64,000 bases of DNA from Lota lota (Eukaryota > Chordata > Actinopteri > Gadiformes > Lotidae). Both the position numbers and the translations under genes were made by a program. Of the stretch, positions 1 to 64,000 are shown in pieces. Positions within the stretch are counted from its first letter, which is position 1, and every line of letters starts with the position of its first letter. Location of the stretch: positions 835,001 to 899,000 of the forward strand of contig JACYXH010000091.1 in the NCBI GenBank assembly GCA_026745465.1, in the 5' to 3' direction. A model generated the notes under the pieces. It did no database searches. It worked only from the letters and a program-made list of their open reading frames with translations, and was not told the origin of the DNA.

Positions 1-102
1 GCCGCTAAACCCAAATCAGTTTGAGATGTTGATTGACCTGTAAAACGAGAGAGTTATTTAACACGGTTAAACGGCACTCCTGTTGTCGGTCAGCAAAACA
101 GC

Positions 103-191
103 AGTGTGTGTATGTATGTATGTGTGTGTGTGTGTGTGTGTGTGTGCGTGCGTGCGTGTGTGTGTGCGTGCGTGCGTGTGTGTGTGTGTGT
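103..191. repeat. (GT)n microsatellite
   Basis: Almost uninterrupted GT/TG dinucleotide run with a few GTGC and GTAT variants. It reads as CA on the other strand. Confidence 0.95.
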
Positions 192-448
192 TTGTGAGAG
201 AGACAAGGTGGTTTAGAGTGCACGATTGCTAAAAGAAAGTGTGGCCCTCTCTCATATGATTCTCTAGGTCTCCCAGCACACCTTTCTGTGAAAATGATTT
301 GGTAAATATGGAATGGGGCCCCTAGGCCACTGAGGCCGGGCCCCTCTTCAGGAGTGGATAATTGACTCCTTTCCCTCCTTGATAATTCATTGCTTGCATA
401 TGCCAGCTAATACATCAGAAAAGAGCCCTGCTCCTCAGGTCCCCAGAC

Positions 449-449
<1 letters not shown>

Positions 450-481
<32 letters not shown>

Positions 482-524
482 ACACACATACACAAACACT
501 AAGACACGGACACTCACGCACACG

Positions 525-556
<32 letters not shown>
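450..556. repeat. Poly-C followed by (CA)n compound microsatellite
   Basis: A run of about 31 C is followed directly by an imperfect CA tract. On the minus strand this is a long G-run, one of several in the window. Confidence 0.95.
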
Positions 557-644
557 GCATCAAACACCCACAGGAACCAACGACTGTGGAGGGATCCCAC
601 AGAATAAATTTAAAGGGAAGAAGAAGAGAATGACAAATGGTTGT

Positions 645-810
645 GGTTCTAGGTGTGTGAATGAATTGTGTCTTCTAAATATCGTGAGCAGAGCTGGCTG
701 GTTCTAGATCTGTGAATGAATTATATGTTCTAAATACTGTGAGCAGAGCTGGCTGGTTCTAGATCTGTGAATGAATTATGTCTTCTAAATACCATGAGCA
801 GAGCTGGCTG
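645..810. repeat. 55-bp tandem repeat, three copies
   Basis: Three adjacent copies of a 55-base unit begin at 645, 700 and 755, each starting GGTTCTAG and ending GAGCAGAGCTGGCT, with a few substitutions between copies. No coding potential is apparent. Confidence 0.9.
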
Positions 811-3800
811 GCTGCCTGCCAGACTAATCTTGGGCAATATATGACCAGCTACACATAAAACAACGAAGGTAGAGAACAAAGTGAGACTAATAGAGCAATC
901 AGGCTGTTAAAAAGTGATGTCTGATTCATCTCCAGTGGACATTAATGCATTCATCACTCTCGATGGTAATACCAGCAGCCCTCTTTTCCTTTCAACACCA
1001 GCCTGCCTTTGAAATAGATGTGGATTAATATCATGACGGCGATAGCGTTTGTTTTACAATAGCTAAGTCAGCACTAGTGGCAGTCATTAGGAATTAGATG
1101 TTAGTCTTCTATACAGTTAGGATGACTATTGGGTGATACCGACGTTGACGGAGATGTTATGAATTGCCCTTCTCTTTAAACGGGGTGGGATGGGGAATAA
1201 TAGAGTCGAAAACTTAACTCTTTCAATGCTAAATGATTAATACCAAACCTCAGGCGTTTTGGTGTAATATCATACCTATCATCTCAGGATAGGTAGAAGT
1301 TGGGTTTTGTAAAAAAAAAAAAAGTAAAAAAAATATAAAACAATAGGTTGTTCACCTGCAGCACCTGCAGGATGGCTCTTTTCAAGATGGAGTCACAAAG
1401 ACACCTTCACCTTGCCGTTGTTCTATCTTTGTGTTGTCTTGGAATATGGGAGATTTCCTTTGGGATATGTCATTTTTGGCCCGCACCCCCTCCCTTCACA
1501 AAAACAGAGCAAACTAGATCCATCCGGCCCGAGGACACCAAAGTAAGCATAATGATGTCTTAGTTCTTTATTTAAAAAAAAATCTGAGTTAAGTTGAAAC
1601 TATGAATTACAAATACACGTGTATTCTTGTAATGTATACTAAATTATATATTATAGGGTAACAGGCTTAGTTAAAGGGTTAGGGTCATTAATGGATCAAA
1701 TAAAACAGAAAACATTTGTTGAGGGGATTCATGCTATTTTGTAATAAAATGCCAGATGATATGTTTTCTAATATTGCATTGACAGAAAAATTACCTAAAG
1801 AAACACATTTAAATGTATAAATAAAGTATACTGGCTACTAGATTGTCTGTGGCTGTGATGGGGACTTGGTAGACTTGGCAGTTTGGTTTTATCCAAGGTG
1901 ATGCATGGTCTTAAAATTGTTATAGATATTTACACCACGATAAACCTTTGATATTATGTTGGCTATATATGTGTGTATAATTCAGTGTGTATGCTTTACT
2001 TCCATTTAAATAAATATAAAGAAAAAAAGGCCAATGCAGTCTATTGTATACATATAATGCCTAAGTAAGACAAAGTAGGTTACATAAACAACGAAATGAT
2101 TTGACCTAATGAAAAAAGCTAACGGATGAGACCGGGTGGTGATCTGTGTGAATGGCGGTAGCTCCCTCTAATGGCAGAAAACGACATAACGTCAAGTAAA
2201 ACAACTCATTACACGATGATGTAAAGAACTAAATGCTTCTAATGCCATTTGTTTCCATCAACATTAGAAACACAAATGAATAACTATAAAATGTGTATTG
2301 TCATCATTATAAAGGTGTTCAGAAGATAGTGAGGGAGTGTTAGGTAAGTTATTTTCTACTGCTCGTTTGCTCTGAACACATAATTTGCCACCTGGGAGAC
2401 AACCTGAAAGCAGCTCGTCTTGCTTTTGACCCTCCAAACCTTTGACCTTTGACCCTCCAAACCTGTCCCCAGTGTGGAGGACATTCTCTAGAAATCATTG
2501 GACCCCTAGCAACCCTGCTGCTACAAGAGTCCTCCTGAAGAGGGCTCTAGAGCTAATCCCAGCTCCACCTCTCTGAGCATGTCTTCAAGTCTGAGGACTT
2601 CCGCTGCGTGGAAATCGTGATTTAATTAACTCATTAATGCAATGTGTTCTGGGACACTAAAGGCGAATCCCCAGTCAAAGAAAACGTTCGGAAAATGCAA
2701 CAAAAATACCACATTATCATTGAATTAATAATATGTACTTTAATTACCAAAATTTATTTAGGTGTAAATCTATTTTATTATTGAATAAAATGTATAATGT
2801 AGTATATTTTGATATAATGATACGTGTAACGTGTAATGATATAGGTAAACAGCAGTGATCCAGCCCTGACCAGCAGATGGTTCTGATGCGCAGTGAGAGG
2901 GCAACATTCTGGGGGAGGGAGGGCATGGTGGGGAGGGCGGTGGGGGGTGTTTGCGCTGACGCCACCGGTACATCCCTGGTAAAACAGGATCTTCTTTACA
3001 TCCTGTTCGTCCAGCAGCACTCCTATCTCCCCCGGGCCGGACACTGCATCTGCCGTGTGCTTTACCCATATGGTTTCACCACCACTGCTTGCTCCGTATT
3101 GTTACGCAACGTATCTTTATAAGGGTTTTGGGTTTCGTTTGACGTATAAAACGTAAAGATAGAATTTAATCGGGGGAAACGGGGAACATATACACAAACG
3201 GATTATATTAATATAAATGTGAGTGATGATGAGTAGGAGGAATATACCTAGTATTGTTAATAGTAGCAATATTGTTTTTATTTATTGTAAAGTGTTATTT
3301 GGAGATATAATTACATAAATTCAATACATATATTTTGAACTGAGATAAATTTCAAAATACAAACAAGGTAGTGTCTAAAGCTGAAACATAAGCCACAGTT
3401 TTGTCTGATTGTTATATTTATTTTTTCTCAGCATTAACATAAGCTTTTTGTTTGTACGTGATGCATATTTAGAGTCTTACAGTTTGGTATGTGTGTGATA
3501 GTCCCGTCTAAAATCACGTCAATAGGCAGTTCTTCTCTTTATTAATCTCATTTTTGTGTTGGTTTTAATGAATGTAATCATATTGTATTGTAATCATGAA
3601 GATACTGAACAATTTCAATTGACCAACACCAACAGAGATCCCCAGACAGTTTTACCTTGTCATAAGACTTTCACAAACAAACACATTTACACAATGTCTG
3701 AATCTGGTAGGCTTATTGTATAGGTCAATGTGTTATTTATACGTTGTATACGTCTCATTATGGCTGGATCTGAGCCATTGCACCTACACGCTGATGTCAA

Positions 3801-3835
3801 GGCGAAGTAGGGGCGCCATCTACTACAGGGCAGGT

Positions 3836-4417
3836 TTATCCTTCACCCGACACACGCGCTGTCCCAGTGGGTGCGCGTAGAGCAGGGTGCTCCTCCTGGT
3901 TGGGTGATGACGATCTCAGGGAATTGGTGGGGCTGAGTTGAACGGCGGTGGTGTCCGGTAGCGTGTGCTCACTAGTCTCCATCTCAAACGCCACGGCGCC
4001 CCCCATCTTCATCAGACCCGAGCTCGAGTCGCACCCCGCCGCGCCCACAGCCGTAGCGGGGCTCGCGGGTCTCTTGCTGAACACACAGCATGCCGTGAAA
4101 AAGGCCAAAGCCACAAGTAGGAGGAGGGGTCCGATGATGATGGGTGGGTTGCCGGCGGGCGTGAGGGTGCCAAACGCAAAGGCGCCCACTAGGGTGATGT
4201 TGATGCCGGCTAGCATGACGCACAGCCCACACGCGCAGCACAGCGCCGGGGACGGCAGGTTCTGCGGCTGCAGCATGGCGCGCTTCTTGGGGACCCTTGT
4301 TGGCGCGGGAGCGGCCAACTTGGAGGAGGAGGCTGAGTTAGCCAGGGCCATACTTCCATGTGCATCCGGTGGAGACAGCAGCTCTGGATCTTTTTCCAGC
4401 GCAAGTCCAAGCAGCAT
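3836..4417 (-). CDS. tmem275: Transmembrane protein 275-like, two-pass membrane protein
   Basis: Single-exon reading frame of 193 aa in a locally GC-rich block. The protein has a Pro/Ala-rich N-terminus (residues 1-55), two hydrophobic segments at about 58-82 (Cys-rich, starting ALCCACGLC) and 90-113 (starting PPIIIGPLLLL), then a Ser/Pro-rich tail containing TTAVQLSP. This two-helix hairpin with a disordered tail resembles vertebrate TMEM275, whose function is unknown. The position beside mknk1 and mob3c fits, because the human gene lies in the same 1p33 neighbourhood. The first Met is chosen at 4417; an internal Met about 23 codons downstream could be the true start. The gene name rests on recalled resemblance plus synteny, so it is less certain than the coding call. 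Confidence 0.65.
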   Translation of the reverse strand: MLLGLALEKDPELLSPPDAHGSMALANSASSSKLAAPAPTRVPKKRAMLQPQNLPSPALCCACGLCVMLAGINITLVGAFAFGTLTPAGNPPIIIGPLLLLVALAFFTACCVFSKRPASPATAVGAAGCDSSSGLMKMGGAVAFEMETSEHTLPDTTAVQLSPTNSLRSSSPNQEEHPALRAPTGTARVSGEG

Positions 4418-5497
4418 ATGGATACTTGGTTACTTCTTCGGCATCATGTTTGATGAAATATGACAGAAGGCAGCTGGAAGAGGAGCAAAGAAAAGGCAAA
4501 TTGGTCACTTTTTTAACACCTTCTTTATTTTATTTAACTAACCTATTTGAAGTCGGAGATAAGATAGAAATTATTCAAGAAATAGACCTGCAATTTGAAT
4601 TTATATAGAAAACAAATATGCATTTTATCCCTATTTGTTTTAGGGACCAGTCATAGTTTTAAAATAGAAATGAAGATGCTCCACACCAATCATTGGAGAC
4701 TTCGCTAACAGGTGATACTGAAAAACGCTGACAACGCGCGCTTTTTGTTTTTACTTACGTTTGACGATCTTGGTCATCTTAAATCCATTTTTTTCCAGAT
4801 TTATATTAAACAATTTCACTGGAGATGACCACTACAACGACGTGAGCCGATGAAACAATAGACCGGGTTGAGGAAGATGCGTTGTTTTATAAAAGTGCGC
4901 TCACATACGGGGGCGTAAATGGCGACGGGTACGCGCCTAACCATTTGCCCGCCCAGACCAGGAGTTCATGACATTTTGTTCATTTCTGACGGCCCCTGAG
5001 GATATGTTAGCAATTAGTCGTGTTGAATATAGTATGGTGAAATGATTTTGATTGAGTGAACCTTATTCTTAAAAGTCGTAATATGTAACATATCAACAAG
5101 CTTTACCTGGGCATATCTCTAGTCAATGCTGATCGATGGTGATTTCAATAATGCTATCAATAAAATCACATTCTATAACTGATACATTCCCCAAAAAGAA
5201 ATTGCTGGCCAGCCCGTTCCCCTCTCTTTGTTTACAATAATATTACTATCGACACTCCCCAAACCCCTTCCACTCACGCCACCCAGCCGGTCGCGCGTCG
5301 CTAGCTCGCGTCACACTGTTGCACAGCCAGAGGACAGAACACTGGAGTTCTTTTCATTTTCAAGTTGCCTGCCTACTACTCGGAGGAGCTCAAACTCACA
5401 AATTACGACTTGAACATTTGGTTACGTGCGTTTTGCAACGGAAAGAAAAAGTAAAAATAAAATAATAACGAGAAGAGAGGGAGCTTGTAAATCAGTT

Positions 5498-5503
5498 TTT
5501 ATT
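5498..5503 (-). terminator. Candidate polyadenylation signal of mknk1
   Basis: AATAAA on the minus strand, about 2.1 kb beyond the mknk1 stop codon. The assignment is inferred from position only; a nearer signal may be used. Confidence 0.3.
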
Positions 5504-7287
5504 GGGAACGCAGCTTGGAAAAAGAATGCAGGAATACTCAGAAGACCATTTCTTTGCATAGGATCTCAAGAGGTTTAACATGTCAGGATTTCACAGTTAC
5601 AATAGCGTTCAATGTTTCTCACTCAACACACAACAAACTGTTACGTGATGGAGGGGGAGGGCTTTTTCCAAATGGGTTCCCTCAGAGTAAATCTTTCTTA
5701 ATTCATGTCTGCCCTTTGTTGCTATAGGGATGTAGTGTCCATGGCAACAGTGGATCACTCTGTGAACATTAGTGAGCAACATAGCCAACAAAGTTAATAG
5801 GTTTGTGGGAAAAAAAAACTAAAAAAGGTGTGTGTGACTTCTGTTGTTGACCCCATAAAACAGCACAGGTTTATCAGTACGTGCAAAACTGTACACAAAC
5901 AATAAATAAATATAGCATAGAAGAGCATACACTTTAAAAATATATAATAAAAATAGGGTAAGTAATCGAAATTATGCCTTGTTTAATGCTCAGTTTCGGT
6001 AGATTGTTAAAGGCCAGTCACTGAAAAGAACACAAACTATATATATTTCATTTAAAAAATAATGGATTCCCTCCACAACAGCATAGAGTTGCTCTTAAAA
6101 AAGAGAAAATTGAATACATTTAAAACAAACACATGTGCAACACGAGAACTCATCCTCATTAAGATCAACCATACAGAGACATTAGGCGAATTAATACTTT
6201 CTCTCACCATCACATAAGGGATTGTTGGTGTTGCAGTTGTCCACAAACACACCAAAACAAGGTGGACTTGAGGAATCAGAGGTGTAATGTTGGCGGTTAA
6301 GGAGCACCATGGTTTGAATTCACCTTTCATGTCCCTAATATCCAAACTAATGGTTTAAAGTGAACGGGTAGGCTGTGTGTCACAGGTTGAGGAGCTGGAA
6401 AAACCCATTCTAGGAAACAACATAACTGTGATAAAGCATACATTTGAAGAACGAGCTCCATTTTAAAGTGAACAGCTAATTCAATCTACAACTTAAATCC
6501 CATTAATCCTTATAATTTAGACACCACTAATAAGCCATGTCAGGTAAAAAAATAAAGCTTAGAAAAAGGGAAGAATATATAATATCACTGCTTAGTATGA
6601 ACACATTCACAGCTGGAACAATATAAATACAAATCTTAATAGCAAGGAAGATTTTTACATCAGTAGCTATATTTGTATCATTTGAGGTTCCCGTAATAAG
6701 AAACACAAAATATAAGTATTCTTATCGTCAAAACCTAAAACCCTTTGTAAAAAAATAACCATAAATTGTTATATTTAGGCTGTATGCTCAGTTCAGAAAA
6801 CCTAACTCAATGCCATCTTAAGTAAGTGCATGTTTTAACAATAAGAGTCATCACTTAACCAACTGAAGCACTTTTGACATCACAGCCTGCAACAGGAACA
6901 GGAAACACTAACAGACATGAGGTAGCCAGGGATTACACGTCCCTCTAAGTGCTACGGACAAGCAGTGACCAGATAAGATCTACGACCATGAAAAGTACTT
7001 CACCAATGGAAACGACCCATCACAAGGCTACACTAAAACATACGCCAAACACAGGAGTATTTTCCATCATTCAATGTCAGTCAATGTTCCCGACTGTGCT
7101 ACTATATTGCACAATACCAGTACTGTTTGTTTCAGTTGTTTCTACACACATTGCATCAGTCCTTAAAAAAAAAAAAAAAAAAGAAGGTGGTACTGTTGAA
7201 AATATAGGATGCAGATGCGATAACGATGCCAATGAGGGCCCACACCCAGAGAAGAGGAATGGTTCAAACATGGCTTTCTAGGTTTAC

Positions 7288-7572
7288 ATCATCATCATCA
7301 TCATCATCATTATTATTATTATTGAGAGCATGCGGCAATTTGTGCCACCATTTTACCAGTACGGCTCATTTGAGTTAAGTTCCAAGACAAATTTAATCAG
7401 AAATTGGTTCTGTTGAAAATCTCCAATTACATGATGATGATGACGATGCAGACCTGACAACAACATAGACCAGAGGACAAATGGGCAGACAGAAGAGGAG
7501 GATGAGAACAGTTCAAACATGGCTCTCAAGGATTACCATCATCATCACCACCACCACCATCATCATCATCAA
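7288..7572. repeat. Two ATC/ATT trinucleotide runs in a local duplication
   Basis: Trinucleotide runs at 7288-7324 and 7538-7572 lie at the ends of two related segments, each preceded by a TTCAAACATGGCT motif. This suggests a short tandem duplication that carried the microsatellite seed. Confidence 0.7.
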
Positions 7573-7584
7573 GGTGCCAGCGGG

Positions 7585-12713
<5,129 letters not shown>

Positions 12714-12900
12714 CTGATGCAAGAAGCCATTGCAAACAGCCAATAGATTAAATCATTTGAGCTAGCCTGTGACGCGTAGGGCGGGAAACCTACTGACCGT
12801 TACCTACGCCCCCTTTTTTCATTATCTGAATGCATATTGGCCGCGAACAACGTCAGTCAGCAACGTCATTGCATTTCGCTACGCCCCAAAACATATATGG
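12714..12900 (-). promoter_or_regulatory. Probable mknk1 promoter
   Basis: Just upstream of the mknk1 start codon lie a CCAAT box (plus strand, 12740-12744) and GCGGGAAA (12781-12788), whose complement TTTCCCGC fits the E2F consensus TTTSSCGC. The block is richer in CpG than its surroundings. Part of it may be 5'UTR, as the transcription start cannot be read from sequence. Confidence 0.4.
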
Positions 12901-13405
12901 GGAAAATTTGTGCATGACGAAACGTCCTTAGAATGCCTATCAAGCAAGTTCTTGCCGGAAGGAATACTGCCTACCTCGTAAGCTTCTCTCTTCTAGGCTA
13001 TTCGGGAAGTTTCTGTCTTCCAATTGACCTGAGAAACCCTCTTGATAATAGATGCAGGTTTTAATTAGACACAACACAAATATTTACACTGTAATTATAT
13101 TGACTTTATAAGGCAAATAACATATTTATGAAAACAATAATGTAAATACTCTCTCTGGTATCATTGTTGTGGATCAATCAAGAGTATCAAAGAAAATAAA
13201 GCCTTTAACACATTTTACGTTGAACAACAAAACTAAGACAAAAGGCCACGAAGAAACATGCTCTATGTATAGCTTCAAGGAAAAGTTCCAGAATGTGTTT
13301 TTGTGAACAGTCTGTTTGGAATGTCTGGTTTTGAAGCGTTTGATTCCTCTTCAGGCTCAGGGAATGTTGAAATGTAAACTGCCAAACTGTCTCCATAGGT
13401 TGAAT

Positions 13406-15465
13406 TTAGTTGCATATCTTCTCTGTCATGGCTTTCTGTAGAAAGAAGGAGGAGATACATAAGAAAAAGACAAGAAAAAAGACAGAAAATGGAAATACAG
13501 TGCCAAAGTCCTATTTACAATGACACACTTAAACATACATCATTGTTAACAACAGCAATACTGCCGTGGCTGTTTATAATAAGACACTCCAGTGTTTCTG
13601 ACACATTTTCCCAATGTCATGTTCCTGGATTTGGCATATCCCTTATCATGCTTACAAAACCAGTTTATCTAGCCCTATTCAAAACACTGATATTAATATG
13701 AAATGCCTCAAGTGTAATGGAAACTGTGTTAATCACTAACACGGGTTATGTTCACTGCAAACTGTAACAATGACTTCATTACAGTGACAACAATGAGGTG
13801 TGTTTTCATGTCCTATGGCCTCTGTGACCTGACCTATTTACTGGCAGTGAATGACAGTGAATACACATTGTATCCACACACTTACAGTGAATTGAAATAC
13901 AGGTGATTAAATAGAGAGTCAATAAATAAATAAATAAAGTGAAATATATTCCATTTGGTGGATGCTTTTACCGCAAATGTCTCACAATCAGTGGTAGTGT
14001 ATGCATTACATTCTCACTGCCCCAGTGGGAATCAAACCCCCAACCCTGGTAAGGGGTTTGATTCCCACTGCAGTCGAGCTACACAAGACCACTAATAACA
14101 AGCAACTTAGGGGTTAAGCATCTTGCCCTACCCCATGCATGAGCCACTACCCTATCCTGCCCCTCCCCCCCCATCTCCAACAGCTCCAACTACTCCTTCC
14201 TCCCCACCAGGTCGTCCTCACCAGGGGCTCCAGCTCCGAGTGCTCGATGAGGCTGAACTCGGATATGAAGTAGTAGTAATGTTTGTAGCACGTGTTGATG
14301 TGGGCCTCGGCCCCCATGCTGCATATGCTGTCAAAGTGGTGGATGTACACGTGCACGAAGACGCGGAACAGCCGGCTCAGCATCTTCTTACACACCTGCT
14401 GGAAGTTCCTGGGGAAAGGGACGCCTGGGGGAGGAGAATAATGTGGGTCAGTTTGAGACTGCATTTGGTATCGTTATTTATGCCCCAATTTGAATGATCT
14501 CTTTTGAGTCATATAGCAGACGCTTTTATTCAAAGTGACGTACAGTGATGATTTTTCTGAGAGATACGTCATTAATGAGCAGGAATAGGGGTTGGGAATC
14601 TTGCTCAAGGAGGCCAACAGGTGGATTGAGGAGATTGGGGTTTGAACCTAGACTATTCTGCCTCCCCATCTCTATCATATTTGGACCACACCATGATTGC
14701 TCAATGGTGCCTTTTGTGTGAACGTGCATTGCGGTGCACAGATTTTAAATTATGTATTTAAGGTAGGGAGTTCTACTCATTCATTCTGACGGTCATCTAA
14801 TGGTGATGAGATGGCAATAATCCCACAACCTCATCAGGAACACTGACTATTATCTAAATGTCCTTGTCATTTTGCAATTATCACCCAGTCCAACCTTCCC
14901 CATTATCACCTCCATTAAGAAAAATAAATTAAGCAGGACAATTATTATAAACATTTTTACTGTCGATTAAGGACCAAATTAGCATAAGTGGTACCCCATC
15001 ACTGATGCGGGGTTTGGACATGCTGGACTCTATTTCCTCACACACACCTACTCTGGTGGGGAAGATGTTCTCGTCATTGATGCGCGACTCAATCCAGTCC
15101 ATCAGCAAGTTCATGTACTTGAGAGCGGGCAGCTTGGTGGGCCTGCGGTAGCCCTCGCCGTCCTGCCACCGGTACTCGTAGCGCAGACCGCCGGACATGG
15201 TGGGGCAGGAGCGCTCGCTGCAGAACTCGCTCACCGTGCCGTAGATCAGGTTGATGCGGTTGAAGAAGTCCACCATGTGCACGGCGATCCAGTCGTTGAT
15301 GTTCTCGCCCTCGGGCAGCTGCACCACCTTCCTGAGGTCCAGGCCGGACTTCAGAGAGGCCTGTGCCTTCTTGTAGAGCTCGAAGCGCTGGGTTCCCGGC
15401 TCGAATCTCTTCCGAGGCCGGAAGGTTTTGTCCTTGCTGAACACTTGTCCGAGACACAGGGCCAT
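13406..15465 (-). CDS. mob3c: MOB kinase activator 3C
   Basis: MOB3 proteins are Zn-binding adaptors related to MOB1, regulators of MST/NDR-type kinases. I place three coding exons: 15048-15465, 14222-14424 and a terminal exon with only 30 coding bases, 13406-13435. They sum to 651 nt, giving 216 aa, exactly the length I recall for human MOB3C. The frame runs from [20 protein letters not shown] through the MOB fold: [12 protein letters not shown] with two of the zinc cysteines, then the [10 protein letters not shown] and [10 protein letters not shown] segments with zinc histidines, and ends KAMTEKICN. The exon 1/2 join restores FPTRVGVPFP. An acceptor-like CACTGTAG about 20 bases upstream of the start codon suggests a further noncoding first exon; a CAG|GTACAG donor near 17332 is one candidate. 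The gene follows mknk1 in the same orientation, as in human. Confidence 0.95.
13953..14160. repeat. Dispersed repeat copy containing an 18-bp perfect inverted repeat
   Basis: The left part (ATGCTTTTACC) resembles the start of other copies in this window (near 14515, 38905 and 56452). Within it, 14023-14040 (CAGTGGGAATCAAACCCC) is perfectly complementary to 14053-14070, with a 12-base spacer. The GGGTTTGATTCCC part recalls a tRNA B box. It lies in mob3c intron 2. Confidence 0.6.
14515..14700 (+). repeat. Dispersed repeat copy (GCAGACGCTTTTATTCAAAG family)
   Basis: Begins AGCAGACGCTTTTATTCAAA and GTGACGTACAG, continues with TTGCTCAAGGAGGCC and a GGGGTTTGAACC box. Its layout (AGACGCTTTTATCCAAAG start, CTTGCTCAAGG middle, B-box-like end) is that of a common teleost interspersed repeat. 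It lies in mob3c intron 1. I could not name the family. Confidence 0.55.
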
Positions 15466-16337
15466 TAGGGGTCTAATGATCGTATCCCCCCTACAGTGGG
15501 GTTAAAAAAAGAAAACCCTCTTGGTTGAGCAGACTGAATCAGAGTGTGGTTCCAGGTAAGGAAACTGTTGTTAAAGTTGATATGTGTCAACGGAGATCTG
15601 TGGAGGAAGCTCTTATTTCCCCAACGGTGTCATCTATCTGTGGAACGGACATAAAGTGAGGAGACTCTTACACACTCATTAAATCCTAATTAGGCCCATC
15701 ACACTGTGGTGCACAACACAGAACTCCAAATGCATAATTTCAATGAATTTGTTTACAAACGGAATATATCTGGTAATTCATATACTACCATTCTGCGTTG
15801 AACCCTGTTAGTAATTTGAGTCCACCAGTGACTTATCTCATTGTGTGACGAGATAAGTTTCTCATCACTGGCAATTAGTACTGATTAGTGACAGTGTTTA
15901 GACAGATAACGCAAAATGGTAGAAGAAAAAGCCCATAGCTTCAGCACTCAATCAGTGATAAGGGGTTAAAAACTAGATATAGGTTAGAAGGCTATTCATT
16001 TTTATAAAGAAAAATACACATATTTTTAACCATCTGCCAGGTAATATATTGAATCCCAATCTATAACCAAGCTCTGCGTCTGTTCTTAAGTCCTTACTAC
16101 TTTTGGTCTATAATCATGTCAACTAAAAAAGGCAAATGTTGCTGAATGATATCATTTTGAAAAAGAAATGATATGTTGAAAACAGATATGTCTCAATAAC
16201 AAGAACTACTGCTTCATTTAAATAATGACAGTACAAAATGAATGGTGTGTTTAAATGAGGAGTCCTACGGTTTCCCAAGAACCGTCTTCCATAGTTTCAT
16301 ACACGTGAGGGGGAGGGAAGGTGGGTCGGGTGGGGGG

Positions 16338-16367
16338 CGGGGGGGGGGGGGGGGGGGGGGGGGGGGG
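16338..16367. repeat. Poly-G tract
   Basis: About 30 consecutive G on the plus strand after a G-rich lead-in. It could form G-quadruplexes and is likely variable in length. Confidence 0.9.
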
Positions 16368-17271
16368 CTGTGACTTTGTGACTACATCCGCATTTGTGTC
16401 ATGTGTCCCGTTCAAACCAAGACTTCCTGAGGGAGTTTTTTCAGCATTTTCTGTTAACCCAAAACCCCCCAAGTTTCTGTTCCGCTGTGGTCATTTTCAT
16501 CATTCCTGGCTTCCAAACATACACTGAACCCTTCGTCCACAAGAATGTCGTGAGAACCGTAAAGTATTTATAGGTTGAAAAGCATGTGCCATGAAAATAA
16601 GCACAGGCAGACGGAAGTTTGTTGCTCAGTTTATACAATTCTTCTGTTGTTGACTTTTCAACCCCTCTATACGGTTGTTGACTTTTCAACCCCTCTCCAA
16701 TTTGAGTCTAAGTGCCACAAACTGAATTGATTTAGTACGAGAAGCAGAAGCCTGTCTGACCTGCTCTTCTTTGCATGGTAAAAGAGTAGTCTTCAGAGTG
16801 AATAGTACCCACTAGGGACACGCTACGTGGTCGAGTGCAGCCATAACGGATTCCAAAACAAGAGCTTGTGGCATGAATAACAAGTTTTACTAATGATCTT
16901 TCGTTGCAGAATCAAGATTCTGGCTGATGTTTCAGTCATATATTTAGAGAATAGTGGACTATCTAAAGATATATCAAAGAGAGAACCCCTTTTTGAAAGC
17001 AAATCTACACAGAAGAATGCGCTGAGGGGATTTGGGTTTGTTTCCCTTAAGTCTGCTGACTGTCTGTTTCACAACAAACCTCACACTAAATCGTGCCTGA
17101 TCTTGTAGGTTCCTGAAGATGGCTGACCTATGAGCCCTGGAGCAGAACAATAGCTCTTTCTGGAGACTCTTTCCCAAACATTTGGTGAGGAACAAACGTT
17201 ACTCACAATCAATGTAAGTAGGCCTAAATAAGCAGAAAATCCATAACAAAACCGGAAAGACAGAGAGAGAT

Positions 17272-17290
17272 GGGGGGGGGGGGGGGGGGG
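17272..17290. repeat. Poly-G tract
   Basis: Nineteen consecutive G following a GA-rich stretch. Confidence 0.9.
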
Positions 17291-17631
17291 AGACTTTAAG
17301 AGATTGCAGAAAAGAAAAACAACTTCACTGTACCTGGCTGGTATCCCAGAGCAGAGGACCGGGAATGTGGTGGAGGGTTGTGGGAAGCAGGCAGAAATCT
17401 CTCTGTTAAATTCCCTGTGGAGAACAACTCCAGCTCTGTCCACCCTCTCCCTGCAGCCCCTCTCTCTTCTCCCTCACGGCCACTAGCAGACAGGGAGTCT
17501 CCCACTGCTGCTCACAACACACACAGAGGCAGGGGCAACAAGAAAGAAAATAAGTTGCTTGGCTTTTCTTCCTGTATGATGTCACATCCTGACTTTGTCT
17601 ACTACGTCATTTTTTATCTCTGTCTGTTTGA

Positions 17632-17656
17632 GTGTGTGTGTGTGTGTGTGTGTGTG
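17632..17656. repeat. (GT)n microsatellite
   Basis: Short uninterrupted GT dinucleotide run. Confidence 0.9.
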
Positions 17657-18516
17657 TTCCTAGGACCTATAAATCAACATTGCGAGGTTCCAGATGCGAT
17701 AACTTTACTGTCCTTGTCGTCTTTTCTGTCTGTCTCACTGTCTTGTGGGAAGATCACCAAGCAGATTTGTCCCAGCATCTGCTAGCCCTGCTCTGCTGCA
17801 CATCCTGAGAAAACAATTCCTGTTTCTGATCTACATATTATTATGAGGAGCACATTCAACCCGCGGCCATGCCTGAATGTTTGCAGTTCCAACATGTTTT
17901 TAAAAGTCTTAGTCTTTGTTAGGATAATAGGACTTTTTAAAGATGTTTAAAGACGTTGCCTCAAGGTAAACAGAAACGTTCAGTTGTTTATTCAAAGGCC
18001 GCTAGTACCAGTTGATGTAGTTATGCTTGGGGAGCCCCAGCATATCAGGAGAGGATTTCAATTTCAAATTGAAAGCTTTTTGGGATTAGATTTGATCAAT
18101 GAAGCTTTGTCACAGCAGTTTATTCAATATGCATTGCAGCCTGTGGCCCTAGTCAGGTGACCAAACACACATGAACATACGGGTGATGAAACACAGGGTT
18201 TGTGAGTCTGATGCAGGTTACTGTCAGCTGTAATGTATATGTGCAACATGTCTTACAAATATGCAAAACTACAGCCTACCGCTATAGGCCTGCCATGATG
18301 TAAAACTTTCACTAGAGGTCATCATTATCCCTAGAATTTTTACCAGCCTATTTACAGCCAGTGTCTTGAAGAAAAAGAGACAATCTGTGCGCTGCAGAGT
18401 TACATACAAACACTTAAAGCTTACGTCACATTAACCGCTTTCCCCCCTTGGACAGAAATCTGTGTGCTTGTTGAAGACAACCCGTATCTAATAGATATGT
18501 GGCTGGATCTATTTGC

Positions 18517-18593
18517 TATTAACACCTAGTACTATTACTATTAACACCTAGTACTATTACTATTAACACCTAGTACTATTACTATTAACACCT
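18517..18593. repeat. 22-bp tandem repeat, about 3.5 copies
   Basis: Identical copies of TATTAACACCTAGTACTATTAC in tandem with a partial last unit. Confidence 0.9.
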
Positions 18594-19354
18594 ACAATAG
18601 GAGAAACACTTATCATCTCTAACTTTCTGAATATTACTCAGACTTTAGGTTTTGAGCCCTACTGAACCAGCAGATCATGGTAAAAGTCAAAACATTCACC
18701 TTAATCTGTATCTTTGGTTACAGAGAAAGCACCATTTACCATCCACCCTGATTCATAGACATAGACAACCAGCTTCCTCTTTATGATTACAGGCATCAGA
18801 TCCAGGGGCCTCCTGATGAACTCTTTGATCTTTGGCCTTTGGAAACATGCCCGGGAAGAAATGTCCCACCACTTGACAAAATCATCTCCAAATGGAGCTC
18901 ATAGCTCTGAGGTACGCAGGTCTACTACCAAGAGGACTTCAACACGGGCCACACTCCATGGGCCTTATTCACCTAGCGGACCTTTTGGTTGTAAACGCTA
19001 GCTGGGTGGGGAACTGTTGGTGTAATTACGCTGGGGCCAAGCTCCCCTGGCAACAGCATTTGTGTCATCTTTATAATAAAGTAATAAAGTAAACATTGTG
19101 GCTTATTAAGAAAATAATTATCATACATGGATAACCTCCATGTAAATGCAGCAAGGGGTCTATTATTGCAGAGGTAAAGCTAGAAATTAAGTAAAATATA
19201 TTGTTCATCATCTCACCATAAGAACATGTTGTGTATGGGTGCAATGCATATAAATGTAAACTTTCCATGCATATGACCTATTATCTTTTAAATTGTGCGC
19301 AATCATGTTGAAATAGTTAATAACAAGAAATTATATAGGGCATTCACATTATAA

Positions 19355-19358
<4 letters not shown>

Positions 19359-19401
<43 letters not shown>
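19359..19401. repeat. (CT)n microsatellite
   Basis: Uninterrupted CT run of about 21 units. Confidence 0.95.
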
Positions 19402-19404
<3 letters not shown>

Positions 19405-19758
19405 GGTTACAGGATGATCAGGGTGGTTTTCAGGGTAGCCGCGTGCCCCTGCAGGTGGACTATGTATGACGGAAACCGACAGGTTGAGACGGTGACGGGC
19501 TGAAAACGTGCAGGATCACGTTGAACCATGCTCTCTGCCATAAAAACAATTTAATGGATTTCTCTTCACAACTCACACCATATTCGTAAATGGCCAAACT
19601 CTTGTTTTCATCTAAAGTAAAGTCAGATTATTAGTGTGAACGGTTTGATAAGAAAGCAGTAAGAGATAGACAGACAGCGACGGGGGATAAGTGAAATAAG
19701 TAGGCTAATGACAGACAGACCGACAGAGAAAGAAGGAAATTGAGAAATTGAGAAATTG

Positions 19759-19912
<154 letters not shown>

Positions 19913-22900
19913 GAACCCCTTGTAGGCTTAAACCTAGGACTGATGGTGGCATGAATAACGGCATGTTACCACTTCCGTATTAGGCGCTCAGCATAGTAGG
20001 TGCGTGGATGACTCCACCTTTAGCAGCTCCATCAGTGGCTTAGGGCTGGGCCACGAAGAACAAGATCACTGTAACGCCGCGACGAGGAAGCGGCTGGAAA
20101 ACCAAGAGAGACCCAGAAGACGCGCCAACTTACTTGTTAATTTCGCCACCTTGTTTGAAGTGAGTATTACATATATTAACGAGGCCTGCTTGTGGCGTGA
20201 ATTAAGATGTTTCGTCGTGTTTCTGACACGGAAAACAGTTAACACTTCCCGGAAGCAGCAACTAGCGGCCCCAGCTATCTGGTTGATATCGGGCCGTCAT
20301 AAAGAGTCATTTTTTAGAATGTGCCGGTTGTTGGTCGTTGGATGTCCCGTTCATTCGTAGATTCGGGTCGTTTGATTGGCTTAAAAGTTAGGCGCAGTTA
20401 CGCTGCCATGGGCCTAAATCGCTCCGAAGCCATGAGGCTGTAGAAGCGGCATAATTCAGTAAGGCAAAGGGCGATGCGGTCTGACGCTCCGATCGGCTGT
20501 CGTTGAGCCTGTTTTGGAGACATGCCTTTGGACTTGTTTAACCATTGCGCTTGTATCCAACCTCGCTCTACCTTCCAGCCTCTCTCTCTCTCTTTTCCTA
20601 GCCTATTTCCCATCTTGAGCACCTGTGTTGCAGACAAAAGCTGCATTGACCTGGAGTGAACTTTGAAACACTTCGTAATGTTTTAAATGGAAACGACTAA
20701 CGAGTATCCTACTCTAGCCCACCGCTCGACTGATTAACATGTCATTTAAATAATAACGTCTCTATGGTGAAGCGGGTCAAACGGCTATTCAGAGAATCAA
20801 ATGTGTGTTGTAGGCCTGTACCCAACCCCATGTGAATAACGTTGCGCAAATATATTTGCGTATTGAGGCTGACGTCCGTTACATCACATTCAAGGCTTTG
20901 AAACTAGTCAAGGTCAGGAATTGATATGCCGGTTGACGCAAGGCAGGGAGAAAGGGGATGTGGATAAAAGGAACAGACTCCTGAGACTAGTCTCCTCGCT
21001 TTAATTCCTTTGGGGTCATTTAGATGTCGTCATGAAGACGGGATTTATTTTAAGTGTAATGTAAATGTTGAGTGTTTGACTTTTTCGCTTTTGTATGGCA
21101 TATTGGATATGGCAGACAGGGCTGGAAAAATAAACAATTCATTAAATGTTTATATAACATAAAAAAGAAAGAAAAAAGAATTGTTAGTTTTATCAAACAT
21201 TTTGGTATGTTAAGATTTACTTTGACTCTGGGTGACGCTCGAGGCCCCAGGCTCTGGCTGAATCATATAGGTGCTGAGGAGAGTTTTCCATCCTAGTAGG
21301 CCACACTTTTCCAAATGCTCTTTGACCGATCTGGCTACAAGCCTGCTTGTCCAACTGAACCCTGTCGCTGCTTTGACCCTTTGTGATTATCTGTTTGTAT
21401 GCATGTTCATGTAATGGTAAGTTTATGTCTCACATTAGGCAGGATGAAGAAAATATCATGCGATGCAAACAAAGCCAGTCTCCAGTTATGATAGGGGTTG
21501 TGTATACAAGGCACTCAGTCCTTACACATGAATACACCTGTGTGGCAAATATATTGTGCAGCCCTCGCTCACACAAAATCAAATGACAGATCTCCCAAAA
21601 AGTTCCTATTGATGTAAACATAAAATTCCTTAAGTTGGGCAAGTAACCTGAAAAGATTGGTAAGAATGTTCCGCACAACCATTAAATTTAGTTAAGCTCT
21701 TGGTCTTGCCTACATTCTTATCATGATAAGGAGCCTTATAATGGGGCCACAAAGATGAAGGAGGTGAGAGGGCCAAGGATTACCAGATACTACGTCTCAC
21801 AAATCAGACTTTAGATTAATATCCAAAGTCTGATGGCAGACAAGCTCAAATCTGGGAAATCTTTCTCCTTCTTTCACTTCCCTTTTTTTTCAAACAATCT
21901 TGTGGCTCGAGGACCACATCTGTAAGCCTGTAATTGGCGAACACAAACTCGACCAGCAGTAGTACACTTTTAAAATACCTTATTACACTTATTAAAAATA
22001 CCATTTTGAAAGCCTCATCCTGAGTTTCCTTCTGTAGAATACCTCCGTTCTGAAACAGGAAACAAGGCGTAGCTCCTCACCTTGCAGTTATAAAAATCAT
22101 CAGTTACCGCTGCAACATGCACGTCACTAGTAGTAAACGCTTGGTGAGGCTCAAATGCTTTCAATCACTCCCTCTTACAAATGTGTTATCATTCTCTTCA
22201 TGCCACTAAGCAGCTAGTCCTGACATCATGACATGTCATGCGATTTGTGGGCAAGCCTTGCAGAATTCCAACCTTTGTTCCAGATACATGAGTTCCACCT
22301 TCCAAGATGATTAAAGTCCATTGTGTGATTTGTTGTGCACTACCAACAGCTGGTGAGAGTCAGCTGTTTCACAAACGTCATCACAAGCACCAATTATTCG
22401 CATTGCTGAAAAAATGCACAGGCTTAAATTAAAGGGATGTTCCGCAGGTTTCTGTGTTGGTTGCCTTGTGTGAACAATGGCAGGTAGGCATTGAAACCCC
22501 CTCCCCCCATTCTACACCACCCTACTGTCATTTAAACCTAGAGGCGGAGGGGGAGGGTGTGTGAGGTGGTGTTGCCACCGATACATCCACATTCCAATGG
22601 AGGACAAATTCTGTAACTTTCTGTACATTTTCTCTGTTATGTTTGCCTGTAGTTTTAGTGTTTAACTGTTTTTTTCCCCCGGGAAGTATAACAGTGGAAT
22701 TGTAAACGGATATGTAATACCTAATTGCACATTTTCAATCATGAATCGGTCATGATTTGTCGTGAGGAGGAGGGGGAGTGGTCACTCAAGTTTGAGTTCA
22801 GTTTACTCTTTCTCTGTAACAAATGTAGGGTAGCCTTTGTGTATCTTGGGTTTCCATCAGGTGTTGACTTTACGGATCTTAGTTTTCCATCAACCCTGAG

Positions 22901-23793
22901 CATTCTTTTGTCAGAAGTTTCTCCAATGGTGACAGAAAGCAGACGTCCTCCGTCTTGCTGATCGTCGCTACAACAGGCTAACAGATCCACTAAATGACTA
23001 ACTGTTTATCTGGTTAGCCACAGCGCTTGTGTGATCGGAATGTGGCTTTATTGTTTGGGACGCTCGTATTTCTCTGTGTCCTGTCGCCGACTCGTGGCCG
23101 AAATTGATTTCCTTGGCCCGTGTTCATTGAGGATATTGTGTGTACTGCCGATCTTTCTGAACGGGAGTTGACTTTGTACAAATACATGGTTTACCTGTGT
23201 ATGCACTGTGAAGGCCCAACACAAAGTTAATGGTGTTAATACATTAGCTATGCAACATTCGTTTGAGGCAGGCATTTATCCCTGAGGCCCAATTCTAAAT
23301 CCGGTTAAGAAATGTGGATTGTCCTCGCTACACGCTCAGACATAATGTCTCAATGTTCACATTGTAAGATGTGAAGTCTGTTCCAAATACCACTTATGAT
23401 TCCTCAATATATTTATACAATTCAGCACAATCTATACTCCTCAACAGCAGTTAACCTTACCATTGGATTTGACATGACAACATCATATGCGTGTTTGGAC
23501 AACATGGAGGACTTAATGCTTAGGACTGATTTCCTAATCTATGACTTGGTGGAAGAGCGTTGGCTAGTAGTATAAACAACCATGCATGACCTCGCCGGTC
23601 TTGTTTGGTGTCCTTGAAGAGTGTGGGGGTGATGAGGTTACATTAGCATATGCCCTTGTCTCCCTTCTTGAGAGTTGTGAGTTACTAATAAAACCAGCCG
23701 TTGAAGCTATGGATCTTAGTATAGCTACGAACTAATGTCTAATGACTTGATGAGTTGATGCCTGGTCCTTATTACCTATCTACGACTATACCC

Positions 23794-23940
23794 GTATTAC
23801 TTTAATTTGCAAAATTAACTTGGACCCTCTAGGGCCTAGAGTTAACTTTTTAGGGCCTAAAGTTAACTTAACAAATAAAAGTAATACGCCCATCTGATCA
23901 TCTAAGGCCTAGACTCTAGGCCTTCGATGATCAGATGGGC
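23794..23940. repeat. Two adjacent inverted repeats (foldback block)
   Basis: 23794-23809 (GTATTACTTTAATTTG) is nearly complementary to 23872-23887. Immediately after it, the 26-base arm 23888-23913 is complementary to 23915-23940 with one mismatch and a single-base centre, making a 53-bp near-perfect palindrome. The sequence between the first arms repeats GGGCCTA and GTTAACTT motifs in both orientations. It may be a small foldback or MITE-like insertion; no coding content. Confidence 0.75.
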
Positions 23941-25010
23941 ATGGTCATGTGTTTTTGCAAATTGTTTCACCCAAGGCATCTTTTTTGCTTCTTAGGCACA
24001 GAAGATGCCAGGGCAGCATTTAAGAAACCCATCGCTTGAGGTTTCCAGTAATTACACCAAAGGACTTTGAATACATGCTTTGAATAAATCCTTGAAGTAA
24101 CCTCTGTTCAACAGTAGGCTACTTTAACATTTAAATGAGTGCAACTGGTTTACGTGTTGCGTGTGGTTACGCAAATCAGGTATTAGTGTCTCATGTTGTC
24201 CATGTTGGGTGTGTCTGTGCGAGCGGAAGTAAGTTGTTCCAGTTCTAGAAAAGCTGCAGTAGTTCTGCATAGAAACATGTCTGTCTATGATGGTTCATCT
24301 GCCAGTACAGAAAGACAAATATTATGTATGATGTCTTAAGTAGTTACTACTGGCATTGCACATCTTCTTGCCTACTTTGAGTTTTTTGTTGACAGTCACA
24401 TTATTCTTAATAGAAGAGTATATTTGTCATGCAGTCCACAAACTCAATTGCAACTATTCGTGTATATACAGCTGAATTTAAGTGTACTTTTGTGCAGCTA
24501 TATACTGCACTATATGAGAGAGATAAAGGGATGGGAAACACCTAGCTGCAATATTGCAACAAATCTATGAGGAGTCGAAATCCACCCCCGCCCTTCCAAC
24601 CACAAGGAAATGAATGCTTTTGAAGCATGAAAATACTTGGATATTGAGTCGATTGTACTTTGTAAACAAATGTTGTCTTTGCTTTCTGGGTGTTGGCGTG
24701 GCAGCTAGCCGCTAGTGTCGTAACAATGGCCCCTTCATGGTAACCATATCCCGGCAGCGTGTGTGTGAATAATATCAGCCTACACCGCGCTAAAACCCAC
24801 ATGCCAGCTCATGTTTAGGTTTCTTAGATCTTTCTTTTTAGGTGTGTGTGTGTGTGTTCTCGACCTTCCATGTTTTTTGTTTAGGCTTTTCGCATGGTGG
24901 ATAGAAATAGGGGACATCGCTCTCATGGCTCTCTCTCGTTCTGTTGCTCCACCCATTGCCATTGTATCCTCTCTTTCTCTCTCTGTGAGAGCTAGTTATT
25001 CATCCGCCGT

Positions 25011-25250
25011 GTGAGTCAGGGAGGGCGGAGACTCGGAGGAGTGCAGTACCAGTCACACTTGATCACTTTTTCCCCTTCTCACTCTCTCTCTTTCTTTCTC
25101 TCTCTCTGCCCTTCTCCGTTAGCTGCTGTCTGTGTCCTCTGCTGCTACTCTGGTCTTCTTCAGCTGCAGCTTTGTTTTCCACTTCCCTGTCCTACTGGGG
25201 AGACACCGCCACCTGGGAGACCTTGACTGGAAGACTTCACTCTCACCAAG
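25011..25250 (+). other. Candidate noncoding first exon of elovl1
   Basis: A pyrimidine-rich stretch ends at CACCAAG|GTATGC (donor after 25250), a strong splice donor lacking any nearby coding frame I recognise. It is the best candidate I see for the 5'UTR exon joined to the acceptor TGCCGCAG at 28188. This is inference from splice signals and orientation only. Confidence 0.35.
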
Positions 25251-28218
25251 GTATGCTTGTTTTGTTGTACTAATACCCAAAGGAGGGTTTACATAATTTT
25301 CTCAATACAACTAACCTAACTGGAGTGGATGTGATTATGTGTATTTTCCAGCACAGGTTTGGTGGTTTTCAACTTCTCTGGGGGTCTGTGTCTGTTTTGC
25401 TTCACAGGAAGCGGTAGTGTTTGTGAGAACTGTTGGGCTTGCACTGTGTTTTAAGGAACAGTATCAGATGCTTCACTGTGTGTTCGATAACGGCTGCACC
25501 CTGTTGGTTATAAATTTATTAATTTATTACGGATCTGTAATCTTACTGCCTTTTTACTATGGTTCATCATTAACTCCTACATCATGTTTTTTCTGTCCCC
25601 ATGATTCATTGACATGCTGCCCATGACAAATGACCTCCCTCTCCTTCCTCCCTTCTAACCGTACCCAGCGGTACGGTTGTGGTCGTAGTAAAAGTCAAGG
25701 CAGCCACCCCTTCTGGTTGTCATGGTTCATGACAAGTTCAACGGATAGGGGTGTACGCAAGGTGTTGGCTCAGTTCAGGTTGTGTTTACATTCCACTTGA
25801 TACCCTGTACGTTTTGAGTAAAGCACAAATCAACATGCTTCTAGCATTCTATGTGAGATAGGTTTACTGCCCTCACTATAAAATTCTGACGTGAGGTTTG
25901 TTTGTGTTTATAGATTATTGTTTGTCAGTTGGAGTACTATGAAAGTTGTTGTGCTACAGTAGCATTATAACAGTCTTTGTCGTGGAACTGAACATTTTTC
26001 AATGTCGGGGAAATCTGTCAACCTGTTTTTAAGGAATATTTTACCACTTTGTAATTGTAATTGGCCTGTTTTAGACTGGTGACCAGATATAAACCTGTTA
26101 GTAGACTGACAAGATGACAGACAATGGTGACAATTGTAACTGACCTTAACTGCAGATACAGAATGGTAGTTCTTGGGTTACAAGATGGGGGATTGTGCAG
26201 TGAATTGTGAGGGAACAGTGTTCAGTCCATTCTTATGGTCCTGCCCGTACACTGGATCTAAACGGCCCCACCATATTCTTTCATGCATTGGGAGATCGTC
26301 TTTGGGATAGATTCTCTCTGGTCACAAGACTAACCCTCTGACTTCCACATTCTCTCACTGTTGAATGGAATTGTCTAAAATGGCACAAATCTTGAAAAAC
26401 CATGGGTGGCCATATGTCTGACGATTTGAAGACTTACAAATGTTCTGGTCACAACAGAAGTGTAAAGGTGTTACAGGCACAGGTGTTACAGGCTGTGTAA
26501 AAATATAACAATTACCCTTTGAGTAAGAAGACATAAAGTAGGCAGATTAGAATCATCAGTCATAGGATGAATCTGGAACGGTACTTGGCTGACTCAATGC
26601 TGGAATATACCCTTTGAAGATCAAATCTTTTCACTGATTAAAAATAAATAAATATGTCACTGATTTCAAATGAGATTGACTGACTTTGACCGTACAACTA
26701 GCTACATTCTGAAAGGTCTTCACCATGATCGTTTCTCCTCAGAACAAGATGGATGTTCTTTGTAGAGTCTGCACCTTGATGTGTGTGGTTGCCACCACAG
26801 ACACAAGGGTGCTCTTGTTGAAATGTAAGGTGTAACCGTAAGGTGTAGGAGTTTTCTGTTTGAATCTGGTTGTGGATAAAGGTTGGTCTTCTCTCCAGGT
26901 CCACCATGCCAATGTACTGTATTGAAGAGTGATCAATTCTGCTGCTGAGGCAAAGAGGGCTACACAATATCAGTGACCTTTACCCCAGTTGATGGGAAGT
27001 TATGGTGCAAAAGGTGCCTCTGTACGTGTAGCTGGATTTAAAACATAGTTGTGGAAGGTGGGCCTGGAATTTTTGGTTTTGACATCTCCCCGAGATATTG
27101 TTAAAACAAAAATGTGCTCTTATCAATTAGTAGGAATTTGTATGACATGTCCTGTCATTCCAAGGTGTGTTGAGTATCAGTCTCCAGGCTTGTGTTTTAA
27201 AACCCACACTCCAGGTTTGTGTTCTGCAAACCAAAGTTAAACATCACTTGCCAGTATGCGTTTTCTTTATTTGTGGCTGGGTAATGTCGTTTTAGAATGT
27301 AGTAGAGGTTTTGTTTGGCTTCAAGTTTGAGCTCCTAGCTAATGTGTTGTTGGCCCAGTTTCCCCGTTAAACCGACATTGCTTCGGCGAGCTTTCCGAAA
27401 GATAAGGAGTTGTCTGGCTCCACACGCTACACAAAAGTTCCAGTTTGTCGTCACCTTTCCAAGGACATGGAACATGGAATGTGTGTAGATACGACCCGCT
27501 TTGCTACGTTCTATTCATGAGGAAAAAGTGTTTGTTTTTAAATGAGTCGGGCGTTTTTCATTGGTCCAGGATTTGTTTTGGGAAGGCCGTATGTCCTTGC
27601 AGGATCAACCCTGTGGGTGAGTTAGTTGCAGCAACACCCCTCCCGAGTCAGGCCATATCAAATGAGCAGCCCAAGCTGCAATGGGTGCCCTGGTATTTTG
27701 TAAGAAACCCTTGTTCGCCTGGGCTTGAGTTTCCCTGCCCTCAGCGAATTTGTACCCTTAATTACATTTTGGGCAATCATCAGGGATTCGCTGAAAAACT
27801 CAGTCAATCAGTGGTCATTAAGAAAATTGTGTTTAACAAAAGAAAATGGTGTTTCCTGCTGTGAAGGTTTTTAATTTTTCTCATTGTCTCAAATGTAAGA
27901 CATAATAAAGGTGACCCATTTTACTCTGGAGTGATCGTCTCCAGTTGAATACTTCGGGACTAATGTAATCATGCTGATCTAATTTGAATTGCAAAATGAA
28001 ATGTGACCAGTGAACTATGGCATACATATGGCTTTTTTTTTTTTGGACTTTGCTATGACCTATCACCATTTGCAAGTGTGTTCCTCTTTTCAATGCCAAG
28101 TTGATAAAGGACGGGCTTATGGAAATGTTGGCTTGGGTTTTTTGCTTTGTCTGAAACGAGGAATAAGATCCACGCTCTTCTGCCGCAGGTCATTGTGCAC
28201 CAACACCAGAACGCTAAG

Positions 28219-30032
28219 ATGCTGCAGGAGATCGGCTCCCACGCTATGGATATCTACGACTACCTCCTGAGTGGACTTGGTGGGTAGATCCACTTTTAAT
28301 GTTTTAACGTGTGATGTCTTCCTTTGTAAATCACCAGGACTGTTGTTTGAATGGTGCTTTATTAATAAACTAAAATTATTATCTTTTTTAAATATTTTGT
28401 CTTTTAACTGTTCATTCATTTTATCTGATAATTTATTGTTCCTTTTTCAGATCCACGCATGACAATGTATCCGCTGATGCAGAGTCCAGTATCAATGTCT
28501 GCGATCCTGCTATGCTACCTGTTCTTTGTACTGTACCTCGGACCTCGCACCATGGCGAACCGCAAGCCCCTTCAGCTGAAGGAAGCCATGATCACCTACA
28601 ACTTTGCCCTCGTGGCACTGTCAATATTTATCGTCTACGAGGTCAGAAGCCCAGGATTTTAAACGTCTTAATTAAGCAAGAAAGCCTAGCTGCTCTTGAA
28701 TGACCTGTAGCCATATTAATTGTAAAACGCTTTTGGATAAGGGTTTCCTCAATGAGGCAAACATAAATATTGCAATGACTTGGGCAAATGATAGGGTGCG
28801 GGCTATGTATTTTGAGCTTGCCTTAACCGAACATTACATATTGGATTGCATACATACTTCAGTGATGCTAGCTGAATGGAGTGACTCACAGGGTTTCCTT
28901 TTTAGTTCCTGATGTCTGGCTGGCTGAGCACGTACACCTGGCGATGTGATCCAGTCGACACATCTGACAGTCCTGAAGCGTTAAGGGTGCGTCTCCTACA
29001 GATAACGGTTTCCAGCAACATTGTTTGTGCAGTTTAGACGTACTCAAGTGTGTCTGCTCTTTTTACTAGATGGTGAGGGTGGCTTGGCTTTTCTGGTTCT
29101 CCAAAATCATTGAACTCATGGACACGGTGAGTCAGACTATGAATCTTGACGGCATCACGGCATGAAATTAGGTCCAGGCATTTTGTTCCAGGAACTCCCA
29201 ATTACTATCTAACGTCAACTTTTTTGTGTGGCGCAGATCTTCTTTGTGCTGAGGAAGAAGGATGGTCAGATTACGTTCCTTCACATCTTCCACCACTCAT
29301 TCATGCCCTGGACCTGGTGGTGGGGAGTGGCCTACGCCCCTGGTAGGCTGGCTGTTCATGCACACTTCTCCATGTATCGAATGGGGGCGGGGGGGGGGCA
29401 TGGGTTGGGATAGTTGTAACACTTGTGTCTCACCCCCCAGGTGGAATGGGCTCTTTCCATGCCATGATCAACTGCTCCGTCCACATCGTCATGTACTTCT
29501 ACTACGGCCTTTCTGCTGCCGGCCCCCGATTCCAGAAGTTCCTCTGGTGGAAGAAGTACATGACCGCCATTCAGCTGGTACGTTCAGCGGAAACTCAATG
29601 TTTTCTTTTTTACAAAAAAGTTTATTTTGTTTAGCTTTTTTTCTTCTTTCGTGGACTATATGTAATGGATGGTTCTGTTTTTGTTTTGCGGTTTTACAGG
29701 TCCAGTTTGTGCTGGTGTCCCTCCACGCTACACAGTACTACTTCATGGACAGCTGCGACTACCAGTTCCCCGTGGTCATTCACCTCATCTGGGTGTACGG
29801 CACCTTCTTCTTCATCCTCTTCTCCAACTTCTGGATCCAGGCATACGTTAAGGGCAAGCGGTTGCCCAAGCAAGACTTGAAGCGAAGCCTAAACGGTAGC
29901 AACGTGCGCGCCAAAGGCAAGCACAACGAGAATGGCACCAGCAATGGCGTCGGCCATGTCATTAGCAACAAAAGCGACTCTTCTCAAAATGAGAACGGCA
30001 GCTCCCTACTCAGCAAAATGAAGAAGGCCTAG
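28219..30032 (+). CDS. elovl1: Elongation of very long chain fatty acids protein 1
   Basis: ER 3-ketoacyl-CoA synthase that condenses malonyl-CoA with saturated and monounsaturated C20-C26 acyl-CoAs for sphingolipids. Seven coding exons: 28219-28279, 28451-28641, 28906-28986, 29070-29126, 29237-29342, 29441-29577, 29700-30032. They sum to 966 nt, 321 aa. Visible features are [11 protein letters not shown] after the first membrane helix, the ELOVL1-typical [19 protein letters not shown] loop, catalytic HIFHH (residues 146-150), [12 protein letters not shown] and several membrane helices. The tail ends KMKKA, which fits a KxKxx ER-retrieval signal. It is about 40 residues longer than human ELOVL1 (279 aa), owing to a Ser/Asn/Lys-rich extension. 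The ATG at 28219 is chosen as the first in the exon; a second Met nine codons on is possible. ELOVL7 is the nearest alternative, but the loop sequence favours ELOVL1. Which teleost duplicate (a or b) this is cannot be told. Confidence 0.95.
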
Positions 30033-30635
30033 GCGTCTCTAGATGGAAACCGCCAAGATGAATGACTGCGTGAGCCCGCACAAACCACCATGGATTCCAA
30101 AGAATATTTTGGTTGTGTTTCTTGTCTAGTGTTGTTTTTGTCTTGTCTACAAAACACAGGAGGAAATAACCAGTAGATGCATTCAATGTTGGTCTACCCA
30201 CCCTTTAGTGTAGTTTGTTTCCTTTTTAATTGAGAAAAAACAACCTTGATTATGAGAAAATGTCTGTTCTTTGTTTTGTCTTTCTATGCGTTTTCTCCAC
30301 TGATGTTGCCAATGACTTCACAATTCAGTATCACCACAGTCCCATTCCAATGTAAATTCGCAGCCCACTGTCGTTGCACCACTCACCAGAACTGCTAACC
30401 CTCCATAACACCCTGTGGATGGATTGTTGTACAGTTTATATGGAACTTGGACTTTGCATATTGTAAATAGATTTGCCACACACAAGCTAATTACATTGGT
30501 ATGCTTTGAATGTTCCAAGGTTTGTTAATATATTTTAGAATCCAACAAATTTCAAAAATGACATTTTATATTACCAATGCCTTTTTAAGTTTAATATTCC
30601 AGTTCCTGGAACAAAGCAAGTCTTTTGTTGTGTGG

Positions 30636-30641
30636 AATAAA
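30636..30641 (+). terminator. elovl1 polyadenylation signal
   Basis: AATAAA about 600 bases after the elovl1 stop codon, followed by a T-rich stretch. The intervening sequence is AT-rich and has no other gene, which fits a 3'UTR. Confidence 0.7.
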
Positions 30642-30659
30642 CTTTTACAAGTACATTTT

Positions 30660-32054
30660 TGGGGTTGAAATGCTTTGCAGGGAACATTTGTATTTTTCTA
30701 CTGCTGGTGATTTTTAACTGCCAGCGTCCCAGTTCGGTTTCAACTTGACATGAATGTAAACTCTCTGCCATCCCAACTATGTACAGCACGTAGGAAGTAA
30801 ACAAGGAAGCTATTCTGCATTGTTTGAGGCTTCATCAGAAGAGCTTGCAGAGCAAGCATCCTTTAGAGTAGCTCAACTCCCACCCTTCTCCGTTTGGCGG
30901 GGGAGTCACAGGGTTTGTCTTCGTCAACATCGGCTATTGGGTGTCATGATCATTTCTTGTTTAGTATTGTGAGACATTTAGTTAAAGGCAGGATTGTGTG
31001 TGTATTGACAATGGGATAGATAGATAACAAGTCCTTCAGTTGAGTGAAAATATTTGACAAAAACCATTGTATTAATCTGTCCAAGGTCCTATAGTCTGCA
31101 GATGAAGGCCTTAATCACTAACTTGGAAAGGAAAATAAAATGACAAATTAAATGCCAAAGCTCAAACCATACAATTCTTTCAAAGAAAAGCCTAATGACT
31201 ACTAGTATGAAGGATACATAAATGTGCAGCCTGTTTGTCTGTCATGAAAAGGATGCCTCTTAATTAAAAGTGTCTACCGAAGCTTTGCCTATAATTATAT
31301 TTGTGTTTTCACTATCGCTACCTGAAAATGTTGGATTAAATACTCATACACCACAGACATTACTTCATAAATAATACAAAATCATGTAGAAATTGTGTAT
31401 ATATTCTCCAGCTTAACATCTGTTACTTCTACATCAGAGAAGCGGTTAGTGAATTTGATCTCTGATCAATGAGATGACTCATTCGATATCATTTGCGTTT
31501 GGCCACGTTGCATTTAATGAGCAATCAAGAATTCAAATGCATCCAATAGGAAAACAGTCTACAGGCATTCGCTCCGAGTGCATTGCACGACTACGGAGTC
31601 CTAAGTTACGCTACTTCATGTCATTCGCTTATCTCATTTAGTTTAAGGTTGTGGGGCTGAATCCAGCTCCCACTTCGAAGGCATTCTCAAAATATTGGGT
31701 TGAAAATGGGACATGAATGCGATGTGTTGTATGCGACAACTAAAGTTCCCGCTGCAGCAGCGCAGTATTGCTCTGGCCCATCGTAGGTCTTCAATTTGCA
31801 CAGATTGTCTGCTCAGCGATACTGTAGAGAGGCCTGGGTTGGGCTCCTTCTGTCTCTGTTCCAGTGGAGCAGATCTCCCGCCTTTTAACGAGCGAATGGC
31901 ATAACGGCAAGCCGCTAAGATGTCATTGGCGAGAGCCTTGAGATGGAGGATGGAGGTCAAGGATGGAGGTCAAAGTTGAGAAATGGCAAGAAGGATAGAA
32001 CCACCACGGCCAACCAGAGCATGGGCACACACCGCACCGCGCGCTGTCAGAGAT
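30660..32054. other. Convergent intergenic region between elovl1 and zfyve9
   Basis: The two genes point at each other here. I see no exon; the right part is presumably the zfyve9 3'UTR (a minus-strand ATTAAA near 31512 is a weak polyadenylation candidate). A short GGATGGAGGTCAA duplication is near 31950-31975. Confidence 0.5.
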
Positions 32055-33376
32055 CTAGGTGATGTTCTCCAGGATGTAAAAGATGAACTCGATGACAATG
32101 GGGTGGTCCCCACTGCGGTGCCGCCTGCTGTGCACCACGGGGATCAGCACGGCGTCCAGAGCGTTGAGGTAGGGCGCCGGCAGGGGCTGACCGTTGCTCC
32201 CGGCAACAAAGCCAACCTCAAGAGAAAGAAAACATGCCATTGTTTCGTTTGGAAACTCCCTCCACACATCGCTTGAAGTTTGCAGGCCTGCCACTAGTTT
32301 ATAAATGTCACAGAAGAAAATATAGAAATAACAATGAGTGTAAGTTGTTTTGATTATCCATCGGTATTTTATGAAATTCAGCCTTTGATCCTCTTCTCAC
32401 CTCTTGGGAGTGGAACGTGACGCGGAGCCCCAGTTTGGCCATCCCGTCCTCTTTCAGCAGTTTCAGGTGTGGGCACAGTGCCAGGCAGAACGCACGGGCG
32501 ATCCGCTCCGTGAGCCGACTGTGTTCGGCAGAGTCACTCAGACCGCCCTTTGATTCGTCATCTCTTTGGAGAAAGAACACCTAAGGATACACGTGTGAAT
32601 GTACACAGACAAACTGACCCTGTCCACACAAAGACAAAACACGGCAATCCCCTTTCTGATTTTCTTCCCCTAATATCCATAGGCCCACCTCTGTCCAGCG
32701 GATGATCTTCCCGTTCTCTTTGTACTCAGACTTCTGGAACATCTTCATACTGTTGATGGACTCCATGGATTTACCATCAATGGGGCTAATTACTCTGGGA
32801 ATCAGAAGCATTGTGTGGTTTTTAATGCAACTTTAATGGTTGATAATGCCACTTGAATACGCCCAGAACAACAACAGCAACAACAATGCTATTCAGAATT
32901 AGAATACTAATTGCAGGCCTGGGTTTTACACATGCCATCTCCATGTGTAATATCGAGCTATTGTTCTCGTTGTTCAGACACTCCCTGCTATTGTGGTCAC
33001 TCTGTCATAAGTGTCTCTCAGAGTGAAGCTTCTCTCTGCGCACCACTTGAAAGAAGAGACTGCTCTCCCTCACCCCTTGTTCACCACGCATTTCTCCTCC
33101 AGCCAATCGACCTGCACGTGCTCCTGGCTGTCGGACTGGTCCTGCCGCCCACAGGTGACGGTGTAATCTTTCATCTCTCGTAGCGCCCGGCGAAGGTCCG
33201 CCATGGTTTCCACAGTGATTTGCACCATCAGCCCATCTATAGGAAGGGGGTGGGGGAGGGATAGCAGTACAGGAGGAACACACACACAAACACCAACAGA
33301 AGGACAAACTCGCACTCACACATGCACATGACACATACACATGCCTACAAAAGCGGTTGGTTAAGAATGTATAATG

Positions 33377-33408
<32 letters not shown>

Positions 33409-34682
33409 GCACACACAAAGGTCCACATATTCTAAATTAAGCTAAATGAAGGGGTGTTTATATGAAACAAATAAAGTAGGCATGACTATTCTAAAACTAG
33501 AGTTATCATGTAAGGGGTCACATGGGTTCTCTCTCTGGGCTGAAGGGACTAGTACAGAGCTGCTCATCCTACCTTCCACGATGCTGGACTTGGCCAGGTA
33601 TCCCGCAGATGCTTTCAGGGCACTACTGAATACAAAGAAGCAGGAGCCTGTGACTGAATCAATCAAACAAGAAAATACATAGCCACCGGTGAATATACCG
33701 TTCAGTAAATTCTCATAACACACTCATGCTACACCGTACCACTAGGGGACACAGAGTGCCCCCTAGTGGTATGCTAGGGTTAGTGCAATGCTTTGCTAAC
33801 GCGATGACATTGTTGGTGGAAATAAGTCATGGTGATAATGGCAAGTAAATATTTGTTCACTTGGCATTATACCCATGCCAAAACGTTCCTCCCTTCTTTA
33901 ATCTCCATGTCAACAGCTTCCATAATTCTGGAGCAAGATGACTAACCCCTACCTGCGTCTTAACGACATGATGCATCTTAACGCTGAATAAAGGCGTCTG
34001 CTGAATGACTAAACAGTAAGACACCTTAGCTTAAAGGTAGGTGAGGTTTGACTGCTATAATTTGAGTGTAATGTGTTTGAAATGCCATAGAGATTGGTCA
34101 GCTATTAGGGAGTATAAATGCGCTTTGAGAATATCCATTTCGAGTTGACTGCGCCTGTCGCTATATGAGCCAATGTAGATTTTAGACGACTCCCGGCTCA
34201 TTTCTTAATTTCTTTCAGATTTTATTTTTCATTTACTGGTTTATTTGTCTTTGACAGTAGGCATGGGACTGGTCATATAGTCAATGGGCAGGTCATACAT
34301 TAAAATACATACAATTAAATAAAATTACATCATAAATACAACACTTATGGCCAGCCAGGACCTGCATCACTAAGGTAAAGACAAAGAAAGAATAAAAGAT
34401 GTAGAAAGATATGGACCATATACAACAGACACACCAAACACACAGCAACAGTAAACAAGTTTAGTGACTGGAGGTGATTGAGTGAGTGCATTGTTGATTT
34501 TTAGCTTGATCTTTGTTGATCTTAACTTTGTGTAGAAGGAGCAGTATGTGCTGCATCTGCAGATAGTGGTTTGTAAATTTGTACATTCCTGGGATGCTGT
34601 AACTGAGGATGTGGATTTGCTAACTGTTATGTCCAACTAGAATGTGAGAGCTGGGTGATGAAGATGCTGAGTGGAGGTGGGT

Positions 34683-34717
<35 letters not shown>

Positions 34718-37700
34718 GTAATGCTGTATTTAAGAATGATCATGCTTTGCCAGCTTAACATGTTGTATTTTCTGAGAATGTTGCAGTGGTAATAACTACA
34801 AGGCTTCCTGTCCAGTGTCTATACTGTTTGATTATATAGTCTGCTGGCTTGAGTGTAGATGAGTTGGCCTGTCCCCAGCTTGTTATACAGCACGTGATGT
34901 GTGAGAGAATCATGGAGTTCATAAACATTGTGACAGCACTGTTGGACATCCAATATCTTGAGCAGTGGAACTTGTACAGGTTTAATTTTCCATAGCGTAC
35001 CACTTTTTTTTCAGATGATAGTTTTGAGCCCAGCGATATACAAAGGTATCTATGCTTCTGAACACTCAATATATTTGAGTGTTCGGCCATTTGATCCAGG
35101 CAGCAACCTGGGTCATGGATGCAGAGAGTCTGGATGCAGCTTCACTTCTGTTCCTGCCATGTACATAAATGACAGTGTCACCGGCATAGCTGCACCCCCA
35201 CACCTGTGCAGACCACTTATGTAAAGGCTGAGCAAGATGGGTCCAAGTACGATCTCTGAAGGATACCGGTTGGGGAGTTCCGCTCTGGATCTTACCTACA
35301 GCACCTTGAACAGCACCTTTGACAGCGCACGGAATTCTCACCTTTGCGTGGCTGGTTGTGGATGCTGATGGCCTGGGTCTGGTACTGGCCGTCCTCTCCC
35401 TGCACGCAGATGAGGTGGGAGTCAGCCGCTTCATTGAAGCATGCCCCCATGGCCAGGACGTGGTCGTTAGACTTGTTTAACACCTTCATCAGCTGAGAAG
35501 AGACCAGACGGGGTGCAGGGAAAAGGTTGGCCAGGATGGTTGATGGGAAATACCAAATCTTAAACATCTAACCTAAAGATTATAATTTTTTTGCCCGGGA
35601 CCACATTTTAAGGTATGAATATTTTCGTGAAATGTTTGCTCACATCTTCTATTTCCGTGCATTTGCTTCCACACACATCACGTTAACCCAATCAATGCTC
35701 CAGTGATTAGCAGATGTTCACTGGTGGCTGCGAATCATTCAGCAACCATCAATCAGCATTCGTATTTACAAGACCTCAATGTGACCTTGCAACCCTTTTA
35801 GATTAATTGTTTTTAATAAAAAATGTGTCAATCAGATTTCCATCGCTTCGATCCAAGTTTGGGAAACCCTGCTATAACCATAAGCGGTAAAGTGCATTAG
35901 CAGTAGTGATGTGGCTGCAGTGCTCCCTACTTCATTATGGCTGTCCTTAGGTATCTTGATGCAGGTCTTCTGGGCCTCCAGGTCCACAGTGAGGCCCGGC
36001 ACCACCGGTAGACTGTAGCGGTAGTTCCTGAAATCCTATCAGCAGAAATAGGAATGTAATGGGGATGTACCACTAAATCAATAAATCCATTGCATCTCGT
36101 TACACTTGCTGATTACTCTGATGGACAGCGTCCACTTACCACCAGCAGCCTCATTATGGTGTGTCCCGTCTCGCCGAACAACGCCTTCCTGAAGCGCACG
36201 TTGTACAGAGGGCAGGGGTAAACTGGGACCACAAGGAGAGAAGGACAGATGTACAGAGGGCAGGGGTAAACTGGAACCACAAGGAGAGAAGGACAGATGT
36301 ACAGAGGGCAGGGGCAAACTGAGACCACCAGGAGAGAAGGACAGATGTACAGAGGGCAGGGGTAAACTGGGACCACAAGGAGAGAAGGACAGATGTACAG
36401 AGGGCAGGGGCAAACTGAGACCACCAGGAGAGAAGGACAGATGTACAGAGGGCAGGGGTAAACTGGGACCACAAGGAGAGAAGGACAGATGTACAGAGGG
36501 CAGGGGTAAACTGGGACCACAAGGAGAGAAGGACAGATGTACAGAGGGCAGGGGCAAACTGAGACCACCAGGAGAGAAGGACAGATGTACAGAGGGCAGG
36601 GGTAAACTGAGACCACCAGGAGAGAAGGACAGATATACAGAGGGCAGGGGCAAACTGAGGCCACCAGGAGAGAAGGACAGATGTACAGAGGGCAGGGGTA
36701 AACTGGGACCACAAGGAGAGAAGGACAGATGTACAGAGGGCAGGGGCAAACTGAGACCACCAGGAGAGAAGGACAGATGTACAGAGGGCAGGGGTAAACT
36801 GAGACCACCAGGAGAGAAGGACAGATGTACAGAGGGCAGGGGTAAACTGGGACCACAAGGAGAGAAGGACAGATGTACAGAGGGCAGGGGCAAACTGGGA
36901 CCACCAGGAGAGAAGGACAGATGTACAGAGGGCAGGGGCAAACTGGGACCACCAGGAGAGAAGGACAGATGTACAGAGGGCAGGGGCAAACTGAGGCCAC
37001 CAGGAGATGGGGACAGAGACGAACTTTGTTCTGCTGAATCTTTCTCCCTCATTTTCCTGCGTTCTCACACATTTTCTTTTGTAATAAGCAACCAGTGTTT
37101 GTATATTGTATTTCACACACTAACACGCAAACACACACACACACACACACACACAATCAGCAGTAATGCTTCCTCACGCTGATGTAATCTGAAACAGCGA
37201 TTACAAGTGTTACGTGACAACCAATCAAATCAAAGACCCCCCCCCCCCACACACACACACAGAGGGCTGGCTCACATCGGTACTCTGCGCCCAGTCGGAG
37301 CATGAGGCGCAGGGGGAAGGCTTTGGCCCAGGCCAGCTCCGCTCTGTGGACAAGCAAGGCAAAGAGGTAGGGCTGGTTGGGCAGAGGCAGGCCTTGCAGC
37401 GACTGCAGGGTGGAGCACACGTACAGGAAGCCTGCGTGCTCCTCGCTGCCCAGGAAGCTGCCGCGGAAGAGCGAGAGGGATAGGTGCTTCACCACCTTCC
37501 CTGGGGACAACAGTGGATAGGGAGGGAGAGGGCGTGAGAGTGTTGTTGGTGCGATTGGTTCAGTTGATGTTTGGGAATGAATTCATGAAACCTTTAGATG
37601 GGTTAGATGATCAGACACAGAAGAATACATAGAATATGGTAAATGGAAGCAAAAGAACCTTGCACATTGCAGTTTTGATAGTGGTTGTGCGTCTCACCTG

Positions 37701-38227
37701 TGAGGGCGTCTCTGTACAGCTGGATAAAGTGTCTGAAAATGTCTTTGGGAAAGCTCTTCTCCTCTGGCAGGCACTGGAGCAGCACCACCACTTCCACCTG
37801 GCCCAGGGCATGCATGCCCTTGGAGGTCACGCACCAACATTTCCTATTTACATCTGCACACAATCACCACACAGCCCGGTATTGAATAAAGGTTGGTTGG
37901 GTACTTTTGTTTTGAAGGACAATCTGAGATTTTCAGAATAAAATCCCATAAGTGGTTTGAGTTTCTTTACCTTTTCCAAAATTGCATAGTTTATTCTACA
38001 GATATCCAAATAAACTGCATACGACAGCACTTGTTGAAACGATATACAAACAATATGACCTACAGTTGACCATCTTGACCATGGCTAGCAGGTTGGCATT
38101 GAGGACAAACACCAGAGGTTTGGGCCGGCCGTTCTCCAGCTCCTGAATCAGCAGCGTCTCAGAGGGTCTCTCCTCCACAGTGTAATCTGAGGGAGGCACG
38201 TAGCATGGACACACACTCACATATATT

Positions 38228-38259
<32 letters not shown>

Positions 38260-39240
38260 GATTTAGTGTGTATATGTTGTAGTGTATTAATGCGAGTGTT
38301 CATTCATTTATGCATTGATCTCTCTTCCCTAATACAACAAAAAAGTGTCACCAATGTTATATACATTGAATATTATAATGGGTAATGTAATAAAAACTGT
38401 CCTAGATAGTACGTCAATGGAAACCCTTTCGTATAAATAAATCAAAACCCCAGAAAACATATGAAATGAAAACCCTAGTATAATACGGGTATCAACACCG
38501 CAGACAACAGATCCATTGCCACCCCAGATTCTTCAACATGAATGGGAGGTCAAGCCGTGCGTGCGTACCTCCTTTGACCCCGGTGGAGGTCAGGATGGGG
38601 GGCAGGCCGTCAAGGGGGATGAGGTTGGAGGAGCTGCTGATGTGGGTGCTCACCAGCGCAGCCGCGCTCCAGCCGTACGGGCCGCACGCCTCCTGCAAGG
38701 AGCCAGCAGGAAACAAGGCCATTTAAATAAAGTAGTCAGGACCATAGTGAACGCAGGCCTGGACAAGTGCACATATACATGTGTGAGTCATTTTGAATAT
38801 TGCCAGACCTAGACTGACAGGAAAGTACTCAATGCATGCATCAACGTAGAAATAACTTAAAAAAATAAATAAAGGTTCACTGCTCATAAACTATTTATTC
38901 ACCATCAGTTAACCAACGCTCTTATCCAACGTAACCTGAGGGAGAAGGTAGGGGATGAGGCGTGTTGCTCTAGGCGTCCAACACACTAGCGACCACACCA
39001 CATGTATGTATCTCTACTGCGTTAGCAGCGGTCCTACGTTAATCGCCGTTTCCTGAGGTCGCTGGCTCCTCCTCCTCTGAGGGGACCCAGCAGGGCTTCG
39101 GATTGGCCCGCCCGGCGCTCGCCTCATCAGGGGCGAGAAGGTGGGCTCTCGTACGGGCGTGGTCGGGGCAGACTCCGATCGCCGGCGGGACAGGATCTCG
39201 TCTGCGAACCACACCCTCCTCCGCCCTCTGGGGGGGCTCC

Positions 39241-39277
<37 letters not shown>

Positions 39278-40811
39278 CACAAAGACACATACATAAACAC
39301 ACACCCAACGGTGATATTAGGTTGAGCACGGAGAGCTATTTATGATACACACATACATACAAACATACACACACACACAGAGACACACACACATACACAC
39401 ACACAAGCACAGTGCTGCAGGGTACATCATGAAAGCTGCTTAGCACTCACTCTTCACAAGGGCGGAGTGACAGGAAATGCAAACCCTTCCCTCCTTCCCG
39501 TCCAGGTGTGTCAGTCTGAACTTCAGGTTGGAGCAAACGGCACAGAAGACCTCCACAGACAGACACACACACACACACACACACACACAGATTAACACAC
39601 TGTTTTCGCACACTACTTCACATGTTCTCTCTCAAAAAGATAGTGGACACCTTGGACATAAATACCCTTCGACAACAATCTACGACGGTCTCGTCATGCA
39701 CTTACCTTCCCACAGGCGCGGCAGTGGTGCCTCCTCTTGGTGAAGGTGAACTTCACCTGGCACTTCATGCAGACCTGGGCCTGGGCGTCAGGGACCCACA
39801 TGGGAGCCACCTCTCCGAGCACGGCCCCCCGCTCCCTGGACAGGATGCTCGCGCGCCCCAGCTGCCTCTCGTTGTCTGGGTCCAGCGGCGAGGCGGACGC
39901 CACGAGACCGGCAGCGCCATCTTTTTCTTCTTCATCATCTTCTTCTTTTTCCTTGAATTCCTCGTCTTCTTCTTCGTGCCCCACCTCCGCCGCTCCGGCT
40001 GCATCCATGTCCGCCTCCCCTTGGTGGTGGTGGCGGTGGTGGTCGTCTTCGCGGCAGCCGGTGTCCTGTGGTTCTCGCTCGGCGTCATGGGAGTGATCGC
40101 CGTGAGCGGAGGATGAGCAGTAAGAGGAGCTGCTGTGAGTCTCTACGCCGCAGGACTGCTGCTGCTGCTGCTGGTCCAGACCGCTCTCCTCGCGCTCCTT
40201 CTCCTCCACCACAGAGTCCTCCTTGGAGGGCGGAGAGCGCAGCCCCCCGTCATTCTCCTCCTCCTCCTGTTCCTCCTCCACCTCCTCCGGCCAGCTGGCC
40301 TCGGTGGGGCTCAGGTCCACAGGGCTGTCCGGTCTTAGACATCTCTCCCCCCATGCGGAGATGGTCCTCACGGTGCAATGGCCCTCCTCCAGCTGCTGGA
40401 GGAGCCTCTGGGACTGGCTCTCCAGATGGGGGGTGACGCTCTTCTGGTGGCCGGCCTGCCGGCGCGACTCACGTGCTTTGGGTTGCGGCTTCCGGTAGTC
40501 CGCCGGCTCCTCCAGGCACCGCACGGTCGGCCCCTCGGAGGTCGGGATTCCAGAGGGCAAATGGGTTGTTATCTGCTCGTAGCTTAGCGCGGGTTTAGCG
40601 ATGTCCCCGTCTCTCAACACCAGGAGACACGGTCTGCTGAGCCAGTGGTGTTTGCTGTCCATCAGGGAGGGGGCGTCCCCTTCATCTGTTCAGAGTGGAG
40701 CACGCCGTGTTAAGAAAACCATGAGGAAGCACAAAACATTAATCATCCAAGCGCGAGGCAATGAAACCACTCCGGATCCTGTGTTAGCAGAATTAGTCGG
40801 CTCCCTCTCAT

Positions 40812-40846
<35 letters not shown>

Positions 40847-42160
40847 AAGCGCATGCTAATAATGAGCCATTAGTGGGAAACGCAGTTTTCCCATATGTAA
40901 TGACCATTAAACAATATGGGGCCATTCATCAGCTCACCTCCCATCCCATCCTGCCTAAGAGCCTCAATGATCCCTGGTGCTGTCGTTAGCCCGGGGCTGC
41001 CCTTGAGAGGTGCCTGGGCTGATTTACACCCCAGCATATCATTACGAGAGTTCAATTTTATGTCTACACATGCATCTGATTCTTGCGCTAAACAAAATCA
41101 CTTGAATCTCTGCATGGGTTTTGATTGCAGAATTTGATGGTGTTTTAATCTCTTTGTATTAATATCATATAGGCATATCTGATAGGTATATGTAGATACA
41201 GCAAAGTGATGTATGGATAGTCAGACACCTAAATAATGATAGAGATAAAGTCGTATTCCAACTTTATTCCAAACCATTCATTTAGCACTTAATGAAAGAA
41301 AGTTTAATCAAACTATATATAAATATCAATTGAATAACGAGAAACGAGAGCTGATGAAGTTCAATACGACATAAATGACGAAATTGTGCTCCAAGCTAAA
41401 TCAAACACCGGCTATTTTGCTGAAACTGCTCCGCAGGGAGCATTGATGACTGAAGGCAGGCTCCTAAGGACCAGTTCATGTGCCTTCCAACGGCGAGTGG
41501 TGTTTCTGTAGCGTCATGGCATTTGGCTTCGGACATAAAATGCGGGAAATCACTTTACCACAACGCTGTGAAGTGTGCGACAACGCGGTGTCCCAGAATG
41601 TCCTATCATTGGCCAACAATAACAACACAAGAACTATTAACTAAGAACTGCAATGCAGTTGATTCACAAATCCACAGCCGTAGTCTGCTGATAGATGGCC
41701 ATATGCTGTGTTAACGCCGATGCTTGCTCAAGCAAGACCTGACTGCGCTTGTTTCGCGGGACAGTGACGCATACAGTTTAGCGTACACGTGAAAACCGCC
41801 GTTAAATCCGCTTGCAAAAGCGAGCACGGCAATGCGACATTTGTACTGCTTATCGGGCTAAATGCATGCAAACATTTCGCTGTTAGGTCTTCTTTGAATA
41901 GTTGAACAAGTCCAAGAATGCTACATCACGCCTACATAGGCGCATAGTCCATACCGGGGTGTATGCGAATGCATCCAATTTCAAGATGCGGTCTCTGCGC
42001 TCAACGGAATGCGAGATCAGCGTTTTTCGAACACAGACAGACAAGCAGTGCCAACATCCTATAACGACGGGATCTGTGAATGAATTTTATTCTCACCCTC
42101 AGTGATGGATCCTAAGAGGCTCTCGTTTTCATCGTCCCGGGTAGTGAAGAATTTGAGCAT
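32055..42160 (-). CDS. zfyve9: FYVE zinc finger protein, SARA (ZFYVE9) homologue
   Basis: SARA is an early-endosome protein that binds PI3P through its FYVE domain and presents Smad2/3 to TGF-beta receptors. I place 16 coding exons: 42097-42160, 39706-40685, 39451-39550, 39038-39240, 38569-38692, 38064-38186, 37698-37853, 37276-37500, 36140-36222, 35931-36035, 35342-35492, 33573-33653, 33074-33236, 32689-32794, 32401-32580, 32055-32216. They sum to 3006 nt, 1001 aa. The FYVE domain spans about 318-381, with [13 protein letters not shown] and RVC motifs. A relic of the Smad-binding region ([11 protein letters not shown], 388-398) follows. The conserved C-terminal domain (about 470-1001) includes [32 protein letters not shown] and ends FILENIT-like (FYILENIT). 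The N-terminus is short and low-complexity (Glu-, Gln- and His-rich), unlike the >600-residue N-terminus of human SARA. ZFYVE9 is preferred over ZFYVE16 by the C-terminal wording and by btf3l4 next door. The donor of exon 4 (AAC|GTAGGA) is the weakest junction. Confidence 0.93.
33376..33407. repeat. (CA)n microsatellite in zfyve9 intron
   Basis: Uninterrupted CA run within a larger CA-rich block (about 33280-33420). Confidence 0.9.
34370..35280 (-). mobile_element. Non-LTR retrotransposon (LINE) reverse-transcriptase fossil
   Basis: The minus strand carries broken fragments of a LINE reverse transcriptase. From about 35250 down there are [11 protein letters not shown] (cf. SLYINDL) and, after a frame change, [20 protein letters not shown], matching the YADD catalytic block with the second-position Asp changed to Gly. 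Further 3' come [17 protein letters not shown] and [19 protein letters not shown], typical of the thumb/C-terminal region. The copy has frameshifts, lacks both ends and lies in the zfyve9 intron between the exons at 35342 and 33653, in the same orientation. Clade (Rex1/CR1/L2-like) is not resolved. Confidence 0.75.
34680..34713. repeat. Poly-G tract
   Basis: More than 30 consecutive G in a zfyve9 intron, plus strand. Confidence 0.9.
36203..37006 (-). repeat. 48-bp minisatellite carrying repeated zfyve9 splice acceptors
   Basis: Seventeen tandem units of 48 bases; the lowest-coordinate unit overlaps the 5' end of the zfyve9 exon at 36140-36222. On the gene strand each unit is a pyrimidine-rich stretch (CTGTCCTTCTCTCC), TGGTCCCAG or TGGTCTCAG, then TTTACCCCTGCCCTCTGTAC, i.e. 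the intron end plus the first 20 exon bases. All units keep CAG|TTT. Variants are TTTGCCCC for TTTACCCC and GGT(C/G) changes. The period is a multiple of three and the array has no stop in the exon's frame, where it reads [16 protein letters not shown] repeated. Confidence 0.97.
37130..37155. repeat. (CA)n microsatellite
   Basis: Uninterrupted CA run in the same zfyve9 intron as the minisatellite; a short poly-C/CA run also lies at 37239-37261. Confidence 0.9.
38222..38252. repeat. (AT)n microsatellite
   Basis: Short AT dinucleotide run in a zfyve9 intron. Confidence 0.85.
38905..39005 (+). repeat. Dispersed repeat copy, truncated
   Basis: Begins AACGCTCTTATCCAACGTAA and ends near GCGACCACACCAC. 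Its start resembles the copies near 14515 and 56452. It lies in the zfyve9 intron between exons at 39038 and 38692. Confidence 0.45.
39243..39272. repeat. (CA)n microsatellite abutting a zfyve9 exon
   Basis: The CA run (GT on the gene strand) ends two bases from the acceptor CAG of the exon at 39038-39240, so the usual polypyrimidine tract is replaced by (TG)n. Confidence 0.9.
40815..40842. repeat. (CA)n microsatellite in zfyve9 intron 1
   Basis: Uninterrupted CA run about 130 bases upstream of the second coding exon. Confidence 0.9.
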
Positions 42161-42626
42161 TTTCGAACCTATAACGTGTACAGGCTGCTCTGATAGAAAA
42201 CCGGATTCAAGCAGCAGTGCCTCGCTCTCTACTGGAGGGTGGGATGCTTTCGCCCCTCTACCCCTCTGTTACCCCCACCCACCCCCATGTGTCACTGCAG
42301 TTCTTAGACGAAACTCGAGGTTTGCATTAGTGTCCGTCGCTTTCGTGCCATCTTCACAGCTTTGTAAAATAGCGCATTAGGCTTCAGAAGCTGCCAGCGT
42401 TGTCCGACAGAAATAGTAGACGACCAATAGCCCATTGATAGGCAACACGTCCGCACAATATACAGGACTATGCATCCGAAGCCTGTATTGGCTGCTGACC
42501 AAGTATAAACCCCTTTAACATTTCCTTGATAGTTTGTTTAAGAATTTAAGTACAGGAGTCCACGCAAACATGTTACCAAAAGCCAATAAAAGACCACAGC
42601 AACATCTAGAAAAACGTTGATCAGTT

Positions 42627-42632
42627 TTTATT
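42627..42632 (-). terminator. btf3l4 polyadenylation signal
   Basis: AATAAA on the minus strand about 340 bases beyond the btf3l4 stop codon. Only about 470 bases separate it from the zfyve9 start codon, so the zfyve9 promoter must lie against the btf3l4 3' end. Confidence 0.65.
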
Positions 42633-42964
42633 ATGTTTCATAAACAAAACAGAACAAAAAAATTATTAAGACTAGCTTTAACGACCACTGTGATGCTGAC
42701 CACGACTGACGAATGAGTGTCAATACTGAACCATTGACAGAGTAAGGGAGTTAGGCACCTTTATGTGCACAAGCCAGTCTGACAATGACTACATTGGGCC
42801 ATCGAGAAAATATAGAAAAGTCTCTGGTTGGTAGAGATAGTGTTTGATATGTCTTGATAGCTAGAGTTAAAACAGGGGCGACGGTGGCTTGCTTGATTCA
42901 TTTCAGTCCAGTCCATGTACACGCACACAGGGGCTGTGGGGGGGGGGATGTAGGTAGGTGTACA

Positions 42965-45275
42965 TTAGTTGGCTTCGTTCTTGGACGCCTCGTCAAAGTT
43001 CTCCACCAGATCTGCAGGATCATATCAGATTTACAGATTAGGCTTTGGTCTCCCACACGTCACCAACACTGCATCCACTCATTACAGATTCTGATGGATT
43101 AAGAATTAGTATATTCAGAGAGAATTTGTACATCGTTTAGTAAACCACAATTTACAAAAAACGTTAACTGGGTCTTGTCTGGGACAAATTCTCTGCTCTC
43201 GAAGAGGTGCACTAGTGCAATTTTGACAACTGAAAAGTTGATACATGTGCCTTCTTCACAGGGATTCAATTTACAGAACCACATTAAACATTTGTTTTTT
43301 AACCCACATAATAAAAAAATGCTAAGAATAAATGAGTATGCATTTTGTACACTACCATCTCAACTTTAGATGGTAGTGTACAAAATGCATACTCATATCA
43401 CCACAATCATAATAATAGCAATTGGTATATTTTGCATTACTTTAAATTCTAAAGTAATGCAAAATATGCCATTTGCTGTTATGATTGAATATCATAATAG
43501 TGGCATAGTAAACAGTCAACCATCAGGAGACAGGAGGTAGCAGTTATGATTTGTTGGTCAAGGCCACATGACAGAACATGCGTGTCATTGAATTAGGGGA
43601 GGGATTTCACCAAAGTGGAGTCGTAACAGCTTTTAGTGGCATCCTACCTGGAACATCGTCGTCCTCTTCTTCAATATCTTCAGCCTTAGGAGCCTTACTA
43701 TCAAGAGCTACAAACAAAGGAAAACAAAACAGTTATGGCACGGTGTATACACAGTACACATTGAAAGACTTTGGCTCAAATAGGCCTCACCGAAAGTGTT
43801 ATAGCCACATGCTTGTGATGGCCAGACAAAGGAGCACAGGATGATTCTGGCTACTGATATCAGTAGCGGATTGGACTGGGTATTCAAATGCTGGGCTGCC
43901 AAGAGCGCTTTACCAATGACAGGTTATGGGTAATGATAAAATGGTTTCTAAACCAACCCGATACCTCAGCCATAATTACTGAAGAATATTTGTAGGACCA
44001 AGAACGCCCACTCAAATGATAAAATTTACAATCTCTGGCCGGCATGTAGTCATTGTTTTTACCTTAAGATCCCAAATGAAGCTGGTCATTTCCTAATATC
44101 CATCAGCAGGGATAAAGCCATTAAGCCAAAAAATGAAATGTATCCTGGAATGTTACAATCCTACATGGCTACATTCCATAGCAACAAGAACTGCCTGCTT
44201 TCTTGTAGCTATATGCTCTTTTGCCCTGGCCCCCACACACATACATTAAGGGCTCCCCTGGGAAGAATAAGAAGGTAAAACATAGGCCTTGCAGCCACCT
44301 TGGCGGGGGAACTGTTCTGCCAGTTTACGCAGGCTGGTGAGACTGTCTGCGCCTAGCTGGCTGAGGATGCCCGGCAGCATCTCTGTCAGCTGCTTGTTCT
44401 CAGCGTGGCCGGTGATGGCGAAGGTGTTGGCAGAGAGGGACGCCTGCACTTTGGGGTTGTTGAAGTGGATCACGGTACCGTCGTCCTTGATCATATTCAC
44501 CTAAGGGTGGAACGACAGGGGAGGTGGTGGGTTAATACCGGCTTTGTTAACTCTGATCTTCTGCTCCCGTCTATTAGTCCTCGCATCGTTGTACTTGGTT
44601 TTGTTTCCTACCGGTGTGTGATGTATGAGTCATTAAGTCAATGTTGTTGAAAACATCAGTGTCAAGTGAAATCAAGGTAGAGGAAGTGAACAATCTCCTG
44701 TTTTAGGAAATATTATTCACAAAGCTGGATTCATCTGACTGAAGCAACAGAATGGCTCATTGTCCTGTTGCTTCTTGGACAATCATTAGTGTACTGCCCC
44801 ACAATCACGTTAGTCTGGCCATTTCCCCTTTACAAGTATATACACTGTATGTTACGTTACTACCCGTTAAGGACCCATTATGAATAAGACGTAGGCCTAT
44901 GAGTGTGCAAGATAAAACGATACTATTCAAAAATCATGTGTATTGGCCTGAATGCAATGCATACTGAATGAGTATTTCTAGCAATATACATTTACCTCCT
45001 CGATTCCAGCAATGTTATTGACAGCTAATTTCTTAAGGGAGCTCTGAAGTTTTTTGTCATCAGCGGTCGCTGTTCTGTGTACCACCTTCTTCTTCCTACG
45101 AGCAGATCCCTGAACCCAGAGTAGAAAGGTTACTGCAACTCACAAGGCATTATACTGATGACGTTGTTAAATGAGTAAGTCCATGCACCGTTTAGTAATC
45201 CATCGGTTTTATTTTCCTCACCTTCCCACCTATCCGGACCTGGGCTTGAAGTTTTGCCAATTTTTCCTGATTCAT
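42965..45275 (-). CDS. btf3l4: Basic transcription factor 3-like 4 (NAC-beta family)
   Basis: BTF3L4 is a paralogue of BTF3, the beta subunit of the nascent polypeptide-associated complex at the ribosome exit. Five coding exons: 45222-45275, 44996-45109, 44299-44500, 43648-43707, 42965-43011. They sum to 477 nt, 158 aa, the same length as the human protein. The frame begins [20 protein letters not shown], followed by the ribosome-binding basic motif RRKKK. The NAC domain follows ([20 protein letters not shown] through [20 protein letters not shown]), then an acidic tail ([11 protein letters not shown]) ending [15 protein letters not shown]. An upstream noncoding exon with donor after 45766 (gene strand ATCAG|GTTTGC) joins an acceptor just before the start codon. 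Adjacent to zfyve9 as in human. Almost no residue departs from the vertebrate sequence I recall, apart from NKQ for the usual AKP. Confidence 0.97.
43332..43487. repeat. Two tandem long hairpins in a btf3l4 intron
   Basis: Hairpin 1: arms 43332-43360 and 43368-43396 are perfectly complementary over 29 bases with a 7-base loop. Hairpin 2: arms 43404-43444 and 43450-43487 pair over the inner 17 bases exactly and again at the outer ends (CAATCAT/ATGATTG), with small bulges and a 5-base loop. Only seven bases separate the two hairpins. No coding potential. Confidence 0.9.
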
Positions 45276-45765
45276 TTTAGGATCTGAAAGGTTAAAAATA
45301 CATCAAGAGCAATAACTGACCAGGGAAATATATAATATTTACATTCTCTTCGGAATGTCACACTTGGCTTTAAGGTAGCATTCATCGATTAGAATATGGA
45401 TTGATTCGTTAAAAACAAAACATTTTTTGGAGCAGACACAAACATAAACGTCAGCAAAAGAAACCAACACGTCCTATTAAAAACACCAAATGGTTGTTAA
45501 CACACGAATGCAATGTGTAACTCAACAACAGCCAGACAACAAGACAGGCAGAGCAGTCTGGTCAAGCGCCTTCACTGCTTGTCTCGCTAGCCGAGCTTGT
45601 CTTGTTAGCCATGCAGCTAAACGATAACATAAACCTGTTCAGTGAAAATTGTTGAGTGTCAATGTCCCCTTTTAAATGATACGCATATATCAACCACATA
45701 TTCCACGACTACGCCATTAACACGAAGTAACAACTCAGTAAAACTGCGTATTAATAATTGCAAAC

Positions 45766-45840
45766 CTGATCAAATATCCACTGAAGCATGCGCTAGTGAA
45801 AAATGGAGACTGTGAGGAAGACGTTACGTCACATACCATA
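45766..45840 (-). promoter_or_regulatory. btf3l4 noncoding first exon and promoter
   Basis: A donor follows ATCAG at 45766 on the gene strand, marking a noncoding exon. About 60 bases upstream is TTACGTCA (plus strand 45824-45831), a CRE/ATF-type site. The placement close to the expected start of a housekeeping gene makes function plausible, but it is inferred. Confidence 0.45.
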
Positions 45841-46771
45841 TGGCTTTCATCTACTTCGTGGACTTTAATATTATATTTCTGCGTAAGGGGCGTGACATTG
45901 CCACCTGCCGGTTGATTATGTGAATTACAGACAGTGAATTACAGAACAATAAATGTACGCATACCCTGATTGTCTTAATTTAATGTTAAAAAAATTCGAC
46001 TCTCATATGTATCGTGTGTGTGCGTGTTTACGTGCGTGTGTGTGAGAAATAAAGAGAGACATAATAATGATTTATCAGTGTTCCTATAATATTTCTTATC
46101 TATGAAATAAGGTCTAAATATTGTGTATAGTGTAAGAAACAATCACTAGATTAAATGCATAATATGGATATGACTTAGTTGACCAAACTGACCAAGCCAA
46201 ATAAAACTGCTCATGGATATTGCGATCCAACATGGATTCCCCACACAGTTTTTACACAAACAAATACAAAACAAAGGCCCACCTTTTTATCTTTTTCAAA
46301 ACATGTACAATATGACACAAAAATAATACAGCTAACTAACACATTAGATTAACACTAACACGTTCACAGCATTCATATTTTGTAATCCATACAACATGTT
46401 TTAAAAATACGTAAGAAGACAAGGACTTTTGGTGTACCAGAAACAGCAGCAACATCTAACAATAAGAACCTGACAAGTATCACACAACGGAATCTCTCCA
46501 TAGGATTATGGACACATTGTACACAGAGTAGAAATAAATAGTTTTGAGTATTTAAGAACTTAACAATTTTGTTGTGATTCAGCATGCTATGTGACTTCTG
46601 GGTATTGTTTTGGTCATGAAAACACACCACAACATTCCAATAATATACCAATAACTACACAAAGATGGAATTCAAATTTGTTGTTCTTAACAAAAAGTTC
46701 TTCATTTTACGGCATCCTACTTCTTGACGTCACCAGGCGTACTGGCACCTATTGGTTCTGCGTGATGGCCT

Positions 46772-48194
46772 TTATTGGCCGGGCAGGTGCACGCTTCCCA
46801 TGCAGATGCAGTCATTCTGCATTGTACTGGAGGGTCGCATCTCCACCGAGCCCCACAATATGGTGCTCTTGCGGTGGTGGATGCAGTCGGACCCGGGGTT
46901 CCAGAAGCCATGCAGCACCAGATAGAGCTTCCTAAGCACGGCCTTGCGGAGGAGGATGTACACCCAGGGGTCCAGGATCTGGTTCCAGGTGGCCATGCGC
47001 ACCATCAGCAGCAGACTGAAGGATGCCGGTTCAGACTGGGTCTGGGTCGTTAACACGATGACGTAGATCTAGCGCAAACACAAATAGAAACAGACTTTAA
47101 CATAATTTGTCACCGCGCAACAAAGCTGTCCATGCATGCAACATTTTTCATTGTATATAAGTAATATATATTGGATATTTACTTACATGAATCCCACAAA
47201 CATCTCAGAAACCGCCATCAGAACACACTTTTGTTAATTTTGAGAAACTAGTTTGTACAGCGCTTGGAATTGCTTGTAGTTACTCCCAATTGTTTTTGCA
47301 TGCTTTGATTGTTTTCAGCTTCACCTGTGAGTGCTTGGATTTAAGCATCTGCTAAATGCAACACATACATGTAATTGTAATCTGTGCTGTATTACTCACC
47401 AGCAAAGGCCCCCAGCACACACAGGACACCAGCATGATGGCCAGAAGCTGGACGATCATCTCCAAGTGGTAGGAGGTGCCTCTGCAGCGATGCTTCCGCC
47501 GCATCTTGGACTGCAGCAAGGCGCAGCTGGTCAGGGTGTTGCACAACAGCGAGAGCAGCAGCGCCACCAGCCCCAGCATTGAGAAGACCAGTGGCAGCAG
47601 CACGTCGAGCCAGTCCCTGGGCTCCTCCTCGCGGAAGAAGCACCAGCTGTGGGAGTGCTGCACCTGGTAGGGCCTCCACAGCACCAGGGGCAGGCCGGCC
47701 ACCAGGGCGGCCAGCACCCAGATGAACCCCAGCAGACGCTTCACGTGACGGGGGGCTACGGCCGTGGAGTGAAAGAGGGGCCGTGTGACCCCCAGGCAGC
47801 GCTCAACCGCCATGGTGCAGCCCAGGAATAGCGGGCTGAGGCCGAAGAACACCAGGGACGCCCCGAAGAAGCCGCACAGGACGCGGTCGGGGTCGAACGC
47901 CTCCCACTTCTTGTGGGAGCTGTGGATGAAGAGCACCAGGGAGCCGTTGACCAGATGGCCCAGGAGGTCGGTGACCACCAGCCCGCTGGCAAACAGCAGG
48001 AAGGAGGCCTTGGATTTGAGGCGGATGCGGTGGTATGACTTGACCAGGACGAAGAGAGCCAGGCTGTTGGAGAGGATCCCCCCGGTCATTGAGACGATGG
48101 ACGCCGTGACCGACAGGTCATCGGGGCTGCAGGTGGAGTTGGTGGTCCTGACCTCTGACTTGCACCCACTCTCTGAGGTCCCGTTGGTGGACAT
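46772..48194 (-). CDS. ptgfr: Prostaglandin F2-alpha receptor-like GPCR
   Basis: Prostanoid receptor of the FP/EP1 branch, Gq-type by family. Two coding exons: 47400-48194 (795 nt) and 46772-47068 (297 nt), 363 aa. The single intron after CWGPLL (late TM6) is at the position usual for prostanoid receptors. Visible features are N-terminal N-glycosylation sites (NGT, NST), [10 protein letters not shown] in TM1, [13 protein letters not shown] in TM2, the TM3 cysteine (RVLCGFF), [12 protein letters not shown] with ERC replacing DRY, an ECL2 SWCF motif, and [16 protein letters not shown] in TM7. KSKASFLL, the HSTAV region and [12 protein letters not shown] favour FP over EP1. The cytoplasmic tail differs from mammalian FP. 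The Met at 48194 is chosen because the upstream frame passes an acceptor (CCCCGCAG before 48210). A 5'UTR exon is likely; donors near 48602 and 49340 are candidates. Confidence 0.9.
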
Positions 48195-48210
48195 GGTAGG
48201 CCGTGATCTG

Positions 48211-51200
48211 CGGGGTGTGTGTGATAGGGAGAGAGAGGTCAAGAAGTATAAAACAATAGAGAATTTTAGAACAGGTTCCACTGATAATCCAAAACAGTAA
48301 TCTAAATGGTAAAGCAATGGCCGTTCGTCATACATCCATTATAATATGCTTATTGGGGTAAAGTAAATCAATATTTAATACAATAATAAACAATTGCACA
48401 CGCTTAGAAATAAATCTCCATGTTTTTCGTCATGTTAGTTGCAAAGTATTATATTAATAAATCTTTTATACTTTTAGAGACATATATGGCAATTTCTGGT
48501 CAATATCTGTCAATAACATACTTTTTTTATTACAGGTCCGCGGTGAAAATAACAAAATGGTCATCAACATCCTACTCAAGTTTTTTTCGCATAAACTCAC
48601 CTAAGCTTGTATCAAACAGCTCTTCGTGGTTCATTGTTGTCCATACATGAAAATAAAGTAGTTTTTTTTCAGTTCGGCAATAAACGAACAACGTACGTGT
48701 TCCGTCTAAGCGTTGCTCCGGGAGGAATTGCTACTTCTTGGAATATTCTACACACAGCTGTGTGCTCTTCTGGTCCGCGCTGTAAACTGTGAACTAGAAG
48801 GCAGGCAGCCTTCTCTGAGAGCTCCACATGTGATGCAGTCATTTGAAGAGCAAATCCAATTCCTCATGTGGGAGTTAAAGAAATATAATTCCGTTGTGAT
48901 TCAAAATATGATCGATGTTGTCACCTTAATTAGTCCTAGTTCAGTAGACGCTGCCAGTATCGTTTAAAAATGAAAATTGTATGATGAAAAATGGCTGCCC
49001 AAATAATCGCCCAATATTAATTAGCTTATTGATAAATAAATAAAAACTCTTAAACGTTTTCACAAACTGACACAAACTGACTTTGGTATATTAATTAGGC
49101 CTACCACATTATCCGAGAAACAATGAACAATTATAGACACATAATCGAAATGTGTTGTATTATATTTGTATCCATATATAATATAGCCATTGATCATCAA
49201 GCAACAAATAAAATAGTACTATTTTATTTCTAAATCATGAATACAATATTGAATTATTTTATTTATGAATTACACGTTTTAAGCTTACATTCAGCCAATT
49301 TAGGAACGTACCATCAACAAACAAGATTAACGCTTACCTGTGATTAAAAACCGAAAGAGAAAATACCTATTGGCACATCCTTGGGTGACATTCCTTGGCA
49401 GGGGTTGCTTACCAGCCACACAAACAGTTGTACAGATACACTTTCTCCACCTGCAAGGCTTTGTACAAAATACTGACTACAGGATCTAATCAGCCTAAAG
49501 GAGAGGAGATTTGCACTCTTCATTTCCCCAAAAGATTCTGCTGTATTCTGCATACTAGATGCTTATTCACCTCCGTCCAAGCCAGGAGCAGTGGGTCACC
49601 TCAAATCGCACCCTGTCATGAACTATGTTTCTCTCCGTCTTGGCAACCCATTTTAGGGAGAGAGACTTGGATAAAAGTGTATTTGGCCCACACAGACTGT
49701 TTTCGTTATTAATTTTGTCATTCATTTCATCATTCCCCACATGTGAGGATTGGAGGGCATTTTATTACTGTCCATAAAGTATGTAATCACGCTGCTAGGA
49801 TGAGTTGAAACTAAAGGCAATGTAAGTTAACTTTATTGACATAGCACCCTTCAAACAGAAATACCAATCAAAGTGCTTATGGCAGGAAAACACATTACTT
49901 TTAATGGACAACCAATAAATGACAATAAAAAAAAAATCAATCTTCTGGAACTTTGTCCCAGATATGTGTGGCATAAAAATGAAAATAAATCAGATTTGTC
50001 CCAGCATGCTTGATTCACACTCTGGGGACCATAAGCAGAACGGTCCCCGATGACCTGGAAGTCATCGGGACCCAAGGTGGCTTTGTAACAGACACAGACT
50101 ATGTATTTCGGTCCTCAACTGTTAAGTGCTTTGTAAACAATTAGTAATATTTAGAACTCAATCACAAGCAGCGCAATGAACTTCACTCTGGAGTCATGTG
50201 GTCTGCTTTCCTAGTGCATAGTGTTCAACATTCTGGCCTATTTTTTTAGAGAGCCCTGTAAATACTTAAAGCACTCAAGCCTGCTCAAAACAAAAACATT
50301 GAATTAGTTGTAGTCTTGCTTGGACAGGAATATTTTTATGGAAGTGTCATCTACATAGTTGTGGTGGGAGATATTGTTGTTTTTCATAATTTAATTATGA
50401 ACACACACACACACACATACTCACTATTTCTAACTATGATGATGTATCAGAGAACATTAGACGTATAAGATTCAATATAAAGTGTTTCTTTTTCTGATTG
50501 GCTCATGGCAAAACAGACACGAGTGAATTCCATTGGATAGTATTCTCTACATGTGAACTGATCATAGAGCCATGATAATGTGTGGATATCTCTTGAAAAA
50601 GTTGCTCTCCTAAAAAGCAGGTCTTGGGACTGAGTGTTGATTCCGTTAAACCAGTTTCATGACAGTCTAGTCTAGTCCAGGCAATATATTATACCAGTCT
50701 CTTCCCTCCCTTACCCCTATATTGCTAAAATAGACCAAAGAAAATCCATAAATAAGATATTCTGTGCTTTACGACTGGTGACCTTGTGCTTTGGACACTT
50801 TAATGTTGCTAAGTTTAAAGGACACTGCTAGTTTGGATGTTTTGTTGGAAGTATTTCCTTATTTGTCTATAGAAGCTTTGGACTTCATGGTGGCACACTG
50901 ACAATATTTCTTTCCTTCCTTCTTTCTGTCTAATATCTGTGGAATGGGAAATCATGTGTGTGAATTACTTTTACTATTTAGGAGAATTTGAATCTGCGCC
51001 TCTAGATATTATCATACAGAGTTATAGCATATTTGGAGTAATGTCCATCCTTTGTGCCATGGCACTACAAATCTAAGATGGATATATTGTCTGACTAGAA
51101 TCCAAGTACATTCTGTCACCCTTAGGTGTAATGAATCAGCCACTATTTGGTGTCTTTTTGTGTTACTTTTTGTGTGTTCTGTGTGTAGTACCTGGCGGAT

Positions 51201-52890
51201 TATCTTTAAGACGTAGCCATGTTAAAACAAGGTGACATTGCACCTGCAAACAGGAATGCCCGGGGTATCTGGTGCAAAGAGTAGTTATCTCCAAATGGTA
51301 GTCTGGATAGGAAAACCATCTTCCCACTATGGTGAGATCACACCTTTTTTTCTTGTAGTGTTCTGAATGGTCGAGCTGTAATCTGGCGACTTCCTCAGCG
51401 GGGTGCGGAGAAGATTTGAAGTAGAATAAAGTAGATGACCGGTGAAGTAGTCTCTAGTGTCTTCTTTTGGTGTTAATCATCAAAACACTCTAATCTTCCA
51501 ATGTGCAGGCAACAAAAGTCCTCGTCGTTATACCATCTCTCTCTCACACCCCTTACTCTGCTCTCCCGCTGTCTCTTGTCATGCAGCAATAGTTCCCAGC
51601 CACCGTGACCTGAGATCTTCAGTCGGTCTCAAAATTGGCCGCCATAAGATGGGTTGATGGGAGTAAATGGCAAAATGTGTCAAAGCTATTTACCCACCCA
51701 GAATTGCAACGGAGAAGTAGTGAGAGATGCCTTGAAGAAGTCTACCTCGAAATAAAAAAACTCTTATAAGCCTCAGCTTGATTATGGGCCTACTTCCAAC
51801 ACAGCGGAAAACATTTCCTTTAGACCAAGGGTGTGCACAGTGCAACTATGTCCTAGTATTACCCTTCATTTATTTAGATGAACCTAAGCTAAGAAGTCAG
51901 TAGGTCTCAATTTATTGATGTGTTTTATATTCAGCCACCTGTGTTTTTTTAAGTGCTGTGAATGGAAATGCACTGACATGATAATTTGGAGCCAAATCAA
52001 AGCAGAACTGTCCAACACTGCAGCTGGACATCAAGACTAGGATTAGGTGACAAAATCTGGTTTCTGATATGATACCAAATGTGAATGTACTTTTATAGAA
52101 CATATTACAGAAACTGGGGGTCGGTGCCTGAGTGTATGTGAACTACGTACAGACATGATGCAATTCTACCTAGTTAGACTACATCTGTCCTAATAGCGTG
52201 TCTCTTGAAACACACAATTTGTTAAAGTTTATGTGAGTATAATGTTGCATGAGCTTTGCTAACAATTGAATGAGCTGTTTTGTAATTTTTAATTTAACAT
52301 TGAGTATCAGAGACATAAAGGAAATGCTACGTTTTTACAAATATATACAGTTAGGTAATGATTACGAGTTTTTAGGTGAGATGACGATTACTAATAACAT
52401 TTATTACACGGCTTTGTTGACAACTCGATTCTGATGGGTCGATCACGGCATTCAGCTGTCTGTTATTTCTGAACAGCAGGCCGCTGTAATGGATAGCACA
52501 CCGTTGCTATGGACACAACCGGACTGCTTTTTTTTTATTTATAGAAGAAGCAATAAAATCATTTCCAGATCCCTACAATCGTTTATTGTTGTTGTATTTT
52601 GCGTAAAGTTATTGATTTCTTTAGTAATTATCCGTGTCATCAGCGGGATAATGAACAGCCAGCAGGTCATTATCGCGAAATAAACCGCTTGAGGCTGATC
52701 GGTTTATTTCCCGATAATGACCAGCTCGATGTACATTATCCATTAAAGGGGATCTTTATATGTTCTCATGTATCCACAAGACCTAATGTCAAAAGTACTA
52801 GTGCCCTCCCTTGCCAACGAAAGAGGAAAAAGTGAAAAGGGGACTTAACACTACTTCATTTTCTACCATTTGAGATGTCTGCGGAGAGCC
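48211..52890. other. Gene-poor region right of ptgfr
   Basis: Apart from possible noncoding ptgfr 5' exons near its left end, I see no coding exon. The segment at 49820-50090 begins with a CTTTATTGACATAGCACCC motif seen at the ends of many teleost interspersed repeats. A hairpin at 52661-52726 is listed separately. Confidence 0.5.
52661..52726. repeat. Hairpin with 27-base arms
   Basis: Arms 52661-52687 and 52700-52726 pair at 25 of 27 positions around a 12-base loop. Fragments of the same motif (GATAATGA, CATTATCC) recur on both sides, suggesting a MITE-like element rather than an isolated hairpin. Confidence 0.8.
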
Positions 52891-52894
52891 GGTT

Positions 52895-54960
52895 GCCCCA
52901 CCAGGGATTACGCCTGGTTTTAGTCGGTTTTACGCCGGTTGCACCATGTAGGCTTAGGCTTTCTTCTCAGTAAAACCGGGCGTTAATATTACGCCTAGTC
53001 AGGAGTGGGTGTTAAGTCAAAGCCAGGGCCGTTTCTGTAGTAACAACACACCTTCACAATGGCGCGTCTCATACATCGCGTTTACAACGAGCGGACATTT
53101 AGACGGGAGAGGGTTATTTGATACAGAAGCAATTCATTGGAGATATAAACGACGAGGAGCTGATTGAGAGGTTTCGTTTCTATAGGAGAGATATATTTGA
53201 ACTTACTGAGGAGCTGACACCGGACACAGGCCTATATGTGTAGGACCACAACGCAGCGCTGTCACCTGCGTTGCAGCTGTTCATTGCACTTTGTTTTTAT
53301 GCAAACGGTGGATTTCAAACTACAGTTTGAGACATGGTAAGTGTACAACAACGAAGGCTGTCCAAGTTAGAACAACCATTAATGGCCTCCATAATTTCTT
53401 TCCAAGTTGACTGTTTTTTCTTCTTTGTTCTAACGTTGGACTGTTTGGCATTCAGCCTGTTCTTGTGCAGGTGTTACACCGTATTCTTTGACTCACCGTA
53501 TTCTGTGACCCCAGGGGTCGCTGTTGCACATTTTCTGCAACCTGCACGAGTTTGAAGGCATAAAGTCGTAAAGGCATAATGCTGTCGTGGAAGGTTTCCT
53601 GTTACGTGTGGACTCTGTGACGATCGCAGACATGAATAATTTTGTACACATACAGATATGAGGATGCCAAATGACCTGAACACATTTGGTTGGGGTTTAA
53701 GTAAAAAAAAAAATCGCATTTACAATGGGGTCACAGAATACGACGGCCAGCTATCATGGATTGTGACCTATCATGGATGGTTTCCTGTTGCGTGTGGACT
53801 CTGTGATGATCGCAGACATGAATAATTATACAGGATGACAAATGAAAAACAGGTTGCTGTCGGGTGCTTCGTCCCGCCGTGCTTCCACTGGAACTATAGG
53901 CTACTGCCTCTTCAGTGGCCACCATACTCGGCGCAATATTGTCGGCTTTTTGAAAATTGTGCTCTTGGGTCACTAAAATCACCCTTACGCTGCAAATCCA
54001 CCCAAGTCACTGCAATCACGCACACTTCACGCCCATACAGGCATTAGTTCATAGTTTATTTCATATACTACAGTAATCAAAAAACGGTGGGCATTATAAC
54101 AAAAACAACCACAGTTTGAGCAATCAGAGAGGGGCTCGTAATGAAGAAAGATCTCTCCCCGATCCCCTTGTAATTAAATGTGCTTTATAAAAACATTTGA
54201 TTTGATTAGCATTGTACAGACACATACTATGGATGGGGCGTTTACTACGGTCCACCACCGTTGCTTCTTTCCCCATAAGAAGCAACAATCAGCGTTTAAT
54301 TACGTTGATTTACCTTTGAGTATTTCCTACTATAGGCTACTGTGTAAAATGCTGTTTAGAATTGACTAACACCATTTCTATATTCACGTTTGCATCAAGA
54401 AAGAAGGACCCGTCATCATCGTGCCACCACAGAGCCAAATCAACCTCTTTGCTTCATCCACTCAACGGGCTATACAAAACGAACTAACCCATCCCGAGTG
54501 AGCGATGGCGATACGATGTTTACTTTGAAGCTCGTGCATGTTTCCACACATGAACGACTTTATGCCTTCAAACTCGTGCATGTTGCAGAAAATGTGCAAC
54601 AGCGAACCCTGGGGTCACAGAATACGGTGTAACACCTGTTGTACAGATCTTTTAATTTTCGGATCTCAATGTCCATCCAGTTGCCTATTCTCTTCCGCTG
54701 ATCCTCCATAGTGTTATGATAACAAATGAATCAGCTACAAATTAGCAAGACAGCGGGAGATTGTTAACAATGTATCCTAGCAACGTACGATGCTAGGCGT
54801 AGTACGTGGGCATTCACATGAACACGCATCGCTAAAACCGGGTGTAGCATACGTTGGATTGGTGCAATAGACTTTAAGTTCGTACTGACTGGTTTTAACA
54901 AAGACCAGCAGTTAGGACAGGGCTTAGTAAAGACCAGTTGATGCAGCCCACTCCTGGTGT
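52895..54960 (+). mobile_element. Decayed PIF/Harbinger DNA transposon with internal inverted and direct repeats
   Basis: At 53059-53345 there is a degraded HARBI1-type transposase N-terminus. After a frameshift it reads DEELIERFRFYRRDIFELTE, then a stop, then NAALSPALQLFIALCFYANG and GFQTTV, a second stop, and an exon-end-like GACATG|GTAAGT. These are hallmark N-terminal motifs of Harbinger transposases (ERFRFYR; LxxFIALxFYAxGxFQ). The catalytic DDE part is missing. Segment 53460-53580 is repeated inverted at 54540-54635. Segment 53590-53640 is repeated directly at 53770-53825. The outer borders are approximate; I could not define terminal repeats or the target-site duplication by eye. Confidence 0.65.
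53059..53345 (+). pseudogene. Harbinger transposase remnant
   Basis: Starts with ATG and an Arg-rich lead (MARLIHRVYNERTFRRER), shifts frame near 53115, then carries two in-frame stops. Recognised by DEELIERFRFYRRDIFELTE and FIALCFYANGGFQT. It lacks everything after the first transposase motif block, so it cannot encode an active enzyme. Confidence 0.7.
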
Positions 54961-55805
54961 TTATGATGCTATCCCCGGTAATAGAATGATCCTCAGAGCA
55001 GAGCAAACATGCAATTATGTTAGGAGACACACAGGACAGGTGTCATTAGAGAAAGAGATGAGTATCAGCAATGTAAACATGAGCCAATGCACTGTATTCA
55101 AGAAAAATTCAAGTTTGGCTAATTGTAAAGAGGCCAGTTTTGGTTATAGCAATGGACATGGAAACTCCTGGCTCATTTGATAAATAAGTGTTTTTACAGT
55201 AATATAATTTTTTCCAAACTACACATTGCATCCCCATCCTCAGATTTAAAGGAAACATGCCCTTAGATCTGTTTAGACCAATTGATGATTGAGGTACCAG
55301 AAGCTATTCAGAACAGCTATCATGCAGATGGGGAATACATCTACTAACCTTATTTTTGTTTTGGGCTGTAAAGTCGATTACGACCAGTAGGTGTCATCAT
55401 TGAACACCATTTAGATTGTAAAATATAGCAGACATACCAATCCTTGTCCTTGCTTTGGTAACATTTGGCTTCTAGGCAAATCCTTTTGAATTCATAACTT
55501 TTTTTGTTAAAATCAGTGCTGTCTTGTATGGCGTAAAACCATCTTGTTTATTTTCTTACACATGTAGAAAAGGATTAAGCATATCCTCTTTCCACCTCAC
55601 ATTGACATGACAGAAAACGATGTCATGATCTACAGGTTCCAACCAAACAACTTTGCAAACCTCATATAAAGAGTAGCAACTAGAAAAAAAATCTAAATGT
55701 AAATCCTATATTTCCTTTTAATGAAAAACATCATGCAAACCTCATACAGAATAAGAAAATTTGAATATAAATTATTTCTGAATCCCTGGCTATAAATAAA
55801 TAAAT

Positions 55806-55824
55806 ACACACAGACACACACACA

Positions 55825-55873
<49 letters not shown>
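55806..55873. repeat. (CA)n microsatellite
   Basis: CA run with a few CAGA interruptions at its left end. Confidence 0.95.
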
Positions 55874-55875
<2 letters not shown>

Positions 55876-56439
55876 AGGCACACACCAAATAAATAATAAG
55901 TGAATTGTGGTATTTCATATATTACAACATAACATCTGAACACAGCGATCATCTCATCACCAAATTACTTCTGCTTCAACCCTGTACACAAACAGAATTC
56001 CCCTTTAGCCTCGTCCGATACCTCCCAAAGTATTTCTCTTTTTCACATACAAGCCCTCTCCTTGGGATGCTGGCTGCGTACCACTTAAGATATTCAAAGC
56101 TCAGGCTCATTTGAAGCCAGATTGTCCTCCATAAGCTGTTCAAAGCCCAGGCCCTCCCCATCTTCTGAGAGACAGTAGCCTACATTGGTGTGCACGACAC
56201 ACAACACAAGGTCCACATCTTAGGAGCAGCACCCGTGCACTGAGTGGGGCGCGCTGTAGCATTTCACAGGATGCACCCCCCGGCGTCACAGCCTGTCTTA
56301 AAAGGTTAAGAGGATTTAAGATTCCACAGTGGCCCTGGTGGTGGTGGTGGTGAGGAAGGAAGAGTGGAATGATAGGTGAAGGGACGGTGAGTCGATACGG
56401 AGAATGAGGAGGAGGCCCTGACTTCTGAATCCTACTTTA

Positions 56440-56625
56440 ATCTGTTAAAGTTACTAAGCAGATGCTTTTATCCAATGTGAGTGACAATGAATTCTGATAG
56501 GCATCAGTTAAGGAGAAGGTACAGGGTGAGGTGTCTGGCTCCAATGATGACTACAGGTTGGCCTGCGAATATCGCTGGGGATCAAGCCCAGTACCTAGCA
56601 ACTATAGTATCCTGCCCCTACTACA
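56440..56625 (+). repeat. Dispersed repeat copy (GCAGATGCTTTTATCCAATG family)
   Basis: Starts AAGCAGATGCTTTTATCCAA and ends with GGGGATCAAGCCCAG (B-box-like) and ATCCTGCCCCTACTACA. The same layout is seen at 14515-14700. Confidence 0.55.
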
Positions 56626-57134
56626 TTATTAGTTGAACAATTACCACAGAGACATAAAGCAAAATTGGCGTTATTGCCAATTTGTCACATTTTCCAGGTG
56701 TACAACAAAAGGTGTGCCGGTGAGATTTAGAGTCAGCGCCTTTGCACTGATCGTTTTGTATTTTTGTTAATAGCCATGTTGCTCTGCCGCTGTCAATACC
56801 TAAGGGAATGGATCTGACGTTTGGCCTGATAACAACAGCCAACCACAGCCCAAAGCAGCAGTCACATGGGTCCGCTACAGCGCTCAGCCATCTGTTCTTC
56901 AAATCGAGGCAGATGTTATACAGGAAATGTATTCATGGAAGTAGAATAACAACAACACACAGACAGTGCTGTGTTCTTGTAGCTCTGTGATGATCTTGCT
57001 GTTGTTGGTTAATGTCAAATAAACTCCACAGTGATCAATTCGATGTGAGTTTGTGTGCTCCCAACAATACATCAGACACACTGAAAGTTTGTCTCACTAC
57101 ACTCATGCCTCCATCTTAGCAGGAATTCCTATGT

Positions 57135-57247
<113 letters not shown>

Positions 57248-57498
57248 AACACACACACTAATGTACAAAATGTAGCTTTTTCGATACATATATTGTTGTT
57301 TGATGCTGAATAACTCACGCGAGAAAAGTTTGCGGTTTGCGCAAGCAACCTCGCAATAACGCAAGTAGAATAGTCGCTTCGCTTTTGGTGTGAAAGCACC
57401 ATTACGTTTAGTTACACGGCAAGTACAGGGTATGCGGGCTGTAATCTAAAGCAGTGTTAGTTTCCCCCTTGTTATGTTTAGTTACAGGCTAAGTACAC

Positions 57499-59941
57499 GA
57501 CCCATACGAACGACCCCTATCGACTTCTTGAAGAAACAACAAGTCACGTATGTCAAGGTTCAGTCTTGGCAAAACAAAATGGATGACATTCATTTTATAG
57601 TGGAAAATGCGACATTTTAAGATAATTTCAGAACATTTCTAGCGATAAATGTGAATTTTATTTTCGTAATGTTCAGTCAGTGAATGTATATGATGTTTAG
57701 TATGTTAATTAAGGCAACGCTTTCTATCGTTGCCATGGTGATTCAAATGGACGCTGCTTTCCCTCAGCTTGCTTGTGGTTTGAATCAATGTTTTTGCGTT
57801 GTGCAGTCATCTGAGCTGTTGTGTTCAGGGCTATTTTATGTAACTGATTATGTTCTTTCAAAAAAAAATGTTTTCGAGTGACCCAGGGAGGACATTAATT
57901 ATTCTTTGGGACGGATGAGGACGATGTGGTTTTGTGGTGCACAACGGAAGTCTATGTTCGCTTTGCTTTCGCCGAAAAAAATCCATTCCAACGGTTCCTT
58001 TTATGAATACACTGTGTTGATCAAGATAAACATGACAAATCAACAAAGTAAAAGGCAGACGAAAAACATTCTAAAAGGCTACTCAAATTATCAACATGGA
58101 CATAGACATAGACATACAATAAGTGACGCAAACATTTATTGAATGCGGGGACACATAATTACTTAGGAGTGAGATGGAGACGTCTGGTCTCTTATATGCA
58201 TCAGGGCATTAAGGTTTATTAGTAATTAGGGGACCTAGGGGTCAAGGACACCTGGGGTCTCTTTTATATGAAAGGGCCTCAAGGATATACGATATATAAT
58301 TTGGGGCCTCTAGCCCTACAGGAAGCGATTCACAAAGCATAATCAAATGCATCATTGAAACACATTGGAAATAAAAGGCATTGCAATAAATTAATCTAAA
58401 GTCATTGGAAAGAGATAGGAACCTGGCCATTAGACCTATCAACCAGGGGCCCCGTGGGATCGCTCTGTGAAAATGTCAGTCTCTGCAAAAAGGAAGCCAG
58501 GTGCAGCGGTGTAACCCTAACTCTAAGCTGCGGATGTCATTCCAGGGACCCAGGGGAACGTGTGTATGCATTTTGGCATCTCTACCCATCTTGAAAGAGC
58601 ATAAATGGGCGTGACCTCCAACCTTAGAGTAAATAGCCATAAAACTGCATCAGTTTCAAGTTTCCCATTTCCGGTGAAATGGAGATAGAAACTTGTGCCT
58701 TAAGGCGTGTAAAGACAGCTGGCCTGTGGACAATGTTTTTCAGATATGAGGTCAAAAGGGGCCTTCGCCACACCCCTTATGAGATATAAAAACGTTCCTG
58801 TGCATTTCACTCCTCACTTTCCCCCCCTATGAGATAAAGGTCTGATTCTCAGATATACGCATTGGATCGGTGGGGTGTAGGTCTGGGAAGAATTTTAGCT
58901 CAAAATCTCAGAAGTGGGCCGCGGGGTGAGAGGTCACGAGATGGAGCATCATCTGAGGCTTTTTAAGTTACTCCCTTTAGGGCTAGACTCCCAAATTTAT
59001 AATCTTACTTGGCCTCTTCATATGGCCCTCTTTTATAAGCAAGAGACCCCAGGTCTCTTGCTCACTCCCAAGTGTCCTTGACCCCTAGGTCACCTACTAA
59101 TTACATAACTTCCTGTACGGCTGAATGTATAATATATTATCTACTATTATAGGGGGGATTCATTTGTTATGATTACCTTGTACAACAAAACGAATATATA
59201 TAATTAACCTTTGGAATGGAATTTTTGGCGGAAGCAAAGCGGACATACATTTCCGATTTTCCCCACAAAAATACGTCGGCCTAGTCCGTCCCAAAGAAGA
59301 ATAAATGTAATCTGTGGGTCACTCGAAAATCTACGTTTTTATTGAAAGAACATTGTCTAACAGCGGTATTACTTTGCCATGATTATCTTGTAAAACAAAA
59401 AGTATTTCTAAAAGGAACCGTTGGAATGGATTTCTTTCAGCTGAAGCAAAGTGAACAGATTTCCGTTGTGCACCACAAAAACACATCGTCCTCATCCGTC
59501 CCAAAGAAGAATTAAAGTCCTCCCTGAGTCACTCGAAAATATTTTATTTGAAAGAACATTTACATAAAATAGCCCTGAACACAGCTCAGATGACTACACA
59601 GTGCAAAGACATTGATTCCAACCACATGCAAGCTGAGTGGTTTCAGGGATAGCAGCGTCCATATGAATCACCATGGCAACGATAGAAAAGGTTGCATTAA
59701 GTAACATACTAAACATATGCATTCACTGCCTGAAGATTACGAAAATAAAATTCACATTTATCACTAGAAATTTTATCAAAACACATTTTAATGCTGAAAC
59801 TATCTTAAAATGTTGCATTTTCCACTGAGAATAAAACGAATGTCATCAATTTGTTTTGGCAAAACAGAACCTTGACAATTATTGCTGTTTCTTCGAACAA
59901 TCGATAGGGGGCTAAAACGTTCATATGGGTCAATTTGGCTG
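57499..59941. mobile_element. Giant foldback element with long inverted arms
   Basis: The left arm (about 57499-58010) is present inverted at about 59401-59941, with roughly 80-90 percent identity by eye; both outer ends read GACCCAT(A)(C/T)GAACG. Landmarks shared in inverse orientation include TTGCCATGGTGATTCA, CAGTCATCTGAGCTG / its complement, and CTTTGGGACGGATGAGGACG. A second, inner inverted pair is 58200-58310 versus 58980-59110 (sharing GACCTAGGGGTCAAGGACAC). A third partial copy of the inner half of the arm occupies 59161-59360, a direct duplicate of 59401-59545 in the right arm. No transposase-like frame is visible. The whole could fold into a stem of about 1 kb. I cannot assign it to a known family. 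Confidence 0.8.
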
Positions 59942-60227
59942 ACATAAACAAACAACCTATTCTGTCCTTTAGGTTGGAGATCACGTTGGTTAAGTTACAG
60001 GGTAACTACAGTATAGCAGTATTGAATATCGATATTTTGCAAGGTATTGTATCGAAGTTAGAAAATCCAGTATCGTGACAACACTAATACACACATACAC
60101 AGAAACGCACCAGAAATTTCTGTCTACCTCTGTATCTCAGTCTCGGGCTTATTGGTCTGTCTGTCTCTCCACCTGCCTGTCTATTGATCTGTCTGTCTGT
60201 CAGCTGTCTGTCTGTTGATCTGACTGT
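59942..60227. other. Spacer between foldback element and st6galnac5
   Basis: No gene seen. Contains a CTGTCTGT-rich stretch (60150-60255) running into the st6galnac5 3' end. Confidence 0.5.
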
Positions 60228-63347
<3,120 letters not shown>

Positions 63348-64000
63348 CTGGCGGGTGGCCAAGGGTTAAAGGGTACACGGTGAAAAGTCAAACTATCCTT
63401 GCAGCAAAATGAATTATGTATTGCAGCAAAATACATTTTCTGAGAGAACATAACACTTTTTGGGGTGTAAATATACAGTTACAAAAGCCAACACATACAC
63501 AAACACGTCCACACGTTGAACAGTGAAGGGACTTCTGGGAACTAGCTTCAGTCCACAACCTATCCATAACAGGCATCATTGTGCAAGAGGCCTGACTCAA
63601 ACACAGGTTTCTGAATTCACTGTACATTGCTTTTGATAAAAGCATCTCCTAAATTACTCAATATGAATAGAAGAACAGATGGACAAATACATGATATACA
63701 ATGACTTCCACTACTTGACATGCGTATTTGGATTGTGTGATAAAAATCTGTTCCCCTGTTGCCAAAAAACAGGATTTAATATCCTGCGGTGATACTTATT
63801 TTCAGATAGACTTGCCAATCTGAAAAAAGAAGAAGAAAAAAGACAGCTATGAATGTCTGCATTTTATTAGCCATTTAGCCACATTGGAATCAAAAGCAGA
63901 AAATAATGCATTTGAAGGCCAACTGGGCATAATTTAGATTAAAAAAACGCTTGCATTGATACAAGGTATTGATTTAGTATGCCAAAGCCTGAATTGTATA
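63348..64000. other. Intron sequence of st6galnac5 at the window edge
   Basis: By inference this is part of the intron between the off-window first exon and the exon at 63347. I see no exon or repeat of note in it. Confidence 0.6.

Follow-up and report, generated by a model that had tools for sequence, protein, structure and literature searches.

Minisatellites that run across the border between an intron and an exon have been described in amphioxus under the name of 'mirages', in the globin genes BflGb6 and BflGb9 and in Adh3 (PMC3087553). In the passages of that study which concern them, the BflGb6 mirage duplicates the 3' end of an intron together with the 5' part of an exon and exists in haplotypes with 6 and 3 units, many of the mirage repeats carry splice signals, and the edges of the clusters escape homogenisation. 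The Adh3 data and the globin RT-PCR given there suggest that regular splicing is undisturbed by the boundary minisatellites of amphioxus (PMC3087553, also for Adh3). On the donor side, the VNTR in intron 18 of human ABCA7 has a 25-bp unit that begins with the GT of the exon 18 donor; the corresponding passages report the retention of one unit in ~2% of transcripts, unaffected by VNTR length, as well as lower expression and more exon 19 skipping with a longer VNTR, the skipping rising 3.2- and 4.1-fold (5399 + 4575 versus 557 + 315 bp; 9711 versus 837 bp) (PMC5954066). Human internal tandem repeats at exon-intron boundaries also alter splicing and can give rise to new introns (PMC2812944), and splicing is likewise altered by the FAM20C boundary VNTR, a tandem repeat lying across an exon-intron border (PMC5941971). 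The parts consulted of two further papers (PMC3549977 and PMC4039745) contain nothing on boundary-spanning arrays.

We describe here an array of 17 CAG|TTT acceptors (the bar marks the splice junction) in the SARA/zfyve9 gene of Lota lota, running on the minus strand from 36990 to 36222. As in BflGb6, an intron 3' end and the 5' part of the following exon make up the unit, and, as reported for the amphioxus mirages, splice signals lie within the repeats and an edge of the array stands outside homogenisation (PMC3087553). The dimensions differ, the zfyve9 array having a 48-bp unit and 16 extra copies, compared with units of 150-160 bp in BflGb6 and of 10-72 bp in Adh3; it further differs from the mirages described in those passages by its occurrence in the teleost lineage, by a CAG|TTT that is intact in every copy and by a period that keeps the frame, a matter on which those passages are silent (PMC3087553). 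The likeness to ABCA7 lies in a splice site carried inside the VNTR unit, which results in an array of similar sites beside the true one, and use of a site within the array has been observed there; unlike that of zfyve9, however, the ABCA7 VNTR is on the donor side, has a 25-bp unit and shifts the frame when one unit is retained (PMC5954066). The repeats of PMC2812944 belong to recent human paralogues in segmental duplications, unlike the array studied here, and an acceptor array like that of zfyve9 is not described in the passages on these repeats or on FAM20C (PMC5941971). No earlier report of the zfyve9 array was found in the openly licensed literature, which was mostly searched without the gene name. 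Repeats of this kind are known, although they have seldom been described, and the array is best classed with the mirages, as a minisatellite lying across a boundary; the number of its intact acceptors and its frame-keeping period set it apart. It suggests that boundary-spanning minisatellites, as described in amphioxus, occur in vertebrates beyond the human paralogues.

Anatomy of the array and its host gene

The window, that is the whole stretch of 64,000 nucleotides analysed, belongs to contig C91 of the 575-Mb assembly. On its minus strand, the frame 40689-39694 matches the FYVE zinc finger (PF01363, E 1.1e-12), and a spliced piece of the same gene matches SARA_C (PF11979, E 2.6e-49). The sole Protein Data Bank chain matched at E values up to 1 was 4bkw, named zinc finger FYVE domain-containing protein 9, a protein that we take to be human. 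When five neighbouring frames were compared with Pfam, three gave matches above the cut-off (Mob1/phocein, a rhodopsin-like receptor and a protein kinase), one gave an ELO match below its cut-off and the last had no match.

The minisatellite occupies positions 36203..37006 of the minus strand, and its 48-bp unit is composed of 27 bases of the intron 3' end followed by the first 21 exon bases. TRF delimits it at 36202-37007, with a period of 48, 16.8 copies, 95% match and 0% indels. Between 37060 and 36100, CAGTTT occurs 17 times, with the first exon bases at 36990, 36942 and so on down to 36270 and 36222, each step being 48 and the spacing free of indels across all the sites. These exact steps confirm the original prediction of 17 units of 48 bases, all with CAG|TTT and with a period divisible by three, the 17 being 16 upstream copies and the exon's own acceptor. 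Each unit had also been said to carry the first 20 bases of the exon; the exon start is indeed present, but the common stretch is of 21 bases (TTTACCCCTGCCCTCTGTACA) and is unchanged in only 8 of the 16 upstream units.

The unit at 36222 runs on into a conserved exon of the SARA_C domain (36140..36222, minus strand, 83 bases), which has its acceptor CAG|TTT at 36222 and its donor GTAAGT at 36139. On the basis of this conservation, the terminal unit of the array is the authentic boundary, in agreement with the proposal that the unit nearest to the exon is the real acceptor. The preceding exon (37276..37500, minus strand, read by eye) ends with GAEYR and a T that completes the first codon of the exon 36222-36140; its donor GTGAGC starts at 37275, and the junction of this donor with the conserved exon is in frame. 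The spliced reading across 37275/36222 aligns with 4bkw without a gap, the solved ZFYVE9 having no insertion, and the point at which one would be placed is inside a well-conserved stretch of this alignment. Both the anatomy and the arithmetic were correct in the claim that the choice of an upstream acceptor would keep the frame and place n x 16 additional residues behind GAEYR.

A second SARA-family gene of the same genome, on contig C812, shows 67 and 70% identity over two exons and has no such array. At the same junction, read by eye, GAEYR and a donor are followed by a single ordinary acceptor, TCTTTTTTTCCAG|TCTATCCTTGTCC, which gives the spliced reading FYPCPLFSVRYRK. The corresponding intron of this gene contains an unrelated 31-bp minisatellite of ~10.7 copies, located away from the acceptor (L009 5791-6122).

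Variation among the units and origin of the array

Among the 16 upstream units, 6 of the 48 positions are variable (0-based 3, 19, 37, 42, 43 and 44); the units fall into 7 distinct sequences and differ from one another, on average over all pairs, at 1.96 of 48 bases. The exon part contains two of the variable sites: its base 4 is divided equally between A and G (8 units each), the G changing Tyr to Cys, and its base 20 is a T in one of the units with G. The remaining four are in the tract, and the tract variants are linked to the exon base that follows: where position 37 is T (seven units), position 44 is always C and the following unit always starts with TTTA, whereas, where it is G (nine units), position 44 is T in seven cases and the following unit starts with TTTG in seven. 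The true acceptor at 36222 is of the first tract type (T at position 37, C at position 44, TTTA). The two linked variants alternate irregularly along the array. Comparison of the units shows a homogenised interior and a diverged left edge, the latter matching the two tract variants at 21/30 and 23/30 bases.

We propose that a short tandem duplication happened to span the intron-exon border of zfyve9 and that unequal exchange or slippage would have expanded it until there were 16 extra copies, the array also being homogenised. The irregular alternation of the variants, the small number of distinct units and their low mean difference fit such a tandem duplication with homogenisation. Every copy would bring its own pyrimidine tract and CAG|TTT; the copy that adjoins the conserved exon (36222) would most likely remain the main target of splicing, and copies with similar signals may see use at a low rate, adding n x 16 residues without a frameshift. 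As 48 is a multiple of three, the use of an upstream copy adds no frameshift, which may be why the array has been tolerated, and its frame-keeping period would spare any leakage the decay that frameshifts drive. The array is thus probably a neutral minisatellite of the mirage type, in which 36222 is the principal acceptor and some leakage, in frame, may occur. The ordinary acceptor of the second SARA-family gene, the gap-free alignment with 4bkw, the chance expectation of an open frame and the commonness of minisatellites in this genome all count in favour of this reading. By analogy, the boundary minisatellites of amphioxus, which are reported in the passages concerned not to interfere with splicing, would argue for main splicing that is undisturbed here as well (PMC3087553).

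Strength of the splice signals

Acceptors were scored with approximate vertebrate acceptor weights and were compared with 12 other acceptors of the zfyve9 gene located by eye from conserved reading frames. With these approximate weights, the 17 array acceptors score from 1.7 to 6.5 (median 4.7), within the range of the 12 others (-1.3 to 9.8, middle value about 4.2), and in this respect the interpretation of the repeat as an array of acceptors stands. In the whole gene span, 20 of 506 AGs reach the array median, and 9 of these 20 are in the array. The true acceptor scores 6.3, five upstream copies also score 6.3 and one scores 6.5; the local score of 6/16 upstream copies is thus as high as that of the true acceptor or slightly higher, which counts against the preferred reading. 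A branch-like yUnAy, TTTAC, is found only where exon base 4 is A, that is in 8/16 units, 45 nt before the next acceptor, a distance at the long end of the usual range, which likewise counts against that reading. By this approximate scoring, the stronger tract and the yUnAy are combined only in acceptors 12 (36462) and 17 (36222), and this is counted in favour of the main use of 36222. A weaker TACAT, read from the sequence and unscored, precedes the next acceptor by ~28 nt in 15/16 units, with TATAT in the remaining one.

Sites of such similarity could also act without being joined themselves. It can be envisaged that the sixteen similar sites upstream of the true acceptor sequester U2AF/U2 and thereby slow splicing or cut the output of zfyve9 according to copy number, for which a parallel is offered by the lower expression and increased exon 19 skipping that go with the length of the donor-side VNTR of ABCA7; the effects described in those passages, however, compare kilobase-scale with short alleles, whereas the zfyve9 array measures 0.8 kb, and a regulatory role of this kind appears unlikely (PMC5954066).

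It is doubtful that this one locus, with a number of interchangeable in-frame acceptors that would differ between individuals, gives rise to a ladder of SARA proteins with n x 16 additional residues in the C-terminal domain. The favoured alternative site would then be acceptor 12 (36462, minus strand), the sole upstream copy with the stronger tract variant and a yUnAy at 45 nt, the use of which adds 80 residues. A length-variable protein insertion is, as such, possible but unsupported.

The lengths of the intron and of the exon pull in opposite directions, the former favouring early copies (285 nt to acceptor 1, at 36991..37275, versus 1053 nt to the true acceptor) and the latter late ones (83 nt from 36222 versus 851 nt from acceptor 1). 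After a branch point, the first AG with a pyrimidine tract is often preferred. Under intron definition or by a choice of the first AG, an early copy could therefore win, which counts against main splicing to 36222; if acceptor 1 (36990, minus strand) or another early copy were taken constitutively, most of the array would be exon and up to 256 residues would be added to the protein. The short intron and the first-AG preference speak for such a coding VNTR, but acceptor 1 is the diverged copy of the left edge and the weakest of the 17 (1.7 versus 6.3 for 36222), the nearest yUnAy upstream of it is 95 nt off with 9 AGs between them, the exon would reach the length given above, and the insertion is absent from both 4bkw and the second SARA-family gene. 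We consider this outcome very unlikely. Heavy use of early copies in general is unlikely but not impossible, because the residues that would enter the conserved stretch are mostly hydrophobic and number up to 256.

The locus provides a clear natural experiment on the choice that the spliceosome makes among many near-identical acceptors without a frameshift penalty. The natural differences between the copies are small, consisting of a G/T change in the tract and of the branch-like TTTAC contributed by the exon's own base 4. If the upstream copies are used, they would constitute a protein insertion tunable by copy number; if they are unused, they would show how strongly position overrides the local signal.

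Open frame and selection

The absence of a stop in the exon frame across the array, as originally stated, was confirmed. All three frames of the minus strand are nevertheless open (328, 311 and 321 aa), as is one of the plus strand (329 aa), and those of the gene strand are open because the unit is poor in A. Among 100,000 shuffles of the unit, 82% were open in a named frame and 53% in all three, and the proportions were 81% and 51% among 20,000 shuffles that preserved dinucleotides. Only 6 of the 144 single changes of the consensus unit create a stop in the gene frame, so that six random changes would produce none with a probability of 0.77; six variable sites would leave all six positions of CAG|TTT untouched with a probability of 0.43. 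A period divisible by three would have a prior of about 1 in 3. The open frame, the invariance of CAG|TTT and the lack of stops are each expected by chance and provide no argument for selection, nor any against it; the openness of the array and its pattern of substitutions are those expected without it. Selection for an open frame was accordingly rejected as an inference, given that all three gene-strand frames are open and that shuffled units behave alike. The frame of the gene is not special, and its suggested maintenance, which had been taken as the main hint of function, finds no support; the alternative raised in the original prediction itself, descent from a frame-open unit without selection, is the better reading.

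A functional generator of length-variable exons, in which regulated use of upstream acceptors would lengthen the protein by n x 16 hydrophobic residues, is highly improbable: the 17 acceptors are within the score range of real ones, all in frame and open, and the period is divisible by three, but the openness is expected by chance, the variable sites (3 synonymous, 3 missense) show no significant synonymous excess (P = 0.24), the 16-residue repeat peptide, which is hydrophobic (GRAVY 1.48) and has a high content of Cys and Pro, would sit in a conserved stretch, and the second SARA-family gene is without the array.

Repeat landscape of the genome

The abundance of tandem repeats was estimated from 20 loci of 10 kb, evenly spaced rather than random on two contigs and comprising 187,500 non-N bases. 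Five arrays of at least 300 bp with a period of at least 10 were present in these 20 loci, covering 1.09% of the 187.5-kb sample. Minisatellites are common in this genome, and their overlap with some acceptors is to be expected. If the acceptors of such a genome number around 200,000, as an order of magnitude, arrays placed blindly would take in many of them, and a single instance calls for no particular explanation.

No second copy of the zfyve9 array was found in the assembly by a DNA search, which skips common words, or by a pattern search, both of which give lower bounds, and a dispersed repeat family is therefore an unsupported origin. The DNA search otherwise matched the right end of the array itself and, weakly (69%), a site on contig C611 within a purine repeat of the GAGAGA type; of the sites returned by the pattern search of the assembly, at least 10 belong to the array and one, with two mismatches, stands alone on contig C249. 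In viral contigs, no relatives of the unit pattern were found.

Elsewhere in the zfyve9 gene, (TG)n runs take the place of a normal pyrimidine tract before two other inferred acceptors, at 39550 and 39240 of the minus strand, so that the gene has several acceptors bordered by simple repeats. The window also contains long microsatellites at 57136-57258, 60582-60739, 61844-62129 and 19759-19912, among which are 79 perfect GA units, 38 perfect AGAA units and ~143 imperfect TG units, which point to a repeat-rich genome. At 644-811 of the window, a 55-bp unit is repeated in tandem about three times.
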